Part shown: piece after piece, positions 1 to 64,000 of the stretch
Layout of the letters: every line of letters begins with the position of its first letter
How positions within the stretch are numbered: position 1 is the first letter of the stretch
Made by a program: the position numbers and the translations under genes
Notes under the pieces: generated by a model
Databases searched by the model: none
The model's input: the letters and a program-made list of their open reading frames with translations, nothing else
What the model was told of the DNA's origin: nothing
Assembly: GCF_041346945.1 (NCBI RefSeq)
Contig: NZ_CP166850.1
Span: forward strand, 6,432,501 to 6,496,500
DNA from: Amycolatopsis sp. cg9
GTDB lineage: Bacteria > Actinomycetota > Actinomycetes > Mycobacteriales > Pseudonocardiaceae
DNA length: 64,000 bases
Direction of reading: 5' to 3'

Positions 1-641
1 CCCCGGCCGGGCTCGTGCACGCCGAGGTCTCCGTCCGCGACGGGCGCGCCGAACGGGTCAAGCTGCGCAACGTCGCTTCGTTCCTCGCCGAGCGCGACGC
101 CGTGGTTTCCGTGCCGGGCCTCGGCGACGTCCGCTACGACCTCGCCTACGGCGGGAACTTCTACGCCATCCTCGAACTGTCCCAAGTGGACATCCCGTTC
201 GACCGGGCCGAGAAGGACCGGATCCTGGGCGCCGGCCTGGCGATCATGGGCGCGATCAACGAGCAGCGGCCGCCGAAGCACCCCGAGGACCCGCTGATCG
301 GCGGCTGCAAACACGTCCAGTTCCTCGCGCCGGGCTCGGACGCGCGGGCGTCGCGCAACGCGATGGCCATCCACCCGGGCTGGTTCGACCGCTCGCCGTG
401 CGGCACCGGCACGTCCGCCCGGATGGCGCAGCTGCACGCGCGCGGCGAGCTGCCGCTGCGCACGCCGTTCGAGAACAGCTCGTTCATCGGCACGACGTTC
501 ACCGGCGAACTGGTGGGGGAGACCGAGGTGGGCGGGGTGCCGGCGGTGATCCCGGAGTTCTCCGGCCGGGCGTGGATCACCGGCACCGCCACCTACCTGC
601 TGGACCCGGCGGACCCGTTCCCGGCGGGCTTCGTGCTCTAA
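1..641 (+). CDS. Proline racemase / 4-hydroxyproline epimerase family protein (5' end outside window)
   Basis: Only the C-terminal part is present; the reading frame is already open at base 3, before the GTG at 15, so the start lies upstream of the window. Members of this family racemise or epimerise proline or hydroxyproline with two cysteines acting as acid and base. The second catalytic cysteine is seen in the family motif S-P-C-G-T-G-T (Cys codon at 399-401), followed by the typical S-A-R-M-A-Q-L stretch. The first cysteine site would be upstream. The TAA stop (639-641) is the left copy of the target duplication of the insertion sequence that follows, so the insertion left the protein intact. 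Racemase versus 4-hydroxyproline epimerase versus dehydratase cannot be decided from this part. Confidence 0.88.
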   Translation, partial: PAGLVHAEVSVRDGRAERVKLRNVASFLAERDAVVSVPGLGDVRYDLAYGGNFYAILELSQVDIPFDRAEKDRILGAGLAIMGAINEQRPPKHPEDPLIGGCKHVQFLAPGSDARASRNAMAIHPGWFDRSPCGTGTSARMAQLHARGELPLRTPFENSSFIGTTFTGELVGETEVGGVPAVIPEFSGRAWITGTATYLLDPADPFPAGFVL

Positions 642-1515
642 GGGGGCAGTTCAGAATGAGTCGGCGTGTCATCTTTGCCTGGTCTGCGGGGCTTTCCAGA
701 ATGTTGGTATGCGTGAGGAGGTTCTGACCGACCAGCTGTGGGAGCGGCTGGAGCCGCTGCTTCCGGTACATCCACGGCGTTTCCGCTACCCGGGCCGCAA
801 ACGTGCCGATGACCGGGCTGCGCTGGAAGGCATCCTGTACGTGATCCGTACCGGTATCGGCTGGAACCGGCTGCCGACAGCGTTGTTCGGCGCCTCCGGG
901 GCGACCTGCTGGCGGCGGCTGACCGAATGGCACGAGGCCGGCGTCTGGCGGCAGCTGCACGAACGCCTGCTCGCCGAGCTGCGTGCCGCCGGGCTGCTGG
1001 ACCTGTCGGCTGCGTTGGTCGACTCGACCCACCTGCGTGCCCTCAAAGGGGGGACCACACCGGCCCCGGCCCGGTAGACCGGCGCAAGCTTGGCTCGAAG
1101 CACCACCTGATCACCGACGCCCACGGCACCCCGCTCGCGGTCACCCTGACCGGCGGGCACCGCAATGACGTCACTCAGCTGATTCCGCTGCTCGATGCCA
1201 TCCCGCCGATCCGCGGCCTGGTCGGCAAGCCACGGCGCCGCCCTCGCCGGCTTTAGGCCGACCGCGGCTACGACCACGACAAGTACCGCCGCCTGGTCCG
1301 CGCCCGCGGCATCACCCCGCTCATCGCCCGCCGCGGCACCGAGCACGGCTCAGGGCTGGGCACCATCCGCTGGCCGGTCGAACGCACCTTCGCCTGGCTG
1401 AAGAATTTCCGCCGTCTGCGCATCCGCACCGAACGACGAGCCGACGTGCATCAAGCCATCCTCAGCCTCGCCTGCTCGATCATCTGCCTCCGCAAACTCA
1501 TTCTGAACTGACCCC
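642..1515 (+). mobile_element. IS5-family (IS427-like) insertion sequence
   Basis: An 874-bp element. The left end (642-661) and the reverse complement of the right end (1496-1515) agree at 19 of 20 positions, sharing CAGTTCAGAATGAGT. TAA flanks both sides (639-641 and 1516-1518), a 3-bp target duplication. The transposase is split between two frames in the way usual for the IS427 group. The element lies exactly between two convergent genes and interrupts neither. Confidence 0.9.
709..1511 (+). pseudogene. Transposase of the IS5-family element, inactivated by an internal TAG
   Basis: The first part (709-1077) holds the N-terminal DUF4096-like region of IS5/IS427 transposases and the start of the DDE domain (V-D-S-T-H-L). 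At AAAGGGGGG (1045-1053) a -1 slip would lead into the second frame, which continues with the domain sequence D-R-R-K-L-G-S-K-H-H-L. Such programmed -1 slippage is normal for this group. The second frame then meets TAG at 1254-1256, just before A-D-R-G-Y-D-H-D-K-Y, a stretch containing the second catalytic aspartate. It stays open afterwards to the TGA at 1509-1511 through W-P-V-E-R-T-F-A-W-L. The nonsense codon sits where relatives often carry tyrosine, so a single base change is likely. This copy should not make active enzyme without read-through. Confidence 0.82.
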
Positions 1516-2864
1516 TAAGCGGCGAGCCGGCCGTCGTCGCGGCCGGTCCGGCGGGCACCGCGCAGGACGCGCACCGCCAGCCGGGGGCGCAGCAGCGCCT
1601 GCGGCGGGTCGATCAGGCCGGCGACGCGCATGAAGGCGTTGGTGACCTCGGCGTCGCGCGTCGCCGCGGACTGGACGCGGGCGACGTAGGCGTTGCCGAT
1701 GTGCGTCTTCACGCTGCGGCGGCCGGTCACGCCCGGGAACGCGAGGTCGCCGCCCGCGGCGATCTCCCACGGGGCGTCGACCACGCGGGCCGCGTCGGCG
1801 AAGAACTCGGCCGGCCGGAGCGCGCGGCCGAGGTGCCGCCGCAGCGTCCGGGCCTGCAACACCGCCGCTGTCATGCCCTGGCCGTACACGGGGTTGAACA
1901 CGCAGAGCGCGTCGCCGACGACGACGAAGCCGTCCGGGACCCGGGACAGGAGCTCGTAGTGGCGCCGGGTGCTCGCCGGGAAGCGGAAGGACACCGGCTC
2001 GGTCAGCGGCTCCGCGTCCGCGACGGCGTCGTGGACGTCCGGCACGGGCAGGGATTTCGCGTACGCCAGGAACGCGTCCGGGTCCGTCGGCGGGTGGTCG
2101 CCCAGCAGGCCGGTGAGCGAGAGCAGGCACTCGTCGCCGCCGAGGGTGTGGAAGAACGCGCCGCGCGGGTGGCCGGGGGTGGCGATCACGTTGATCGACT
2201 GCTCGTCGGTGAACGGGTTCGCGCGCAGCCGGTAGCGGCGGCTCGTGTACGCGAGGTCGACCTTGACGCGCTCTTCGGGCACCTCCGGGCAGCCCAGTGC
2301 GCGCAGCCACCGGGGAGCCCGCGAACCGCGGCCGGTGGCGTCGACGACGAGGCCGGCTTCGAGGCGCCGCGGGGTGCCGCCCCCGGCGCGCTCCTGCAGG
2401 TGGACCCCGGTCACCCGGCGCCCGTCGGCCGTCGCGGCCAGGCCGGTGATGTCGTGGCCTTCGAGGAACCGGACGGCGGGCAGCGCGCGGACGCGGGCCC
2501 GCACGTGGTGCTCCAGCACCGGCCGCGCGGCGCCGATGACGAGCAGGCCGGTCGGGCCCGGCCGCAGCCGGTCCCCGCCGACGTACCAGCGCATGCGCGC
2601 CGAGACGTCGCCGACCGGCACACCGGCCCCGCGCAGCTCGTCGGTGAGCCCGGGGAACAGTTCCTCCACGGCCTGCTGCCCGCGGGCCAGCAGGCCGTGG
2701 GCGTGCCGGCCCTGTGGCACGCTCTGGCGCACCCCGGGGCCGGTGAACCGGTCGCGGTCCACCACGAGCACCTCGTCGTAGACCTCGGCCAGGACGCGGG
2801 CCGCGAACAGCCCCGCGATGCTTCCGCCGAGGACCACGGCGCGCGCCACGCTCCCGTTGCTCAT
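1515..2864 (-). CDS. FAD-dependent monooxygenase/epoxidase-like oxidoreductase
   Basis: A 449-residue flavoprotein. The N-terminus carries the dinucleotide-binding loop G-G-S-I-A-G (about residues 13-18) followed by an acidic strand end (V-V-D-R-D). A second FAD motif G-D-A-L-C-V-F-N-P lies near residue 320. The overall pattern resembles the FAD enzymes grouped with polyether epoxidases (MonCI, LasC) and related tailoring monooxygenases; this is from memory of the family. The start ATG has GAGGAGG upstream. The gene follows the glycosyltransferase by 24 bp on the same strand, so both are probably co-transcribed and act on the same small molecule. Its TAG stop uses the last base of the adjoining insertion sequence. 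The substrate is unknown. Confidence 0.75.
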   Translation of the reverse strand: MSNGSVARAVVLGGSIAGLFAARVLAEVYDEVLVVDRDRFTGPGVRQSVPQGRHAHGLLARGQQAVEELFPGLTDELRGAGVPVGDVSARMRWYVGGDRLRPGPTGLLVIGAARPVLEHHVRARVRALPAVRFLEGHDITGLAATADGRRVTGVHLQERAGGGTPRRLEAGLVVDATGRGSRAPRWLRALGCPEVPEERVKVDLAYTSRRYRLRANPFTDEQSINVIATPGHPRGAFFHTLGGDECLLSLTGLLGDHPPTDPDAFLAYAKSLPVPDVHDAVADAEPLTEPVSFRFPASTRRHYELLSRVPDGFVVVGDALCVFNPVYGQGMTAAVLQARTLRRHLGRALRPAEFFADAARVVDAPWEIAAGGDLAFPGVTGRRSVKTHIGNAYVARVQSAATRDAEVTNAFMRVAGLIDPPQALLRPRLAVRVLRGARRTGRDDGRLAA

Positions 2865-2888
2865 CCCGGCACCTCCTCGGGTTCGCGC

Positions 2889-4247
2889 CTAGGCGGCTCG
2901 ATCGGTGGCCCGGCTCGAGAAGCGCGACGGCTGCGCGAGCTTCTCCAGCTGGGCGACGACGTCGGTGGGGCTGGGGGCGGTCAGCAGATCGCCGTAGAGG
3001 CGGTCCGCGCCGTCCCGGAAGGACTCGTCGGTGAGGACCCGCATCACCTGGGCGCGGATCGCCTCGACCGAAGGCCGGCTCAGGTCGATCACGTCGCCGG
3101 CACCCGGGCCGGAGACGAACCCGACGGTGGTGGGCGCGACGACGTACCGGGTGGCCGCGATGCCGCCGTCGAGGGCGACCGCGGTGACGTCCTCTTCGAG
3201 GAAGTCCACGACGAGCTGCGGCACGCGCGAGTTCGCGGCGGCGATCGTGGTCCCGAAACCGCCGTGGTGGATCAGCGCGGAGCAGGTCGGCACCAGCTGG
3301 TCGAGCGGGACGTAGTCGACCACCCGCACGTTGTCCGGGACGCGGGAGACCGCGCTCAGCTGCTTCTGGTTGAGCGTCGCGACGACCTCGATGTCCAGGC
3401 CGCCCAGCGCCTCGAGCAGGACCTCGACGTACTCCCAGCCGGTGGTCATGTAGTTGCGCATCGACAGCCCGAGCGACAGCGCGACCCGGGGCCGTTCCGG
3501 CAGCGGGTAGAGCCAGTCCGGGATGATCTCGGCGTTGGCGTGCGGGATCCACCGCACCGGGACCATCGTCGTGTCGACCGGCCAGTTGATGGCCGCCGGC
3601 ATCGGGTTCAGCGTCCACTGCCCGAGCATCGTCTCCCGGTCGACCGGGACGCCGTACTTCTCCGCCATCGGCCGGAGGGTCTCGGCCAGCGGGTTGTCGA
3701 CGGCCGGCGCGCCCGGCCGCCCGGTGATCTCCTCGAAGGTGTCCAGGCACCAGCCGACGAAGTCCGGCCCGGTGTACCGGGCGTGCCGGGCTCCGACCGC
3801 CCGCGCGGCCACGCCGGCGCCGGCGAAGCACGGGTCCCAGATGACCAGGTCGGGCCGCCAGCCCCGGAAGAACTCCACGAGCCCGTCCATGGCGGGCAGG
3901 TCCGCCGCGTCGCCCTGGTAGGGGTTGAAGTCCCACATGGCAGGCAGCAGGAACTGGCTGAAGATGTTCCACCGCTCGCGGGCCGCGTCGGGCAGGTCCA
4001 GCGCTTCGGTGATCAGCTCGACCTTGGCCCGTTCCTCGGTGTAGGCGTTGCCCGGACCCATCGGCACCGGCATCGCGGCCTCGTCGCACACGGGGACGAA
4101 CGGCAGGCCGGAGTTGGTGGTCACGGTGGCGAGCGCCGGGTGCGACACCACGTAGACCTCGTGCCCGGCGGCGCGCAGCGCCCAGGCGAGCGGGACCATC
4201 GGGTACAGGTGGACCGGGTTCGGCCACAAGGCGAACGCGACGCGCAT
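2889..4247 (-). CDS. GT1-type antibiotic glycosyltransferase, EryCIII/DesVII-like
   Basis: A 452-residue GT-B fold enzyme that would transfer a dTDP-deoxysugar to an aglycone. The N-terminus (MRVAFALWPNPVHLYPMVPL) is typical of the macrolide and aromatic polyketide group. The C-terminal nucleotide-binding signature appears as H-H-G-G-F-G-T near residue 325. ATG is preceded by AAGGAG. The nearest relatives of this type (EryCIII, DesVII) often need a P450-like activator protein, and none is encoded in this window. It heads a two-gene unit with the FAD monooxygenase and diverges from the flavin-type protein and N-methyltransferase genes. The sugar donor is presumably the amino sugar made by the neighbouring genes. 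The aglycone cannot be read from the sequence. Confidence 0.85.
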   Translation of the reverse strand: MRVAFALWPNPVHLYPMVPLAWALRAAGHEVYVVSHPALATVTTNSGLPFVPVCDEAAMPVPMGPGNAYTEERAKVELITEALDLPDAARERWNIFSQFLLPAMWDFNPYQGDAADLPAMDGLVEFFRGWRPDLVIWDPCFAGAGVAARAVGARHARYTGPDFVGWCLDTFEEITGRPGAPAVDNPLAETLRPMAEKYGVPVDRETMLGQWTLNPMPAAINWPVDTTMVPVRWIPHANAEIIPDWLYPLPERPRVALSLGLSMRNYMTTGWEYVEVLLEALGGLDIEVVATLNQKQLSAVSRVPDNVRVVDYVPLDQLVPTCSALIHHGGFGTTIAAANSRVPQLVVDFLEEDVTAVALDGGIAATRYVVAPTTVGFVSGPGAGDVIDLSRPSVEAIRAQVMRVLTDESFRDGADRLYGDLLTAPSPTDVVAQLEKLAQPSRFSSRATDRAA

Positions 4248-4458
4248 GACGACTCCTTACATCCTATTTGTTCCCAATGGTCGCTACGTCCCATCCAACG
4301 GTCTTCTTCCCGGGTGCGACGCCGCCCGGATCCCGGGCCGGCTGCGGGCACTGAGCACCTTCGGAGAAGAAAACCGCGCGCCGATCGGTCATGATCGCTG
4401 GCGAAAGCTGGACAAATGCGACTCTTGCCTCGAACCGGGCTGTGAGGAGGATTGCCGG

Positions 4459-4980
4459 ATGACTGCGGAAGCACCAGAAGGCAAGGTGATCAGCGGGTAC
4501 GACGCCCCCGCGCCGAGCTGGGAGCTGGTGGAAAAGGGCCTCGTCCACGGGAACTCCACGTACTGGCTCGCGACGGTGCGCCCGGACGGCCGGCCGCACG
4601 TCATGCCGCTGTTCGGGGTCTGGGTCGACGGCTCGATGTACTTCACGTCGAACCCCGCCGCGCGCAAGGCGAAGAACCTCGTGGAGAACCCGCACTGCGT
4701 CATCACCGCCACCAGCGACGACCTGGACATCGTCGTCGAGGGCACGGCCGCGAAGGTGACCGCCGAGGCCGAGCTCCAGCGGATCGCCGAGGTGTACATC
4801 GACAAGTACGGCTGGCCGCTCACCGTCGAGGACGGCGCCTACACCGCGCCCTTCGGCGCGCCGACCGCGGGACCGCCGCCGTACGAGCTCTACGAGGTCA
4901 CCGTCGAGACCGTGTTCGGCCTGGGCACTTCGGAGCCCTACGGGTCCGCCCGCTGGCGCTTCGGGGAGGGGACGTCATGA
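4459..4980 (+). CDS. Pyridoxamine 5'-phosphate oxidase-like (split-barrel FMN/F420) protein
   Basis: A 173-residue protein with the split-barrel pattern of the PPOX superfamily: T-V-R-P-D-G-R-P-H-V-M-P-L-F-G-V-W, then Y-F-T-S-N-P-A-A-R-K-A-K-N-L and the V-E-G strand. Such proteins bind FMN or F420 and reduce or oxidise small substrates. The start at 4459 was chosen because GAGGAGG precedes it and the family sequence begins there; the frame is open further upstream but looks non-coding. It overlaps the N-methyltransferase gene by 4 bases (ATGA), so the two are translationally coupled. Whether it is an F420 reductase for a sugar or aglycone step, or a housekeeping protein caught in the cassette, is open. 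Confidence 0.75.
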   Translation: MTAEAPEGKVISGYDAPAPSWELVEKGLVHGNSTYWLATVRPDGRPHVMPLFGVWVDGSMYFTSNPAARKAKNLVENPHCVITATSDDLDIVVEGTAAKVTAEAELQRIAEVYIDKYGWPLTVEDGAYTAPFGAPTAGPPPYELYEVTVETVFGLGTSEPYGSARWRFGEGTS

Positions 4981-5756
4981 CCGGCGACGCCGACCGCAGC
5001 TGGGCCGAGATCCACGGCGCCTGGGGCGACGACCACGCCGAGCTCTACGACCTGGTCTTCACCAGCCGCGGCAAGAACTACGAGAACGAAGCCGACGACA
5101 TCACCCGGATCATCCGGTCGCGGCGGCCCGGGGCGGAGAGCCTGCTGGACGTCGCCTGCGGCACCGGGGCCCACCTGGGCCGCTTCGGCAAGGCGTTCGA
5201 CCACACCGAAGGCGTCGAGCTCGCCGAAGCCATGCGCTCGGTCGCGCGGCGCCGGCTGCCCGACGTCTCCGTGCACCCCGGCGACATGCGCACCTTCGAC
5301 CTCGGCCGCACCTTCGACGCCGTCGTCTGCCTCGGCAACGCGATCGCGTGCGTCGAGACCCTCGCCGACATGCGGCTCGCCGTCGCGCGGCTGGTCGAGC
5401 ACCTGGAACCGGGTGGCGTGCTGGTGGTCGAGCCCGGCTGGTTCCCCGACCAGTTCCTCGACGGCTACGTCGGCGGCCACCTGGTGGAGGAGGAACGGCG
5501 GATCGTCTCGCGCGTCACGCACTCCACCCGCCAGGGCGGCAGCGCCCGCGTGGAGATCAAGTTCGTCGTCGCCCGGCCGGACGGCATCCGGGAGTGGACG
5601 GACATCTTCCTGATGAAGCTGTTCACCCGCGACGAGTACGTGAGCGCGTTCGAAGACGCCGGCTGCGCGGTCGAGTTCGCCGACATCCCGTGGCGGCTCG
5701 GCGAGCGCCCGCACAACGCGCCGGGCTTGTTCATCGCCGTGCGCAAGGATTCCTGA
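4977..5756 (+). CDS. dTDP-amino-sugar N-methyltransferase, DesVI/TylM1-like
   Basis: A 259-residue class I SAM methyltransferase. Motif I is D-V-A-C-G-T-G (about residues 57-63), followed by the family marks V-E-G-V-E-L, H-P-G-D-M-R-T-F and P-G-G-V-L-V-V-E-P-G-W-F-P-D. The series matches the desosamine/mycaminose/forosamine N,N-dimethyltransferases (DesVI, EryCVI, TylM1, SpnS). It would methylate the amino group introduced by the aminotransferase encoded just downstream on the other strand. ATG overlaps the stop of the preceding gene. A strong hairpin separates it from the convergent aminotransferase gene. The type is clear; mono- or dimethylation cannot be told. Confidence 0.85.
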   Translation: MTGDADRSWAEIHGAWGDDHAELYDLVFTSRGKNYENEADDITRIIRSRRPGAESLLDVACGTGAHLGRFGKAFDHTEGVELAEAMRSVARRRLPDVSVHPGDMRTFDLGRTFDAVVCLGNAIACVETLADMRLAVARLVEHLEPGGVLVVEPGWFPDQFLDGYVGGHLVEEERRIVSRVTHSTRQGGSARVEIKFVVARPDGIREWTDIFLMKLFTRDEYVSAFEDAGCAVEFADIPWRLGERPHNAPGLFIAVRKDS

Positions 5757-5767
5757 GTCCCGCCGGT

Positions 5768-5802
5768 CGGACGGCCGGACCTCGCCGAGGCCCGGCCGTC
5801 CG
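5768..5802. terminator. Bidirectional hairpin between convergent sugar genes
   Basis: Perfect 11-bp arms CGGACGGCCGG (5768-5778) and CCGGCCGTCCG (5792-5802), with further pairing of CCTCG and CGAGG inside. It lies in the 47-bp gap between the N-methyltransferase stop and the aminotransferase stop on the other strand. No U-run follows, as is usual in GC-rich actinobacteria. Confidence 0.7.
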
Positions 5803-5803
5803 G

Positions 5804-6967
5804 TCAGGCCGCGCGGACCTGCCCGCCGGTGCACGCTTCCCGGATGATCCCGCAGATCCCCGCGATCTCGGCGGGTCCGACGGCCGTCCCGGTCGGCAGC
5901 GAAAGCACCCGTTCGCACAACGCTTCCGTGCGCGGCAACGGCAGCGGCGTGTGCAGCCGCGGGTTGTCGCGGTAGGGCGGGATCTGGTGGCAGCCGGGGT
6001 GGAAGTAGCGCCGGGCCAGCACGTTGTGCCGGGCCAGGGCCCCGAGCACGGTGTCGCGATCGGCGCCGGCGACCGCTCCGTCGACTTCGATGACGACGTA
6101 CTGGTGGTTCGCGCGTTCGCCGGGTGCCATCTCGTGCAGGCGCACGCCGTCGAGGCCGGCCAGGCCCGACCGGTACAGCCGGTGGTTGCGCCGGTTCGCG
6201 GAGATGATCGTGGCCATCGCTTCGAGCGAAGTCAGCCCCATCGCCGCGGACGCCTCGGTCATCCGCCCGTTGATGCCGCACACCACCTGGTCCCGCTCGT
6301 CGTTCATCCCCAGGTTGCGCATGGCGCGGGCGCGTTCGGCGAGTTCGTCGTCGTCGGTGACGATGGCCCCGCCTTCGAAGCTGTTCAGGTACTTGGTCGC
6401 GTGGAAGCTGAACACCTCGGCGACGCCGAAGCCGCCGATCGGCCTGCCGCGGTAGGTGCACCCGACGGCCTGGGCGGCGTCCAGGATGAGCGGCAGGCCG
6501 TGCTGTTCGGCGAGCGCGGTCAGCCGGTCGATCCGGCACGGGCGCCCGAACACGTGCACGCCGACGATCGCCCGCGTCCGCGGCCCGATGAGGCGGGCGA
6601 CGTGGCCGGGGTCGGCGTTGGCAGTGTCGTCGACGTCGCAGAACACGGGCGTGGCGCCGATCCAGTGCAGTGCGTGGGCGGTCGCGGGCGAGGTGAAGGA
6701 GGGCACGACGACCTCGTCGCCCGGTGCGACCCCGGCCGCTTTCGCCGCGATCTGGATGCCCACCGTCGCGTTCCCCACCGGGACGCAGTGCCGGGTCGCG
6801 GCCAGTTCGGCGACCCGCGCTTCGAATTCCCGCACCAGCGGGCCGTTGTTGGCCAGCCAGTGCCGGTCCAGCGCGCCGCCGAGCCGGTCGAGGAACCGGC
6901 TCCGGTCGCCGATGTTCGGACGGCCGACGTGCAGCGGCGTGCTGAACCGCGGCGGTGACCCTGTCAT
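5804..6967 (-). CDS. DegT/DnrJ/EryC1 family sugar aminotransferase (C-4 type)
   Basis: A 387-residue PLP enzyme for nucleotide-sugar transamination. The PLP lysine is Lys192 in F-H-A-T-K-Y-L-N-S-F-E-G-G. This F-H-A-T-K form is typical of enzymes acting at C-4 of dTDP-4-keto-6-deoxyglucose (VioA, DesI, SpnR types), whereas C-3 enzymes such as DesV usually have F-Y-P-G-K. The cofactor aspartate is in L-I-L-D-A-A-Q-A. The ATG at 6967 was chosen because GGAAGGAG precedes it; a longer reading frame upstream lacks such a site. It converges with the N-methyltransferase gene and diverges from the epimerase gene. The product is probably a 4-amino-4,6-dideoxyhexose that is then N-methylated. C-4 specificity is inferred from the motif. 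Confidence 0.82.
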   Translation of the reverse strand: MTGSPPRFSTPLHVGRPNIGDRSRFLDRLGGALDRHWLANNGPLVREFEARVAELAATRHCVPVGNATVGIQIAAKAAGVAPGDEVVVPSFTSPATAHALHWIGATPVFCDVDDTANADPGHVARLIGPRTRAIVGVHVFGRPCRIDRLTALAEQHGLPLILDAAQAVGCTYRGRPIGGFGVAEVFSFHATKYLNSFEGGAIVTDDDELAERARAMRNLGMNDERDQVVCGINGRMTEASAAMGLTSLEAMATIISANRRNHRLYRSGLAGLDGVRLHEMAPGERANHQYVVIEVDGAVAGADRDTVLGALARHNVLARRYFHPGCHQIPPYRDNPRLHTPLPLPRTEALCERVLSLPTGTAVGPAEIAGICGIIREACTGGQVRAA

Positions 6968-7128
6968 CTGCACTCCTTCCCCAGCCGGCCGCGTGCGTCC
7001 GGCAGGCCCGCCGTGTTTCGCGTAATTGCGCACGTAAGGCCTTCTTGGTCCTGTTGATGGCGATCTGACCGTTTTGTGCGCGATAATCCTGCCTCAGGTC
7101 TTCGCGTTCATCGCCGGTCCGGAAGAGG

Positions 7129-7782
7129 GTGGGCACATTGGGAGAGATCGTCGAGGCCAGGGAGCTGGCGGTACCCGGCGCGTTCGAGTTCGGTCCGCGG
7201 GTGTTCCCGGACGAGCGGGGCCTGTTCGTGTGCCCGTTCCAGGAAGCGGGCTTCGTCAAGGCGGTCGGTCACCCGCTGAAGGTGGCGCAGCTGAACCACA
7301 GCCGGTCCCGGCGCGGCACGATCCGGGGGCTGCACTACGCCGACGTGCCGCCCGGCCAGGCGAAGTACGTCTACTGCTCGCGAGGGGCGCTGCTGGACGT
7401 GGTGGCCGACATCCGCGTCGGCTCCCCGACCTTCGGCGTGGTGGACGCGGTGCGCCTCGACCCGCTCGAATTCCGCGCGGTGTACGTGCCGGAGGGCCTC
7501 GGCCACGCGATCATGGCCCTCGAGGACGACACGGTGCTGTCCTACCTGTGCACGACCGAGTACGACGCGGGCCGCGAGCACGGCCTCGACCCGCTCGACC
7601 CGGACCTGGGCCTGCCGTGGCCGGCGGACGTCGAACCGCTGCTGTCACCCAAGGACCGCGCGGCACCCCGCCTGGCCGAGGCGGTGGCAGAGGGGCTGCT
7701 GCCGCGGTACGCGGAATGCGTAGCGCACTACCGGCGGCTGCCCGAAAATCGGCTGCCCGCCGATTCGACATCGGCGCACTGA
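7129..7782 (+). CDS. RmlC-like dTDP-4-keto-6-deoxysugar 3,5- (or 5-) epimerase
   Basis: A cupin of 217 residues. The family signature R-G-T-I-R-G-L-H-Y contains the catalytic base His69, and E-F-R-A-V-Y-V-P-E-G-L-G-H-A holds the conserved substrate loop. It inverts C-3 and/or C-5 of the 4-keto sugar to give an L-sugar or a D-allose-type precursor. Relatives from antibiotic clusters (EvaD, TylK) have the same length. GTG at 7129 gives the longest form, but GGAAGAG is better placed for a TTG at 7138, which would give a protein three residues shorter. It diverges from the aminotransferase gene over about 160 bp. The presence of an epimerase together with a C-4 aminotransferase and N-methyltransferase supports a dedicated amino-sugar route. 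Confidence 0.85.
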   Translation: MGTLGEIVEARELAVPGAFEFGPRVFPDERGLFVCPFQEAGFVKAVGHPLKVAQLNHSRSRRGTIRGLHYADVPPGQAKYVYCSRGALLDVVADIRVGSPTFGVVDAVRLDPLEFRAVYVPEGLGHAIMALEDDTVLSYLCTTEYDAGREHGLDPLDPDLGLPWPADVEPLLSPKDRAAPRLAEAVAEGLLPRYAECVAHYRRLPENRLPADSTSAH

Positions 7783-7910
7783 ATTGCGAACATAGTGTCG
7801 AAACCGCCACGGCGCCGCAAAGAAGCCCCAACTTCGCATTTTCAAGGATGCCCGCACCGCCGATCCGGTCGAGGGTTGACGGTATATGCCGGACGCATGA
7901 AGGGCTTCTC

Positions 7911-9503
7911 ATGACAACGAACAGCTCGACCCACTCCGGTGAGCGGGCGGGCAGGCGGGAGTGGGTCGGCCTGGCCGTCCTCACCCTCCCGACCCTGCTG
8001 CTGGCGCTGGACATGAGCGTGTTGCTCCTGGCGATTCCGCACGTGACCGCGGATTTGCATCCCAGCAGTTCGCAAATGCTGTGGATCATCGACATCTACG
8101 GGTTCACCATCGCCGGTCTCCTCGTCACCATGGGGAACCTCGGCGACCGCATCGGGCACCGGAAACTGCTGATGATCGGCGCGACGCTGTTCAGCGCCGC
8201 CTCGGCCGTGGCCGCGTTCTCGACCAGCGCGACGATGCTGATCCTCGCGCGGGCGGCGCTGGGGATCGCCGGGTCCACTTTGGTCCCCACCGAAATGGCC
8301 CTGATCAGCAACATGTTCCGCGACGCGAAGCAGCGCGGCATGGCGCTCAGCATCTGGACGAGCTGCTTCATGGTCGGGCTGGCGATCGGCCCGCTCGTCG
8401 GCGGCGTGATGCTGTCGGCGTTCTGGTGGGGCTCGGTGTTCCTGCTCGGCCTGCCGGTGATGGTGCTGCTGCTGATCGCCGCGCCGATCCTGCTGCCGGA
8501 ATCCGAACGCGGGCAGGCGGGCGGCCGGCTGGACCTGATCAGCGCCGCGCTGTCGCTGGCCGCGGTCCTGCCGGTCATCTACGGCCTGAAGGAACTGGCC
8601 CGCGGCGAGTCGGTGCTCGTGCCGACCGTGGTCCTCGTGGTGGGACTGCTCTTCGGCACGGCGTTCGTCCGCCGCCAGCGCCGGCTCGCCGACCCGCTGC
8701 TGGACATCCGGCTGCTCGGCCGCCCCGCCTTCAGCGGCGCGCTCGGCATCCTCCTGCTCGGCGGGTCCACGATCAGCGGCATCCTGCTGCTGTTCAACCA
8801 GTACCTGCAGCTGGTGCTCGGCCTGTCGCCGCTGAACTCCGGCCTCTGGCTGATCCCGTACACCGTCGCGATGATGGTCGGGTACATGGTGGCGCCGCCG
8901 CTGGCGCAGCGGTTCCGCCCGGCGTTCGTGATCGCCGTCGGGATGGCCGTCTCCGCCGCCGGTTTCCTGCTGCTCACCCAGGTTCCGGTGACGAACGGGC
9001 TGCCGGTCACGGTGGTCGGCACGGTCCTCGCGACCGGCGGGCTTTCCCCGATGGTGGTGCTCGGCATCAACCTGGTGATCGGCTCCGCGCCGCCGGAGAA
9101 GGCGGGCGCGGCGGGCGCGATCTCGCAGACCAGCAACGAGCTCGGCATCGCGCTCGGGATCGCGCTGTTCGGCAGCATCGCGACGGCCGCCTACCGCGGG
9201 CAGATCGAGGTCCCGGCCGGGGTGCCCGCGGACGTCGCGACCGCCGCCCACGGCGGCATCGCCGAGGGCACGGCCGCCGCCCAGGGGCTGTCCGGGCAGG
9301 TCGGCAGCACCCTGCTCGCGTCCGTCCGCGAGGCGTTCACGAGCGGGTTCGCCGTCGCGGCGCTGGTCTGCGCGATCCTCATCGCGCTGCTCGCGACGCT
9401 CGCGCTGGTCCTGTTCCGCGACGTCCGCCTGGGCGGCGAGGAAGCCGCACCGGCCGACGCCGACATCACGCCGGATCAGGTGGCGGCCGACGAGGCCGCT
9501 TGA
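7911..9503 (+). CDS. MFS drug:H+ antiporter, 14-helix (EmrB/QacA type)
   Basis: A 530-residue membrane protein with about 14 hydrophobic segments. The DHA2 marks are L-D-M-S-V-L-L-L-A-I-P in helix 1, W-I-I-D-I-Y in helix 2 and motif A as G-N-L-G-D-R-I-G-H-R-K. ATG at 7911 was chosen because the protein match begins there; the frame upstream is open but reads as non-coding. The position, after the epimerase gene and on the same strand, suggests export of the glycosylated product or self-resistance. The C-terminal tail is acidic and alanine-rich. It is followed by a strong hairpin. Confidence 0.85.
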   Translation: MTTNSSTHSGERAGRREWVGLAVLTLPTLLLALDMSVLLLAIPHVTADLHPSSSQMLWIIDIYGFTIAGLLVTMGNLGDRIGHRKLLMIGATLFSAASAVAAFSTSATMLILARAALGIAGSTLVPTEMALISNMFRDAKQRGMALSIWTSCFMVGLAIGPLVGGVMLSAFWWGSVFLLGLPVMVLLLIAAPILLPESERGQAGGRLDLISAALSLAAVLPVIYGLKELARGESVLVPTVVLVVGLLFGTAFVRRQRRLADPLLDIRLLGRPAFSGALGILLLGGSTISGILLLFNQYLQLVLGLSPLNSGLWLIPYTVAMMVGYMVAPPLAQRFRPAFVIAVGMAVSAAGFLLLTQVPVTNGLPVTVVGTVLATGGLSPMVVLGINLVIGSAPPEKAGAAGAISQTSNELGIALGIALFGSIATAAYRGQIEVPAGVPADVATAAHGGIAEGTAAAQGLSGQVGSTLLASVREAFTSGFAVAALVCAILIALLATLALVLFRDVRLGGEEAAPADADITPDQVAADEAA

Positions 9504-9511
9504 CCGAGGTG

Positions 9512-9548
9512 CGAAAGCGCCGAGGGCACACCGCCCTCGGCGCTTTCG
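9512..9548. terminator. Bidirectional terminator hairpin
   Basis: A 16-bp perfect stem (arms 9512-9527 and 9533-9548, starting CGAAAGCGCCGAGGG) with a 5-base loop. It lies between the exporter gene and the convergent darcynin-family gene. In the plus direction it is followed by a short CTTTCC stretch, and the arm itself carries AAAG/CTTT near its base. Confidence 0.85.
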
Positions 9549-9554
9549 GCTTTC

Positions 9555-9911
9555 CTAGAGGTCGACGGTGGCGGAGGTGCTCACGCCGTAGTTCTTCGCG
9601 TACCCGTTCTCCACCCCGACCAGGATCTCGGTGATCTCGAAGTACCGGTCCCAGAACGGGGTTTCGCGCAGGGCCTCGATCACCAGCTGGTAGGCCTGGT
9701 GGTCGGCGGCCTCCCAGACCCAGACGTCGGTGACGCGCGCGGAGTAGAACTCGGTGTCGAAGAACCGCGACCGCACCCCCTGCGCCTTTTCCTTGACGAC
9801 CGGGAGGATCTCGGTCTCGAACGCGTGCACCCGCTGCGCCACCGAGAGACCCAGCCACTCGGGCGTCGTCTTCACGAGCATGAACGCGGTGACTTCGGCT
9901 TCGAAGGACAT
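9555..9911 (-). CDS. Darcynin-family protein
   Basis: A 118-residue protein matching the darcynin family (small alpha/beta-barrel dimer fold, function unknown). Visible family marks are [11 protein letters not shown] near the N-terminus, then [14 protein letters not shown] and [10 protein letters not shown]. The start ATG has GGGGAAG upstream. It follows the SDR gene by 11 bp, so the two are probably one transcript. In actinobacteria such genes often accompany an NAD-dependent epimerase-like gene, as here. No catalytic role should be assumed. Confidence 0.8.
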
Positions 9912-9922
9912 GACTTCCCCTT

Positions 9923-10813
9923 TCAGGCGTACGCGCCGGCTTCGATGTCCTCGACCAGGCCCGGTCCGGACGGCGCCCAGCCGAGCAGCTCGCGCGTGCG
10001 GGCGCTCGACGCCGTCATGTCCAGCGCGAAGAACCGGCCGACGAACCCGAAGTGCCCGGCGACGTCCTCGGGCGCCAGCGAGACCGCCGGGACGTCGAGC
10101 GTGCGCCCGACCGCTTCCGCGATTTCCCGCGCGGTCACGGCTTCTTCCGCGACCGCGTGGAGCTTGGTCCCGGCCGGGGCGCCTTCGAGGCCGAGGCGGA
10201 CGAGCCGGGCCGCGTCCGGGCGGGCGACCGCGGACCACGCCGTGCTGCCGTCGCCGGGGTAGGCCGACACGCCGTGCTCGCGCGCCGCCGCCGTGATGGC
10301 GGCCAGGAACCCGTGGTCGCCGGGGCCGTGCACCGACGGCGCGAAGCGGACGCTCAGCACCCGGACGCCCTTCTCCGCGTACTCGAGGGCGAGGTTCTCG
10401 GCCCCGCCGCGGTGCGAATCCGGGCCGACCTCGGGGGAGACGTCGGCCTCCGTCGCGGGACGGCCTTTCACCAGGCCGGAGAGCCCGGCCGCGAGGGCGA
10501 ACGGCCGGTCGGTGCCCACGAGCGCTTCGGCGAGCGTCTCGACCGCGGCCCGCTCGGCCCGGTTGCTCTCCGCCGGGTTGCCCCAGTCGTGCTTGTTGGC
10601 GAGGTGGACGACGGCCTGGGCGTCGAGGGCGCCGTCGCGGAGCCCGGCCAGGTCGTCGAGGTCGCCGCGGCGGACCCGCGCGCCCGACTTGGCGAGGGCG
10701 AGCGCGGCGGCGTCCGAGCGGGCGAGGCCGGTGACCTCGTGCCCGGCGCCGAGCAGCTCGTCGACGACGGCCGAACCGATCCAGCCGGTCGCGCCGGTGA
10801 CGAACACGTGCAT
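9923..10813 (-). CDS. Atypical SDR, NAD(P)-dependent epimerase/dehydratase-like
   Basis: A 296-residue Rossmann enzyme beginning with [13 protein letters not shown], the G-x-x-G-x-x-G cofactor loop of extended or atypical SDRs. R-x-x-D-L-D-D supports NADP use. The normal catalytic Y-x-x-x-K is not evident; the equivalent region reads R-G-G-A-E-N-L-A, so it belongs with atypical SDRs whose reactions vary. ATG has AAGGAG upstream. It is the first gene of a pair with the darcynin-family gene. The substrate is unknown. Confidence 0.78.
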
Positions 10814-10908
10814 TCTGGTGCTCCTTCTTCGGAATCTCTGTGGTCGAGATCGAAGTTAGGAGCCGTGGGGGCGCTCGTGCCACGCAACTTCGGCAAGCAG
10901 TGTTTGCG

Positions 10909-12489
10909 TCAGGCGCAACTCGCCGTGGTGCCGGTGCCGGTCCCGGTGCCCTGGTAGCCGAACTCCGTCGACTGGCCCGGCGCGAGCGCGCCGTTGAACG
11001 TGACGTTCGTGAACCGGACCGCGCCGGTGTCCCCGCTGCGCCCGGCGTTCCACGCGGAGGTGATCGCGGCGCCGGCGGGCAGGTTCGCGGTGACCGTCCA
11101 GCCGGTGATCGGGGTGGCGCCCGCCGTGACGCGGACCGTCGTGACGAACCCGCCCGTCCACTGGTTCACCGACACCGCGGCGGTGCAGGCACCACCCACC
11201 GGTGTCGTCGGGGTGGTCGGTGTCGTGGGGGTCGTGGGCGTGGTCGGGGTGGTGGTGCCCGGGCCGTCGGTGAGCGACGGCGTCGTCCAGTCGCGCCAGT
11301 CGGCGAGGTTCCCGGACTTCTGGGCCGAGACCCGGAACGTCCCGGCGGCGCTGCCGGTCTTGAGCAGGAACTTCTGGATGTTCTCCTGCAGCGGGGTGCG
11401 CCACTCGGGCCGGGACGCGCAGTGCGTGCCGTCCTGGACGTCGGACCAGTAGCTGATGTTGCCGCCCGCGCCGAGTGCTTTGTAGACCTCCGCGCCGGCC
11501 AGCGCCGCGACGCTGCCGGACCGCGCGCCCAGCCAGTCGATGTGCGGGTTCTCCATGATGAACAGCCCGCGCGGCGCGACCATGGCGACCAGTTCGTGCG
11601 TGTCGACCGGCAGCGCGGCCGGATTGCCGGTGTACGCGCTGAAGGCGTCCCCGAACCACGGCTGTTCCCCGTAGGCGTTGCCCAGCGGCTGCGACCCGCT
11701 CTCGCCGGGGATCCCGCGCAGGATCGGGACACCGGCGGTCCCCGACTCGATCGGCATGGTCAGCGCGACGCGCTGGTCGAGCACGCCGACCGCGAAAGCG
11801 CCCTTCCCGTACCGCGAGCACCCGGTGACGCCCAGCGCGTCCGGTTTGAGGATCCCGCCGCCGGATTGTTCGACGACGTCGATGATCCGGCTCACGCCCC
11901 ACGCCCAGGCGGCCAGCAGCCCGGTGCTGCTCGACGAGCCGTAAACGCTGTAGAACGCGCCCTGTTTGTTGTTCCGCGGGGTGCCTTCCTTGCCGACCGC
12001 GAGGGGGTCGTAGGTGATGACCGCGGCCCCGGCGGCTTTGATGGTGGCGGTGTCCGCGCCGAATCCGCCGACCACGACGACGGCGGGGAACGGTCCCGTG
12101 CCGCCGGGCAGTTCGACCCCGGCGGAAAAAGCGGCGCTGCGCCCGTTTTCGCTGACGTTCACGGTGATGCTCGTGGCGGAAACGGTGCCGGTGACGCTCG
12201 CCGGCTTCGCGGGTTTCTCGCCGTAGATCGACCGTTCCGCCAGCTTCTTGATTTCCGCGCGCCGGCAGCGCCAGTCCGACTTCGCGGTGATGCGCGTGCC
12301 GTCGATCCTCTTGAAGGGATCGGGGAGTTTCGCCGACGACGGGAACGAGCCCGGCAGCGAGACCGGGCAGCCGGCACCTTCGTCTTCGACCGCCGCGGCG
12401 GTCCCGGAGGCGAACGTGACCATCCCGCCGACGGCGAGCGCCGTCGCCGCCAGCAGGACGAGGGCAGGACGGATCCGCGCACCGCGCAC
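10909..12489 (-). CDS. Secreted CE15 4-O-methyl-glucuronoyl methylesterase with CBM2
   Basis: A 526-residue exported enzyme. A signal peptide (about residues 1-34, ending A-S-G-T-A-A-A) is followed by a CE15 alpha/beta-hydrolase domain with the family nucleophile motif [10 protein letters not shown] Thr/Pro linker of TTP repeats precedes a C-terminal CBM2 ([10 protein letters not shown] to the final Cys). CE15 enzymes cut ester bonds between lignin and glucuronoxylan, and CBM2 binds cellulose or xylan. Upstream lie a CGAAACTTTCG operator like those of actinobacterial xylanase genes and a 39-bp inverted repeat. This supports induction by plant cell-wall material. Confidence 0.88.
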
Positions 12490-12507
12490 CGGGGTTCTCC
12501 CTTCCGG

Positions 12508-12546
12508 GGAAACGAATGGGGAAAACGGTAGAACCCATTCGTTTCC
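12508..12546. repeat. 13-bp perfect inverted repeat upstream of the CE15 gene
   Basis: Arms GGAAACGAATGGG (12508-12520) and CCCATTCGTTTCC (12534-12546) are perfectly complementary around a 13-base spacer. The repeat begins 19 bp upstream of the CE15 start codon. It could be an operator or a 5' leader stem-loop. Confidence 0.7.
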
Positions 12547-12560
12547 GTCGTCAAGGATTT

Positions 12561-12597
12561 CGAAACTTTCGGAATGGTGCGGATTTCGAAAGTTTCA
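12561..12597. promoter_or_regulatory. Two xylanase-type operators (CGAAACTTTCG and near copy)
   Basis: CGAAACTTTCG at 12561-12571 is identical to the palindromic element described upstream of Streptomyces xylanase genes. A second copy, CGAAAGTTTCA (12587-12597), differs only at the last base and overlaps the stop codon of the encapsulin gene. Their centres are 26 bp apart. Recall of the published element is from memory. Confidence 0.65.
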
Positions 12598-13980
12598 GCG
12601 CGCGACCTCGACGTCGTCGAGAATGCCCAGCGCGTCCGGGACCAGCACGGCCGCGGAGTGGTAGGCGCTGACGAGGTAGGAGGTGACCGCGCGGTCCCCG
12701 GTCCCCATCAGCCGCACGTTGATGCCCGGCTCGTACTCGTCCGGGAGTTGTTTGGGACGCAAGCCGATCACCCCCGCGTCGTCCTCCCCGGTGCGCATCG
12801 CCAGGATCGACGTCGTCCCGGTGTCGGTCACCGGAATCTTGTCGCACGGCAGGATCGGCACGCCGCGCCAGGTCTGAACCCGTTTCCCCTCCAGGACAAC
12901 GGTATCCGGGTAGACCCGGTGGGCGGTGCAGGCCCGCCCGAACGCGGCGATCGCGCGGGGGTGGGCGAGGAAGAACTTCGTCTTCCGGCGCCGGCACAGC
13001 AGGTCGTCCATGTCCAGCGGTGTGGGTGGCCCGCTGCGGGTGGTGATCCGGTGCTTGAGCCCGGCGTTGTGCAGCAGCCCGAAGTCGGTGTTGGTGATCA
13101 GGTCGTGTTCCTGCCGTTCCCGCAACGCTTCCACGGTCAGCCGCAGCTGCTGTTCGAGCTGGTTGTGGGGCTGGTTGTAGAGGTCGGTGACGCGGGTGTG
13201 GACGTGCAGCACGGTTTGGGCGACGGCGAGTTCGTATTCGCGGGGTGCGGGGTCGTAGTCGACGTAGGTGCCGGCCAGGCGGGGTTCCCCGTCGTGCCCG
13301 GCGGACAGGTCGATGCTGGCTTCGCCCTTGGTGTTCTGCGGTTTCCGGGGCCGTGAAGCCGCTTCGGCCACGTGGGTGCGCAGCGATTGCAGGCGGCCGT
13401 TGAGGCGGGCGTAGGTCGCGGCGGGCAGGACGAGGGCGGTGACGCGGGTGGCGGCGCGGGCGGTGAAGCCCCAGGTGGCGTCGTCGCGGGTGAGCAGGTC
13501 GGCGCCGAGGTGGTCGCCGTCGGTGGCGGTGGTGAGGGCGGTGTCGTCGCCGTAGGGGCCGGTGCGGTGGCGGGTGACTTTCCCGTGCGCGATGAGGATG
13601 AGGGTGTCGAGCGGGGTGCCTTCGGTGAGCAGGGTCGCGCCGGGTTCGTATTCGCGGTGCTCGAACGCCTCCGCCAGTGCCCCGAGTGCGGTGTCGTCGC
13701 CGAAGCCGCGCAGGAGGGCGAGTTCGGTGAGTTCGGCGGGGACGACGTGGACGCGGGTGCCGGTGGTGTAGAAGGAGAGTTTGCCGTCGCCGAGGGTGTA
13801 GGTGAGGCGGCGGTTGACGCGGTAGCTGCCGGCGGGAACGTCGACCCACGGCAGCTGCGAGAGCAGCCAGCGCGGGGTGATGCCCCGCATCTGCGGGCGG
13901 GTTTTGGTGGTGGTGGCCAGGGTCCGGGCCGCGGGCACACCGAGGGACAACTGCACCGAGGGTTCGTCGGTGACCGTCAC
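12595..13980 (-). CDS. Family 2B encapsulin shell protein (second paralogue)
   Basis: A 461-residue HK97-fold shell protein of the EshA/family 2B type. The order is an N-terminal arm and start of the shell fold ([18 protein letters not shown]), a cyclic-nucleotide-binding-like insert (about residues 100-205, with L-I-L-I-A-H-G-K), then the main HK97 part ([14 protein letters not shown]). It closely parallels the upstream paralogue in the shell part. The insert is much more divergent, and its phosphate cassette reads [10 protein letters not shown]. The GTG start lies 2 bases after the upstream stop and gives MTVTDE, matching the paralogue. Two-shell family 2B compartments enclosing a 2-methylisoborneol synthase are known in Streptomyces, so a mixed shell is likely. 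Confidence 0.88.
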
Positions 13981-13982
13981 GG

Positions 13983-15386
13983 TCAGTGTTCCCGGCCGAG
14001 TTCGACGCTTTCCAGCACGGCCAGGGCGTCGGGGACGAGGACGGCGGCGGAGTAGTAGGCGGAGACGAGGTAGGAGATGATGGCCTGGTCGTTGATGCCC
14101 ATGAACCGGACGTTGAGGCCGGGCTGGTATTCGTCGGGCAGGCCGGTCTGGTGCAGGCCGATGACGCCTTGGGCTTGTTCGCCGGTGCGCATCAGCAGGA
14201 TGGAGCTGGTGCGGGTGTCGGTGACGGGGATTTTGTTGCAGGGCAGGATCGGGACGCCGCGCCAGGCGGGGACCTGGTGCCCGGCGAGGTCGACGGAGCC
14301 GGGGTAGATGCCGGCTTTGGTGCATTCGCGGCCGAACGCGGCGATGGTGGTGGGGTGGGCGAGGAAGAAGCCGGGGTCTTTCCAGACGAGGGTGAGCAGT
14401 TCGTCGAGGTCATCAGGGGTGGGTGGGCCGGTGCGGGTGGGGATGCGCTGGGCGAAGTCGGCGTTGTGCAGGAGCCCGAAGTCGGTGTTGTTGACCAGTT
14501 CGTGTTCCTGGCGTTCGCGCAGGGCTTCGACGGTGAGGCGGAGTTGTTGTTCGATCTGGTTGTGGGGCTGGTTGTAGAGGTCGGCGACGCGGGAGTGCAC
14601 GCGCAGGACGGTCTGGGCGACGGAGAGTTCGTATTCCCGCGGTTGGGTGTCGTAGTCGACGAAGGTGCCGGGGAGCTGGGGTTCGCCGTCGTGGCCGGAG
14701 GCGAGGGAGATTTCGGCTTCGCCGTGGTCGTTGCTGGCTGCGGAGCCGCGGGCCTGGTAGGCGTTGAGGTGGGTTTGGAGGGTGTCGGCGCGGGCGAGGA
14801 CGTCGTCGAAGGCTGAGCGGGGGAGGGTGAGGACGGTGCAGGCGGTGACGGCTTTGGCGGTGAATTCCCAGATGCCGTCGGTGCGGGTGAGGGTGGTTTC
14901 GCCGAAGTGGTCGCCGTCGGCGAGGGTGGCGAGGGTGGTGTGGTCGCCGTAGGCGCCGGTGCCGATTTTGGTGATTTTGCCGTGGGCGATGAGGAAGACC
15001 TGGTCGGCGGGGGAGCCGAATTCGACGAGGGCGTCGCCGGGTTCGTAGTGGTGCTGGGTGAAGCGGGCGGCGAGTTCGGTGAGGACGTCTTCGTCGTCGT
15101 AGCCGCGCAGGGGGGCGAGTTCGCCGAGTTCGGGGGGGATGACGCGGACGGTGGCGCCGGTGGTGGTGAAGGTGACGCGGCCGTCGCCGACGGAGTAGGA
15201 GAGGCGGCGGTTGACGCGGTAGGAGCCGGCGGCGACGTCGGTCCAGGGGAGGGCTTTGAGGAGCCAGCGGGTGGAGATGCCTTGCATCTGGGGGACGGAT
15301 TTGGTTGTGGTGGCCAGTGTGCGGGCGGCGGCCCGGCCGAGGCTCAGTGGTGCCTGTTCGGATTCCACCGGGTCGGTGACAGTCAC
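13983..15386 (-). CDS. Family 2B encapsulin shell protein (first paralogue)
   Basis: A 467-residue shell protein (EshA-like). The N-arm includes [12 protein letters not shown] and V-N-R-R-L-S-Y. The insert resembles a cyclic-nucleotide-binding domain (Y-E-P-G-D near residue 115, F-L-I-A-H-G-K, D-G-D-H-F-G-E). The phosphate cassette lacks the usual arginine-alanine pair, reading W-E-F-T-A-K-A-V-T, so ligand binding is doubtful. The rest is HK97 shell ([27 protein letters not shown]). GTG at 15386 was chosen for GGGTGG 8 bases upstream and the matching N-terminus of the paralogue; GTG at 15398 is an alternative. It follows the terpene cyclase gene directly, the expected cargo. Confidence 0.9.
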
Positions 15387-15416
15387 AGCGAAAACCACCC
15401 AATCATTCGAGGATTG

Positions 15417-16523
15417 TCAAGACTGGTAACGGGGATTCGTGGCGTGCCAGGTGAAGCCGCCACCCATCCAGGAACGGACCCCCACGAGGAAGCGCTGCAG
15501 CTCCGGGGACGGCACGGCCATCAGCTCGCGGTGGCCGTCCTCGAACTCGTGGACGATCTGGTTGTGCAGGGCGACGGTGGCTTCGACCGCCTCCTCGACC
15601 GGGCAGCCCCGGTCCGCGGCGATCTGCAGGACCATGTTGCAGACCGGTTTTTCGTCGGCCGCGTCCTTGGCCACCGAATGGAGATCGTTGACCAGCACCG
15701 ATGCCGTCCCGGCGCGCATCATCGCCTCGCGCACGCGCGGGTCGTAGTAGAACGGCGCGGCCAGCTCGTAGCCGCCGACGGCGTCGACGAGGGTCATCGA
15801 GGTGTAGAAGCTGTCGTGCTGGCGCGCCGCGAGGTACTCCCACGCCGGTGGGTAGCGTCCGGTGTGGCGCCACGCCGCGTAGGCGTCCCAGCTGACGAAC
15901 ATCGCGAACGTCGAGTAGCAGACCCGCTGCACGAGCACCGGCGAACCGTGCCGGCCCAGGTGCTCGGTCGCCGAGTGCAGCCCGACCAGGATCGGGTCCG
16001 CCCGCAGCGCTTCTTCCAGCGGTGGCGTGAACTCCCCGGCCGGCGCGACCGGGTCCATCGCCGCCATCACGAGCGCCAGGCGCGGCGGGAGCTCGGTGGG
16101 CGCCGCACCGAGCTCGCTGTCGTCGGCGTAGTAGTCGTCCGCCGCCCACCAGACCGCGTTCAGCTGCGCCGCGACGAGCAACCGGTCCGGGTCGTCGCAG
16201 TCGCTGTGGGCGAGCATCACCAGCCTGCCGAACCCCGCGCCGGCGATCTGCGCCAGGCCTTCACCGGTGAACCCGCAGTCCTCCGCCCACGCGACCAGCC
16301 GCCGGTCGACCTCCGCCGCGAGGGCGTCGTCGACGCGGCCCACCACCGGGCAGTACAGCGGCGACGCGCTGCCGTCACCCCACGGCAGGTACGCGTACGC
16401 CGGATCCTGCCCGGGCGCCGGCGCGAACTGCGTCGCGATCCGCGCCGCCGACGTCCCGAGGCCGAACGGTCCGGTCAGCAGCCCGCCCGCGTCCCCGGTT
16501 GTCCATTGTGGACACACGGTCAT
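15417..16523 (-). CDS. tpc: 2-methylisoborneol synthase (class I terpene cyclase), predicted encapsulin cargo
   Basis: A 368-residue cyclase that turns 2-methyl-GPP into 2-methylisoborneol. Metal-binding motifs are the aspartate-rich D-D-Y-Y-A-D-D and the NSE-type N-D-L-H-S-V-A-K-D. The surrounding sequence (R-Q-H-D-S-F-Y-T-S-M-T-L-V-D) is typical of 2-MIB synthases. The N-terminal stretch before the catalytic fold contains G-P-F-G-L-G-T-S-A-A-R-I; similar conserved motifs in the flexible N-terminus are thought to direct loading into family 2B shells. This N-terminus is short for the family, about 50 residues. ATG at 16523 was chosen for AGGGAG upstream; a GTG six codons earlier is possible. 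It lies 27 bp downstream of the methyltransferase gene. Confidence 0.9.
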   Translation of the reverse strand: MTVCPQWTTGDAGGLLTGPFGLGTSAARIATQFAPAPGQDPAYAYLPWGDGSASPLYCPVVGRVDDALAAEVDRRLVAWAEDCGFTGEGLAQIAGAGFGRLVMLAHSDCDDPDRLLVAAQLNAVWWAADDYYADDSELGAAPTELPPRLALVMAAMDPVAPAGEFTPPLEEALRADPILVGLHSATEHLGRHGSPVLVQRVCYSTFAMFVSWDAYAAWRHTGRYPPAWEYLAARQHDSFYTSMTLVDAVGGYELAAPFYYDPRVREAMMRAGTASVLVNDLHSVAKDAADEKPVCNMVLQIAADRGCPVEEAVEATVALHNQIVHEFEDGHRELMAVPSPELQRFLVGVRSWMGGGFTWHATNPRYQS

Positions 16524-16550
16524 GGTGGTCTCCCTGGGCACCGGCCCGGC

Positions 16551-17402
16551 TCAGACGCGGTCGGCGGCGATGAGCAGGTAGTGGAAGCTGCCCTCGCGGT
16601 AGGCCGTCAGGAACGGGTCCTCGATCCCGGTCGCGACCGACGACTGCGCCCGCAGCTCCCAGTAGGGGATCGTCGCGGCGGTCAGGTCGACGACGTTGAT
16701 CGGCACGAACCCGTTGGCGGACAACGCCTTGAAGTAGTCGCCGCGGGCGTGGATGTTGCAGATGTAGTGCTGGTCGATCTGGCTCACCGCCCGCGACCGG
16801 CCGCCCGTCACGTCGTTGTAGCACCCGGTGATGGTCACGTACCGCCCGCCGGGCTTGAGCTGCCGCGCGTGTTCGGCGAAGAGGTCGTGCAGGTCCACGT
16901 ACATCGTGCTCTCGTTGTTCCAGATGCCCTGGAACGCCCCGGTTTCGAAGCCGGTGTCGAGCATGTTCCGCAGGTGGTAGCGCACCGAGCCGTCGATCCC
17001 GCGCCGGCGCACGTGCTCGTTGGCGAACCCGACCTGCTGCTCGGAGATGGAGATCCCGTCGACCTGGCAGCCGAAGCGCAGGTGGGCCATGACGCTCGTG
17101 CCGCCGCGCCCGCAGCCGGCGTCGAGCAGCCGGTCCGACGGCGCGATCGGGCCGAGGTGGTCGAGCAGGACTTCGGCCTGCGCGGTCTCGAGCCGGTGCA
17201 TCTCCGCGATGATCGCCTCGTCGCGCGTCGCCTCGGGGGTTTCGAGGACGGCCGGGTCGTAGTCGCCGAGCCCGTAGTGGTGGTGGTACAGACCGTCGAC
17301 GTCGCCCAGCCGGAGGTTCACCGGATCCTTTTCCGCGTTCCAGTAGTCGGCGACCGACTGCTGGTAAGCGGTGCGGGCCACGGGCTGGTCGAGAGCGGTC
17401 AT
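16551..17402 (-). CDS. mtf: Geranyl diphosphate 2-C-methyltransferase
   Basis: A 283-residue SAM methyltransferase that adds the C-2 methyl group to GPP, the first committed step of 2-methylisoborneol formation. Family marks are Y-W-N-A-E-K-D-P-V-N-L-R-L-G-D near the N-terminus, Y-H-H-H-Y-G, motif I L-L-D-A-G-C-G-R-G-G, and N-N-E-S-T-M-Y-V-D. ATG has GAGGAG seven bases upstream. It is the first gene of the four-gene operon (methyltransferase, cyclase, two shell proteins). It lacks an obvious cargo-loading extension, so it probably works outside the shell or at its surface. Confidence 0.92.
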   Translation of the reverse strand: MTALDQPVARTAYQQSVADYWNAEKDPVNLRLGDVDGLYHHHYGLGDYDPAVLETPEATRDEAIIAEMHRLETAQAEVLLDHLGPIAPSDRLLDAGCGRGGTSVMAHLRFGCQVDGISISEQQVGFANEHVRRRGIDGSVRYHLRNMLDTGFETGAFQGIWNNESTMYVDLHDLFAEHARQLKPGGRYVTITGCYNDVTGGRSRAVSQIDQHYICNIHARGDYFKALSANGFVPINVVDLTAATIPYWELRAQSSVATGIEDPFLTAYREGSFHYLLIAADRV

Positions 17403-17422
17403 CGAGTAACTCCTCGGTCGGT

Positions 17423-17522
17423 TTCCTTGGGGGACAAGGAATCGGCCGGCACCGAGCGAAGGCGCTCCGGCTTCGTCCCCTCGGGATCGACGCTAGTGCC
17501 GGGAGTTTCGCGGGGACAAGGA
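17423..17522 (-). promoter_or_regulatory. Leader inverted repeat and direct repeats before the 2-MIB/encapsulin operon
   Basis: Arms TTCCTTG (17423-17429) and CAAGGAA (17435-17441) form a perfect 7-5-7 palindrome 20 bp upstream of the methyltransferase start. The sequence GGGGACAAGGA that forms its right half recurs at 17512-17522. Either a regulator binds both copies or the first is an mRNA stem-loop near the ribosome-binding site. The 255-bp gap up to the oxidase gene holds no credible reading frame. Confidence 0.45.
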
Positions 17523-17657
17523 GCTTCACTCGCGCCGCTCGGGCGTTGCCCGTCTGGCCCAGTGGCGTCCCTGCACGGGGTGCACCGTGTCCCGGGCAGC
17601 GGCACTCGATCGGGACCCCGGGCACCCCGTCAGGGGGACGGCACGCGACCGTGGGTG

Positions 17658-19196
17658 TCAGACGACTTCGAGGTTGGCCATCATGCCCATGTCTTCGTGT
17701 TCGGCGTTGTGGCAGTGCAAGAGGTACCGCCCGCGGTAGCCGTCGAACCGGGTGACGACCTCCACCGCTTCACCCGGGCGGAGCGCGACGGTGTCCTTGA
17801 GGCCGCCGTCGTGCGGCAGCGGCGGCCGCCCGCCGCGGGAGAGCACCCGGAACGCGGCGAGGTGCAGGTGGACCGGGTGGTGGACGTCCGCGACCAGCCG
17901 CCACACCTCGACGTCGCCGAGCCGGACGGTGACGTCGGTGCGGGCCGGGTCGAACGGCCGCCCGCCGATCACCCAGCCGTGCCCGCCGGGCACCTGCCCG
18001 GCGCTGAAGGAGAACTCGCGCACGCGCACGGGCGGGCCCCACGACGGCAGGTCCGCCGCCGGCACCGGCGGGACCCGGCTGTCGTCGGCCGCGCGGCGCG
18101 CGATCCGGAACGCCAGCACGTCCGCGGTCCGCCCGGCACCGAGCCGGTTGAGCAGCCGGACGCGGCCGCCCACCGGCACCCCCGCGAAGTCGACGACCAC
18201 GTCGTAGCGCTCGGCGGGCGCGATCGGCAGCGAGAGGTGCGTGACCGGCGCCGCGAGCAGGCCCTGGTCCGCGCCGATCTGCGTGAGCGGCAGCCGCCGT
18301 CCGTCGTCGGTGACGGCTTCGAGCTCGTAGTGCCGGGCGTTCGAGGCGTTGAGCAGGCGCAGCCGGTACCGGGCCGCGTCGGCTTCGTGCACCGGCCACG
18401 GCGCGCCGTTCACCAGGATGACGTCGCCAAGCACCCCGCCGAGGAAGCTGTCCCGCACCCCGGGCCGGTCCCGCAGCGTCGCGTCGACCGACGGGTAGTC
18501 GAGCGTCCCGTCCGCGGCGAACGCGCGATCGGTGAGCACCAGCGGCAGTTCGCGTTCCCCGGCGGGCAGGCCGAGCGCCTCTTCGGCGTCGTCGCGGACG
18601 ATGTGGAGCCCGGCGAGGCCGCGCCAGAGCGCCGGCGCGGTGAAGTCCATCCGGTGGTCGTGATACCAGAGCAGCGCCGGGCGCTGGTCCAGCGGGAACG
18701 TGTAGTCGCGCGTCCCTTCGGTGCGCACCGCCCGCGGGTCGGGCATGGCGTGGTGGTCCACCCAGCCCGGGGGCAGCACGAGGTCGGTCGGGTAGCCGTC
18801 CGACGCGGCCGGGGTCCGCCCGCCGTGCAGGTGCACCACGGTCGGCACCGGCAGCTCGTTGCGGTGGGTCACGGTCACCGGCCGGCCGCGCCGCGATTCG
18901 ATCGTCGGGCCGGGGAAGGTGCCGTCGTAGGTCCACATCGGCGTCCGGATCCCGGGCAGGATCTCCAGTTCCGCCACGCGCTGGGTGAGCTCGTAGCGGC
19001 CCGGCGCGACCGGCTTCAGGACGGCGGGCACGGGCAGCGGCACGGTGTACGGCGGAGGCAGCGGGACGGCGCTGCGGAGTTCGGCGCCGGTGACCGGCGG
19101 GCGCCGGGCCAGGCCGGCCGCGGTGGCCAGGCCGGTCGCGGCCAGCAGGCCGAACGCCCCGAGGCCGAGGACCTGGCGCCGGGTCGGCTCACGCAT
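17658..19196 (-). CDS. Exported multicopper oxidase (CotA/phenoxazinone-synthase-like)
   Basis: A 512-residue three-cupredoxin oxidase with a twin-arginine signal (T-R-R-Q-V-L-G-L-G-A-F-G). All four copper signatures are present: H-L-H-G-G, W-Y-H-D-H, H-P-V-H-L-H and H-C-H-N-A-E-H-E-D-M-G-M-M, the last giving the type 1 copper methionine. These enzymes oxidise phenols, bilirubin or metals with O2 outside the membrane. The gene overlaps the small membrane-protein gene by 8 bp, so the pair is co-translated. A LysR gene diverges from the pair. The substrate is not evident; copper resistance, pigment formation and lignin-phenol oxidation are all possible. Confidence 0.9.
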   Translation of the reverse strand: MREPTRRQVLGLGAFGLLAATGLATAAGLARRPPVTGAELRSAVPLPPPYTVPLPVPAVLKPVAPGRYELTQRVAELEILPGIRTPMWTYDGTFPGPTIESRRGRPVTVTHRNELPVPTVVHLHGGRTPAASDGYPTDLVLPPGWVDHHAMPDPRAVRTEGTRDYTFPLDQRPALLWYHDHRMDFTAPALWRGLAGLHIVRDDAEEALGLPAGERELPLVLTDRAFAADGTLDYPSVDATLRDRPGVRDSFLGGVLGDVILVNGAPWPVHEADAARYRLRLLNASNARHYELEAVTDDGRRLPLTQIGADQGLLAAPVTHLSLPIAPAERYDVVVDFAGVPVGGRVRLLNRLGAGRTADVLAFRIARRAADDSRVPPVPAADLPSWGPPVRVREFSFSAGQVPGGHGWVIGGRPFDPARTDVTVRLGDVEVWRLVADVHHPVHLHLAAFRVLSRGGRPPLPHDGGLKDTVALRPGEAVEVVTRFDGYRGRYLLHCHNAEHEDMGMMANLEVV

Positions 19197-19587
19197 CGGC
19201 GGCCGCCCGCGTCAGGGGCCGCCGCCACACCGCGGCGACCAGCACGACGAGCCCCGCGACGGTCAGCACGCCGAGCGGGAGGTGCAGCCACAGCGCGCCG
19301 TCCAGCCCGGCGAAGTACTGGACCGTCTCGGCGGCCGCCACCGCCGTCGTGGCGAAGAACGGCCACGCCCGCCGCAGCCGGGCCCACACCACGACGGCGA
19401 CGACCACCTGGAGGTAGGCGAGCGACGTCACGACGTCGGCACCGGTCGCGTGCAGGCGCAGGGCGTCGTAGTCGCCGCTGAGGTACACGCCGGCGAACAC
19501 CGGCTGGCCGGCGATCGCGACGACGTGCCCGCTCGCGACGGCCCGCAGCGCCCAGCCGGCGGGCCGCGTTTTCGTTGTGCTGTCCAC
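19189..19587 (-). CDS. Small four-helix membrane protein of unknown function
   Basis: A 132-residue protein with about four hydrophobic segments (H-V-V-A-I-A-G-Q-P-V-F-A-G-V-Y-L; Y-L-Q-V-V-V-A-V-V-V-W; the alanine-rich third; L-G-V-L-T-V-A-G-L-V-V-L-V). I do not recognise a named family. Its stop overlaps the oxidase start by 8 bp, which suggests a function linked to the exported oxidase, such as a membrane anchor or electron partner. Two histidines in or near the helices (H21, H46) could bind a metal or heme, but this is speculation. Confidence 0.65.
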   Translation of the reverse strand: MDSTTKTRPAGWALRAVASGHVVAIAGQPVFAGVYLSGDYDALRLHATGADVVTSLAYLQVVVAVVVWARLRRAWPFFATTAVAAAETVQYFAGLDGALWLHLPLGVLTVAGLVVLVAAVWRRPLTRAAADA

Positions 19588-19663
19588 GGTTCGAAGCTAT
19601 GACCGGCGGGCTATCGTGTCTAAGATCAATATCGCTATGCCGTTATGACGGGGGAGGCATGAC
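19588..19663. promoter_or_regulatory. Divergent control region between oxidase pair and LysR gene
   Basis: The 76-bp gap contains an AT-rich island (about 19609-19646) in otherwise very GC-rich DNA, with ATC and GAT half-motifs repeated (TCTAAGATCAATATCGCTAT). This is a plausible LysR binding and shared promoter site, but no perfect T-N11-A box stands out. Confidence 0.4.
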
Positions 19664-20545
19664 GTGGACCTGGGCACGCTGCGGCAGTTCCTGGTGGTGG
19701 CCCGGCTGGAGCACCTCAGCCGCGCGGCCGAAGAACTGCGCGTCGCCCAGCCGTCGCTGAGCCGCACGATCGCGCGGCTGGAGGCCGAGCTCGGCACGCC
19801 GCTGTTCGACCGGGCGGGCCGGCTCCGGCTGAACGACGCCGGCAAGCTCTTCCGCGGCTACGTCGAGCGCTCGCTGGGGGAGCTCGACGCGGGCCGCCGC
19901 GCGGTCGCTGAGACGTCCGGGGAGGGTTACGGAACCGTGCGGCTGGCGTCGGAGTCGTTCCTCACCCTGACCGGTTCGCTCGCGGCGTTCAAGCGGGCCC
20001 ACCCGGCGGTCGAGGTCGTGCTGCACCAGCTGCCCGCCGACGAGATGGCCCGCGCCTTGCGGGCCAAGGAGATCGACCTCTGCGTTGCGTCGCAACCGAT
20101 CCTGGCCGACGGGCTGGCCGGGGCCGAGCTGCTCGACGAGCCGGTGTGGGTGGCCACGCCCGTCGGGCACCGGCTGGCCGGGCGCGCCTCAGTCCGCGTC
20201 GAAGACCTCGCGGACGAGCCCTTCATCACCGCGCGCCGCGGGCACTGGCACCGCCGGTTGCTCGACCGGCTCTTCGCCGCGCGCGACCTGACCCCGAAGA
20301 TCGTCTTCGAAGGCGACGAGCCCGGTGCCATCCAGGAACTCATCAGCGCCGGCCTCGGCATCGGCCTCAACCCGGCGATGGCCCGCCGCGTCGCCGCGCA
20401 GGTGCCGGTCGTGTGGCTCCCGGTGGACAGCCCGGACTGCCGCCGCACGATCACCTTGTGGTGGGTCGCGGGCGCCCGGCTCCCGGGCGCGGCCCGGTTG
20501 ATGCGCACGGCGCTGACCGAGTGGGACTGGGCCCCGCCGGGGTGA
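19664..20545 (+). CDS. LysR-family transcriptional regulator
   Basis: A 293-residue regulator. The winged HTH lies at residues 1-60 (L-R-Q-F-L-V-V-A-R-L-E-H-L-S-R-A-A, then V-A-Q-P-S-L-S-R-T-I). The effector domain covers about 90-290. GTG is the start, as the family sequence begins immediately after it. It is divergent from the membrane-protein/oxidase pair, so it most likely controls that pair and itself. The effector is unknown. Confidence 0.88.
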   Translation: MDLGTLRQFLVVARLEHLSRAAEELRVAQPSLSRTIARLEAELGTPLFDRAGRLRLNDAGKLFRGYVERSLGELDAGRRAVAETSGEGYGTVRLASESFLTLTGSLAAFKRAHPAVEVVLHQLPADEMARALRAKEIDLCVASQPILADGLAGAELLDEPVWVATPVGHRLAGRASVRVEDLADEPFITARRGHWHRRLLDRLFAARDLTPKIVFEGDEPGAIQELISAGLGIGLNPAMARRVAAQVPVVWLPVDSPDCRRTITLWWVAGARLPGAARLMRTALTEWDWAPPG

Positions 20546-20565
20546 TCCGCCCGTAAGCTGGGGCG

Positions 20566-21300
20566 GTGGAGCGGGATGCGGGGCCGCGGAGCGATCATGG
20601 GGATTCCTGGGGCTTGGGGCGGGCGGAGCTGGCTCGCGAACTGGAGCGCGTGGGCGCCGTGGCACTGCGGACGACGGCGTGCGGTCTGCTCTGGATCCCG
20701 GCTCTCGCGTTCTTGCTTTTCTCCTACGGCATCGGTGGCGGTGCCGCTCCCCGGAACACCGCGGCGGGTGTGCTGGCACTCTTCGTGATCGCGGTGTCGT
20801 TGTGCTTTGCGCCGGGGGCGGTGCTGTGGTGGCTGCGCTACGAGTCGGTCCGGCGCACCGGCTGGCGAGCCGCGACGGTCACGGCGGTGGTCGTGGACCC
20901 TAGAGGGTGCCTCGCGGCGTTCGCTCCTCCGGGGCGGAACACCGACAGAAGTCTCGACTACGTCGTCCGATACCGGGGCGGCGGTGGTGCTCGGCTGAAA
21001 GGTGGTGCCAGCTTCTGGCACCACCCTCCGCTTTCGGCCTTCGACGCCGGGCAATCCGCGTGGGTCGGTGGCTCGGGCCGTGCGGGCGTCGTCCTGTTCG
21101 CCTGCACCCGCTGGGGTCCCCGCCGTTCGCGTGCGGTCCCCCGCGACGTTGGCCGGCGTCCTTCCCGCACGCTCGCAGTAGCCGCAGGTCCTGATCCTGC
21201 TTGGCGGTGCGGTGCTAAGGCAGCGGCGCGCGCTCCCCGGTCAGCCCGGCGAGGAGGTCGCCGTGGCCGCCGACGCGGTCGAGGACGTCGTCGGCGGTGA
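20566..21300 (+). CDS. Hypothetical two-helix membrane protein, overlapping ligD
   Basis: A 244-residue frame starting with GTG. Two membrane segments are visible (about residues 38-58 and 66-92), followed by a soluble part with Y-V-V-R-Y-R and A-W-V-G-G-S-G-R-A-G-V-V-L-F. After about residue 185 the composition becomes arginine-rich and the last 86 bp lie antisense to the end of the LigD gene. The original C-terminus may therefore have been altered by a frameshift, with the true protein ending earlier. No family is recognised and no operon partner is visible. Confidence 0.5.
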   Translation: MERDAGPRSDHGDSWGLGRAELARELERVGAVALRTTACGLLWIPALAFLLFSYGIGGGAAPRNTAAGVLALFVIAVSLCFAPGAVLWWLRYESVRRTGWRAATVTAVVVDPRGCLAAFAPPGRNTDRSLDYVVRYRGGGGARLKGGASFWHHPPLSAFDAGQSAWVGGSGRAGVVLFACTRWGPRRSRAVPRDVGRRPSRTLAVAAGPDPAWRCGAKAAARAPRSARRGGRRGRRRGRGRRRR

Positions 21301-23203
21301 ACGTCAGGTGGCTGACGTGCCGGCACGCGCGGACCTCGTCCCACGTCACCGGGGTGGAGACCGTCGGGTGGTCGCGCCCGCGCAGGGAATACGGCGCCAC
21401 CGTCGTCTTGGCCGGGTTGTTCTGGCTCCAGTCGATGAACACGCGGCCGGGCCGCTGCGCCTTGGCCATCACCGCGGTCACCGTCTCCGGCGTCTCCTTC
21501 GCGAGCCGCTGGGCGAGCCGCTTCGCGTAGGCGGACGGGGCCGCCGGGTCGCCGGTCTCGATACCGCAGTAGAGCTGCATCCCCTTCGAGCCGGACGTTT
21601 TCGCGTAGGGCGTGAGCCCGTCGGCGACCAGGACGTCGTGCAGGCGCTCGGCCACCCGGCAGCAGTCCACGATGGACGTTCCCGGGCCGGGATCGAGGTC
21701 GAACACCAGCCGGTCCGGCAGTCCCCGTCCCGTGCCTTCCACTGTCCATTGCGGAACGTGGAGTTCGAGCGCGGCGATGTTCGCCGCCCACACCAGGCCC
21801 GGGAGGTCGTCCAGCAGCGGGTAGTCGATGGTGTCGCCGCTGCCGCGCGAGCCGGTGCTCGGCAGCCGCGCCGTGCGCAGCCAGGACGGCGCGCCGTTCG
21901 GGACGTTCTTCCCGAACCACTTCTCGCCCTCGACGCCGTCCGGGTAGCGGATGAACGTCACCGGGCGGCCGGCCAGGTGCGGCAGCAGCACCGGCGCGAC
22001 GCGGGAGTAGTAGTTGATCACCTCGCCCTTGGTGAAGCCGTCCGCGGGGTAGAGCACCTTGTCCAAATTGGACAGCGTGAGCCGGCGGTCCCCGGCCTGG
22101 ACGGTGATCCGCTGGCCCGGCGGTTCGGGTGGGGGTGGCGGCGGCGGGGCCGGGTCTGCCTGGGGGACCGCGCGCGGGGCGATGACGCCGGCGGGGTCCT
22201 TGTCGGCGCGCAGGCCGCGCCAGGCCGTGTGGCGGACGCGGCCGGCGCGGGTGAACTGCCGGTAGACGACCTCGCCGACCAGGCGCGGCTCGACCCACCG
22301 GGCGCGGGCGGTGTCCTCGCGCGGCGGCGCCGTCGCGAACGGGTGCGTGCGGCGCTCCAGGCGTTCGAGCTGCGCCTTCAGGTCGGCGCGGGCGGCCTGG
22401 CTGAAGCCGGTGCCGACGTCGCCGATGTAGACGAGGGCGCCGGTCCCGGGGTCGTGCGCGCCGAGCAGCAGCCCGCCGAGGGTGCCGGTGAAGCTGCGCT
22501 GGCCCGGCCGCCAGCCGCAGACGACGACTTCCTGGGTCCGGATCAGCGGGTGCTTGAGCCAGGAGTCCGGCCGCTGCCCGGGCACGTAGGCGGAGCTGCG
22601 CAGTTTCGCGACGACGCCTTCGTACCCGGCCGAGGCGGCGTGGGCGAGGAAATCCGCCGGCGTGCGGCGGTCGGCGGCGAGCTCGTCGAAGGTGACCGCG
22701 CGCACCACCGAAACGCGGTACGGGTCGGGCATCGGCAGGCTCTCGAGCAGGGCGCGGCGCTCGTCGTACGGCGTGGCGAGCAGGTCGCGGTCGCCCAGCC
22801 GGAGCAGGTCGAAGGCCAGGAACCGGACGGGCACGTCGGTGAACTCGCGGCCCTTGGGCCCGCTCTGGTGCCGGACCCAGCGGCCGCGGCGTTCCTGCAT
22901 CAGCTCGAAGTCGATCCGGCCGTCCTCGCCGTAGACGACGACTTCGCCGTCCAGGTAGGCGGCCCGGCCCTCGAGCGCCGGGGCGAGGACCCCGTCGAGC
23001 TCGGCGAACTCGGCGGTGAAGTCGATGTTGTTGCGGCTGGTGAGGACGGTGGTGCCGGCCGGGGCGATCCGCATCGCCGCGCGGTAGCCGTCCAGTTTGT
23101 ACTCGTAGGCCCACTCGGGGCCGCTGCGCAGCCGCCCGCCGTCGGCCTTGGCGAGCATCGGCTCGACCCAGGCCGGGGCGCGGGCCGCGTCGTCTGCCGC
23201 CAT
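21215..23203 (-). CDS. ligD: ATP-dependent DNA ligase LigD, ligase-polymerase form
   Basis: A 662-residue NHEJ-type enzyme. The N-terminal half is an ATP-dependent ligase domain with the nucleotidyl lysine Lys36 in E-Y-K-L-D-G-Y-R and D-G-E-V-V-V as motif III. A proline-rich linker (P-P-P-P-P-P-P-E-P-P) joins it to a C-terminal LigD-type primase/polymerase domain (L-T-L-S-N-L-D-K-V-L-Y-P, then F-D-L-D-P-G-P-G-T). The 3'-phosphoesterase domain found in mycobacterial LigD is absent, and the domain order is LIG-POL. Actinobacteria often carry several such proteins. No Ku gene is in the window, so the repair partner is elsewhere. ATG start, isolated gene. Confidence 0.9.
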   Translation of the reverse strand: MAADDAARAPAWVEPMLAKADGGRLRSGPEWAYEYKLDGYRAAMRIAPAGTTVLTSRNNIDFTAEFAELDGVLAPALEGRAAYLDGEVVVYGEDGRIDFELMQERRGRWVRHQSGPKGREFTDVPVRFLAFDLLRLGDRDLLATPYDERRALLESLPMPDPYRVSVVRAVTFDELAADRRTPADFLAHAASAGYEGVVAKLRSSAYVPGQRPDSWLKHPLIRTQEVVVCGWRPGQRSFTGTLGGLLLGAHDPGTGALVYIGDVGTGFSQAARADLKAQLERLERRTHPFATAPPREDTARARWVEPRLVGEVVYRQFTRAGRVRHTAWRGLRADKDPAGVIAPRAVPQADPAPPPPPPPEPPGQRITVQAGDRRLTLSNLDKVLYPADGFTKGEVINYYSRVAPVLLPHLAGRPVTFIRYPDGVEGEKWFGKNVPNGAPSWLRTARLPSTGSRGSGDTIDYPLLDDLPGLVWAANIAALELHVPQWTVEGTGRGLPDRLVFDLDPGPGTSIVDCCRVAERLHDVLVADGLTPYAKTSGSKGMQLYCGIETGDPAAPSAYAKRLAQRLAKETPETVTAVMAKAQRPGRVFIDWSQNNPAKTTVAPYSLRGRDHPTVSTPVTWDEVRACRHVSHLTFTADDVLDRVGGHGDLLAGLTGERAPLP

Positions 23204-23262
23204 GCCGGACCTCCGTCACCTTCCGAAGCCAAGGTAACCCGTTCGGCCTAGTTTTGCCGGGT

Positions 23263-24807
23263 TTACGCAGGTGGCCGGAACGCGCGTGCCCACCGCCCGG
23301 CGTCGACCCCGCCGGCCCAGCACGCCGCGAGGAGGTCGTAGCCGAGGTGGACGAGCGCGGCGTGGGCCGGCCAGTGCGCCCGCGTCCAGCGGACGTCGTT
23401 GTGCGCGGAGTCGACCGCGGCGCGGGTGGCGCCTTCGAGCTCGAACTGCAGGTCGCGCCGCGCAGTCCGGTCCTCGGTCGTCAGCACGGCCTGTGCGGCG
23501 GCGCGGATGCGGGTTTCGGTCCAGCGGAACGTCGTGCGGTGCGCGTTCGGGGCGAGGAGGTACTGCGCGAGGACGGCGAGCGCGACGCCGAGCACGGTCT
23601 CGACGAGCCGGTCGCGCAGCACCGGACCGACCGGGCCGCTCGCCGCGGCGCCCCCGGCGAGCAGCGCGACCGGCGTGATGAAGACGACGGCGACCGCGTA
23701 GTTGCGCGGCACGAACAGCTCGATGCAGAACTGCAGCACCGCGATCGTGGCGACCAGCGCGAGCCCAGCGGGCGCAAGCGCGGACACGGCGGCGAACACC
23801 CCGAGGCCGACGGCGGTCCCGGCGAACCGCTGCAGGCCGCGGACGTTGGCGCGGACCCGGTCGGTGCCCTGCTGCAGGACGACGAGCGCGCTGAGGATCG
23901 CCCAGTGCGGGCGCGCGAGGCCCAGGCTCGCGCTCAGGGTCCCGGCGGCGGCGCAGGTGACGCCGACGCGCAGCGCCGTCACCATCGCGTGCGAGCGGAG
24001 GGTCGCCGACCGGCGCAGCCGGTAGCCCACCCCGGGCCGGGGCAGCGGCAGGGTGGCTTCGTCCTGCCCGCCGGCGGCGTCGGCGAACCGGCGGTGGGCG
24101 GCGATCAGCGTAGTGGCGAGCTCGGAGCCAGCCCCGTGCCCGGCGTCGTGGACGGCGTTCCACGCCGCGGAAATGCTCGAGCCGGCGGCGTGCCGGGCCT
24201 CCGCGCTGGGGTCACCGGCCGCGGCTTCGACGGCGGCGACGGCTCGCCGGACGGCCGCGCGTTCCGGCTTGCCCCGGTCGGCGAGGACACCGGCCATCGA
24301 AACGACCGCCGACGCGAGGCCGCCCAGGGCGGTGCAGCCGACGATGGCCACCGGGTCGGCGCCGGCCTCCGTCGCGACGGTCGCACCGCCACAGACGAGC
24401 GCGAAGAACAGCGCACCGGGCGGCCCGAGCCGGAGCGCGTCGACGGCGTAGACGGCCAGGACGCCGACACCGGTGACCACGACGATGACGGCGGCTTCGC
24501 GGCCACCGGCACGCCCGGCGACGGCACCGAGCGCGGCGGCGAGCAACAGCGCGGCAGCGGAGGTGAGGACGACCCGCGCGCGCACGCGATAGGGCCGCCC
24601 TTCGCCGTAGAGGACGGCGAAGGCGCCGAAGGTGACGAAGAGCGCGATGTCCGCGTGTCCGCTGAGGACGACGACCCCACCGGGAAGGGCAACCGCGGCG
24701 GCGGCCCGCAACCCAGCACTCCACCGCCGACCGGCGGCGGGAAGCGCGAACAGCAGCGCCCGGGGACGAGCGATCCGGGGGAGCGGGTCCGGCTGTTCGG
24801 GTGACAC
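23263..24807 (-). CDS. FUSC-family membrane protein
   Basis: A 514-residue protein with two blocks of about six hydrophobic helices (residues 25-170 and 310-430) separated by a soluble alanine-rich stretch, and a soluble C-terminal part. The second block includes R-P-H-W-A-I-L-S-A-L-V-V-L-Q, typical of the FUSC/aromatic-acid-exporter (YccS, AaeB) superfamily. GTG at 24807 is taken as the start because the similarity begins with R-P-R-A-L-L-F-A-L-P soon after; the open frame further upstream runs through the palindromic repeat and is not coding. The transported compound is unknown. Confidence 0.78.
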   Translation of the reverse strand: MSPEQPDPLPRIARPRALLFALPAAGRRWSAGLRAAAAVALPGGVVVLSGHADIALFVTFGAFAVLYGEGRPYRVRARVVLTSAAALLLAAALGAVAGRAGGREAAVIVVVTGVGVLAVYAVDALRLGPPGALFFALVCGGATVATEAGADPVAIVGCTALGGLASAVVSMAGVLADRGKPERAAVRRAVAAVEAAAGDPSAEARHAAGSSISAAWNAVHDAGHGAGSELATTLIAAHRRFADAAGGQDEATLPLPRPGVGYRLRRSATLRSHAMVTALRVGVTCAAAGTLSASLGLARPHWAILSALVVLQQGTDRVRANVRGLQRFAGTAVGLGVFAAVSALAPAGLALVATIAVLQFCIELFVPRNYAVAVVFITPVALLAGGAAASGPVGPVLRDRLVETVLGVALAVLAQYLLAPNAHRTTFRWTETRIRAAAQAVLTTEDRTARRDLQFELEGATRAAVDSAHNDVRWTRAHWPAHAALVHLGYDLLAACWAGGVDAGRWARAFRPPA

Positions 24808-24885
24808 ACCCCCATTCCAGCACGCGACCCCGGCGGCGGTCGGGTGGGCCGCGAGAGTCCAGCCTCTCGCGGCCCGGCTCCCGAA

Positions 24886-24940
24886 CGTCATGAAAGGGTC
24901 GTTCACCGCGCCAGACGTCATGAACGACTCGTTCATGACG
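24886..24940. repeat. Palindromic intergenic repeat (two related copies)
   Basis: 24916-24940 is a perfect 25-bp palindrome with arms CGTCATGAACGA and TCGTTCATGACG around a single C. A degenerate related copy, CGTCATGAAAGGGTCGTTCA, lies at 24886-24905. The pair sits in the 152-bp gap between the FUSC gene start and the TetR gene stop. The form recalls dispersed intergenic palindromes of Amycolatopsis; that recollection is not checked. It may also end the TetR transcript. Confidence 0.7.
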
Positions 24941-24959
24941 TCCAGGGAGGAACCTCGGG

Positions 24960-25517
24960 TCAGGCGGGGAAGAAGTCCGCCACCGCCCGGCGCAACGTCG
25001 CCCGCACCGTCTCCGCGTCGTCCAGTTCGCCGCCGTGCAGGGCGCCGTCCCGCAGCAGGACCAAGACGCGGGCTGCGTGGCCCGGGTCCGGGTGGCCCGA
25101 GGCTGCCGCTTCGTCTCGGAGGACTTCGAAGAACCACTGCCGGTGGTCGTCGATCACCTTCCGGACCAGCGATTCCGGGTCCGGGTACTCCGCGGCCGCG
25201 TTGAGGAACTGGCAGCCTCGGAAGTCCTCGCCGCACGTCGCGTCGCCCACCACCGAAAGGGCCGCCGCGAGGGCTTCGCGTGGGGGTTTGCCCGCGCGGG
25301 CCGCGTCGACCGCCGTGCGGATCGCGTGGCTCGTCTCCGTCAGGTAGGCCGCGACCAGGTCGTCCTTCGTCGGGTAGTGCCGGTAAAACGTCGCCCGCGT
25401 CACCGACGCCTCCGACACCAGACGTTCCACCCCCACCGCGTGGATGCCCTCCGCGTAGAACAGCCGGGACGCGGTCGCGAGCAACCGGTCCTTCGGGTGC
25501 ACCGGGGCAGACGTCAT
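24960..25517 (-). CDS. TetR-family repressor
   Basis: A 185-residue regulator. The N-terminal HTH (residues about 10-56) reads L-L-A-T-A-S-R-L-F-Y-A-E-G-I-H-A-V-G-V-E and V-T-R-A-T-F-Y-R-H-Y-P-T-K-D-D-L. The C-terminal ligand part contains C-G-E-D-F-R-G-C-Q-F-L-N-A-A-A-E, a common pattern in this subgroup; its two cysteines might sense an oxidant or electrophile. It is divergent from the hydrolase gene across two identical 18-bp operator-like repeats, so it probably represses both itself and the hydrolase. Confidence 0.88.
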   Translation of the reverse strand: MTSAPVHPKDRLLATASRLFYAEGIHAVGVERLVSEASVTRATFYRHYPTKDDLVAAYLTETSHAIRTAVDAARAGKPPREALAAALSVVGDATCGEDFRGCQFLNAAAEYPDPESLVRKVIDDHRQWFFEVLRDEAAASGHPDPGHAARVLVLLRDGALHGGELDDAETVRATLRRAVADFFPA

Positions 25518-25530
25518 CCCGCGAGCATAG

Positions 25531-25623
25531 AGAAAGACCGATCGTTCTGCCAGATCGGCTTCGTCACATTGCGCGGCCCGCCGGAACGGAGCACAGTACG
25601 GAGGCAGAAAGACCGATCGTTCT
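25531..25623. promoter_or_regulatory. Two identical 18-bp TetR-type operators
   Basis: AGAAAGACCGATCGTTCT occurs at 25531-25548 and again at 25606-25623 in the same orientation, 75 bp apart. Each copy is itself a near palindrome (7 of 9 base pairs match). The first lies 13 bp upstream of the TetR start codon, the second 17 bp upstream of the hydrolase start codon. This is the layout expected for divergent repression. Confidence 0.75.
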
Positions 25624-25640
25624 CTCTGAAGGAGCCAGCC

Positions 25641-26339
25641 ATGAGCAAGCCCACCATCGTCCTGGTCCACGGCGCGTTCGCCGACTCGTCCAGCTGGACC
25701 GGCGTCGTGTCGCAGCTGCAGGAGAACGGCTATCCGGTCGTCGCGGTGGCGAACCCGCTGCGCGGCCTGGAGTCCGACGCGGCCTACGTCGCGGACGTCG
25801 TCAACGGCGTCGAAGGCCCGGTCGTGCTGGCCGGTCACTCCTACGGCGGCGCCCTGATCACCCGCGCCGCCACCGAGACGCCGAACGTCCGCGCCCTCGT
25901 CTACATCGCCGCGTTCCAGCCCGACGCGGGGGAGAGCGTCTTCGAGCTGTCCGGCCGCTACCCGGGCGCCAAGCTCGGCCCGGAGACCACCAACGTCCTG
26001 GTGCACGACGGCAACCCCGAGCTGTCCATCAAGCCGGAAGACTTCGCCGAGGTCTTCGCCGGCGACGTGCCCGCCGAGACCGCCGCGGTCCTGGCCGTCA
26101 CGCAGCGGGCCGTCGCGCAGCAGGCGCTGGCCGCGCCGTTCGAGGGCACCCCGGCCTGGTCGAAGCTGCCTTCGTGGACGCTGATCGCCAACCAGGACAA
26201 CGCCATCCCGGCCGCCGCCCAGGAGTTCATGGCCGAGCGCGCGAAGTCGACCGTCCGGCGGATCGACGCCTCGCACGCCGTCGCGGTGTCGCAGCCCGGC
26301 GTCGTCGCCGAGGTGATCCTGGCGGCCGCCGCCGAGTGA
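25641..26339 (+). CDS. Alpha/beta hydrolase
   Basis: A 232-residue hydrolase of the short esterase-like group. The oxyanion part is V-L-V-H-G-A-F, the nucleophile Ser67 is in G-H-S-Y-G-G, and the histidine is in D-A-S-H-A-V near the C-terminus. AAGGAG precedes the ATG. Similar proteins are often induced by a neighbouring TetR repressor in response to small lipophilic compounds. The substrate is unknown. It ends 3 bp before the convergent nitronate monooxygenase gene. Confidence 0.83.
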   Translation: MSKPTIVLVHGAFADSSSWTGVVSQLQENGYPVVAVANPLRGLESDAAYVADVVNGVEGPVVLAGHSYGGALITRAATETPNVRALVYIAAFQPDAGESVFELSGRYPGAKLGPETTNVLVHDGNPELSIKPEDFAEVFAGDVPAETAAVLAVTQRAVAQQALAAPFEGTPAWSKLPSWTLIANQDNAIPAAAQEFMAERAKSTVRRIDASHAVAVSQPGVVAEVILAAAAE

Positions 26340-26342
26340 CGC

Positions 26343-27299
26343 TCAGGTGATCGGCGGGAGTCCGGCGCGCGCCGCCCGGTACTCCCGCACGATCCGGGCG
26401 ACGATGTCGGCCGCGGGCAGCACGGAATCCACCAGCCCGGCCGACTGGCCCGCTTCGAGCTTCCCCTCGGCGACGTCGCCGTGCAACGCCGCATCGCGCA
26501 ACGTGGCCGCGTGGAAAGCCTTGCGCCGCAGGTCTTCTTCGGCGCCGGACTCCTCCAGGGCCAGCATCCGCGCGGTGAAGTCGTTGTCCAGGGCGCGGAT
26601 CACGCCCAGGCCGCGCCCCACCGCGCGGGTGCCGTCCACCCCGGCCGCGGCCACCGCTTCCTTGTACGCGGGGTGCACCGACGCCTCCGCGCTGGCCAGG
26701 AACCGCGTGCCGAACTGGGCCGCGCCCGCGCCGAGGGCGAGCACCGCGGCCAGCCCGGCACCGTCCGCGATCCCGCCGGAAGCGACCACCGGCAGACTGA
26801 CCGCCGAAGCCACCGCCCGCACCAGCACCGACGTCGTCACCATCGCGGGCGGTGGGTGGCCGCCCGCCTCGGCGCCGACCACGACCAGGCCGTCGACACC
26901 CGCGTCGGCGGCTTTGCGAGCGTGCGCGACCCCGGCCACGACGTGCAGGCAGCGCGTTCCGGCCTCGTGGAACCGGTCCAGGTACCGTCGCGGCCCGCCC
27001 TGGGACGCGATCAGCACCGGCGGCCGGTGCCGCAGCACCAGCTCGATGACCTCGTCCACGCCCGCCCGGTACAGCGGCAGGTTGACCGCCCACGGCCGGG
27101 ACGTGCCCGCGGCCACCTCGGTCAGCACCCGGTCCAGGTCGGGCAGCCGCATCGGGCCCGCCGCCACCACGCCGAGCCCGCCCGCGTTCGACACCGCCAG
27201 CGGCAGCGCCGGACTCGACGACGCCCACGACATCCCCGCCTGCACGATCGGCAGGTCGATCCCCAGCAGCCGGGTCACCGGCGTCTCGATGCGCGTCAC
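26343..27299 (-). CDS. Nitronate monooxygenase / 2-nitropropane dioxygenase-like FMN enzyme
   Basis: A 318-residue TIM-barrel flavoprotein: P-I-V-Q-A-G-M-S-W near the N-terminus, the S-N-A-G-G-L-G loop, V-G-A-E-A-G-G-H with the usual catalytic histidine, and V-A-S-G-G-I-A-D-G for phosphate binding. It is the last gene of a six-gene operon, and its GTG start overlaps the ligase stop by 4 bases (GTGA). In CoA-catabolic operons such proteins may act as enoyl reductases or dehydrogenases instead of on nitronates, so the annotated reaction is only a family label. Confidence 0.82.
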   Translation of the reverse strand: MTRIETPVTRLLGIDLPIVQAGMSWASSSPALPLAVSNAGGLGVVAAGPMRLPDLDRVLTEVAAGTSRPWAVNLPLYRAGVDEVIELVLRHRPPVLIASQGGPRRYLDRFHEAGTRCLHVVAGVAHARKAADAGVDGLVVVGAEAGGHPPPAMVTTSVLVRAVASAVSLPVVASGGIADGAGLAAVLALGAGAAQFGTRFLASAEASVHPAYKEAVAAAGVDGTRAVGRGLGVIRALDNDFTARMLALEESGAEEDLRRKAFHAATLRDAALHGDVAEGKLEAGQSAGLVDSVLPAADIVARIVREYRAARAGLPPIT

Positions 27300-28867
27300 G
27301 CCCGCTCCAGCAGGGAGCGCGCGTGCGCGGCGAGCCGGTTCTTCTGCACCTTCGAACTCGCGGTCATCCCGATCCCCTCGAAGCCTTCGACGATCCGCAG
27401 GTGCCGCGGCACCTTGAACCCCGCCATCCGGGCCCGCGCCCAGCCCAGCAGCTCCTCCTCGGAGACGCCGGGCCCGGTCACCACGACGAACGCGAACGGC
27501 ACCTCGACCAGCCGGGCGTCCGGCACGCCGACGACGGCCGCCTGCCGCACCATCGGGTGCCGGTGCAGGGTGTCCTCGATGTCGGCCGGGGCCACGTTCT
27601 CGCCGCCGACGCGGATGATGTCCTTGGTGCGCCCGGTGAAGTGGAACCGCCCGGTCTCGTCGAGCAGGCCGACGTCGCCGGTGGTGAGCCAGCCGTCGGC
27701 GTCGATCGTCTCGGCCGTCTTCACCGGGTCGTCGAGGTAGCCCGCCATCACGTTCCAGCCGCGCACCAGCACCGACCCGGGTTCGCCGGGCGCGCAGTCG
27801 CGGTCACCGTCGAAGGCGCGGATCCGCACTTCGACGCCGGGTTCGACGGCCATCGCGCCGGCCGCGCGGATCTCCTCCGGCTCCCACCAGGCCGACTGCG
27901 CGACGTTCGGTGAGGCTTCCGAAAGCCCGTACCCCGCAACGCATTCACGTGCACCCAGCTCGTCGATGACCCGCCGGATCACGGTCGGCGACGCGGCCAC
28001 CCAGGCCCCGCGCAAGCACAACCGCCGTGACGGCCGGGACGGGTGGTTGAGCAGCAGCAGCGCGATGGTGTCGTTGCCGGAGAAGTGCGTGCAGCGCTCG
28101 GCTTCCAGCAGCCGCAACGCTTCCCCTGGCTCGAACTTCGGCATCGTCACCAGCGTCGTCGCGTGCTGGATCGACGCCAGCACCGACAGCGTGCTGCCGG
28201 CGACGTGGAAGAACGGCCGCGCGGAGTGGAACCGGTCGCCGGGGCGCAGGCCCATCCGCGCGCCCGAGAAGAACGCGTCCGCGCACATGCTGCGGTGGGT
28301 GAGCAGGACGCCCTTCGGCCGCGATGTCGTGCCGGACGTGTACTGCACCAGCAGGATGTCGTCGGGAGCGCCGACCGGCGGCGGCACCTCCGCAGCGGCG
28401 GCGAGGAAGTCCGCCCACGGCGTGGCGAACGACGGCACGTCGTCCCCGAGCACGATGACCGCGGGGAGGGCCTCGGCGCCGATTTCCCGCAGCATCGCGG
28501 CGAAGTCCACGTTGAGCACCCGGGACGCCACGAACAGCGTCCGCACCTGCGCGTGCTCGAGGGTGTAGCGGACTTCGCCGGCGGTGAACCGGGTGTTGAC
28601 CGGCACGGCGACCGCGCCCGCCGCGCCGATCGCCAGGAACAGCGCCACCCAGTCCGGCCCGTTGCCGAGGCAGATGCCGACGCGGTCGCCGCGGCCGAGC
28701 CCGGCGGCGGCGAGCCCGGCGCGGACCCGCGTGACCCGCTCGGCCAGCTCGCCGTAGGTGATCCGCTCGGTGTCCGTGACGACGGCTTCGACGTCCGGCG
28801 CGAGCAGAGCCGCACGCGCCAGCACTTCGTGCGTGGTCAGCGGGCAGGCGGTGCGCAGGTCGGTCAT
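27296..28867 (-). CDS. Acyl-CoA ligase (AMP-forming)
   Basis: A 523-residue ANL-superfamily ligase activating a carboxylic acid through an acyl-adenylate. The P-loop-like motif is Y-T-S-G-T-T-S-R-P-K-G. The hinge region is T-G-D-V-G-L-L-D-E-T-G-R, followed by G-R-T-K-D-I-I-R-V-G-G-E-N-V. The C-terminal lysine is probably in S-S-K-V-Q-K-N. ATG overlaps the hydratase stop (ATGA). It stands between two enoyl-CoA hydratase-type genes and the nitronate monooxygenase gene in one operon, so it probably feeds an exogenous acid into this pathway. The acid is unknown. Confidence 0.87.
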   Translation of the reverse strand: MTDLRTACPLTTHEVLARAALLAPDVEAVVTDTERITYGELAERVTRVRAGLAAAGLGRGDRVGICLGNGPDWVALFLAIGAAGAVAVPVNTRFTAGEVRYTLEHAQVRTLFVASRVLNVDFAAMLREIGAEALPAVIVLGDDVPSFATPWADFLAAAAEVPPPVGAPDDILLVQYTSGTTSRPKGVLLTHRSMCADAFFSGARMGLRPGDRFHSARPFFHVAGSTLSVLASIQHATTLVTMPKFEPGEALRLLEAERCTHFSGNDTIALLLLNHPSRPSRRLCLRGAWVAASPTVIRRVIDELGARECVAGYGLSEASPNVAQSAWWEPEEIRAAGAMAVEPGVEVRIRAFDGDRDCAPGEPGSVLVRGWNVMAGYLDDPVKTAETIDADGWLTTGDVGLLDETGRFHFTGRTKDIIRVGGENVAPADIEDTLHRHPMVRQAAVVGVPDARLVEVPFAFVVVTGPGVSEEELLGWARARMAGFKVPRHLRIVEGFEGIGMTASSKVQKNRLAAHARSLLERA

Positions 28868-29616
28868 CGCGGTTCTCCGTTCCCGGCGGTGAAGCGGGCG
28901 ACGCCGTCGCGCCAGCCGCCGTCGGCGAGGCACTGTTCGATCGCGGCCAGTTCGATGCGGATCCCGCGGTCGAGGTCGGTTTCCGCGCCGAGGTCGACCG
29001 CGCGCTTGGTGAGCGAGATGGCCAGCGGCGGCGCCTTCGCGATGCTCGCGGCCGTTTCGCCGCCGGCCTCGGCGAGCGCGTCCGCCGGGACGACGCGGGT
29101 GACGACGCCCAGCTCGGCGGCCTCTTCCGCACCGAGCGCGCGGTTGGTGAACAGCAGTTCCTTGGCCCGGCGCTTGCCGATGGCGCGCTGCAGGCGCTGG
29201 GTCGCGCCGACGGTACCCCAGTGCGGCTCGGGGAACCGGAAGACCGTCCCCGACGCGGCCAGCGCGAAGTCGGCGGCGAGCGTGATCTCGCCGCCGGAGC
29301 CGACGACCGCGCCCTGCACCAGGGCCACGACCGGCACCCGGCACTGCTCGATGGCGGCGTACGCGGCGAAGGAAGCGACCCGGCGGCGCCGCACCCACGA
29401 GGCGTCCTTGCCGGTGCGCTCCTTGAGGTCGGCGCCCGCGCAGAACACCGGCCCGCGCCCGCTCAGGAGCACCACCCGGACGTCGTCGTCGAGCGCCTCG
29501 AACGCTTCCCGCAGCTGGTGGCACATCGGCAGGTCCACGGCGTTGCGGGCCTCGGGCCGGGTCAGCTCGACCCGCGCGATCCCGTCCTCGACGGTGACGC
29601 GCACGCGCTCGGTCAT
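28864..29616 (-). CDS. Enoyl-CoA hydratase/isomerase-family protein
   Basis: A 250-residue crotonase. It shows R-P-E-A-R-N-A-V-D-L, the oxyanion-hole stretch F-C-A-G-A-D-L-K-E, and V-V-G-S-G-G-E-I-T-L-A. The usual first catalytic glutamate site is within S-G-G-E-I. Its stop and start overlap both neighbours by 4 bases, placing it firmly in the operon. It is the second hydratase-type gene of the set. Hydratase, isomerase or hydrolase activity cannot be separated by inspection. Confidence 0.85.
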   Translation of the reverse strand: MTERVRVTVEDGIARVELTRPEARNAVDLPMCHQLREAFEALDDDVRVVLLSGRGPVFCAGADLKERTGKDASWVRRRRVASFAAYAAIEQCRVPVVALVQGAVVGSGGEITLAADFALAASGTVFRFPEPHWGTVGATQRLQRAIGKRRAKELLFTNRALGAEEAAELGVVTRVVPADALAEAGGETAASIAKAPPLAISLTKRAVDLGAETDLDRGIRIELAAIEQCLADGGWRDGVARFTAGNGEPR

Positions 29617-30797
29617 CGGATCACCCCCGCGGCCCGCAGGCCCTCGATTTCGGTCGCGTCGAGGCCCAGGCCGGCCAGGACGTCGTCGGTGTCGGCGCCG
29701 AGCAGCGGCGGCGTGCCCACCGCCGGCGGCTCACCGCCAGTCTCACGCAGGGGCGTCCGCAGTGCCGGGAACGTCCCCTCCGCCGGGTGGGTGAACTCGC
29801 CGACGACCCCGCGGGCGACGGCGTGCGGATCGGCGAGCGCTTCCCGCACCGAGCGGACCGCGCCGGCCGGCACGTCGGCCGCGCGCAGCTCCTTCACGAG
29901 CGCGTCCCGGTCCTGCCGGGCGATCGCCCCGCGCAGCGCCTTCATCACGCGAGCGCGGTGCTCGACGCGGCCGGAGTTGACCCGCAGCACCGGATCCGCG
30001 GCCAGGTCGGCCAGCCCCAGCACCGTGCACAGTGGACCCCAGTGCTGGTCGCTGCCGCTGATGTGCAGCCATTCGCCGTCCCCGGCCTGGAACGCCGCCG
30101 ACGGGACGCGGCCCGGGTGCTCGGTGCCGGTGCGCACCGGGTCCTCGCCGAGCGCGAAGAGCCGGGCGGCGTTGAGCGCGTGCAGGCTCAATTGGACGTC
30201 CATCATGGACACGTCGAGGTGGCGGCCCCGCCCGGTCGCCGCGCGCCCGGCCAGCCCGGACAGCACCGCGATGACCACCCAGAGCCCGGAAGTCAGGTCC
30301 GCCACCGGGATCCCGGTCTTCGACGGCGGCCCGCCGGGCTCGCCGGTCATCGCCATCACGCCGGACAGCGCCTGGAAGACGGTGTCGTAGCCCTTGCGGT
30401 CGCGGTCCGGGCCGGTCTGCCCGAACCCGGTCGCGGACACGTAGACCAGGTCCGGGCGCGCCAGGTCCGCGTAGCCGAGGCCCATCCGGTCCATCGCGCC
30501 GGGCAGGAAGTTCTCGACGACGACGTCGGCTTCGGCCGCCAGCTTCCGTGCGACCGCCTGGCCGCGCGGGTCCTTGAGGTCGAGCGTCACGGACTTCTTG
30601 CCCCGGTTGAAGGCGAAGAAGTACGCGCTTTCGCCGTGGGGGAGGCGGGGTTCGAAGCCGCGGGTCTCGTCGCCGGACCCCGGTCGCTCGACCTTGACGA
30701 CGGTCGCGCCGAGCTCGGCGAGGATCTGCGTCGCCAGCGGCGCGGCGAGGACGCGGGAGAAGTCGAGGACGGTGATCCCGGACAGCGGGCCGGTCAT
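29613..30797 (-). CDS. CaiB/BaiF-type (class III) CoA-transferase
   Basis: A 394-residue formyl-CoA-transferase-like enzyme. The N-terminus L-D-F-S-R-V-L-A-A-P is the family start, with K-V-E-R-P-G-S-G-D following. The nucleophilic aspartate is expected in V-A-D-L-T-S-G. Such enzymes move CoA between acids, using for instance succinyl-CoA or an acyl-CoA product as donor. It overlaps both neighbours by 4 bases. With the lyase at the head of the operon it could activate a dicarboxylic acid; the human SUGCT enzyme of this family uses glutarate and 3-hydroxy-3-methylglutarate. This link is inference. Confidence 0.88.
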   Translation of the reverse strand: MTGPLSGITVLDFSRVLAAPLATQILAELGATVVKVERPGSGDETRGFEPRLPHGESAYFFAFNRGKKSVTLDLKDPRGQAVARKLAAEADVVVENFLPGAMDRMGLGYADLARPDLVYVSATGFGQTGPDRDRKGYDTVFQALSGVMAMTGEPGGPPSKTGIPVADLTSGLWVVIAVLSGLAGRAATGRGRHLDVSMMDVQLSLHALNAARLFALGEDPVRTGTEHPGRVPSAAFQAGDGEWLHISGSDQHWGPLCTVLGLADLAADPVLRVNSGRVEHRARVMKALRGAIARQDRDALVKELRAADVPAGAVRSVREALADPHAVARGVVGEFTHPAEGTFPALRTPLRETGGEPPAVGTPPLLGADTDDVLAGLGLDATEIEGLRAAGVIR

Positions 30798-31513
30798 CGG
30801 CGGAACCCCCGCATCAGCGCGTTGACGTCCTGCCCGGCGCGCACGGCGGCGTCGGTCGGCAGGTCGGCGACGCGGTAGAAGAGGTCTTTCGCGGCGGCGA
30901 TCGCCCGCGGTTCGACCTTCGCCCAGTGCCCGGCGATCTCCAGCGCGGCGGGCAGTGCGTCGGCGGGGTCGACGACCCGGTTGACCAGGCCGTGCTCGAA
31001 AGCCTCGGCCGCGGTGAGCAGGCGCCCGGTGCTGACCAGCTCGAACGCGAGCTTGCGGCCGAGGTGGTGGACGAGCCCGGTCATCACCAGCGCCGGGACG
31101 ATCGAATGCTTCAGCTCGGGGTAGCCGAACTTGAGGTCGGTGCCGGCGACGACCATGTCCGCCCCGATCGCCAGGCCCGCGCCGCCGCCGACCGCGGCAC
31201 CGCGCACGGCCGCGACCACCGGGATCCGCAGCTGTCGCGCCTGCACCTGCAGCTTCGCGGTGAGCGCGGCGCGGTCCAGGACGGCGTCGGCGTGCTCGGG
31301 CGTCAGCTCCGAGAACTCGCCGAGGTCGGCGCCCGCGCAGAAGCCGCGGCCGGCGCCGGTGAGCACCAGCGCGCGGATGCCGCGATCGGCGTCGGCCGCG
31401 TAAAAGGCTTCGCTGAGCGAGCGGGTGAGGGCGGTGTCCAGTGCGTTGAGCTTCTCGGGCCGGTTCAGCGTCAGGACGCGGACGGCGCCGTGGTCCTCGG
31501 CGATGACGGTCAC
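30794..31513 (-). CDS. Enoyl-CoA hydratase/isomerase-family protein
   Basis: A 239-residue crotonase. Marks are N-R-P-E-K-L-N-A-L-D, G-F-C-A-G-A-D-L-G-E and A-A-V-G-G-G-A-G-L-A. The position usually filled by the first catalytic glutamate (G-G-E) is alanine here (G-G-G-A-G), so hydratase activity is less certain. The GTG start overlaps the lyase stop by 4 bases (GTGA) and fixes the start. It lies between lyase and CoA-transferase in the MarR-framed operon. Confidence 0.83.
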   Translation of the reverse strand: MTVIAEDHGAVRVLTLNRPEKLNALDTALTRSLSEAFYAADADRGIRALVLTGAGRGFCAGADLGEFSELTPEHADAVLDRAALTAKLQVQARQLRIPVVAAVRGAAVGGGAGLAIGADMVVAGTDLKFGYPELKHSIVPALVMTGLVHHLGRKLAFELVSTGRLLTAAEAFEHGLVNRVVDPADALPAALEIAGHWAKVEPRAIAAAKDLFYRVADLPTDAAVRAGQDVNALMRGFRR

Positions 31514-32439
31514 GGGTTCTCCTGGTTCGGGGTCGGGGTGAAGCCGGCGCGGGCCACCATGCTGTGCAGGGGACGGCCGAGCGCTTCTTCGCAGGCGGCG
31601 GACGCCTTGGCGAGCAGGTCGAGGTCGATGCCGGTGTCGACGCCCATCGCCTCGAACAGGCTGACGAGGTCTTCCGTGCAGACGTTGCCGGTCAGCCCGG
31701 CGCCGTAGGAGATCGCCGACGGGTGACCGCCGACGCCGCCCAGCGCGGTGTCGAAGTTCCGGCAGCCGGCGTCGAGGGCCGCGACGGCGTTCGCGATGCC
31801 GGTGCCGCGGGTGTTGTGGAAGTGCGCGACCACCGGCACTCCCGGGTCCAGGCGCTTGAACAGCGCGCGGACCGACGGCGGGGTCGCGACGCCGGTCGTG
31901 TCGCCCAAGGTGACCAGGTCGGCGCCGAGGTCGGCGAACCGGGCGACGTCCTCGGCGACGCGGCCGGGGTCGACCGTGCCTTCGAACGGGCAGCCGAAGG
32001 CGACCGACACCACGCCGACCAGCTTGAAGCGGCCGCCGGCCAGCTCGGCCATCTCGGTGACGCGCTCCCACTGCCCGGCTCTCGACGTGCGCAGGTTGCG
32101 TTCGGTGTGGCTTTCGCTGGCCGAGACCAGCAGGCTCAGCTCGTCGGCACCGTGCCCGGCGTCGAGGTCGGCCAGCGCCCGCCGCACCGCGCGGGGGTTC
32201 GGGCAGGTCGCCTTGAACCCGACGCCGGGGCGGCGCCGGATCGCCGAGAGGACCTCGGCGGCGTCCGAGAAGCCGGGCACCCGCCCGGGGTGGCTGTAGC
32301 TCGTCGCCTCGATGCGCCGGAACCCCGCGTCCGCGAAGGAGTCGAGCAGCGCGACCTTCGTCGCGGTCGGCACGAACTCCGGCTCGTGCTGCAGCCCGTC
32401 GCGGGCGAAGCACTCGCAGAGCGTGACGGCGTCGGACAT
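31510..32439 (-). CDS. HMG-CoA lyase-like DRE-TIM metallolyase
   Basis: A 309-residue TIM-barrel lyase. The metal-binding start is R-D-G-L-Q-H-E, and H-F-H-N-T-R-G contributes further ligands. The loop that in HMG-CoA lyases reads G-G-x-G-G-C-P with a catalytic cysteine reads G-G-V-G-G-H-P here, followed by T-G-N-V-C-T-E-D. The missing cysteine suggests a subgroup with another acyl-CoA substrate or an altered mechanism. The product would be acetyl-CoA (or another acyl-CoA) plus a keto acid. It is the first gene of the operon, with AAAGGTGG before its ATG and a MarR-type palindrome 42 bp upstream. Confidence 0.8.
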   Translation of the reverse strand: MSDAVTLCECFARDGLQHEPEFVPTATKVALLDSFADAGFRRIEATSYSHPGRVPGFSDAAEVLSAIRRRPGVGFKATCPNPRAVRRALADLDAGHGADELSLLVSASESHTERNLRTSRAGQWERVTEMAELAGGRFKLVGVVSVAFGCPFEGTVDPGRVAEDVARFADLGADLVTLGDTTGVATPPSVRALFKRLDPGVPVVAHFHNTRGTGIANAVAALDAGCRNFDTALGGVGGHPSAISYGAGLTGNVCTEDLVSLFEAMGVDTGIDLDLLAKASAACEEALGRPLHSMVARAGFTPTPNQENP

Positions 32440-32480
32440 CGGGCCACCTTTCGTTCGGTGGCTCCAGATCTACGCGGCTG

Positions 32481-32497
32481 TGTTGATAAAGTCAACA
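32481..32497. promoter_or_regulatory. MarR-type operator upstream of the lyase operon
   Basis: TGTTGA-TAAAG-TCAACA is a perfect 6-5-6 palindrome, 42 bp upstream of the lyase start. It overlaps the stop codon of the MarR gene (32492-32494). The same arms recur before the MarR gene itself. Confidence 0.8.
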
Positions 32498-32992
32498 GTT
32501 GTGGTCGCCGGGGTGGGCGCGCTCACGCTCCTCGACGGCCAGCGCCAGGTCGGCGAGCTTGTTAAGCGCGCCGCTCAGCGTCTCCGCCTCGGCCGGGGTC
32601 AGCGCGGCGAGGAACTCGGCGTCGCGCTCGTTGGCCGCGGTGATCAGGCCGCGGTAGACGCGGGTGCCTTCGGGGGTCAGGGCCAGCTGCGAGGTGCGGC
32701 CCGAGCCGGCCGTCCGGTCGACCAGGCCGCGCTCGGTCAGGCGGCTGACCACCCGGCTCATCTGCGCTTTGTCGAGCCCGGCGCGGCGGGCCAGCCGGTT
32801 CAGGGTGAGGGTGGGGTCGGCGGCGATGAGCGAAATCGCCCGCCATTCGCCGAGACTGACGTCGAACTCCCGCCGGTAGCGCAGCGCGGCGCTGCGCGAC
32901 ATCGCCGACGACGTGCGGGAGAGCCGGTAGGAGAGGAGTCCCGAAATGGGCACGAGGTCTCGGCCGTCCACGCGTTCCGCCATGCCGGTCAT
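32492..32992 (-). CDS. MarR-family regulator of the CoA-catabolic operon
   Basis: A 166-residue winged-HTH repressor. The recognition part reads L-T-L-N-R-L-A-R-R-A-G-L-D-K-A-Q-M-S-R-V-V and the wing follows with V-D-R-T-A-G-S-G-R-T. It lies between the lyase operon (same strand, downstream) and the importer gene (divergent). Matching palindromes flank it on both sides: one before the lyase gene, one 20 bp before its own ATG. It therefore probably controls the operon, the importer and itself, released by an acid or acyl-CoA intermediate. Confidence 0.88.
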   Translation of the reverse strand: MTGMAERVDGRDLVPISGLLSYRLSRTSSAMSRSAALRYRREFDVSLGEWRAISLIAADPTLTLNRLARRAGLDKAQMSRVVSRLTERGLVDRTAGSGRTSQLALTPEGTRVYRGLITAANERDAEFLAALTPAEAETLSGALNKLADLALAVEERERAHPGDHNC

Positions 32993-33011
32993 CGTAGCCG
33001 TTGCCGATCAG

Positions 33012-33030
33012 GTGTTGACAAACTCAACAC
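33012..33030. promoter_or_regulatory. MarR-type operator between marR and importer gene
   Basis: GTGTTGA-CAAAC-TCAACAC, a perfect 7-5-7 palindrome, lies 20 bp upstream of the MarR start and 54 bp upstream of the importer start. It shares the TGTTGA/TCAACA arms with the site at 32481-32497. Confidence 0.82.
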
Positions 33031-33083
33031 TGGATGCCGACACTGCTGCCGCACGCCCCGCCTGACGAAGGAGTCGAGTAGCG

Positions 33084-34424
33084 ATGGCCGAACAGCCCGC
33101 CGTCACCGGACGGCCCCCCGCGGTGGGTGACGCCGGACGCGCGTCGACCTACCGGACCATCGCCCTGCGGGTCATGCCGCTGCTCGTGGTCTGCTACGTG
33201 GTCAGCTTCATCGACCGGACGAACATCGGCATCGCGCAGCAGGGCCTCAAGCGCGACCTCGGCTTCGGCTCGGCGGTCTACGGGCTCGGCGTCACGCTGT
33301 TCTTCGTCGGGTTCATCCTCTTCGAGGTCCCCAGCAACGCCCTGCTGGCCAAGATCGGCGCCCGCAAGACGCTGGTCCGGATCATGGCCACCTGGGGCGT
33401 GGTCACCATCGCCACGCTGTTCGTGCGGGACGAGCTGACGTTCTACCTCGCGCGGTTCCTGCTCGGCGTGGCCGAAGCGGGCTTCTTCCCGGGCGCGCTC
33501 TACCTGCTGTCGCGGTGGTTCCCGTCCGCGCGCCGGACGCGCATGACGGCGGTGTTCTTCATCGGCGTCCCGGTCTCGGGGGTGCTCGGCTCGCTCGTCT
33601 CCGGCTGGATCATGCACGCGCTCGGCGGCGTCGCCGGCCTGGCCGACTGGCAGTGGCTGTTCCTCATCGAGGGCATCCCGCCGATCCTGCTCGCCGTCGC
33701 GGTCGCGTTCTTCCTCGCCGACGGGCCCGAGCGGGCGAAGTGGCTGACGCCGGCGCAGAAGGCGCTCGTCCAGGCCGATCTGGAAGCCGACCGGAGCGCG
33801 AAAGCGGACTCGTCGGCTCAGCACGGCGGCATGCTCTCGGCGTTGCGCGACCCGAAGGTGTGGATCCTCGGGCTGTGCGCTTGCGGGGCATACACGCTGG
33901 CCAACGCCGTCTCGTACTGGACGCCGCGGATCATCGCCGAGGCCGGTGTCGGCGACGTGCTGAACCTCGGGTTCTTCTCGGCGATCCCGCCGCTGCTCGG
34001 CATCGCCGTGATGCTGCTGGTCGGCCGCCACTCCGACCGCACCCTGGAACGCCGCCGGCACGCGGCCGTCAGCTGGCTGGTGGCGGCGATCGCGATGCTG
34101 GCGCTCGCCTTCTCCGGCGGCAGCGTCCTGGTGGTGGTCGTCCTCCTCGCGGTGATGGCGGCAGCGCACTACTCGGGCCTGACGGTGTTCTACTCGATCC
34201 CGTCGATCTACCTGAGCGACCGCGCGGCGGCGACGGGCATCGCCGTGGTGACGTCGATGGGCTCGTTCGCGGCCGCGGCTTCGCCGTCCCTGCTGGGTTT
34301 CATCCAGTCGGCGACCGGGAGCCTGTCGCTGGGACTGGTGATCAGCGCGGGGATCGTGCTGCTCGCGGTCGGTGTCCTGCTGGTCGGGGTGAAGGCGGCG
34401 GACCTCAAGGAGAAGCACCGCTAA
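33084..34424 (+). CDS. MFS importer of the anion:cation symporter (ACS) family
   Basis: A 446-residue 12-helix transporter. V-S-F-I-D-R-T-N-I-G-I-A in helix 1 and E-V-P-S-N-A-L-L in helix 2 are typical of the ACS family that takes up tartrate, phthalate, galactonate or similar acids. GAAGGAG precedes its ATG. It is divergent from the MarR gene and shares its operator, so it most likely imports the acid broken down by the lyase operon. The stop shares bases CTAA with the stop of the convergent sigma-factor gene. Confidence 0.87.
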   Translation: MAEQPAVTGRPPAVGDAGRASTYRTIALRVMPLLVVCYVVSFIDRTNIGIAQQGLKRDLGFGSAVYGLGVTLFFVGFILFEVPSNALLAKIGARKTLVRIMATWGVVTIATLFVRDELTFYLARFLLGVAEAGFFPGALYLLSRWFPSARRTRMTAVFFIGVPVSGVLGSLVSGWIMHALGGVAGLADWQWLFLIEGIPPILLAVAVAFFLADGPERAKWLTPAQKALVQADLEADRSAKADSSAQHGGMLSALRDPKVWILGLCACGAYTLANAVSYWTPRIIAEAGVGDVLNLGFFSAIPPLLGIAVMLLVGRHSDRTLERRRHAAVSWLVAAIAMLALAFSGGSVLVVVVLLAVMAAAHYSGLTVFYSIPSIYLSDRAAATGIAVVTSMGSFAAAASPSLLGFIQSATGSLSLGLVISAGIVLLAVGVLLVGVKAADLKEKHR

Positions 34425-35299
34425 CGGCGCAGCGTGGTCTCTTCGTCCAACCGGGACAGTTTCGCCGGGTTCCGCACCGCGTACAGACCGGTGATGAGGC
34501 CGTCGTCCACCCGCAGGGCGAGCACGGTGTCGACCTCGCCGTCCCGGCGCAGCACCAGGGCCGGGTGGCCGTTGACCTGGGCCGGGGCCAGGGTTCCCGT
34601 CGCGAAGTTGCCGATCCCCGCCGTGAGCAGGCGGGCCACCGCGGCCGAACCGGTCACCGGGGCCGGCACGGCCTGGACGACGCCGCCGCCGTCGCCGAGG
34701 AAGACCACGTCCGGGGCCAGGATCTCCAGCAGCTGCCGGAGGTCGCCGGTCGCCACGGCGTGCCGGAACGCCTCGAGCGCGTCCCGGGAGGTCGTGGGGG
34801 AGACCCGGCCGCGCGGCCGGCGGGCGGCGACGTGCGAGCGCGCGCGGTGCGCGATCTGGCGGACCGCGGGCGCGGTCTTCCCGACGGCTTCGGCGATCTC
34901 CTCGTAGCCGAGGTCGAACACCTCGCGCAGCACGAACACCGCGCGCTCGGCCGGCGTCAGCGTCTCCAGGACCAGCAGCATCGCCATCGAGACGCTGTCG
35001 GCGAGCTCGACGTCTTCGGCGACGTCGGGCGCGGTCAGCAGCGGCTCGGGCAGCCACGGGCCGACGTAGGACTCCTTGCGGCGGCCCAGTGTCCGCAGCC
35101 GCATCAGGGCCTGGCGGGTAGTGACGCGCACGAGGTAGGCGCGCTGGTCGCGCACCTCGGCCAGGTCCACGCCCGCCCAGCGCAGCCACGTCTCCTGCAG
35201 CACGTCCTCGGCGTCGGCCGCCGAGCCCAGCAGCTGGTAGGCGACGGTGAACAGCAGGTTCCGGTGGGTGAGGAACGCCTCGGTGGCGGCGTCGGCCAT
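34421..35299 (-). CDS. ECF41-type RNA polymerase sigma factor (SigJ-like)
   Basis: A 292-residue sigma factor. Region 2 (F-T-V-A-Y-Q-L-L-G-S-A-A-D-A-E-D-V-L-Q-E-T-W) and region 4 (L-G-Y-E-E-I-A-E-A-V-G-K-T-A-P-A-V-R-Q) are followed by a SnoaL-like domain of about 120 residues. That domain carries the ECF41 marks D-G-G-G and N-P-x-K-L. In this group the C-terminal extension tunes activity in place of a separate anti-sigma factor. AGGAGG precedes the ATG. It diverges from a carboxymuconolactone-decarboxylase-like gene, the usual ECF41 partner and target. Confidence 0.9.
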   Translation of the reverse strand: MADAATEAFLTHRNLLFTVAYQLLGSAADAEDVLQETWLRWAGVDLAEVRDQRAYLVRVTTRQALMRLRTLGRRKESYVGPWLPEPLLTAPDVAEDVELADSVSMAMLLVLETLTPAERAVFVLREVFDLGYEEIAEAVGKTAPAVRQIAHRARSHVAARRPRGRVSPTTSRDALEAFRHAVATGDLRQLLEILAPDVVFLGDGGGVVQAVPAPVTGSAAVARLLTAGIGNFATGTLAPAQVNGHPALVLRRDGEVDTVLALRVDDGLITGLYAVRNPAKLSRLDEETTLRR

Positions 35300-35349
35300 G
35301 GGCTCCTCCTTTCGTCCGTTTCCCACCAGATGCTCGGCGGGGCCGCGGT

Positions 35350-35375
35350 GTGACCGTGACGGTCGTCACTGTCAC
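35350..35375. promoter_or_regulatory. Double-GTGAC palindrome between ECF41 gene and its partner
   Basis: GTGAC-C-GTGAC, four bases, then GTCAC-T-GTCAC: a symmetric 26-bp element with two half-sites on each side. It sits midway between the divergent starts at 35299 and 35433. A clear ECF41 promoter (TGTCACA plus CGTC at proper spacing) was not found, so this may be a regulator site. Confidence 0.6.
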
Positions 35376-35432
35376 GGGTCCGGGGTGGCCCGGCATCTCC
35401 TGGTCGTCCGGTTCCGACGAAAGGACGAGATC

Positions 35433-35906
35433 ATGGAACCCCGCTTCAGCCTGACCGACAACGAGATCGGTGCCAAGTTCGCCAAGCGGTTCGGCACCGC
35501 GAGCCTCGCGATCATCCAGTCGCCGCTGCCGAAGATCACCCAGGAGCTGGTGTCGCTGCGCGTCAGCCAGATCAACGGCTGCGGGTGGTGCGTCGACATC
35601 CACACCAAGGAGCTCGACGCGGCCGGCGAGCCGGCGGTCCGGATCAACCTGGTCGCCGCCTGGCGCGAAGCCACCGTGTTCACCGAGGCCGAGCAGGCGG
35701 CGCTGGCGCTGGCCGAGGAGGGCACCCGGATCGCCGACGGGCGGCCCGGCGTTTCCGACGACACCTGGGAGCGGGTGCGCAAGCACTACGACGACGACCG
35801 GACCGCGGCGCTGGTCGCCCTGGTCGCCCAGATGAACTCGGCCAACCGGCTCGCCGTGATCGTGCACCAGAAGGGCGGCTCGTACGAGCCGGGCATGTTC
35901 GGCTGA
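35433..35906 (+). CDS. Carboxymuconolactone decarboxylase / AhpD-family protein
   Basis: A 157-residue protein. The AhpD-like redox motif is seen in Q-I-N-G-C-G-W-C-V-D-I-H, a C-x-x-C with the conserved following histidine. Such proteins act as peroxidase-like thiol enzymes or decarboxylases. They are the most common partners of ECF41 sigma factors, as here in divergent position. ATG at 35433 has AAGGACGAG upstream. The following methyltransferase gene, 23 bp downstream, may be co-transcribed. Confidence 0.88.
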   Translation: MEPRFSLTDNEIGAKFAKRFGTASLAIIQSPLPKITQELVSLRVSQINGCGWCVDIHTKELDAAGEPAVRINLVAAWREATVFTEAEQAALALAEEGTRIADGRPGVSDDTWERVRKHYDDDRTAALVALVAQMNSANRLAVIVHQKGGSYEPGMFG

Positions 35907-35929
35907 CGGGTTCGTGCTTCCCTGAGGGG

Positions 35930-36535
35930 ATGGCGAAGCGGTGGCGGCGGTACTGGGACCGGAAGTCGGCGACGTACGACGCGGAGATGGCCGTCTGGGA
36001 CCGCCGCCTCTTCGCCGACTCACGGGAGTGGGCCTGCGGCCAGGCCGGCGGCGACGTGCTGGAAGTCGCCGTCGGCACCGGCCTCAACCTCCCGCACTAC
36101 CCGGCCGGGGTGAGGCTCACCGGCCTCGACCTCAGCGAGGGCATGCTCGAGGTGGCCCGCGCCCGCGAGCCGGCCCGCCCGGCGACGCTGCGCCAGGGAG
36201 ACGCCGAGGCCCTGCCGTTCGAGAACGCGTCCTTCGACACGGTGGTCTGCACGTTCGGCCTCTGCGCGATCCCGGACCCGGCGACGGCGGTGGCGGAGAT
36301 GCTGCGGGTACTGCGCCCGGGAGGCCGCCTGATCCTGGCCGACCACGTGGTGTCGACGTCCCGTGCGGTGCGTGTGGCGCAGTGGCTCCTGGAGCTGGCG
36401 AGCGTGCCGCTGGCAGGCGAGCACTTCCGGCGGCGGCCGGTGAAGCTGGTGGAGGCCGCGGGGATGGTGGTGGAGCGGCGGGAGCGGTTCAAGCTGGGCC
36501 TGGTGGAGCGGCTGGTGGCCCGGAAGGTCGGCTGA
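35930..36535 (+). CDS. Class I SAM-dependent methyltransferase (UbiE/phospholipid type)
   Basis: A 201-residue methyltransferase. Motif I reads V-L-E-V-A-V-G-T-G-L-N and is followed by G-L-D-L-S-E-G-M-L, D-A-E-A-L-P-F and L-R-P-G-G-R-L-I-L. Y-D-A-E-M-A-V-W-D near the N-terminus resembles phosphatidylethanolamine or quinone methyltransferases. The last 47 bp overlap the end of the gene on the other strand. The substrate is unknown. Confidence 0.82.
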   Translation: MAKRWRRYWDRKSATYDAEMAVWDRRLFADSREWACGQAGGDVLEVAVGTGLNLPHYPAGVRLTGLDLSEGMLEVARAREPARPATLRQGDAEALPFENASFDTVVCTFGLCAIPDPATAVAEMLRVLRPGGRLILADHVVSTSRAVRVAQWLLELASVPLAGEHFRRRPVKLVEAAGMVVERRERFKLGLVERLVARKVG

Positions 36536-37139
36536 GCGTTTGCCTCGCCCGGTACGACGCTTGGCGGCATGCGTCGGAGCAGTAGTGGCGGGGACGGCCG
36601 AAGTCGGAGGTAGCCGATCGTGGTGGCGTGACCGGGCAGGGGCACATCGAGCAGAGGATCGATCCCGCGGCCAGCTCGAAGTAGCCGTGGCGGGGGCACT
36701 GCCCGAGTTCCGGGGTTTCGGCCCCGCCCATGATCTTGGCCCGCACCCGGTCCGGAACGACGGCTTGATCCGAGTCGAGGTAGTCGCGGAGAACGTCCGA
36801 GCGCGCCGGATCGCGGAGTCGTGCGAAAGCAGATGCTTCGAGGCGTAGCACGTCGGCCCCGGGCAGGGAAAGGATCGCCGCTGTCTCGGCACGCGAGCGC
36901 GGGATGCTGTCGCGCAGCCCGAATCGCAGAACGATGATTTCCGCTTGCGTGGCCGACAACGTGGCCAGGACGGACCTGAGCTCGCGGCGGCCGTTCAGCC
37001 TGCGGAACACTCGTGTCGCCTCGGTGAAGATCTTCGGCACGTCTTCGGGTCGTGCCTGGCACAGGGCCACGATCGACACCACGCCGAAGATCGCGATGAG
37101 CAGCAGCATCGGCGACAGGTAGATGAGCAGCGTCAGCAA
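36489..37139 (-). CDS. Membrane-anchored protein with sigma4-like HTH and C-terminal zinc-finger-like motif
   Basis: A 216-residue protein of unusual build. An N-terminal membrane segment (about residues 10-28) is followed by a basic stretch. Next comes a region resembling sigma factor region 4 (I-V-L-R-F-G-L, then S-R-A-E-T-A-A-I-L-S-L and A-F-A-R-L-R-D-P, about residues 65-115). The C-terminus has several cysteine pairs: C-P-R-H-G-Y-F-E-L, C-S-M-C-P-C, and Y-C-S-D-A-C-R-Q-A-S-Y-R-A-R-Q, a form common in small actinobacterial zinc-finger proteins. TTG at 37139 was chosen because GGAGG stands 5 bases upstream; an ATG 11 codons later is the alternative. I know no named family with this order. 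Its leader carries an intrinsic terminator. Confidence 0.6.
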   Translation of the reverse strand: MLTLLIYLSPMLLLIAIFGVVSIVALCQARPEDVPKIFTEATRVFRRLNGRRELRSVLATLSATQAEIIVLRFGLRDSIPRSRAETAAILSLPGADVLRLEASAFARLRDPARSDVLRDYLDSDQAVVPDRVRAKIMGGAETPELGQCPRHGYFELAAGSILCSMCPCPVTPPRSATSDFGRPRHYCSDACRQASYRARQTLSRPSGPPAAPPGPA

Positions 37140-37193
37140 GGGGACCTCCGGGCACGACGAAATCGCCGGGGGGACCCGGCGGAGAAAGGGCAG

Positions 37194-37223
37194 AAAAAAA
37201 GCCCCGGCCGACTCGGCGGGGCT
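37194..37223 (-). terminator. Intrinsic terminator in the leader of the sigma4-like gene
   Basis: Read on the minus strand, a GC-rich stem (AGCCCC/GGGGCT with an inner CCGA/TCGG-type extension, 37200-37223) is followed by seven U residues (37194-37200). It lies about 60 bp before the TTG start of the gene it precedes and about 160 bp after the HAD gene stop. A promoter-like CTGACG-N18-TAACCT (minus strand, about 37252-37281) sits between, so this may be an attenuator. Confidence 0.7.
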
Positions 37224-37381
37224 CGTGGGCACATCGATGCCCGAACTGCAACCAGGTTAGCACAGCGAAAACGCTGCCGTCAGGGACAAACGAGCAAAGG
37301 CCATCCAGGCTTTGCCCTGGTCAGGCAGGTGAACAGGAACACCCGACAGCGAGTACAAGGACTTTCGTAACGCGCCGCAAG

Positions 37382-38041
37382 TCAGCCGAGCAACACGCTC
37401 TCGTCCAATCCCGCCAGCAGCGCCGCGGGGTCGTCGTACACCGCGACCGCGCCCGCCTCCGTCAGTTCCGCGGCGCTCACCCCGCCCGAGCGCACCGCGA
37501 CCGTCCGCACGCCCGCCTTCGTGGCCGCGTGGACGTCCCACACCGCGTCGCCGACGAAAATCGTCTCCTCCGGCGCTGTCCCGGCTCCGTCGAGGGCCGC
37601 GTACACCGGCTCCGGGTCGGGTTTGGTCGCGTCGACGTCCTCGCCGGAGACGATGGCGGTGACCACGTCGTCGACGTCGAGGACCTTGCGCAGTGCCGCC
37701 AGCTCGTCCGGACCCGCCGACGTGGCCAGCACCACGCGCACGCCTCGCGCGGCCAGGGTGCGGACCAGGTCGGGGGCGCGGTCGAACGGCCGCAGCAGCT
37801 CCGCCGTCTCCAGGTAGAAGCGGCTGTGCAGCTCCTTCGCCCGGTCGCCGACGCCGGCGGCGTCCTCCTCGCCCAGCAGCGCGCTCAGCAGCTTGCCGGC
37901 GCCCTTGCCGATCGCGCGGTGCACGCGCCACGAGTCGACCTCGCGGCCCAGCTCGGCGAACGCGCGGTGCCACGCGTGGACGTGCAGGTAGTTGGAGTCG
38001 ACGAGCGTGCCGTCGACGTCGAACAGGACCGCGGTGGCGAT
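37382..38041 (-). CDS. HAD-family phosphatase/beta-phosphoglucomutase-like, with AUC as apparent start
   Basis: A 219-residue HAD hydrolase. The catalytic motif F-D-V-D-G-T-L-V-D lies at residues 7-15, the cap carries L-G-E-E-D-A-A, motif II is V-V-L-A-T-S, and motif IV reads I-F-V-G-D-A-V-W-D. The nearest conventional start (GTG at 37924) falls after the catalytic aspartates and would give a dead protein. In frame before the motif there is no ATG, GTG or TTG, but an ATC (38039-38041) stands 6 bases after GAGGAG, where relatives usually have ATG. The gene therefore either starts at AUC, begins at an upstream CTG, or has lost its start codon. Confidence 0.72.
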   Translation of the reverse strand: MATAVLFDVDGTLVDSNYLHVHAWHRAFAELGREVDSWRVHRAIGKGAGKLLSALLGEEDAAGVGDRAKELHSRFYLETAELLRPFDRAPDLVRTLAARGVRVVLATSAGPDELAALRKVLDVDDVVTAIVSGEDVDATKPDPEPVYAALDGAGTAPEETIFVGDAVWDVHAATKAGVRTVAVRSGGVSAAELTEAGAVAVYDDPAALLAGLDESVLLG

Positions 38042-38171
38042 GGCCGGCTCCTCACGTCGGGTGAGCAGCGGATACCCGCGGTCGCGCGGGAGTACACCTG
38101 GGAAGGTCGTCGCGTTTGACGGGTTCCCCAGCGGCTATCCGGTCAGCTGACACTTGTGGAGGTGGTCCGCC

Positions 38172-38903
38172 ATGCGGGTCCGGAACCCAGCGGTGTGGCT
38201 CATCCCGCGGCACGGAGCGATCGCGAGGGCATCCGTCGGCGGGGTGCTCGACCGGACGACCTACCCACGCCTGCGGGATCGGCTGCTCGAGTTCGCGGCG
38301 GAGGCCGAGGACGCCGTGGTGATCGACGTCGAACGCCTCGAACTGCGCGACGAGCCGCTGGCTCGCGTGTTCGCGCTCGCCGCCCTGCGAACCGGTGACT
38401 GGCCGGCGATTCCGCTCGGGCTGGTGACCGATCGGCCGGAGCAGCGGGCGGTGCTGACCGCGCAAGGGGTGACCGTGCCCGTGTACCGCGACTTCGCGAC
38501 GGCCGAGGCCGAGCTGGCCCGGCCGGTGCGCAGGCGGGCCGGGCAGGTGCTCGACCGGTGGCCGCGCGCTTCGGTCCGGGCTCGCGGGTTCGTCGAAGGC
38601 GTGTGCGCGCGGTGGCAGGTGCCCGAACTGGCCGAAGACGCGGCCCTGGTCGCCACCGAATACGTCGAGAACGCGCTGCGGCACACCGATTCCGCGCCTC
38701 GGCTGTGCCTGGAGCTGCGCCGCGACGGGCTGGGGATCTCGGTCTCCGACGACAGCGCGCGGCCCGCCGTGCTGCGCGAAGGGCTGGACGTGCTCGAGAC
38801 GGGGCTCGGCCTGCGGATGGTGGCCAAGGTCGCGAAGACGTGGGGGAGCAGCCGGGTGCGGTCCGGCGGCAAGGTCGTGTGGGCGGTGCTGGCCCGGCGG
38901 TGA
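38172..38903 (+). CDS. STAS-like domain fused to HATPase anti-sigma-type kinase
   Basis: A 243-residue protein. Residues about 5-115 resemble a STAS domain (V-V-I-D-V-E-R-L-E-L-R-D-E-P-L-A-R-V). Residues about 130-243 form a RsbW/SpoIIAB-type ATPase with the N-box E-Y-V-E-N-A-L-R-H-T-D, a G1-like S-V-S-D-D-S and G-L-G-L-R-M-V. Antagonist-like and anti-sigma-like parts in one chain suggest a self-contained switch module. ATG at 38172 was chosen for GGAGG nine bases upstream. No sigma factor gene of the SigB/F type adjoins it. Confidence 0.75.
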   Translation: MRVRNPAVWLIPRHGAIARASVGGVLDRTTYPRLRDRLLEFAAEAEDAVVIDVERLELRDEPLARVFALAALRTGDWPAIPLGLVTDRPEQRAVLTAQGVTVPVYRDFATAEAELARPVRRRAGQVLDRWPRASVRARGFVEGVCARWQVPELAEDAALVATEYVENALRHTDSAPRLCLELRRDGLGISVSDDSARPAVLREGLDVLETGLGLRMVAKVAKTWGSSRVRSGGKVVWAVLARR

Positions 38904-38904
38904 A

Positions 38905-38921
38905 GTGTCCGTTGTGGACAC
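38905..38921. terminator. Short hairpin between convergent genes
   Basis: GTGTCC (38905-38910) and GGACAC (38916-38921) form a 6-bp stem with a 5-base loop in the 23-bp gap between the STAS-kinase gene and the convergent DUF2188 gene. It is weak but well placed. Confidence 0.45.
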
Positions 38922-38926
38922 CCGGC

Positions 38927-39148
38927 TCAGGCCCGGCGGCGGTAGTCGCGTTCGGACTCGACCTCGCCCTGCGGGGTGTGGACCACGTGGCCGACCCGCC
39001 GCTTCTTCGCGAGCTGCCGCCCGGCCAGTACGGCGTCGACGCGGCGGGGGGACGTGTTGGACGCCCGGGTGCCGCCTTCGAGCCGGTTCTTCCACAGCCC
39101 GTCCTCGTAGTAGGTGTGCACGTCACCGTCCGCCACGACGCCTCCCAT
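38927..39148 (-). CDS. DUF2188 small protein
   Basis: A 73-residue basic protein fitting DUF2188: an initial beta hairpin with D-V-H-T-Y-Y-E-D-G-L-W-K-N, a helix with A-V-L-A-G-R-Q-L-A-K-K, and a closing H-T-P-Q-G-E-V-E-S. Such proteins are short, often duplicated in actinobacteria and of unknown role. ATG at 39148 is used, but GGGAGG lies just inside it and could instead serve a GTG four codons later. Confidence 0.72.
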   Translation of the reverse strand: MGGVVADGDVHTYYEDGLWKNRLEGGTRASNTSPRRVDAVLAGRQLAKKRRVGHVVHTPQGEVESERDYRRRA

Positions 39149-39197
39149 CGAGAACCCGGACCCGTCGGGTGCCCGGAGGCGGTGCGGCCAAACGTGT

Positions 39198-40064
39198 TCA
39201 GGCCAGGCCGAGCACCCGGACGGCGTTGTCCTTGAGGATCAGCGGCCGGACCTCGTCCTTGAGGTCGAGCGCGGCGAAGTCGGCGAGCCAGCGGTCCGGG
39301 GTGATGACCGGGAAGTCCGAGCCGAACAGGACTTTCCGCTTCAGCAGCGAGTTCGCCGCGCGGACCAGCTGGGGCGGGAAGTACTTCGGCGACCAGCCCG
39401 ACAGGTCGATGTACACGTTCGCCTTGTGCGTCGCGACCGAGATCGCCTCGTCCTGCCACGGCACCGACGGGTGGGCCAGGATGATCGTCAGGGCCGGGAA
39501 GTCCGCGGCGACGTCGTCGAGCAGCATCGGGTTCGAGTAGCGCAGCTTGATGCCGTGCCCGCCGGGCAGCCCGGCGCCGATCCCGGTCTGGCCGGTGTGG
39601 AACAGCGCCGGCACGCCGAGCTCCTGGATCGCTTCGTACAGCGGGTAGAACCGCACGTCGTTCGGCTCGAACGCCTGCAGGCTCGGGTGGAACTTGAAGC
39701 CGCGCACCCCGTGCTCGCCGACCAGCCGCCGCGCGCGGGCGACCGCGGCCTTGCCGGCGTGCGGGTCGACCGAGCCGAACGGGATGAGCACGTCGGCGTG
39801 CTCGGCGGCCGCGTCGGCGATTTCCTCGCTCGACAGCGCGGGGTGCCCGGTGGCGGCCGGCGCTTCGACCGTGAAGACGACGGCGGCCATGTTCCGCGCC
39901 CGGTAGTGCTCGGCGATCGAGGCCACCGTCGGGGTGCGGTCCTGATCGGCGCGGAAGTACTTCGCCGAAGCGTCCAGGAGCTCCTGGTCGAGGGCGAAAC
40001 AGCCGTGGCCGTCCTGTTCGACGTGGGTGTGCACGTCGATGGCGGTCAGCGAGGAAAGATCCAC
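39198..40064 (-). CDS. Amidohydrolase-2 (ACMSD-like) family metal enzyme
   Basis: A 288-residue TIM-barrel hydrolase or decarboxylase. The metal-binding start reads I-D-V-H-T-H-V, with further ligands in F-K-F-H-P, L-F-H-T-G, I-L-A-H-P-S and the final aspartate in F-G-S-D-F-P. Enzymes of this group hydrolyse lactones or decarboxylate keto/enol acids. GTG at 40064 has GGAG upstream and lies 11 bp after the dehydrogenase stop. It is the last gene of the second CoA operon, so it probably handles a related carboxylic intermediate. Confidence 0.83.
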   Translation of the reverse strand: MDLSSLTAIDVHTHVEQDGHGCFALDQELLDASAKYFRADQDRTPTVASIAEHYRARNMAAVVFTVEAPAATGHPALSSEEIADAAAEHADVLIPFGSVDPHAGKAAVARARRLVGEHGVRGFKFHPSLQAFEPNDVRFYPLYEAIQELGVPALFHTGQTGIGAGLPGGHGIKLRYSNPMLLDDVAADFPALTIILAHPSVPWQDEAISVATHKANVYIDLSGWSPKYFPPQLVRAANSLLKRKVLFGSDFPVITPDRWLADFAALDLKDEVRPLILKDNAVRVLGLA

Positions 40065-40075
40065 GAAAACTCCAG

Positions 40076-40969
40076 TCAGGGCAGGTCGGGCTGGGCGGCC
40101 TTGGCGGCCAGCAGGCGGTGCAGGACGGCGTCGCGCGCGGTGACGAGGGTCCGCTGATCGGTGCCGGCGAGCTCGGCGTCGACGCCGGCGACGAGCGTCT
40201 CGGCGAGCTCCGGCGTGAGGTGGACGCGGCCGAGGTCGCGCCACCACGCTTCGGTCGGCGGGCCGAGGTGGGCCAGGACGTGCGCCAGCCCGCCCGCGCC
40301 GCCGGAGAGGTGCTGGTTGACGAACGGCCCGAGCACGGCCCAGCGCAGGCCGGGGCCGTTGGCGATCGCGGCGTCGATGTCGGCGACGGTCGCGATGCCG
40401 CGCTCCACCAGCGAGTACGCCTCCTGCCACAGCGCGGCCTGCAGCCGGTTGGCGATGTGGCCGGGCACCTCGCGGGACAGCCGGATCGGCCGCTTCCCGA
40501 CCGAGGTGTAGAACGCCACGGCCCGGTCGACGGCCTCGGGCGCGGTGTCGCGGCCGGGCACGACTTCGACGAGCGGGATCAGGTGCGGCGGGTTGAACGG
40601 GTGCCCGACGACCACGCGTTCCGGGTGGTGCGGGCAGCCGCGCGCGATGGCGCTCGGGAGCAGCCCGGACGAGCTGCTGGCCAGGATCACGTCGGGGCGC
40701 GCGGCCTCGTCGAGGACGGCGAACAGGGCGTGCTTCACGTCTTCGCGCTCAGGACCGTTCTCCTGGACGAAGTCCGCGGCGGCCGCCGCTTCGCCGGCGT
40801 CGGCGACGAACCGCAGCCGGTCCGCCGGGGTGCCTTCGAGGGCACTTCGCAACCGCTCTTCGGCGCCGGGCGCCGGATCGGTGGCGACGACGTCGAGGCC
40901 GCCGTCGAGGAAGAGCCTCGCCCAGCTCGCGCCGATCACGCCGGTGCCGACGACCGCGACGGTGCTCAT
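40076..40969 (-). CDS. 3-hydroxyacyl-CoA dehydrogenase family, carnitine-dehydrogenase-like
   Basis: A 297-residue NAD-dependent dehydrogenase. The Rossmann motif is V-V-G-T-G-V-I-G-A-S-W-A (residues 4-15), with an acidic cofactor end in A-T-D-P-A-P-G. S-S-S-S-G and G-H-P-F-N-P-P are the family active-site stretches. The short single-chain form and the N-terminal wording resemble L-carnitine 3-dehydrogenase and lambda-crystallin more than beta-oxidation enzymes. ATG overlaps the acetoacetyl-CoA synthetase stop by 4 bases. Confidence 0.85.
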   Translation of the reverse strand: MSTVAVVGTGVIGASWARLFLDGGLDVVATDPAPGAEERLRSALEGTPADRLRFVADAGEAAAAADFVQENGPEREDVKHALFAVLDEAARPDVILASSSSGLLPSAIARGCPHHPERVVVGHPFNPPHLIPLVEVVPGRDTAPEAVDRAVAFYTSVGKRPIRLSREVPGHIANRLQAALWQEAYSLVERGIATVADIDAAIANGPGLRWAVLGPFVNQHLSGGAGGLAHVLAHLGPPTEAWWRDLGRVHLTPELAETLVAGVDAELAGTDQRTLVTARDAVLHRLLAAKAAQPDLP

Positions 40970-42846
40970 GCGGGCGTCCCGAAGTGGTCCAGCGCGGTGG
41001 GATCGGCCAGGACGTCCCGGCCGACGACGTCTTCGGCGCGGGCGCCGAGCAGGAGCTTCTTCACGGGCACCTCCAGTTTCTTCCCGGTGCGGTTGCGGGG
41101 GATCGCCGGGACGGCGGTGATCGCGTCCGGCACGTGCCGCGGCGACAGCGCGCTCTTCAGCGCCTCCGAGATCTTCTTGCGCAGCGACGCGTCCAACGTG
41201 CCGTCGCGGAGGACGACGAACAGCCGGAGGTCGCCGTTGCCGCCCGCGGGGTCTTCGAGGTGCACGACCAGGGAGTCCTCGACCTCGGGCAGTTCCTCGA
41301 CCACCGCGTAGAACTCGGCGGTGCCGAGCCGGACGCCGCCGCGGTTCAAGGTGGCGTCCGAGCGGCCCGCGATGACGCAGCTGCCCCCGGGGGAGAACCG
41401 GATCCAGTCGCCGTGCCGCCACACGCCGGGGTAGGTGCCGAAGTACGTCTCCCGGTAGCGCTCGCCGGTGTCGTCGCCCCAGAACCCGACCGGCATGGAC
41501 GGCATCGGCGCGGTGATCACCAGCTCACCCAGCTCGCCGACGACCGGCTTCCCGGCTTCGTCGAACGCCTTCGCGTCGACGCCCAGGCACGGCCCGGAGA
41601 TTTCGCCGGCGATGACGGGCTGCAGCGGGCCGCCCTGGACGATCCCGCTGCAGACGTCGGTGCCGCCGCTGCCGACGTTGAGCAGCACGTCCGGCCCGAA
41701 GACGTCCCGCACCCAGTGGTAGCCCTCGGCCGGCAGCGGGCTCCCGGCCGCGCCGAGCTGCCGCAGCGCCGTCAGGTCGAACGAAGCGGCCGGATCGAGG
41801 CCCGCTTTGCGGCACGCCATCAGGAACCCCGGGCTCGCGCCCATCAGCGTCGCGCGGGTTTCGGCGGCCAGCCGCCATTGCCACGCCAGGTCCGGGTGCA
41901 GCGGGTTGCCGTCGACGAGCACGATCGACGCGCCGGTGAGCAGGCCGGAGACGAGCGCGTTCCACATCATCCAGGCGGTGGTGGAGAACCACAGCATCCG
42001 GTCGCCGGGGCGCAGGTCCCAGCTGAGCCCGTGGTTCTTGAGGTGTTCCAGCAGCAGTCCGCCGTGGCCGTGCACGATCGCCTTCGGCTTCCCGGTGGTG
42101 CCGGAGGAGAACAGCACGCAGAGCGGGTGCGCGAACCCGACGGGCTCGAACCCGGGCGTGCTTTCGGTCAGCAGCTCGCCCCAGGGCGTCGTGCCGGGGA
42201 GGCCGTGCTCGCCGTAGGGGACGTGCACGACGTGCTCGACGGTCGGCAGGCCGGCGCGGATCTCGGCGACTTCGCCGCGGCGGTCGACGTCCTTGGCGCC
42301 GTAGCGGTACCCGGACACGGTCAGCAGCACCCGCGGCTCGACCTGGCCGAACCGGTCGACCACCGAGCGGGCGCCGAACTCCGGTGCGCAGGACGCCCAG
42401 ACCGCGCCGAGGCTCGCGACCGCGAGGTGGGCGACCACGGTCTCCGGGATGTTCGGCAGGTACGCGACGACCCGGTCACCGCGCCGGACACCGAGCCGGC
42501 GCAGCCCGGCGCGGGCCCTGGCGACCTGGTCGCGCAGCTCACCCCAGGTCAGCTCGGTGCGTTCGCGCGTCTGGGAGTACGCGATGACGGCGAGCTCGCC
42601 CGCCGGGCCGCCGAGCGCGTGCTCGGCGTAGTTCAGGGTCGCGCCGGGGAACCATTCGGTGCCGGGCATCCGCGGGTCCGGGACGACGGCCGTCGCGGGG
42701 GAGTGGAAGCGGACGCCGAAGAAGTCCTTGATCGACGACCAGAAGCCGTCGAGGTCGGTGACGGACCAGCGGTGCAGCGCGGCGTAGTCGTCGAACGCGT
42801 GGCCGCGGCCGGCCAGCCACGCCAGGTACCGGCCGATCTCGGTCAT
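40966..42846 (-). CDS. Acetoacetyl-CoA synthetase
   Basis: A 626-residue AMP-forming ligase. The N-terminal cap domain (F-D-D-Y-A-A-L-H-R-W-S-V, then F-F-G-V-R-F) and the size are those of acetoacetate-CoA ligase. The adenylation motif is L-F-S-S-G-T-T-G-K-P-K, and G-R-S-D-A-T-L-N-R-G-G-V-R is the hinge. The C-terminal lysine is expected in N-R-T-G-K-K-L-E-V-P-V-K. It turns free acetoacetate into acetoacetyl-CoA. It overlaps both neighbours by 4 bases. Acetoacetate is the keto acid an HMG-CoA-lyase-type reaction would release, which links this operon to the first one. Confidence 0.9.
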   Translation of the reverse strand: MTEIGRYLAWLAGRGHAFDDYAALHRWSVTDLDGFWSSIKDFFGVRFHSPATAVVPDPRMPGTEWFPGATLNYAEHALGGPAGELAVIAYSQTRERTELTWGELRDQVARARAGLRRLGVRRGDRVVAYLPNIPETVVAHLAVASLGAVWASCAPEFGARSVVDRFGQVEPRVLLTVSGYRYGAKDVDRRGEVAEIRAGLPTVEHVVHVPYGEHGLPGTTPWGELLTESTPGFEPVGFAHPLCVLFSSGTTGKPKAIVHGHGGLLLEHLKNHGLSWDLRPGDRMLWFSTTAWMMWNALVSGLLTGASIVLVDGNPLHPDLAWQWRLAAETRATLMGASPGFLMACRKAGLDPAASFDLTALRQLGAAGSPLPAEGYHWVRDVFGPDVLLNVGSGGTDVCSGIVQGGPLQPVIAGEISGPCLGVDAKAFDEAGKPVVGELGELVITAPMPSMPVGFWGDDTGERYRETYFGTYPGVWRHGDWIRFSPGGSCVIAGRSDATLNRGGVRLGTAEFYAVVEELPEVEDSLVVHLEDPAGGNGDLRLFVVLRDGTLDASLRKKISEALKSALSPRHVPDAITAVPAIPRNRTGKKLEVPVKKLLLGARAEDVVGRDVLADPTALDHFGTPA

Positions 42847-43619
42847 CGGCCGACCTTCCCCGCGCGCTTGTCGAGGAACGCCCGCATCCGTTCCTTCGCT
42901 TCGGCGCTGCCGCTCGCGACCGCCGCCATCAGCGCCTCCATCAGGTACCCCTCGGCCGGGTTGGCCTCGGCGATGCGGGGCAGCGCCTGCAGGACGGCGA
43001 AGTTCGTGATCGGCGAGTTCGCGGCGATCTTGCGGGCCAGCTCCATGGCGTGCTCGAGGCCGTTTTCGGCGCGGTAGTGGGAAAGCCCGGCGGCGTGGCC
43101 TTCGTCGGCGTCGAGCACGCGGCCGGTGAGCATCATGTCGGCCATCCGGTGCGCGCCGATCAGCCGCGGTACCCGCACCGACGCGCCCCCGCCGACGAAC
43201 AGGCCGCGCTGGCCCTCCGGCAGCGCGTAGAACGCCGAGGCCTCGGCGACGCGGATGTGCGCGGCGGCCGCCAGCTCCAGGCCGCCGCCGACGACCGCGC
43301 CCTTGAGCACGGCGACGACCGGGACGTGCCCGCGTTCGAGCCGCTCGAAGGCGCGGTGCCACATCATCGAGTGCGCCAGGCCCTCGAACGCGTCGCGCTC
43401 GGTGAGCTCGGCCAGGTCGAGCCCGGCCGAGAAGTGCTCGCCCACGGCGTCGAGCACAACCGCCTTCACCCCGGACGGCGGCGCTCCGAAGAACGCTTCG
43501 AGACCGAGCACGGTGGCGTCGTCGAGGGCGTTGCGCTTCTCCGGGCGGGCCAGCCGCAGCACGGCGACCTCGTCGTGCAGTTCCAGGCGCAGGGAAGGGG
43601 GCAGCAGGGCGGTGGTCAT
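42843..43619 (-). CDS. Enoyl-CoA hydratase/isomerase-family protein
   Basis: A 258-residue crotonase. It shows R-P-E-K-R-N-A-L-D-D, H-F-S-A-G-L-D-L-A-E and K-G-A-V-V-G-G-G-L-E-L-A-A, with the usual catalytic glutamate in G-G-L-E. The M-M-W-H-R-A-F stretch is common in a subgroup of actinobacterial crotonases of unclear substrate. It overlaps the acyl-CoA ligase stop and the acetoacetyl-CoA synthetase start by 4 bases each. Confidence 0.86.
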   Translation of the reverse strand: MTTALLPPSLRLELHDEVAVLRLARPEKRNALDDATVLGLEAFFGAPPSGVKAVVLDAVGEHFSAGLDLAELTERDAFEGLAHSMMWHRAFERLERGHVPVVAVLKGAVVGGGLELAAAAHIRVAEASAFYALPEGQRGLFVGGGASVRVPRLIGAHRMADMMLTGRVLDADEGHAAGLSHYRAENGLEHAMELARKIAANSPITNFAVLQALPRIAEANPAEGYLMEALMAAVASGSAEAKERMRAFLDKRAGKVGR

Positions 43620-45187
43620 GCGGGTCCGTTCGGGAAGGTGGTGGCGGCCCGCGCGCGGAGTTCGACGCGGCGGATCTTGCCGGTGGCGTTGCGGGGCAGG
43701 GCGTCGGTGAACTCGACGTGCTTGGGGACCTTGTAGCGGGCGAGGTGCTGTTCGAGGTGGGCGCGGAAGGCCGCCTCGTCGAGCCGGGAGCCGGGGCGCG
43801 GGACGACGAAGGCGGCGCCGACCTCGCCCCAGCGCGCGTCGGGCACGCCGACCACGGCGACCGCGTCGACCGCGTCGAGCTGCGCGGCGACCGCCTCGAC
43901 CTCGGCGGGGTAGACGTTCTCGCCGCCGGAGATGATCACGTCCTTGACCCGGTCGACGACGTGGGCCCAGCCGTCGTCGTCGACGCGGACGACGTCCCCG
44001 GTCCGGAACCAGTCGTCTTCGACGAAGCTCGCTTTCGACTCCTCGGGCCGGTTCCAGTAGCCGGAGAAGACGTGCGGGCCGCGCACCAGCAGCTCGGCGG
44101 GTGCCGCCCCGAGCGGCTCCGGGCCGAGGTCCGGGCCGAGCGCGGCGACGTCGGTGAAAAAGTGCGGGACGCCGGCCGCGACCGGGTGGGCCGGAGTGCC
44201 GTCGTGGGTGGCCATCGAGACGCCCGGCGCGGCTTCGGTCATGCCGTAGCCCTGCAGCAGTTGCACGCCGCGGTCGAGCCAGGCGCGGGCGACGCGCTCG
44301 GCCACCGGCGAGCCGCCGTAGAGGACGCAGGTGAGCGAGCTCAGGTCGGTGCTGTCCCAGTCTTCGTGGCGGCACAGCATGTCGAGCATCGTGGGGACGG
44401 CGGAGAAGCTCGTGATCCCGGCCGCGCCGATCCGGCCGAGGATCGCGCCCGCGTCGAACTTCGCGACCGGCTCCACGCTGCCGCCCTTGAACAGCGTCGG
44501 CAGCGTGATCTGGCCCAGCCCCACGCAGTGGAACAGCGGCGCGATGCACAACGCCCGGTCGGTGCCCAGGACGTCGAGGTGGGCGAGCTGGTTGACGGTG
44601 TTCCAGGTCAGGTTGCCGTGGGTGAGGACCGCCGCCTTGGGCCGTCCGGTGGTGCCGGAGGTGTAGAGCAGCAGGCACGGGTCGGCCAGCCGGACCCCGG
44701 TGGCCGGCGCGGGTCCGCCCGCGGTCAGCTCGGCCTCGAAGGCCAGCCCGCCGGCCGGGCACGACGCCGGGTCCGTCGCCAGGACGTGCCGCACCGGCAG
44801 CGGGCCGGCCGCCGCGACCAGCGCGTCGGTGTCCGGGCTGTGCACCAGGACCGAAGCGCCGCTGTCGTCGAGCATGTACCGGATTTCCGCGCCGGAGAGC
44901 CGGTAGTTGAGCGGGACGAAGAGCGCGCCGCAGCGGGCGGTGGCGAAGAGCGCTTCGAAGACGGTGACGGCGTTGACGCCGAGGTAGGCCACCCGGTCGC
45001 CGGGGCGCACTCCCAGCCGGGTCAGCGCGCCGGCCAGCCGCTCGACGCGCTCGGCGAGGGCGGCGTACGTCAGCGTGCGGTCTTGCCCGCCGCCGGCGAC
45101 GAGCGCGGTGCGGTCCGGCGAGATCCGCGCCCGCCGCGCGGGCCAGCTGCCCAGGCCGAAATCGGCCGGGCCGGGAGATCGGGTCAC
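43616..45187 (-). CDS. Long/medium-chain-type acyl-CoA ligase (AMP-forming)
   Basis: A 523-residue ANL ligase, first gene of the second operon. The adenylation loop is Y-T-S-G-T-T-G-R-P-K-A. T-G-D-V-V-R-V-D-D-D-G, then D-R-V-K-D-V-I-I-S-G-G-E-N-V-Y, marks the hinge. The C-terminal lysine is in N-A-T-G-K-I-R-R-V. The GTG start has AGGAG nine bases upstream. A 14-bp palindrome lies just before the ribosome-binding site and may be the operator of this operon. Substrate unknown. Confidence 0.87.
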   Translation of the reverse strand: MTRSPGPADFGLGSWPARRARISPDRTALVAGGGQDRTLTYAALAERVERLAGALTRLGVRPGDRVAYLGVNAVTVFEALFATARCGALFVPLNYRLSGAEIRYMLDDSGASVLVHSPDTDALVAAAGPLPVRHVLATDPASCPAGGLAFEAELTAGGPAPATGVRLADPCLLLYTSGTTGRPKAAVLTHGNLTWNTVNQLAHLDVLGTDRALCIAPLFHCVGLGQITLPTLFKGGSVEPVAKFDAGAILGRIGAAGITSFSAVPTMLDMLCRHEDWDSTDLSSLTCVLYGGSPVAERVARAWLDRGVQLLQGYGMTEAAPGVSMATHDGTPAHPVAAGVPHFFTDVAALGPDLGPEPLGAAPAELLVRGPHVFSGYWNRPEESKASFVEDDWFRTGDVVRVDDDGWAHVVDRVKDVIISGGENVYPAEVEAVAAQLDAVDAVAVVGVPDARWGEVGAAFVVPRPGSRLDEAAFRAHLEQHLARYKVPKHVEFTDALPRNATGKIRRVELRARAATTFPNGPA

Positions 45188-45201
45188 GGCTTTCGTCTCC
45201 T

Positions 45202-45215
45202 TGTCACCGGTGACA
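45202..45215. promoter_or_regulatory. Perfect 14-bp palindrome at the head of the second CoA operon
   Basis: TGTCACCGGTGACA lies 15-28 bp before the acyl-CoA ligase start codon and directly upstream of its ribosome-binding site. It is a plausible repressor site. Confidence 0.5.
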
Positions 45216-45558
45216 GGGTTCCTGGTACGGGCGGTTGCGGACCGTCTTGCTCAGCGGAGATTCCGCGGGGGTGGATGTAAGGAAACCTGATATACGTCCA
45301 GGATGCGCAGTGCGCGCTCCGGTGTCAAGAGTGAGGTGCCGCGCCGGAAACTTCACCCGGATGGGTGGTTTGAACTGCGAAGACGCCCTTCGCATGCGGG
45401 GGCGCCGGGTTCGGCCGTTGGCGGGGTTGCGCCGTTTGGATCAAGGGATAGGCTGCGAAGTGCGGTTCAGCAAGCATCAGCCGCCCCCCGATTTGTCAGC
45501 GTTCGAGCGGGCCGGTGAGACCCGTTCGTCACGTCATCTTCGAATGAGGCGTGGAGAA
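45216..45558. other. Divergent control region, no gene seen
   Basis: This stretch before the STAS gene holds no convincing reading frame. A stress-sigma-like promoter GGTT-N16-GGGATA (45425-45450) lies about 108 bp upstream of the STAS start codon on the plus strand. The rest shows nothing I can assign. Confidence 0.4.
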
Positions 45559-45978
45559 ATGTTAGTCGTCCAGCCCCCCGCGACGGCGATCCCCGTGGTG
45601 CCGTCGGCGCGTCAGCCGCGCAGCCCGTTCGACATCCAGGTCGTCCGCCCGTACTTCGGCGCGGTCATGGTGAAGATCCGCGGCGCCCTCGACGAAGACA
45701 GCGCCGCCCAGCTCCGCTCGGCGCTGAGCACGTGGGCGCACCGCCGGTTCCCGGTCCTGGTGCTCGACCTGTCCGAGGTCGACCTCCTCGACTCGGCCGG
45801 CCTCGCCGCCCTCGGCGGCATCCAGGCCAGGACGGTCCGGGAGAACGCGACCCTGCGGATCGTCACCGGCGACAACCGCGTCGTCCGCCGCGCGTTGTCG
45901 GGCAGCGGGCTCGACCACGCCCTGAACGTCAGCCGGCTGCCGTCCGGCTGGGAACGGGCCACGGAGATCCACAGCTGA
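45559..45978 (+). CDS. STAS-domain anti-anti-sigma factor
   Basis: A 139-residue protein. After about 30 flexible residues the STAS fold reads V-M-V-K-I-R-G-A-L-D-E-D-S-A and V-L-V-L-D-L-S-E-V-D-L-L-D-S-A-G-L-A-A-L. The phosphorylatable serine is in D-S-A-G, the site recognised by RsbW-like kinases. ATG has GGAGA upstream. It may partner with an anti-sigma kinase encoded elsewhere, or with the STAS-kinase protein encoded 7 kb upstream. Confidence 0.85.
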   Translation: MLVVQPPATAIPVVPSARQPRSPFDIQVVRPYFGAVMVKIRGALDEDSAAQLRSALSTWAHRRFPVLVLDLSEVDLLDSAGLAALGGIQARTVRENATLRIVTGDNRVVRRALSGSGLDHALNVSRLPSGWERATEIHS

Positions 45979-45986
45979 CCCGGAAC

Positions 45987-46020
45987 ACGGTGCCGCCGGT
46001 GGGGATTCCGGCGGCACCGT
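45987..46020. terminator. Bidirectional terminator hairpin
   Basis: Perfect 13-bp arms ACGGTGCCGCCGG (45987-45999) and CCGGCGGCACCGT (46008-46020) with an 8-base loop lie between the STAS gene and the convergent thiamine-enzyme gene. Confidence 0.85.
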
Positions 46021-46024
46021 CCGG

Positions 46025-47815
46025 TCAGCGGCTCCTCGGCAGAAACTCCTGGAGCTTGGTCTTGAGGCCCTGCGCGACGAGGTGGAACGCCTCCGGGTCG
46101 CCCTTGAGCACCGCCTGGGCGGCCGACTTCACCTGCTCGAACGTCGCGTGCGGCGGGATCGGCGGCACCTCCGGGTCGCAGCGGACGTCCAGCACCGCCG
46201 GTTTCCCCGCGGACAGCGCGGTGTCCCACGCCGACGCGAGCTGGTCCGGCTTGTCCACGGTGACCGCGGTGAGCCCGAGCGACAGCGCGAACCCGGCGTA
46301 GTCGACGTCCGGGAGGCTCTGGGACTCCTCGAACTTCGGCGCGCCGCCCATCGCGCGCAGCTCCCAGGTGACCTGGTTGAGGTCGTTGTTGTGGAACACG
46401 CAGATCACGCACGTCGGGTCGGTCCACCGCGCCTGGTAGCGGGCGATGGTGATCAGCTCGGCGAGACCGTTCATCTGCATGGCGCCGTCGCCGACGAGGG
46501 CGATCACCGGCCGGTCGGGGTGGGCGAACTTCGCGCCGATCGCGTACGGCACGGCCGGGCCCATGGTGGCCAGCGTCCCCGACAGCGACCCGCGGATGTC
46601 GCCGCGGATGCGCAGGTTGCGGGCGTACCAGTTGGGGGCGGAACCGGAGTCGGCGGTGACGATGGCGTTGTCCGGGATCCGCTTGGACAGCTCGGACACG
46701 ACGGCCATCGGGTTCACCGGGTCGGCGTCGACCTCGGCCTCCTGCTCGACGGTGTCCCACCAGGAGGCGACGTTCTTCTCGATCGTGTCGCGCCAGGAGC
46801 GGTCCGGTTTGCTCGTCAGCTTGGGCAGCAGGGCGCGCAGGGTGGCCGCGGCGTCGCCGACGAGGGTGACCTCGGTGGGGTAGCGCATGCCGATGAGCCG
46901 GCCGTCCAGGTCGATCTGCACCGCGCGGGCCTGGCCGAAGGCGGGGAGGAACTGGCTGTAGGGGAAGTTGGAGCCGACGATCAGCAGCGTGTCGCAGTCG
47001 CGCATCAGCTCGTAGCTCGGCCGGGTACCGAGCAACCCGATCGCGCCGGTCACCCACGGCAGCTCGTCGGACAGGACGTCCTTGCCCAGCAACGCTTTCG
47101 CCGCCCCGGCCGCGGTGACCTCGGCGACCTGGCGGACCTCCTCGGCCGCGCCGCGCGCACCCTGCCCGACGAGGATGGCGACCTTCTCCCCGGCGTTGAG
47201 CACTTCGGCCGCGGCGTCGAGGTCGGGCTCGGGCGGGACCGGCGCGGTCCAGGACGTGCTCGGCGGGCTGGAGGGCACGTGCTTGAACGCGTGCTTCGGT
47301 GCTTCGTACGGTTCTTCCTGCAGGTCGGCGGGGATGATCAGGGCGGTGGGGCAGCGGGCGGACTCGGCGGTGCGGAACGCGCGGTCGAGCGCGTTCGGCA
47401 GCTGCTCGGCGACGTTGACCTCGACGAGGTATTCGCCGGCGACGTCCTTGAACAGCGACTGCAGGTCGACTTCCTGCTGGTAGCTGCCGCCCATGGCGCT
47501 GCGCGCGGTCTGCCCGACGATCGCGACGACCGGGACGTGGTCGAGCTTGGCGTCGTAGAGGCCGTTGAGCAGGTGGATCGCGCCGGGGCCGGAGGTGGCC
47601 AGGCAGACGCCGGGTTTGCCGCTGAACTTCGCGTACCCGACGGCGGCGAAGGCGGCCATTTCTTCGTGCCGGGTTTGCACGAAGCGCGGCTCGTTGCCGG
47701 CTTTGCCGAAGGCGGCGACGATGCCGTTGATCCCGTCGCCGGGGTAGGCGAAGACCTGCTCGACGCCCCATTCGCGCAGTCGCTGGAGCAGGTAGTCGCC
47801 GACGGTCTGGCTCAT
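46025..47815 (-). CDS. Thiamine-diphosphate enzyme, pyruvate oxidase/PoxB-like
   Basis: A 596-residue ThDP enzyme with the three usual domains. The catalytic glutamate is in T-R-H-E-E-M-A-A-F near residue 50. V-G-Q-G-A-R-G lies in the central domain. The ThDP/Mg site is G-D-G-A-M-Q-M-N-G-L-A-E with the later N-N-D-L-N-Q. The form F-A-Y-P-G-D-G-I-N-G matches pyruvate:quinone dehydrogenase-like proteins often annotated as PoxB or acetolactate-synthase-like. The C-terminal stretch could associate with membranes as in PoxB, but no amphipathic peptide is obvious. It would convert pyruvate to acetate and CO2 under stress or in stationary phase. Confidence 0.84.
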   Translation of the reverse strand: MSQTVGDYLLQRLREWGVEQVFAYPGDGINGIVAAFGKAGNEPRFVQTRHEEMAAFAAVGYAKFSGKPGVCLATSGPGAIHLLNGLYDAKLDHVPVVAIVGQTARSAMGGSYQQEVDLQSLFKDVAGEYLVEVNVAEQLPNALDRAFRTAESARCPTALIIPADLQEEPYEAPKHAFKHVPSSPPSTSWTAPVPPEPDLDAAAEVLNAGEKVAILVGQGARGAAEEVRQVAEVTAAGAAKALLGKDVLSDELPWVTGAIGLLGTRPSYELMRDCDTLLIVGSNFPYSQFLPAFGQARAVQIDLDGRLIGMRYPTEVTLVGDAAATLRALLPKLTSKPDRSWRDTIEKNVASWWDTVEQEAEVDADPVNPMAVVSELSKRIPDNAIVTADSGSAPNWYARNLRIRGDIRGSLSGTLATMGPAVPYAIGAKFAHPDRPVIALVGDGAMQMNGLAELITIARYQARWTDPTCVICVFHNNDLNQVTWELRAMGGAPKFEESQSLPDVDYAGFALSLGLTAVTVDKPDQLASAWDTALSAGKPAVLDVRCDPEVPPIPPHATFEQVKSAAQAVLKGDPEAFHLVAQGLKTKLQEFLPRSR

Positions 47816-47920
47816 GAGTACTCCCTTGTGCTGCGATACCGCTTCGCAGTGGGCGTACCCGGTTTCGGCGACATCATGTTTGCCGGCGCTCCGGCGGCCG
47901 GGGTCAGGCCGGCGCCGGGT

Positions 47921-49165
47921 TCACGGGCCCTCCAAGCTGCGCTGCCGCAGGAAGGTCAGCGGGTCGTCGCCCATGCGGTCCAGGGCCCGCCGCCGGAACG
48001 TCGACGCGATCGCGGCCGCGCCGACGCCCCACACCGCGATCACCAGGATCACCGCCGGTGCCGGGAGGAGGCGGTCCAGGAAGGCCAGGCACACCGTGGT
48101 CGCCAGGGCCGCCGTCCGGGTCAGGCCGTGGTACCAGCGGTGGGAGCCGGCCGCGAAGACGCGGGTGCCGAGCAGGTAGATCGTCAGGCCCGCCGTGGCG
48201 AACCACACCGCCGCGTGGGGCGGGGACTCGTGCAGCGCCAGGTTCACCCCCGCCGCGATGAGGACCAGGGCGAACGCCGGGGGCAGGTGGCCGCCCGCGT
48301 ACAGCGAATACGCGAGCGCCGGGTTGCCGCCGGAGAGGTCGAGCATCCGCTCGTAGATCCGCGCCGCCGACGTGAAGTACAGCCACCACAGCGCGCCGGT
48401 CAGCACCAGGCCGCCGATCATGGCCAGCCAGTAGGCGACGTCGTCGGCCGGGCGCTCGAGCGCCGCCGTGCCGACCGTGATCACCAGCTCGCCCAGCAGC
48501 AGGATCATGAACAGCCCGAAGCGCTCGGCGAGGTGGGCCGAGTCGACCGCGAGGTTGGGGTCGTGCGGGGCCGCGATCAGTTCGCGCCACCGGGTCGCGC
48601 GCGACGGCCGTTCGCCGCGCCGCCGGCGGGGCCGGTCGCCCAGCAGCAGGAAGCCCGCCTCCTGCAGCAGCGCGAACACCCAGAACGCCCACGTGTGGGG
48701 CGCGAACGCCGAGGCCGCGAAGAGCACCGCCGACGCCGTGTAGCCCCAGCTGATCCGGCGCTGGTCGAGCCCTTCGCGGGACGGCCACCGGTGCGCGGCC
48801 GCCAGGATCACGCGGACGCCGGCCATGGCCAGCGCGAAGATCGCCGGGTGCCCGTCGAAGACGTGGTGCGCCTGGGTGGCGGCGATCGCGCACGGGATGG
48901 TGCCGGCGAGCACGAACAGCCGGTCGGCGGCGCGGCTGTCGTCGCCGCGGCGGTTGTAGAGCACGGCGAAGCCGATCCACGTCCACCACAGCGTCGCGAA
49001 CAGGCCGAGCGCGGCGGCGACCCGCGGCCACTCGGGTTCGGCCACGATGCCGTGCGCCACCTGGCCCACCGCGAACACGAAGACCAGGTCGAAGTACAGC
49101 TCGACCCACCCGACCCGCTTGCCGTGTCCCGGCGCGGCGCCGGCGTTGTCGTCCACATCGGTCAC
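47921..49165 (-). CDS. Low-temperature-requirement protein A (LtrA) family membrane protein
   Basis: A 414-residue protein with about 10-12 hydrophobic helices. The family start V-G-W-V-E-L-Y-F-D-L-V-F-V-F-A is near residue 18. W-W-L-Y-F and E-R-F-G-L-F-M-I-L-L-L-G-E are further LtrA marks. GTG at 49165 was chosen because it leaves the usual short N-terminus; a longer frame reaches 49258 but adds a proline-rich stretch. LtrA proteins have no settled function. The gap to the thiamine-enzyme gene (105 bp) holds nothing recognisable. Confidence 0.83.
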   Translation of the reverse strand: MTDVDDNAGAAPGHGKRVGWVELYFDLVFVFAVGQVAHGIVAEPEWPRVAAALGLFATLWWTWIGFAVLYNRRGDDSRAADRLFVLAGTIPCAIAATQAHHVFDGHPAIFALAMAGVRVILAAAHRWPSREGLDQRRISWGYTASAVLFAASAFAPHTWAFWVFALLQEAGFLLLGDRPRRRRGERPSRATRWRELIAAPHDPNLAVDSAHLAERFGLFMILLLGELVITVGTAALERPADDVAYWLAMIGGLVLTGALWWLYFTSAARIYERMLDLSGGNPALAYSLYAGGHLPPAFALVLIAAGVNLALHESPPHAAVWFATAGLTIYLLGTRVFAAGSHRWYHGLTRTAALATTVCLAFLDRLLPAPAVILVIAVWGVGAAAIASTFRRRALDRMGDDPLTFLRQRSLEGP

Positions 49166-49614
49166 GGCGGCGATTCTGCCGGGTCGGGTGCGGGGCGGCC
49201 CACCCGGCGTGGGTGAGAATGAATAACAAACCATTTGAACAATGGCCGACTTCGCCACGGACGGTCAATGCGCAGCGGGCGTGGGTAAATCTGCCGACAT
49301 CAGTTCGTGTTGCTCAGTAACGGCTGGAGCTGGGCGAATATAGCTTGTACGGTGTACAAGCAGCGACCGGTGAAACACCAAGCGTGAGCCGCGAAAGAAT
49401 TCGATGCCGACCCTCGCGAAACGCCGCGCCCAGGGTTGACACGAGAGCTGGGCGTGCTGTTCGCTTCTGGTCGGCTCGATCATCGTCACGTCCTCGCCCG
49501 GCCGGGAGAGAGGCATTTCCACCGTTGGCCCGGGACGTCGGTGACCGGCCCTGGGGTCTCTCCTGTCCGAGTTCGACGTCAGCCGCGCGCGGCTGGGAAT
49601 CGAGCGGTTCCGCC
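49166..49614. promoter_or_regulatory. Divergent control region with an 8-3-8 palindrome
   Basis: No gene is seen in these 449 bp between LtrA and the sensor kinase. GCTTGTAC-GGT-GTACAAGC (49343-49361) is a perfect palindrome about 255 bp before the kinase start. An AT-rich patch (49214-49246) near the LtrA start may contain its promoter. The open frame from 49345 into the kinase reads as non-coding before 49615. Confidence 0.5.
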
Positions 49615-52500
49615 ATGCACGAAAGAACGCCCACGCCCCGCCGGATGGCGGACGCCGCGTGGTGGCCGGCGCACTGGAGCGTGCGCACCAAGATCAGCGT
49701 CGTGCTGCTGCTGCCGGTGCTGGTCGCGGTGGCGCTGGCGGAGATCCGGATCCAGGGCGAGCTCGACCGCGCCACCCAGCTGAGCGCGGCCCGCGACCGG
49801 CTGCCGGTGCTGCACGACACGATCGGCCTCACCGAGTCGCTGGGGCAGGAGATGGTCGCCGCGGTGGCCGTCCCGGCCGGGGCGCCGAGCGCGGTCACCG
49901 CCGCCGTGGACGCGAAGGTGGCCGCGATCCAGCGCGACACCGGCTTCGCGCCGCTGCCCGGCGACAGCGGCCGCGCGCTGAACACCGCGCTGGGCAAGCT
50001 CGCCGGCATCCGCGCGGCGGGCGCCGCGAACGGCGACACCCGCACGAAAGCCGCCGGCTACAACGACATCATCGCCACGCTCGGCGACCTCGTGCCCGAG
50101 ACGGTCCCGGCCGACGTCGCCGGCACCGCGGAGGTCGCCCAGCTGCTGGTGCACCTGCGCGGCGAGCTGGCGACCGAAGAGACGTACGTGCGGGCGACGC
50201 TCGCCAGCCCCGACGACGCCTCGCTCCGCCCGGCCGCCGTCCAGACCGCCGCCGAGCAGGAAGTGCTCGCCGAACAGGCCGAACACCAGCTGACCGGTGC
50301 GCTGCTGGCGAGGTTCAAGACCGCGACGGAAGGCGCCGAAGACCGGCTCGACGCCACCGCGGCGTCGCTGTCGTCGATCGCCACGGAGACGACGGGCGTG
50401 ACGGCCGTGCTGAACGACGTCACGGCGAAGCTGGCTTCGGACGTCTCGGCGGCCGCCGACGACGCCCGGTCGGACTCGCTGCGCGACACGGCGCTGGTGC
50501 TCGGCGCGCTGCTGGGCGCACTCGCCATCGCCTTGCTGGTGGTGCGCTCGCTGGTCACGCCGGTGCGCCGGCTGCGTGCGGCGGCGCTGCACGCGGCGAA
50601 CGAGGCGCTCCCGGAAACCGTCCGGCAGGTCCGGGAAGGCACGGAAGTCGACTGGCGCGCGGTGCCCGCGGTCGGCGTCCGGACGAACGAGGAGATCGGC
50701 CAGCTGGCCAGCGCGTTCGACGACATGCACCGCGAGGCGGTGCGGCTGGCGGTCGAGCAGGCCGACCTCCGCAAGCAGGTCAGCGAGATGTTCATGACGC
50801 TCTCGCGGCGGAGCCAGTCGCTGGTGGAGCAGCAGCTGACGATCATCGAGGACCTCGAGTCCGGCGAGCAGGACCCGCGCCGGCTGGACGAGCTGTTCCG
50901 CATCGACCACATCGCCACCCGGTTGCGCCGCAACGGCGAGAACCTGCACGTCCTGGCCGGCGGCCGCCCGGTCCGCCACGGCCGCGAGCCGGTGCCGACC
51001 CGTGACCTGTTGCGCGCGGCGACCTCGGAGGTCAAGGACTACCGCCGCGTCGCGCTGGGCAACGCCCCGCGCGGTTCGGTCCAGCCGGAGGCGGCCGCGG
51101 ACGTGGTCCACATCCTGGCCGAGCTGCTGGAGAACGCGACGCGGTTCTCGCCGCCGGAGCACAAGGTCGCCCTGACCGCGGACCGCGGCGCCGACGGCGG
51201 CCTCCTGATCGAGGTGGTCGACCAGGGCCTCGGCATGACCCCGGACGAGCTGACGACGGCCAACGCCCGCCTCGCCGCGGCGGCGACGGTCGGCCCGGAA
51301 ACGACCCGGCGCATGGGCCTGTTCGTGGTCGGCAGGCTCGCTGCCCTCCACGGCGTGACGGTCCGCCTCCGCGCCACGGCCCCGGGCGTCCGCCACGCCG
51401 GCGTGACGGCGAGCGTCCACGTACCCGGTGCGCTGGTGATCGCGGACTTGGCCCGCCCGATCGGCGGCAGCCGCGCGGCCGCCCGCCAGAACGGCCACGC
51501 CCGCCCGGTGGCGGTCGTGCCGGCGCAGGCGTCGACGCCGATCTTCGAGCAGGTGGTGACGAGCTGGTTCACCGAGCCGTCGGCGAAACCGATGCCCCGC
51601 CGGACACCGCGCACGGAACCCCCGGCGGCACCGGCCGGCTGGCCCACCGAGGCCGACGTGGCCACGAACGGCACCACCGGCAGCGGCGAATGGCCGGTGG
51701 TCCCGGACGCGGAGACCGGCGCGCGGGCCGATCGGTCGGGAACGGGCGAGTGGCCGGTGGTCCCGGCGGCGGAGAGTGCGGGGCGGCCGGACCGTTCCGG
51801 CTCCGGTGAGTGGCCGGTGGTTCCGGCCACCGAGGGGTCGGCGAGGGCGGATCGCGCCGGCGCGGCGGGCCGGCCTGGCTCGGGTGAGCCGGCCGGCAGT
51901 AGCGGCCGGGCGGATCGCTCCGGCGAGGGTTCGACGCGAGCGGAACGGTCCGGCTCGGGTGAGCCGGTCGGCAGTGGCGGCCGGGCGGGTCGCTCCGGTG
52001 AGTGGCCCGTGGTCTCGGCGGTGGACCGGCGCGGTCCGGGCGAGGCGGGCGACTCGCGGCAGGCGCCCGATGCCGGCTCGGGCGATCGGCCTGCCGAGAG
52101 TGCCGGCCGGGCCGATCGTTCCGGCGAGTGGCCCGCAGTCCCGGCCCCGGCAGCCAAAACTCCGGCCGCCAACTCCCCGGACACCGAACCCCCGGCCGTC
52201 AAAGCCCTGCCGGACTGGTCCGGCCCGGCCGACCAAGCGCGGCTCGCTGCGGAAAGCGCTCTCCAGCCCGCCGCCGTGCAGAACCTCAGCTCCGCCGGCC
52301 TGCCGACCCGGCGGCCCGGGGCGCAGCTCGCTCCCGGGGCCGCCCTGCCCCGGGTGCGGGAGCCGGACGGGGCGGCGTTCCGGGACGCCACCGCCGTCCG
52401 CAACAGCTTGTCCCGGCACTACCAGGGCATGCGCGCGGCGCGGCAGCAGAGCGCCGGCCGTGCGGACGAATCCGGAAAGGACGGAGTGGAACCCCGATGA
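49615..52500 (+). CDS. Conservon-type (CvnA-like) sensor histidine kinase with nitrate-sensor-like domain and long tail
   Basis: A 961-residue membrane kinase. Helix 1 covers residues about 25-45, an extracellular helical NIT-like domain about 46-290, helix 2 about 293-315 and a HAMP region about 316-390. The region replacing the H-box contains [14 protein letters not shown]. The ATPase has the N-box [12 protein letters not shown] (near 500) and G-L-G-M (near 537). Beyond residue 620 comes a 340-residue low-complexity tail in which G-E-W-P-[VA]-V occurs five times, the first three exactly 20 residues apart. The tail ends with [11 protein letters not shown], a common end of such kinases. The stop overlaps the roadblock start (ATGA). 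Confidence 0.87.
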
Positions 52501-53000
52501 CCGAACTCCCCGACGTGCACCAGCGGCGCGCGCCCGGTGCCGAACCGTCGGCCCGGCCGCTGGGGGCCTTTCCCGGCACCGCGCCGGCGCCCGAACGGAC
52601 GGCCGCGCTGAACTGGCTCGTCCACGGCTTCGTCCAGGACGTGTCGGGGGTCGCGCACGCGGTGCTCGTGTCCGCCGACGGGTTGCTCGTCGCGGCCGAC
52701 GAATCGCTGCCCCGGGAGCGCGCCGACCAGCTCGCGGCCATCGCCGCCGGGTTGTCGAGCCTGTCGCTCGGGACCGCGGAGCTGTTCACCGCCGGGCGGG
52801 TCGTCCAGTCGGTCATCGAGATGGAGCAGGGGTTCCTGCTGCTGATGAGCGTCGGCGACGGCTCGAACCTCGTGGTCCTCGCGTCGACCGGCTGCGACAT
52901 CGGGCTCGTCGGCTACGAGATGACGATGCTGGTCGAGCGGGTGGGGCGACAGGTCGACGTGCCCGCGCGCGAGATGCCGGTGGCCCAGGACCGGCGGTGA
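52497..53000 (+). CDS. Roadblock/LC7-domain protein (CvnB-like)
   Basis: A 167-residue protein. After a 35-residue flexible N-terminus the roadblock fold begins with [15 protein letters not shown] and [10 protein letters not shown]. In conservons these proteins pair with a Ras-like GTPase and the kinase. ATG overlaps the kinase stop, and its own stop overlaps the next start (GTGA), so all three are translationally coupled. Confidence 0.9.
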
Positions 53001-53377
53001 CCGGCTACGCGGGCGAAGGGGAGCCGCGCCGGAGCCCGGCGCTGGCCCGCCCCTACGCCTGGACCGAGGGCCGGACGGCGCCGTCGGTCACCATCGCGGT
53101 CGAAGCGCTCGTCGAAACCACGGCGGCGGGCCGGGCCTCGGCCGGCTACCAGTCGACCAGCGCGCTCGACCAGGTCATCGAGCTGTGCCTCCGGCCGCGG
53201 TCGCTGATGGAGGTCGCCGCGCTGCTGCGGCTGCCGCTGGGGGTGGTCCGGGTGCTCGTCTCGGACCTGATGGAGGACGGCCTGGTGATCGTCCGGGACA
53301 CCCTCGGCGAAACCGTCGGCTGGGACGAGCGCCACGACCTGATGGAACGCGTGCTGCACGGCCTGCGCGACCTGTAG
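52997..53377 (+). CDS. DUF742 protein (CvnC-like)
   Basis: A 126-residue protein of the DUF742 family with a predicted winged-helix build: [21 protein letters not shown], then [13 protein letters not shown] and a short C-terminal helix. In conservons it lies between the roadblock protein and the GTPase. Here the next gene is instead an MHYT membrane protein, 12 bp downstream. GTG start by 4-base overlap. Confidence 0.9.
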
Positions 53378-53389
53378 AGAGGACCGATC

Positions 53390-54178
53390 ATGGAACACTT
53401 CGCGCTCGGGCACTGGCTGCTCGTGCTCGCCTACCTGACTTCGGTGGTCGGCTGCGCGCTCGGCCTCGCCTGCGCGGTGCAGGCCCGCCACGCGGCGAGC
53501 AGCCGGCACCGCCTGCGATGGCTGGTGCTGGCGGCGATCTCGATCGGCGGCGTCGGCATCTGGCTGATGCACTTCGTGGCCATGCTGGGCTTCAGCACGC
53601 CGGGGATGCCGGTGCGCTACGACGTCTTCCGCACCGTGCTGTCGGCACTGCTGTCGGTCGCCGCGGTGTTCGCCGGGCTCCTGGTCGTCGGCGGCCGCGC
53701 GAAGTTCGGCTGGTGGCGGCTCGCGCTCGGCGGCGTGATCACCGGCCTCGCGGTCAACGTCATGCACTACACGGGGATGTCGGCCCTGCGCGTGAAGGGC
53801 GACTTCGGCTACGACGGCTTGCTGGTGGCGCTGTCGGTGGTGATCGCGGTGGTCGCGGCGACGGCCGCGCTGTGGTTCGCGGTCTTCCTCGACCGGCTGT
53901 CCCTGCGCCTGCTCGCCGGGTTCGTGATGGGCGCGGCGGTCACCGGCATGCACTACACGGGCATGGCCGCGGTGCGGATGACCATGGACATGACCGCGCC
54001 GGACCCGGCGGGCGTCGAGGTGTTCTCCTTCCTGTTCCCGGTGTTCGTGCTCGCCGCGATCGCGATGGCGGTCCCGCTCTGCGCGGTCCTGATGGCCCCG
54101 GCGGTCGGCCGGGACGGCCCGCGGGAAGCGCCGGAACGCCTCCCGCGGCCGGTCATCCTAGAGAACGCACAGCAGTGA
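53390..54178 (+). CDS. MHYT-domain membrane sensor protein
   Basis: A 262-residue protein with about seven helices. MHYT-type motifs at helix ends read L-M-H-F-V-A-M, V-M-H-Y-T-G-M and G-M-H-Y-T-G-M. The domain was proposed to bind copper and to sense O2, CO or NO at the membrane. It has no attached output domain, so signalling would depend on partners. It starts 12 bp after the DUF742 gene and takes the place of the GTPase gene of a normal conservon. The last 21 bp overlap the end of the convergent gene. Confidence 0.88.
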   Translation: MEHFALGHWLLVLAYLTSVVGCALGLACAVQARHAASSRHRLRWLVLAAISIGGVGIWLMHFVAMLGFSTPGMPVRYDVFRTVLSALLSVAAVFAGLLVVGGRAKFGWWRLALGGVITGLAVNVMHYTGMSALRVKGDFGYDGLLVALSVVIAVVAATAALWFAVFLDRLSLRLLAGFVMGAAVTGMHYTGMAAVRMTMDMTAPDPAGVEVFSFLFPVFVLAAIAMAVPLCAVLMAPAVGRDGPREAPERLPRPVILENAQQ

Positions 54179-56554
54179 ACAGGCCTTCGCCGACGACCAG
54201 TTCGTGTGCGAAGGCGGCGTCCCCGGCGGGACGTTCACCGGCACGTAGCTCACCTTCGCCTGGTTGGTGATCGGGAACAGGCTCAGCAACGCGTACGTCG
54301 AGCAGTGGACCTGCTGCGACTGCCCGGCGACGAGGGTGAACGGACCCGTCTGGCAGGACGGTTCCACGCTGTCCACCACCTGCGCCGAGGTGACGGCGAC
54401 CGGACCTTCGTTCGTCACCGTGATCCGCCAGTACGCCGTCGCGAACAGCAGACCGAGCAGGCCGACGCCGGCCTGTTTCGCCCACGGCCCGGTGCCACCC
54501 GGTCCGCACTTGGCGGCCGTCGACGCGGTGCAGATCTCCTTCTCCACCTTGACCTTCGGCGTGCACGACGTGCCCGGCGCGACCGGCAGCGTCACCGTGT
54601 TCGACGTGAACGAGCCCGTCGAGTCGGTGCCGGTGGCCGTGTTCGCCACCGACGACACCGCGCAGTCCGGCGCGATCGTCGTGCGGAAGCACAGCTGTGG
54701 CGCGTCGCCCGCGTAGTCGACCACCAGCGAGCCGGTGAAGCCCGCCGCGCTGTGCAGCACCAGCGTGGTCGTCACCGTGATCGACGGGTGCGCCGCCACG
54801 GAGACGCCGGTGAGGTCCACCGAACCGTCCGGGGCGAAGCCGGGCGTCGGCACGACCGCGTCGTCCTGATCGGTCACCGTCACCCGCGACGCCGCGAAGT
54901 CGACGTTCGCCGGGTCGACGCCGGTCAGCCGCGCTGCCGTGTAGCCCTGGACGTGACTCCCGCCGTCACAGGAGAAGTCACCCGGTTTCAGCGTGACCTG
55001 CCCGCCGGACCGGACGCACGGCGTGGCGCCGGTGGCCGGGTCCATCGAGAACAGCACGCCCGCGTCGCCGAGGCCGATCAGGCAGCCCGACGGCGCGTCG
55101 TAGGAATAGCCGTAGTCCCGGGTGGCCCCGCCGTTCGCCGACGGGTGCGTGATCAGGGCCGGCAGCCCCGCGCACGCCGCCCCCGTCGTCCAGTCGTGGC
55201 AGACCGCCGCGCCCGCGATGCCGCCGTTCCAGACCGGGAGGTAGGTGCGCACGTGGCCGTTGGGATCGGTGACGACCTCCGGCGGGAAGGCGTAGACGCC
55301 CCCGCCCAGCGCGGCCGGTCCCGGCGGCGCCGCGAGCGCGGAGCCGTCGAGGGCGTAGCACGTCGTTCCGCCGGTACCGCCGGTCGTCGTCGCGCACGCG
55401 CCCACCGGGGCGCCGTTCGTGCCGAACGCGGTGTAGGAGTTGTAGTTGTAGCTGCCCGCCGGTCCCGTGGGCCGCGAAGACGCCCAGTTCGCGCACGCCG
55501 TGGCCGTCGCCGGGTCGAAGCAGCCCAGCGAAGGCTGCTGCGCGGAACCGGGGTTCGACGTCGACGCGAACACCTTGCCCGCCACCAGGGTCAGCGCGCC
55601 GTAGACGTAGGGCTGGTTGGCGGCCGGCACGATCGGCGCGTACGGCTGGCCGGCGCAGGCGCTTTGCGTGGCGATGGTCCAGCAGACCACCGCACCGGAG
55701 CTGATCAGGCCGTAGACGTTGCCGCCGCTCTGCACCAGCCCGGTGATGCTGCTGACCGGGGGCGACCCGCCGAGGGCGGCCAGTGCCGAGTAGCCGCAGT
55801 TGGCCGCGGCGGCCAGGTCGAGGCACCCGACCCCGACCGAGGTCGCCGTCACGGCGGGGTAGTAGACCTTCGCGGGCGCGGCGGGGTCGCGCACGTACTG
55901 CTCGACCATGGTGCTGGCGATGTCGCCGGCGCCCAGGGTGCCGAGCGGGCCGGGCGCGGTGTTGAGCACCTTCGGCCACGGGCCGCCCGGGCAGCGCTGG
56001 CCGGTGCCGAGGTCGGTGCACACCACCTTCGGGGCAGTGGCGCCCAGGTGGTGGTAGATGTTCCACGCCTGCAGCACGCCACCCTGCGTGCGGTGCAGGA
56101 TCGGCGAGAAGCCGTCGCCGCCGGTCGCGGTGGTGACCGCCTGCACGGGCGGGGTGAGGGCACCGGACAGCTGGGTCGCGTCGGGCCCGGAGTCCGGGTT
56201 CGCCGCACGCACCGCCGTCACGCCGGAAGCCGGTTCGGCGCCGGTGAACGTGCTGCCGTCGGTGGACCACTGCGGGGTCCAGCCGGGCGGCACGCGCAGG
56301 GAACCGGGCTGGAACGCCTGGCCCGCCCCGACGGCGTCGGTGATGGTCGCGGCACCCGTCGTCGTGGCGCGGTCGTCGTACCCGATGACCCAGTTCGCGG
56401 TCGCCCCGTGGTCGGCGGGGGAACCGGTGCCCTGCACGGACTTCGTCAGCCCGGAGACCGCGGCGGGCGCGGGATCGGCGGCCGCGGGTGGCGGGACGGC
56501 GGTCGCCGCCACGAGCACCAGCGGCAGGAACGCTCCCAGCATGCGTCTTCGCAT
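54158..56554 (-). CDS. Large exported protein of unknown function with DUF11-like C-terminal part
   Basis: A 798-residue protein with a clear signal peptide (residues 1-27, ending P-A-A-A-D-P). The central 350 residues are rich in Gly, Ala and paired Cys (V-G-C-L-D-L, A-N-C-G-Y, L-G-C-F-D-P), suggesting a disulfide-linked beta-rich fold, perhaps repeated. The last 250 residues look like two Ig-like/DUF11 domains (V-T-V-T-D-Q-D-D; W-R-I-T-V-T-N-E-G-P-V-A-V-T). There is no sortase or membrane anchor, so it is probably released or loosely bound. No enzyme motif is seen. It is an isolated gene, monocistronic by spacing. Confidence 0.6.
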   Translation of the reverse strand: MRRRMLGAFLPLVLVAATAVPPPAAADPAPAAVSGLTKSVQGTGSPADHGATANWVIGYDDRATTTGAATITDAVGAGQAFQPGSLRVPPGWTPQWSTDGSTFTGAEPASGVTAVRAANPDSGPDATQLSGALTPPVQAVTTATGGDGFSPILHRTQGGVLQAWNIYHHLGATAPKVVCTDLGTGQRCPGGPWPKVLNTAPGPLGTLGAGDIASTMVEQYVRDPAAPAKVYYPAVTATSVGVGCLDLAAAANCGYSALAALGGSPPVSSITGLVQSGGNVYGLISSGAVVCWTIATQSACAGQPYAPIVPAANQPYVYGALTLVAGKVFASTSNPGSAQQPSLGCFDPATATACANWASSRPTGPAGSYNYNSYTAFGTNGAPVGACATTTGGTGGTTCYALDGSALAAPPGPAALGGGVYAFPPEVVTDPNGHVRTYLPVWNGGIAGAAVCHDWTTGAACAGLPALITHPSANGGATRDYGYSYDAPSGCLIGLGDAGVLFSMDPATGATPCVRSGGQVTLKPGDFSCDGGSHVQGYTAARLTGVDPANVDFAASRVTVTDQDDAVVPTPGFAPDGSVDLTGVSVAAHPSITVTTTLVLHSAAGFTGSLVVDYAGDAPQLCFRTTIAPDCAVSSVANTATGTDSTGSFTSNTVTLPVAPGTSCTPKVKVEKEICTASTAAKCGPGGTGPWAKQAGVGLLGLLFATAYWRITVTNEGPVAVTSAQVVDSVEPSCQTGPFTLVAGQSQQVHCSTYALLSLFPITNQAKVSYVPVNVPPGTPPSHTNWSSAKACSLLCVL

Positions 56555-56849
56555 GAACTGTCCTCGATTCTTTCGCGGTGGAGGGGTTCCAGGAATCGTT
56601 TTCCTGGCCGAAGGAAAAGCCTATGCGGCGTCCCCGGTGCGTTGAAGCGCCCTCACCCGCGCGCCGAAAAGGCGATGCCAACAGCGCAATTCGTGACCTG
56701 CACGCAATCGTGTGCACCTGCTGTGACAGCGGTGTTCCCGGCGCGAGCTCACCCGGTTGCCGTCACGAGGTCACTCGTTCGGGTAACGAGGGAACACTAA
56801 GAAGCCCGGTATTCGCGAGCCGGTGAAGATTTATTTTCCGGATGCGCGA
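56555..56849. other. Intergenic stretch, no gene seen
   Basis: These 295 bp between the exported-protein start and the GntR stop hold no credible reading frame. They are less GC-rich than the surroundings and presumably contain the promoter of the exported-protein gene. An A/T-rich patch at 56825-56837 follows the end of the GntR operon. Confidence 0.4.
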
Positions 56850-57647
56850 TCAACCGGATTCGGCGTCGAAGCGGAGTTTCGACGTGATGCGGTACCGGTC
56901 GCCCCGGTAGACCGAGCGGGTCAGCTCGACCACGCGGCCGGTCGTGTCGCGGGTCAGCCGCTCGATGTGCAGGATCGGCGCGTACACCGCGATTTCCAGC
57001 AGCTCGGCCTGGTCCGGGTTGGTCACCGCGGGCTCGATCGTCTGCACCGCGTCCTGCACGGCGATCCCGAAGCGCTCCCGCAGCAGCCGGTAGAAGTTGC
57101 CGGTCTCGAGCTCGGCCGGCCGCAGGCCCGGGACCAGCGACGCCGGCAGCGCCAGGCTTTCGATCGCGATCGGCTCGTCGTCGACGTACCGGACCCGGGT
57201 GACGCGCAGGACCGGCGTACCCGGCTCGCACTCCAGCTCGCCGGCGAGCGAGCGGGCCGCCGGTGCCGTGGTGAACGCGACGACCCGGCTGGTCCAGTGC
57301 CCTTCCGCGGGCGGGACGGCGAGCCCGGTGGCCAGTTCCTGGGTGACCTTCTGCGGGCTGGTGAACGTGCCGCGGCCGCGCTGGCGCACCAGGAGCCCGG
57401 TGCGGGTCAGCTCGTCGATCGCCGCCCGGACGGTCGGGCGCGAGACGCCCAGCTCCGCGGCCAGGTCCCGCTCGGAGGCCAGGCCGGTGCCGGGGCCGGC
57501 GTTCTCGATCACCTTCAGCAGGTGCCGCCGGACGCGGTCGCGCTTCACGGTGGGCGGCCGGTCCGCCGGCTCGCCACCTTCGTTTCGGGGGCCCCGGGTG
57601 GCGGAGCCCCCGGCCTGGGGCGGAGCCCCGGATGGCTCAGCGGTCAA
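56850..57647 (-). CDS. GntR/UTRA-family regulator, DasR-like
   Basis: A 265-residue regulator. The winged HTH is at about residues 35-95 (L-A-S-E-R-D-L-A-A-E-L-G-V-S-R-P-T-V-R, then R-Q-R-G-R-G-T-F). The UTRA effector domain follows, with V-R-Y-V-D-D-E-P-I-A and R-Y-R-I-T. The TTG start overlaps the hexosaminidase stop (TTGA); a GTG 33 codons later, just before the HTH, is the alternative. It is the last gene of the amino-sugar operon. Its relatives sense GlcNAc-6-phosphate or similar phosphosugars and bind dre sites, one of which is found at the head of the operon. Confidence 0.83.
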   Translation of the reverse strand: MTAEPSGAPPQAGGSATRGPRNEGGEPADRPPTVKRDRVRRHLLKVIENAGPGTGLASERDLAAELGVSRPTVRAAIDELTRTGLLVRQRGRGTFTSPQKVTQELATGLAVPPAEGHWTSRVVAFTTAPAARSLAGELECEPGTPVLRVTRVRYVDDEPIAIESLALPASLVPGLRPAELETGNFYRLLRERFGIAVQDAVQTIEPAVTNPDQAELLEIAVYAPILHIERLTRDTTGRVVELTRSVYRGDRYRITSKLRFDAESG

Positions 57648-59137
57648 GGCACCGTCTTTTCGGGTACGGGGACCGCACCGGCGAACCGGACGCGCTCCTT
57701 CGGCAGGGCACCCAGCGCGCGCAGCCGGGTGAGGTGCCCGGCCAGGCGCTGGTGGAAATCAGCATAACCGCGGCCCGGTGGCGACCACGCCCGTTCGGCC
57801 AGCGCGCACAGCCGCGGGAACGCCAGGTGGCGCACGTGGTCGGGGGTCGGCGCGTGCTCGGTCCACAGCTGGGCCTGCGTCCCGAGCACACCCGGCCGGG
57901 TGCCGTCGCTGACCGGGAGGCCGCCGGCCAGCGGGTCGAAGCGGTAGACGTCCTCCAGCGTCGTCACGGGTTCGCGGGGCGGCTCGCCCGGTTCTTCGGT
58001 CTGCCGGTAGTCGAAGTACGTCGAGGTGTGCGGGGCCATCACGACCTGGTGGCCGCGGGACACGGCCAGCGCGCCGTGCGCGGCGTCGCGCCACGCGGTG
58101 ACGACCAGCTCGGCGGGCAGCCGGCCCGCGGCGTGGCCGGTCTCGTCCCAGCACACCGCCCGCCTGCCGAGCCCGGCGACCACGCGGTGCAGCTCGCCGA
58201 GGAACCACGGGTGGAGTTCGGCGGTGGTGCGCAACCCGAGCCGCGCCGCCTTCTCCCGCGCGACCGGGCTGGTTTCCCACTGCGTCGTCGGGCATTCGTC
58301 GCCGCCGATGTGCAGGTGCGGCCCCGGGAAGACGTCCGCGACCTGCGTGAGCACGTCCCGGCAGAAGGCGAGCGCGCCGTCGTGGACGCCGAGGATGTCC
58401 GGGCTGATGCCCCACTCCGTCCACACCGGAAGCCGCACGTCCGGCCGGTTGCCGAGTTCGGGGTAGGCGGCCAGCGCCGCGCGGACGTGGCCGGGCAGGT
58501 CGATCTCCGGCACGATCCGCACGCCGCGCCCGGCGGCGAAGGCGACCAGGTCCCGAAGCTCCCGCTGGGTGTAGGAGCCGCCGTGGGGAACGCCGTCGAA
58601 GACGCCGCTGCCCGCGGCCCCGATCATCGATTCCGTGCGCCACGCCCCGATCTCGGTGAGCCGGGGCCACCCGTCGACCTCGATCCGCCAGCCCTGGTCG
58701 TCGGTGAGGTGCAGGTGCAGGACGTTGTACTTGTGCAGCGCCAGCAGATCGACGAACTCCCGGAGGAACTCCAGCGGCAGGAAGTGCCGGGCGACGTCGA
58801 GCAGCACCCCGCGCCACGGCAGCCGGGGCGCGTCGCGGATCGTCAGGCAGTCGAGCCGGGGGAGCAGCTGGCGGACCGTCTGCACGCCGGCGAGCAGGCC
58901 CGCTTCCGTGGCCGCGGTCAAGAGCGCGCTTTCCGGGGTGATGTCGAGGGCGTATTCCTCGGGCCCGAAACCCGGTTCCAGGGCGAGCCGGATGACGGGT
59001 CCACTGTAGACGAGCGGGAGGTCCGCGTACTCGGCGAGCAGCCGGGCCGGTCCTTCGGTGCCGGGTCCCGCCTGGACGCCGGCGGGCGTGAAGGAACCGG
59101 CGCGGCGGGTCAGCCGCGCGGGGTGGGGGATGAGCAT
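57644..59137 (-). CDS. GH20 beta-N-acetylhexosaminidase
   Basis: A 497-residue cytoplasmic enzyme (no signal peptide) that splits chitobiose into GlcNAc. A GH20b N-terminal domain (about 1-120) precedes the barrel with W-R-G-V-L-L-D-V-A-R-H-F and the catalytic Asp-Glu pair in H-I-G-G-D-E-C-P near residue 281. Y-F-D-Y-R lies in the substrate pocket. ATG overlaps the permease stop by one base (TGATG). The order binding protein, two permeases, hexosaminidase resembles the das locus of Streptomyces. Confidence 0.9.
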   Translation of the reverse strand: MLIPHPARLTRRAGSFTPAGVQAGPGTEGPARLLAEYADLPLVYSGPVIRLALEPGFGPEEYALDITPESALLTAATEAGLLAGVQTVRQLLPRLDCLTIRDAPRLPWRGVLLDVARHFLPLEFLREFVDLLALHKYNVLHLHLTDDQGWRIEVDGWPRLTEIGAWRTESMIGAAGSGVFDGVPHGGSYTQRELRDLVAFAAGRGVRIVPEIDLPGHVRAALAAYPELGNRPDVRLPVWTEWGISPDILGVHDGALAFCRDVLTQVADVFPGPHLHIGGDECPTTQWETSPVAREKAARLGLRTTAELHPWFLGELHRVVAGLGRRAVCWDETGHAAGRLPAELVVTAWRDAAHGALAVSRGHQVVMAPHTSTYFDYRQTEEPGEPPREPVTTLEDVYRFDPLAGGLPVSDGTRPGVLGTQAQLWTEHAPTPDHVRHLAFPRLCALAERAWSPPGRGYADFHQRLAGHLTRLRALGALPKERVRFAGAVPVPEKTVP

Positions 59138-59955
59138 CAGCCCTTCACCGCGCCCGCGGTCATGCCCTCGACCAGGTGGCGCTGCACCAGCGCGAAGAAG
59201 ACGACGACGGGCAGCGCGAACAGCGTCGACGCGGCGATGAGGCCGCCGTAGTCGGTGCCCGTGCTGGTGCTGAAGGAGACCAGCCAGACCGGCAGCGTGT
59301 AGCCCGAGCTGTCCTTCATGATCACGTAGGCGAACAGGAAGTCGTTCCACGCGGTGATGAAGGCGAACACGCTGGTCGCGATCAGCCCGGGCAGCACGAG
59401 CGGCAGCAGGACCGAGCGCATGACGCGCCCGCGCGTCGCGCCGTCGACCATCGCCGCCTCCTCCAGTTCGACGGGGATGCCGTGCAGGAACCCGCGCAGC
59501 GTCCAGATCGTGAACGGCAGCACGAGCGCCACGTACGTGAGCACCAGGCCGAAGAGCGTGTCGAGCAGGTGCGCGCTCTTCAGGCTGAGGAACAGCGGGA
59601 TGACCAGCGCGGGCACCGGGACCATCTGCAGCACCAGCACCCCGACGAGGAAGCTGCGGCGCCCGAAGAACCGGAACCGCGTCAGCGCCGTCGCCGCGAG
59701 GAACGCGACCACGATGGACAGTGCGACGACGGCCACGACGACCACGACGCTGTTGAGGAGGTCCTGGAGGAACCCCGGCTTGGCGAGGGCGCTCGCGAAG
59801 TTGTCGAAGGTGACGTCGAAGGGCAGGAACTCCGGGGTGGGGCTGAGGATCTTCCCCGCCGGCTTGAACGCCGTGAGCACCATCCAGTACACCGGGAAGA
59901 TCCACACGAGGCAGAAGGTGGCGGCCGCGGCATTCCGGCCGGCGCGCCGGATCAC
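59137..59955 (-). CDS. Sugar ABC transporter permease (MalG type)
   Basis: A 272-residue permease with six helices. The EAA loop that contacts the ATPase reads E-L-E-E-A-A-M-V-D-G-A-T. GTG overlaps the preceding permease stop by 4 bases (GTGA). No ATPase gene is present; in actinobacteria a shared MsiK-type ATPase usually serves such systems. Probable cargo is GlcNAc or chitobiose, from context. Confidence 0.88.
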   Translation of the reverse strand: MIRRAGRNAAAATFCLVWIFPVYWMVLTAFKPAGKILSPTPEFLPFDVTFDNFASALAKPGFLQDLLNSVVVVVAVVALSIVVAFLAATALTRFRFFGRRSFLVGVLVLQMVPVPALVIPLFLSLKSAHLLDTLFGLVLTYVALVLPFTIWTLRGFLHGIPVELEEAAMVDGATRGRVMRSVLLPLVLPGLIATSVFAFITAWNDFLFAYVIMKDSSGYTLPVWLVSFSTSTGTDYGGLIAASTLFALPVVVFFALVQRHLVEGMTAGAVKG

Positions 59956-60893
59956 AGGTCCTCCCCGGACCGGACGAGCCGGCGCACGTACACCGCGGTC
60001 AGCCCGACGAGCAGCGCGACCGAGACGACGGCGATCGCCGCGCCCTGGCCGAAGTCGTTGCGGCTGAAGGCGCGGGTGAACGTCCAGATGCCGAGCGTCG
60101 TGGTGCCGCCGTCCGGGCCGCCCTGGGTGAGGATCCAGATCTGGTTGAACACGGTGAAGTCCCAGATGACGGAGAGGATCGTGACCAGGCCGAGGATCGG
60201 CTGCAGGAACGGCAGCGTGATCGTGCGGTGCGCCCGCCACGGCCCGGCGCCGTCGAGCGCCGCCGCTTCGTAGTAGGACTGCGGGATCTGCGAAAGCCCG
60301 GCGTAGAGCGTGAGCGCGACGAACGGCACCGACTGCCAGACGACGAGCAGCCACACCAGGGTGAACGCCGACGCGGGCGAGGTCGTCCAGTCGTGCTGGG
60401 TGAGGTCCCCGAAACCGAGCCGGGTCAGCAGCCAGTTCACCACGCCGTACCCGGGCTGGAAGAGCCACTGCCAGACCAGGGTGGACGCCACGTTCGGCAG
60501 TGCCCAGGCGGCGATCAGGCACAGCGTCACCGCCGTGCGCATCCCGCGGCCCAGCTTGCGCAGCATGAGGGCGACCCCGAAGCCGATGAGGAGCGTGCCG
60601 AGCACCAGCGCGGCGCAGAACCCGACGCTGCGGGCGAGCACCGGGAGCAGCTGGCCGTCGCCGAGCACGGCGGCGTAGTTGTCCCAGCCCGCGAAGCCCG
60701 TCGTGCCGGTGAACAGCGACCGCAGGCCGTACTCCTGCAGCGAGATGACGACCAGCCGCAGCAGCGGGTAGCCGAGCACCAGCCCGAGCAGCGCGGCCGC
60801 GGGCAGGAGCAGGCCGTACGGCAGCAGCGATCGGCGCCGCCGGGGCGCCGCCGGTCTTTCCGGCGCGCGCGGCCGCGCTTTCACGAGCAACAC
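59952..60893 (-). CDS. Sugar ABC transporter permease (MalF type)
   Basis: A 313-residue permease with six helices and the EAA loop S-Y-Y-E-A-A-A-L-D-G-A-G. GTG at 60893 was chosen because GAAGGAG stands 5 bases upstream; the open frame further upstream is arginine- and proline-rich and not coding. It lies 76 bp after the binding-protein gene and overlaps the second permease gene. Confidence 0.88.
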   Translation of the reverse strand: MLLVKARPRAPERPAAPRRRRSLLPYGLLLPAAALLGLVLGYPLLRLVVISLQEYGLRSLFTGTTGFAGWDNYAAVLGDGQLLPVLARSVGFCAALVLGTLLIGFGVALMLRKLGRGMRTAVTLCLIAAWALPNVASTLVWQWLFQPGYGVVNWLLTRLGFGDLTQHDWTTSPASAFTLVWLLVVWQSVPFVALTLYAGLSQIPQSYYEAAALDGAGPWRAHRTITLPFLQPILGLVTILSVIWDFTVFNQIWILTQGGPDGGTTTLGIWTFTRAFSRNDFGQGAAIAVVSVALLVGLTAVYVRRLVRSGEDL

Positions 60894-60969
60894 GGGAACT
60901 CCTTCTCGGAAGCGGGAAAGGGGCGGGGCGGCCCGGCGGGGACGGCGGTCGGCCGGGCCACCCCGCCGG

Positions 60970-62244
60970 TCAGCGGGTGTTGAGCGCTTCGGTGAGGTGG
61001 GCGTCGAAGTCCTTGGCCGCCTGGGCGATCGGCTTGCGCCCGGTCGCGATGTCGGCGAAGAACGTGTTGATCGACTTGTCACTCTCGATCGTCGCCCAGC
61101 CGGGCGCGGCCGGCGTCGCGACGCTGGTCTTGGCCGCGGTGGCGAACGCGGCGTTGAGCGGCGGCAGCGACGGGGTGATCCGGTCGATCAGCTCGGTCGA
61201 GATCGGGGTCCAGCCGTCGATGCCGACGATCGCGTCGCGCTGCACGGCCGGGTCGGTCGCCGCCTTGACGAAGGCGAGCGCGAGGTCTTGGTTGCGGCTC
61301 TTCGCCGCGATCGCCAGGTCGGACCCGCCGAGGAACACCGGCTGCGTCTTGCCGGGGGTGGCGCTGGGGAAGGGGAAGGTGCCCAGCCGGTCCTTGAGCT
61401 CCGGCTTGTTCTTGACCACGGTGTTGACGCTCGTGTCGAGGATGGCCGCCGCGCCGCCGGCGGAGAAGATCGCGGCCTGGTCGGGTGCCTTGGTGTCGAC
61501 GTTGCGGGACGCCGCGGAGGAGTAGGCGTTCTGGAAGTCCTTCCAGGCCTGCAACCCCCGCTGCGCCTCGGGGCTTTCGAGGGCGCCGGCCCACTTGCCG
61601 TCCTTCTGCGTGGCGATCCGGCCACCGGCGTCCCAGACGAACTGCAGCGCGCCGAACCAGTACTTGCCGGGGAAGTGGAAGACCGAGTAGTCCGGCGCCG
61701 GGTGCTTCGCCTTGATCTTGTCGAGCGCGGCGGTGAGTTCGGCGTAGGTCTTGGGTGGGGCGGTGACGCCGGCGTCGGCCCAGACCTGCTTGTCGTAGAT
61801 GACCGAGCGGTTGCCCGCGAACAGCGGCGCCGCGTAGACGTGGTCGTCCACAGTGGCCGGTCCGATCAGGCCGGGCAGCCAGGTCTGGCCCGCGGCCAGT
61901 TCGGCGCGGTGCGGCGTGAGGTCGGTCAGCGCGCCGTTGGCGGCGAACAGCGGGACGTTCGTGTTGCCGATCTCGATGACGTCCGGCGTGGTGTCCTGCG
62001 CCAGCGCGGTGCTGATCTTGGTGTTGATGTTGTCCCATTCCTGGATCTGGACGGTGACCTTCGCGCCGGTGGCCTTTTCGAACGCGGCGGTGATCGCCGC
62101 GGTGGCCTTGTCGCTCAGGTCGCCGTTCATCAGCCAGACGGTCAGCGTGTTCCCGCCGGCGGCGGGCGCGGGGGTTTCGGCGCCGCAGGCACTGGCGGTC
62201 AGGGCGGTGACGGCCAGTGCGGCGGCGAGGATGCGTCTGCGCAT
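60970..62244 (-). CDS. Sugar ABC transporter solute-binding lipoprotein
   Basis: A 424-residue extracytoplasmic binding protein. The lipobox is L-T-A-S-A-C with the lipidated Cys20. L-T-V-W-L-M and V-I-E-I-G-N-T-N-V-P-L-F are typical of family 1 sugar-binding proteins. With GH20 and a chitin-binding hydrolase in the same operon, the ligand is probably chitobiose or GlcNAc (DasA/NgcE-like). It starts 33 bp after the GH16 gene. Confidence 0.88.
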   Translation of the reverse strand: MRRRILAAALAVTALTASACGAETPAPAAGGNTLTVWLMNGDLSDKATAAITAAFEKATGAKVTVQIQEWDNINTKISTALAQDTTPDVIEIGNTNVPLFAANGALTDLTPHRAELAAGQTWLPGLIGPATVDDHVYAAPLFAGNRSVIYDKQVWADAGVTAPPKTYAELTAALDKIKAKHPAPDYSVFHFPGKYWFGALQFVWDAGGRIATQKDGKWAGALESPEAQRGLQAWKDFQNAYSSAASRNVDTKAPDQAAIFSAGGAAAILDTSVNTVVKNKPELKDRLGTFPFPSATPGKTQPVFLGGSDLAIAAKSRNQDLALAFVKAATDPAVQRDAIVGIDGWTPISTELIDRITPSLPPLNAAFATAAKTSVATPAAPGWATIESDKSINTFFADIATGRKPIAQAAKDFDAHLTEALNTR

Positions 62245-62277
62245 GGGGATTCCCGGGAGGCGTGAGGGGGTGCGGGG

Positions 62278-63459
62278 TCAGCAGTGGCCGAGGTCGGCCC
62301 ACTGGGCGGTGAGACCGGGCTCGGAGCCCTGGGTCCACCAGTTCGCCTGCCAGAGGTGGGCGCTGTGCTTCACGCGCTGGCCGCCGAGGTACACCGTGCC
62401 CCAGTCCCATTCCGGCGCCGTCGAGCAGTCGGCGGGCTGGGACGGCGTGGTCGGGGTCGTCGGCGTCGTGGGGGTGGTCGGCTTGGTGGTCGTGGTCGGC
62501 GGCGGGCTGGTCGGGGTGGTGCACCCGGTGACGGTGTCCACGTGGGCCGTTCCGGCGGTCCGGTACTGCGCGGCCTTCGCCGTGGCGTCCGCGGGTGCGA
62601 CGACCTGGTTGCCGGCGTAGTAGGTCCAGTCCACCTGCTCGGTGTAGACGCTGTTCCCGCTCGTGTGGCCCGCCGTGTCGATGAACCACATGTTGTAGTT
62701 GATCGACATCGGCGTGCGCGGGTAGACCGGGTTGCCCTGGGCGTCGGTGGTGTGGTCGGCGGTCAGGACGCCGTCGATGTAGTACTTGACGTGCCCGCCG
62801 GAGACCTGCGTGACGATGTCGTGCCAGCCGGCCAGGCTGCGGTTCTGCGCGGTGGACGTGCGCAGGCCGTCCCACGTCGGGTTGTTCCAGTAGGTGTACC
62901 AGCTGGTCTGGTAGTTCGCCTGCGAGCCGCCCCAGCCGCCGTTGGGCAGGTATTCGGAGAAGTCCAGCTCGCTGTAGAGCGGGTCGCGGTCGTACCGCAG
63001 CGGCGAGATCGTGAAGTAGGTCTCGTTGACGTGGTCGCCGTCGGTGCCGCTGTCCGGCGCGTCGGTGAAGCGGACGCGGCTGGCGTACGTGCCTTCGAAG
63101 AACCGCAGCTGGTTCTGGTACAGCTCGGCGTGCGTGGTGCCGTTCGCGGAGCCGTCGGTGCTCGCGGTCAGCTGGGCGACGCGTTCGCCGTTGACGGCAG
63201 GGAAGCTGACGTTGCCGGTCAGCCACCGAGCCCCGGGCACACCGGGGCTGCCGACGTCGTTGCGGGTGGTCCACCCGGCCCCGCTGAAGGCGGAGTCGGT
63301 GGGCGAGGCGTAGTGGAAGTCGTCGAAGAGCACACCGCAGTCGGCGGCCGCGGCGGCCGACGGGCTGGCGTCGGCCCCGCCGGAGAGGATCAGGGCCGTG
63401 GCGGCCACGGTGGCGATGCTCGTCAGGGCTGCGGTGGTGGTCCGGGTGGTGCGGGACAT
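62278..63459 (-). CDS. Secreted GH16-type glycoside hydrolase with CBM5/12 chitin-binding module
   Basis: A 393-residue exported enzyme. The signal peptide (about 1-39, ending A-A-A-A-A) leads into a beta-jelly-roll domain with the GH16 catalytic E-L-D-F-S-E (near residue 162). A Thr/Pro linker of PTTPTT type (about 318-340) joins a C-terminal CBM5/12 module: W-D-W-G-T-V-Y, then W-W-T-Q-G-S-E-P-G. GH16 enzymes cut beta-1,3 or mixed glucans; the chitin-binding module and the operon suggest action on chitin-glucan of fungal walls. It is the first gene of the amino-sugar operon, below a dre-like palindrome. Confidence 0.85.
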   Translation of the reverse strand: MSRTTRTTTAALTSIATVAATALILSGGADASPSAAAAADCGVLFDDFHYASPTDSAFSGAGWTTRNDVGSPGVPGARWLTGNVSFPAVNGERVAQLTASTDGSANGTTHAELYQNQLRFFEGTYASRVRFTDAPDSGTDGDHVNETYFTISPLRYDRDPLYSELDFSEYLPNGGWGGSQANYQTSWYTYWNNPTWDGLRTSTAQNRSLAGWHDIVTQVSGGHVKYYIDGVLTADHTTDAQGNPVYPRTPMSINYNMWFIDTAGHTSGNSVYTEQVDWTYYAGNQVVAPADATAKAAQYRTAGTAHVDTVTGCTTPTSPPPTTTTKPTTPTTPTTPTTPSQPADCSTAPEWDWGTVYLGGQRVKHSAHLWQANWWTQGSEPGLTAQWADLGHC

Positions 63460-63496
63460 GGGTCTCCTCCTGGGGATGCCGTCCGCGGGGAGGCCG

Positions 63497-63512
63497 ATTG
63501 GTCTAGACGAAT
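63497..63512. promoter_or_regulatory. dre-like DasR operator
   Basis: ATTGGTCTAGACGAAT closely matches the dre consensus of DasR (core TGGTCTAGACCA) and is palindromic except at one base pair. It lies 38 bp upstream of the GH16 start codon. A DasR-like gene ends the same operon. The consensus is from memory. Confidence 0.75.
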
Positions 63513-63534
63513 CGGGTGGCCAGTACCCTCCTCC

Positions 63535-63580
63535 TGACCATTGGTCATGTCAAGAAGCCGGCAGAACTTACCTTTGGTAA
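63535..63580. promoter_or_regulatory. Two matching 13-bp palindromic operators before the acyl-CoA dehydrogenase gene
   Basis: TGACC-ATT-GGTCA (63535-63547) and TTACC-TTT-GGTAA (63568-63580) are each perfect palindromes sharing T-N-A-C-C-N-T-T-G-G-T-N-A. Their centres are 33 bp apart, about three helical turns. They lie between the GH16 gene and the divergent acyl-CoA dehydrogenase gene and suggest a cooperatively binding repressor encoded elsewhere. Confidence 0.65.
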
Positions 63581-63640
63581 TTTCCGGCGCCGTGCCGCCC
63601 GAGCGGTGAAGATGGGGTCAGCCGACCGAGAGGACCGGGA

Positions 63641-64000
63641 ATGGACGGGCTGACCGAAGAGGAGGCCGCGATCGTCGCGGTGGTGCGCGACTTCGTGGAC
63701 CGCGACGTCCGGCCGTCGGCGCGGGAACTGGACCACGCCGACACCTACCCCGAGGCGCTCATCGAGCAGATGAAGCGGCTCGGCGTCTTCGGGCTGGCCG
63801 TCCCCGAGCCGTGGGGCGAGGCGCAGGTGTCCGCGCAGTGCTACGCCGCGATCACCGAGGAGCTGGCGCGCGGCTGGATGAGCCTGGCCGGCGCGATGGG
63901 CGGGCACACCGTGGTCGCGAAGCTCATCGCCGAGCACGGCACGCGCGAGCAGCAGGACCACTACCTGCCGCGGCTGGCCACCGGCGAGGTCCGCGCGACG
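63641..64000 (+). CDS. Acyl-CoA dehydrogenase, N-terminal part (3' end outside window)
   Basis: The first 120 residues of a flavin-dependent dehydrogenase: E-E-A-A-I-V-A-V-V-R-D-F-V-D-R-D-V, F-G-L-A-V-P-E-P-W-G and A-I-T-E-E-L-A-R-G are standard for the N-terminal helical domain. GAGAGGACCGGGA precedes the ATG. The frame is open to the end of the window. It diverges from the amino-sugar operon and has its own pair of operators, so it probably belongs to a separate acyl-CoA pathway continuing to the right. Confidence 0.88.
   Translation, partial: MDGLTEEEAAIVAVVRDFVDRDVRPSARELDHADTYPEALIEQMKRLGVFGLAVPEPWGEAQVSAQCYAAITEELARGWMSLAGAMGGHTVVAKLIAEHGTREQQDHYLPRLATGEVRAT

Follow-up and report, generated by a model that had tools for sequence, protein, structure and literature searches.

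A two-component family 2B encapsulin operon with a 2-MIB-synthase-like cyclase in Amycolatopsis, and a second locus with near-identical shell genes beside a polyprenyl transferase

Introduction

Family 2B encapsulin operons of the terpene cyclase (TC) type are known in large number, 904 having been reported (PMC8346489), and the 2-MIBS-like cargo of these operons usually carries an N-terminal stretch of 100-120 residues that is unannotated and often disordered, and for which the same work published a GPTGLGT consensus; short 2-MIB synthases have also been noted (PMC10520479). In the parts of PMC12407261 considered here, two-component family 2B systems are defined by shell genes that lie within 10 kb of each other and carry diagnostic motif 1, the Enc1 and Enc2 proteins of Streptomyces lydicus are shown to co-assemble into mixed shells, and S. 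lydicus Enc1 alone forms no shells. As far as PMC8346489 and those parts of PMC12407261 go, a four-gene operon such as the one described below is, as such, of an already known kind.

The introduction of the S. lydicus study, part 1/3 of its Results and part 1/2 of its Discussion mention neither a second locus nor a homogenised copy, and the terms "two loci" and "paralog" are absent from its main text (PMC12407261). Within the limited collection of papers searched, none ties encapsulin genes to gene conversion or concerted evolution.

Results

The four-gene operon

The window analysed here is the whole stretch of 64,000 nucleotides from Amycolatopsis sp. cg9. Between 12595 and 17402 its minus strand encodes a GPP methyltransferase (MT), a 2-MIB-synthase-like cyclase, Enc1 and Enc2, all co-directional and tightly packed, with intergenic gaps of 9, 18 and 2 nt (Table 1). 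An earlier note, made from the sequence, had read this region as one operon of a methyltransferase, a terpene cyclase and two different shells, and all four genes were indeed found, with scores over the cut-offs of their family models. The note's HK97 shell sequence is recovered in both shells as the SrpI-like domain PF19307 (429 and 461 bits, cut-off 22.8), and the nucleotide-binding-like inserts that it described are present as cNMP-binding-type domains which precede PF19307 in Enc1 and Enc2 alike.

Table 1. Features of the operon and of the tract shared with the second locus, in window coordinates.
Feature	Position	Strand	Evidence or remark
Geranyl diphosphate 2-C-methyltransferase, 283 aa	16551..17402	-	NF041943 521.5 bits, cut-off 400
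2-MIB-synthase-like terpene cyclase, 374 aa, probable encapsulin cargo	15417..16541	-	NF041167 486 bits, cut-off 400
GPFGLGTSAAR block, cyclase residues 24-34, candidate loading motif	16440..16472	-	Conserved in relatives
Enc1, family 2B encapsulin shell protein, 471 aa	13983..15398	-	NF041163 774 bits, cut-off 400
cNMP-binding-type insert of Enc1, residues 116-203	14790..15053	-	PF00027 58.4 bits, cut-off 27.5
Enc1 diagnostic motif 1, VWK, residues 338-340	14379..14387	-	Motif as defined in the parts of PMC12407261 considered
Enc2, family 2B encapsulin shell protein, 461 aa, probably from GTG 13980	12595..13980	-	NF041163 701.6 bits (scored on the piece 12595-13944), cut-off 400
cNMP-binding-type insert of Enc2, residues 97-179 in the numbering of a 449-aa piece	13408..13656	-	PF00027 45.9 bits, cut-off 27.5
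Enc2 diagnostic motif 1, RRRK, residues 330-333	12982..12993	-	Motif as defined in the parts of PMC12407261 considered
Near-identical tract	12603..15409		99.5%, 14 mismatches in 2,807 bp against C1:4.167-4.170 Mb (L009 12675-15481)

The assignment to a two-shell family 2B operon with cargo of the 2-MIB type, which the earlier note had also made, agrees with the family models, with the best solved relatives (9bje for Enc1 and 9bix for Enc2) and with the published VWK/RRRK diagnostic motif (PMC12407261); the shell genes, for which a spacing of up to 10 kb is allowed, are 2 nt apart. The two shell proteins are identical at 285 of 461 positions. The ATG-started reading frame of Enc2 would encode 576 aa and extends back into Enc1, and the position of the gene together with the protein alignment indicates that the start is likely the GTG at 13980, 2 nt past the Enc1 stop.

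The metal-binding motifs claimed for the cyclase were located as DDYYADD at residues 135-141 and NDLHSVAKD at residues 285-293, and D135, D136, D140, N285 and S289 are invariant in an alignment of 45 sequences; the AlphaFold model has a mean pLDDT of 80.7. The cyclase is the only match in the genome above the NF041167 cut-off, and the methyltransferase of the operon is the only one above that of NF041943. The adjacent methyltransferase gene points to a C11 product of the cyclase, which may be 2-methylisoborneol made from 2-methyl-GPP but could also be 2-methylenebornane or another compound.

The cyclase N-terminus

The candidate loading motif is well conserved, with P25, G27, T30, A32 and A33 kept in at least 90% and G29 in all of the 45 sequences, and it falls in a region predicted to be disordered, since residues 1-35 and 37-44 have pLDDT<50. 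A relaxed form is present in 68 of 69 Amycolatopsis cyclases, a set which leaves out one cyclase located between two shells (L062). The strict pattern G[LIMPV]G[TMS][SAT]AAR was matched in 97 of the 120 cyclase homologues listed, and 15 of the 23 misses were inspected, of which 14 have a near-variant and one has no block. The motif is also retained in 13 of 14 cyclases that have no shell gene in the stretch examined.

The cyclase does not have the unannotated N-terminal region of 100-120 residues that is usual, though not universal, in such cargo: upstream of the start the reading frame is closed after 3 residues, and 23 residues precede the motif. This N-terminus is shorter than that of the S. 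coelicolor enzyme, yet it is ordinary among relatives, whose median length is 379 aa among the 120 listed. An unusually small loading signal, which the earlier note had deduced from the short N-terminus, is therefore not supported, because short N-termini together with an intact GPxGLGTSAAR block are typical both of the 69 cyclases from Amycolatopsis and of the homologues in the list of 120.

A second shell pair in the same genome

A second Enc1-Enc2 pair lies 2.28 Mb away in the genome, adjoining a polyprenyl transferase (PT) gene, and forms with it a family 2B operon of the PT type, Enc1-Enc2-PT. The near-identity between the two pairs ends at the edges of the shell genes, and the flanks are unrelated. 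The earlier note, sound in its assignment of the operon and of the cargo type and mistaken about the loading signal, had missed this pair; because the pair adjoins another cargo gene, a picture of one operon, one shell and one cargo is probably an oversimplification.

At its N-terminus the polyprenyl transferase has hardly any extension (its model match begins at residue 14), and it is without the cyclase motif, so that its loading is uncertain. It resembles the GGPP synthase IdsB and not a GPP synthase, so that nothing points to a direct connection with the 2-MIB pathway.

Concerted evolution of the shell genes

Concerted evolution by gene conversion is known for gene copies such as rRNA operons. 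Among the 24 Amycolatopsis genomes in which two shell loci were compared, 11 have a tract of 1,380 bp or more that is common to both loci at >95% identity; two of the other 13 have a weaker or shorter tract, one has a tract of only 160 bp, and ten have none. In a tree of Enc1, from which the second Enc1 of G044 (L071, at a locus without a cargo label) was left out, the copies pair by genome and not by locus in all ten genomes that have both, and the AU test rejects a clade of TC-locus copies (p 8.8e-59) as well as one of PT-locus copies (p 1.6e-4). Enc2 pairs by genome in 5/5 cases (AU test, p 1.3e-61). At four-fold sites the Enc1 copies within a genome differ by 0-5.1% (8 genomes), while the differences between G000 and seven species are 9.1-41.8%; Enc2 is less homogenised in G048 (12.9%) and G055 (14.3%).

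The loci themselves are orthologous across species in the Amycolatopsis subgroup that carries both, and their cargo genes are orthologues that have diverged between species to an ordinary degree. The flanks of the PT locus can be aligned on at least one side in all 17 loci compared, and those of the TC locus on both sides, at 92-94%, in G042, G048 and G025. As judged from this clustering by genome at orthologous loci, the shell genes of the subgroup undergo concerted evolution, for which gene conversion is the best explanation. Enc2 is present at the TC side only in G006 and G068, and at the PT side only in G031, G065 and, as read from contig ends, G051.

Near-identity within genomes would also be produced if the shell genes had recently been copied to the second locus in each species independently, with no gene conversion. 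This is highly improbable, because the shell genes would have to have been inserted ten times independently, each time precisely at the gene ends, and because both loci are syntenic across species and their orthologous cargo genes show ordinary divergence. A further alternative is that an assembler placed one shell pair twice. In nine draft genomes the assembly is broken within the cyclase-side Enc1, and in G029 the shells at both loci contain N-runs, so the shell repeat does trouble assemblers; but seven genomes (G000, G025, G031, G042, G055, G065 and G068) carry the two loci together on a single contig 9.5-11 Mb long, with distinct flanks and copy-specific mismatches, and an artefact is scarcely credible. 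Shared synteny, distinct flanks and copy-specific mismatches thus lead us to set aside both recent duplication and misassembly.

Homogenisation outside the genus

A comparison of scores alone is too blunt to detect homogenisation, because even the two near-identical Enc1 copies in the genome of the window differ by 1.1 bits. DNA was therefore compared in 19 of the 35 genomes from outside Amycolatopsis that have at least three shells. In one of them (G226) the Enc1 at a locus with a PT gene is 97.9% identical over 1,425 bp to that at a locus with an MT gene, which refutes a restriction of homogenisation to Amycolatopsis. A tract of 85.1% joins the shell loci of G139, and the remaining 17 of the 19 have no tract of comparable length above 85%, with one of 234 bp in G195.

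Loss of G and T from Enc1

In the subgroup the coding strand of Enc1 is depleted of G and T, unlike its operon neighbours. At third positions G makes up 11% and T 1%, and all glutamate codons are GAA (27/27) and all lysine codons AAA (8/8), while EF-Tu of the same genome uses GAA in 2/34 and AAA in 1/21 cases. The depletion is also seen at codon positions 1 and 2, and this, with the difference from EF-Tu, leads us to reject codon adaptation to high expression as the main cause. Mutation linked to transcription is an unlikely cause, because the TC, MT and PT genes beside the shells show no shift at positions 1 and 2; at position 3 the shift is 1.90-fold in MT and 1.80-fold in the Enc1 of one single-locus clade.

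NucS, a mismatch endonuclease of actinobacteria, favours G-T, G-G and T-T mismatches and has little activity on A-C (PMC8228993). Were the strand polarity of the heteroduplex always the same, A and C alleles of the coding strand would survive conversion and G and T alleles would be lost, and concerted evolution would become a strand-polar drive from keto to amino bases that recodes Enc1 and pushes even sites at which the amino acid changes. The shell genes would then be one recombining unit, with conversion filtered by NucS, that supplies one shell pool for two enzymes. We regard this proposal as quite unlikely, and as having lost part of an already low standing because the homogenised Enc1 of G226 has no such shift (G3 0.47-0.49); the homogenised Enc1 of G006 also lacks the G depletion (G3 0.37).

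An ongoing drive of this kind in Enc1 is unsupported, since single-lineage changes at positions 1 and 2 are unbiased: polarised by outgroup, they number 12/239 keto-to-amino (K>M) against 11/207 amino-to-keto (M>K), and 8/208 against 8/243, with denominators summed from distributions. Polarisation by majority, which misreads retained outgroup states, gives 30/398 against 88/771 for pooled Enc1, leaning the other way, and at position 3 gives 9/19 against 64/327 for Enc1 (2.4-fold), essentially the level of TC (2.3-fold) and MT (2.2-fold). The codon-position and polarised-change analyses leave out G044 and G006, whose Enc1 is divergent. Enc2 is mixed, with clade-wide ratios of 1.27, 1.35 and 1.56; G025 is homogenised without a shift, and G065 is shifted with a single Enc2.

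Discussion

The explanation that we propose, and which we hold to be reasonably probable on sequence grounds, combines a mixed-shell operon, shell copies homogenised by conversion, and a common pool for two cargoes. The methyltransferase would make 2-methyl-GPP, the N-terminal block would bring the cyclase into the shell, and Enc1 and Enc2 would build, by homology, a mixed shell of the T=1 type; that such a shell surrounds the cyclase is plausible by analogy with S. lydicus, within the parts of PMC12407261 considered. The orthologous second locus would supply the same Enc1, or Enc1 and Enc2, beside the polyprenyl transferase, so that in the subgroup the shells would not be private to the cyclase. 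Gene conversion would hold the two shell copies near-identical while the cargo genes and flanks diverge, and the common pool would serve both enzymes, with Enc2 presumably acting in trans where one locus lacks it.

The alternative is an ordinary two-component TC operon whose shells enclose only its own cyclase, the second pair forming a separate PT compartment and the identity being a passive by-product of recombination. Each locus in the homogenised genomes keeps its own Enc1, the cyclase and shell genes are at least partly adjacent in 55 of 69 Amycolatopsis cyclase loci, and two-component operons carrying TC or PT have been described (PMC12407261, in the parts considered), all of which this alternative accommodates. 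Five genomes have Enc2 at only one of two loci, which counts against it and suggests a shared pool, and near-identical co-expressed subunits would be expected to mix; we rate the separate compartments as unlikely, though a serious contender. Gene conversion may itself be passive and need not imply sharing. Ten of the 24 Amycolatopsis genomes with two shell loci are unhomogenised, as are 17 of the 19 genomes compared in other genera, a counterpoint to sharing.

What is new is that near-identical shell genes are shared across TC and PT operons, which goes beyond operon coordinates and bears on whether encapsulin shells serve one cargo and on why some operons have two shell genes. Sharing of shells between cargoes is directly testable in culturable soil bacteria, and the loss of G and T from the Enc1 coding strand, an effect limited to the homogenised gene, is relevant to the influence of mismatch surveillance on actinobacterial gene conversion.

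Comparison with known systems

The two-component family 2B system of S. lydicus (9bje/9bix) resembles the present one in its adjacent, CBD-bearing Enc1 and Enc2 and in diagnostic motif 1, and differs in that its operon, as described in the parts of PMC12407261 considered, belongs to the xylulose-kinase type and lacks a proven cargo. The 2-MIBS-like TC operons of PMC8346489 have in common with it a cyclase, a C-methyltransferase, a family 2B shell and an N-terminal motif of the GPTGLGT type; here, however, 23 residues precede the motif in place of a region of 100-120, and the shell genes co-evolve with the pair at the PT locus. The second locus is itself a PT-type family 2B operon (NF041169 cargo), but the alleles of its shells are almost those found on the cyclase side, and the 50-100 disordered N-terminal residues described for PT cargo (PMC8346489) are absent from its polyprenyl transferase. 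The likeness to the concerted evolution of rRNA operons lies in an identity within genomes that far exceeds the identity between species and ends at gene borders, while the difference is that here the genes so linked encode the shells of two operons whose enzyme cargoes differ.

The operon and its loading block

The claim of the earlier note that the window carries a two-shell family 2B encapsulin operon with a geranyl diphosphate 2-C-methyltransferase (MT) and a 2-MIB-synthase-like terpene cyclase (TC) is borne out by family cut-offs, solved relatives and diagnostic motif 1, which reads VWK in the shell Enc1 and RRRK in the shell Enc2. All four genes pass the curated NCBI family cut-offs, and the successive intergenic gaps are 9, 18 and 2 nt. 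The closest solved structures are 9bje for Enc1 and 9bix for Enc2, which, as matched by motifs, are probably the two-component pair of S. lydicus described in PMC12407261. This type of operon is already known. Over the family cut-offs, the genome holds a single cyclase and a single methyltransferase.

Features of the operon and its neighbours in the window
Feature	Positions	Strand	Basis or remark
MT, TC, Enc1, Enc2 (transcription order)	12595-17402	minus	NCBI family models
Enc1	13983-15398
Glucuronoyl-esterase-like domain, then cellulose-binding domain	10909-12489		PF22244, PF00553; directly downstream of operon
Multicopper oxidase	17658-19196		upstream of methyltransferase gene

In the window TC a GPFGLGTSAAR block is preceded by 23 residues. 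GPTGLGT is, according to PMC8346489, the consensus in 2-MIBS-like cargo, located in an N-terminal region of 100-120 residues that is unannotated and often disordered. Residues 1-35 and 37-44 of the window TC have pLDDT below 50, and P25 to A33 form a conserved island across 45 homologues. The loading signal had been thought unusually small, a view that does not stand, since 68 of the 69 Amycolatopsis cyclases carry the block in a relaxed form, the median homologue length is 379 aa among the 120 matches listed, and short 2-MIB synthases are on record in PMC10520479. The candidate loading signal is compact yet normal. The sole TC of the 69 that lacks the GPxGLGT block (locus L196, genome G001) sits between a transferase and a methyltransferase, in a stretch with no shell genes.

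Concerted evolution of the shell genes

Four shells in the genome exceed the family cut-off: the two in the window and two more at a distance of 2.28 Mb. The gapless alignment of one pair with the other has 14 mismatches in 2,807 bp; it begins 11 nt ahead of Enc1 and stops no more than 8 nt short of the Enc2 end, and nothing beyond this tract aligned between the 64-kb window and the 30 kb around the second pair. After the second pair comes a polyprenyl transferase (PT) of encapsulin-cargo family NF041169 (450.6 bits, cut-off 450).

A shell match (threshold E 1e-60) was found in 77 of the 80 Amycolatopsis genomes searched, one cyclase each in 69, and a PT over cut-off in 70. Loci were taken from the 25 genomes with at least three shell matches, 24 of which had two loci to compare. 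In 11 of the 24, the two loci have in common a tract of 1,380 bp or more at above 95% identity; the tract is weaker or shorter in two, only 160 bp long in one, and missing in ten. In the Enc1 tree of the homogenised group, in which the shell copies at two loci of one genome are kept near-identical, the cyclase-locus copy groups with the transferase-locus copy of its own genome in all 10 genomes included, and AU tests reject either locus-wise grouping (p 8.8e-59 and 1.6e-4). For Enc2 the same grouping by genome holds in 5 of 5 (p 1.3e-61). At four-fold degenerate sites the Enc1 copies inside one genome differ by 0-5.1% (8 genomes), and the window species differs from seven others by 9.1-41.8%; between the same species the differences are 11.5-30.8% for TC and 16.8-35.1% for PT. 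Flanking sequence aligns on at least one side in all 17 transferase loci compared, and at the cyclase locus G042, G048 and G025 match on both flanks at 92-94%, with short matches only in some other genomes; both loci are thereby shown to be old. In nine draft genomes, eight of which are not among the 24, contigs end inside Enc1 beside the cyclase, and genome G029 has N runs within the shells at both loci, as would be expected from a long repeat.

What is new is that the shells at two cargo loci evolve in step; the literature titles and abstract openings surveyed held no account, for shell genes, of gene conversion or concerted evolution, nor of a strand-dependent base skew.

Several genomes show individual departures. 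The Enc1 copies at the two loci of G006 (L048, L049) are identical at four-fold sites and differ from that of the window species by 41.8%, above the values for TC (30.8%) and PT (29.2%); both loci may have received an Enc1 that is foreign or evolves fast. The cyclase-locus Enc1 of G025 is broken across two frames (L055, about 8972-8994), and this genome may rely on its other copy. Second-locus shell-gene remnants occur in G030 (L058) and G040 (L068), and G030 has no remaining cyclase match over threshold.

Outside the genus, 35 genomes of the family have at least three shell matches, and DNA was compared within 19 of them. In G226 (probably Kutzneria viridogrisea), a locus that carries a transferase gene and another that carries a methyltransferase gene (L272, L273) have Enc1 copies 97.9% identical across 1,425 bp; shell identity within G139 reaches 85.1%, and the remaining 17 genomes had no tract of comparable length above 85%. 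The homogenised state, with one genome in 19 at 97.9%, is therefore uncommon, yet it has arisen at least twice, and both origins join a transferase locus with a methyltransferase locus. The K. viridogrisea cyclase adjoining that methyltransferase (L155) matches the window cyclase at 39%.

Codon usage and keto-to-amino change in Enc1

Third positions of the window Enc1 are extremely depleted in G and T, with 0.11 A, 0.77 C, 0.11 G and 0.01 T; Glu is GAA in 27/27 cases and Lys is AAA in 8/8, and the corresponding counts for EF-Tu of the same genome are 2/34 and 1/21. The median third-position G across 165 shell genes or pieces of the genus is 0.39, and the lowest value, 0.06, belongs to L073, among the shells of the two-locus subgroup. 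Values below 0.32 occur in 40 shell genes or pieces from 15 genomes, of which 11 are homogenised, two have relics (G030, G040) and two are gapped or broken (G017, G029).

Changes between keto (G/T) and amino (A/C) bases on the coding strand, a contrast that neither GC pressure nor purine/pyrimidine bias affects, were polarised by four outgroup genomes, with nine rows each and G006 and G044 left out. Keto-to-amino changes in Enc1 exceed the reverse, per site, by 3.65, 3.87 and 6.35-fold at positions 1, 2 and 3; the ratios for PT are 0.97, 1.00 and 0.99. With positions 1 and 2 pooled, the bias has p 6e-12 in Enc1 and 0.81 in PT, in tests whose significance is exaggerated by shared ancestry. TC, MT and the Enc1 of two single-locus clades (own outgroups) give ratios of 0.39 to 1.90. 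The shift is absent from PT and from positions 1 and 2 of TC and MT.

A bold but testable guess, weakened by the comparison in G226, is that strand-polar conversion filtered by NucS, the actinobacterial mismatch endonuclease, would generate this skew. NucS is reported to curb recombination between diverged copies, and according to PMC8228993 it prefers the keto-keto mismatches G-T, G-G and T-T; in the window genome a single match to NucS was obtained, and none to the MutS ATPase domain. Against such filtering, the skew is slight in Enc2, and Enc1 changes confined to one lineage show no bias at positions 1 and 2, so that any drive worked chiefly on the inner branches. G006 and G226 have homogenised Enc1 without the codon shift, and homogenisation alone is thus insufficient to produce it.

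A possible shared pool of shell proteins

Enc2 occurs at the cyclase locus only in G006 and G068, and at the transferase locus only in G031, G065 and G051 (the last assembled from contig ends). PMC12407261 reports that S. lydicus Enc1 forms no shell without Enc2; if this dependence applies here, an Enc1-only operon requires the Enc2 of the other operon. For 14 of the 69 cyclases the stretch covered (about 6 kb on each side) holds no shell gene, and 13 of these retain the loading block. Both the one-locus Enc2 and the shell-less cyclases that keep the block fit a single pool of shell protein for two enzymes, and such gene content suggests that one pool serves both TC and PT. The PT is GGPP-synthase-like with almost no N-terminal extension, so it may not load by the route of the cyclase.

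Operons that carry both types of cargo are reported in PMC12407261. The congener G032 has the order Enc1-Enc2-(PT-like)-MT-TC within one stretch. At 8019-10325 of its locus L062, a cyclase-like match has a shell gene on either side and a transferase downstream, an arrangement that resembles the mixed TC/PT operons of that paper.
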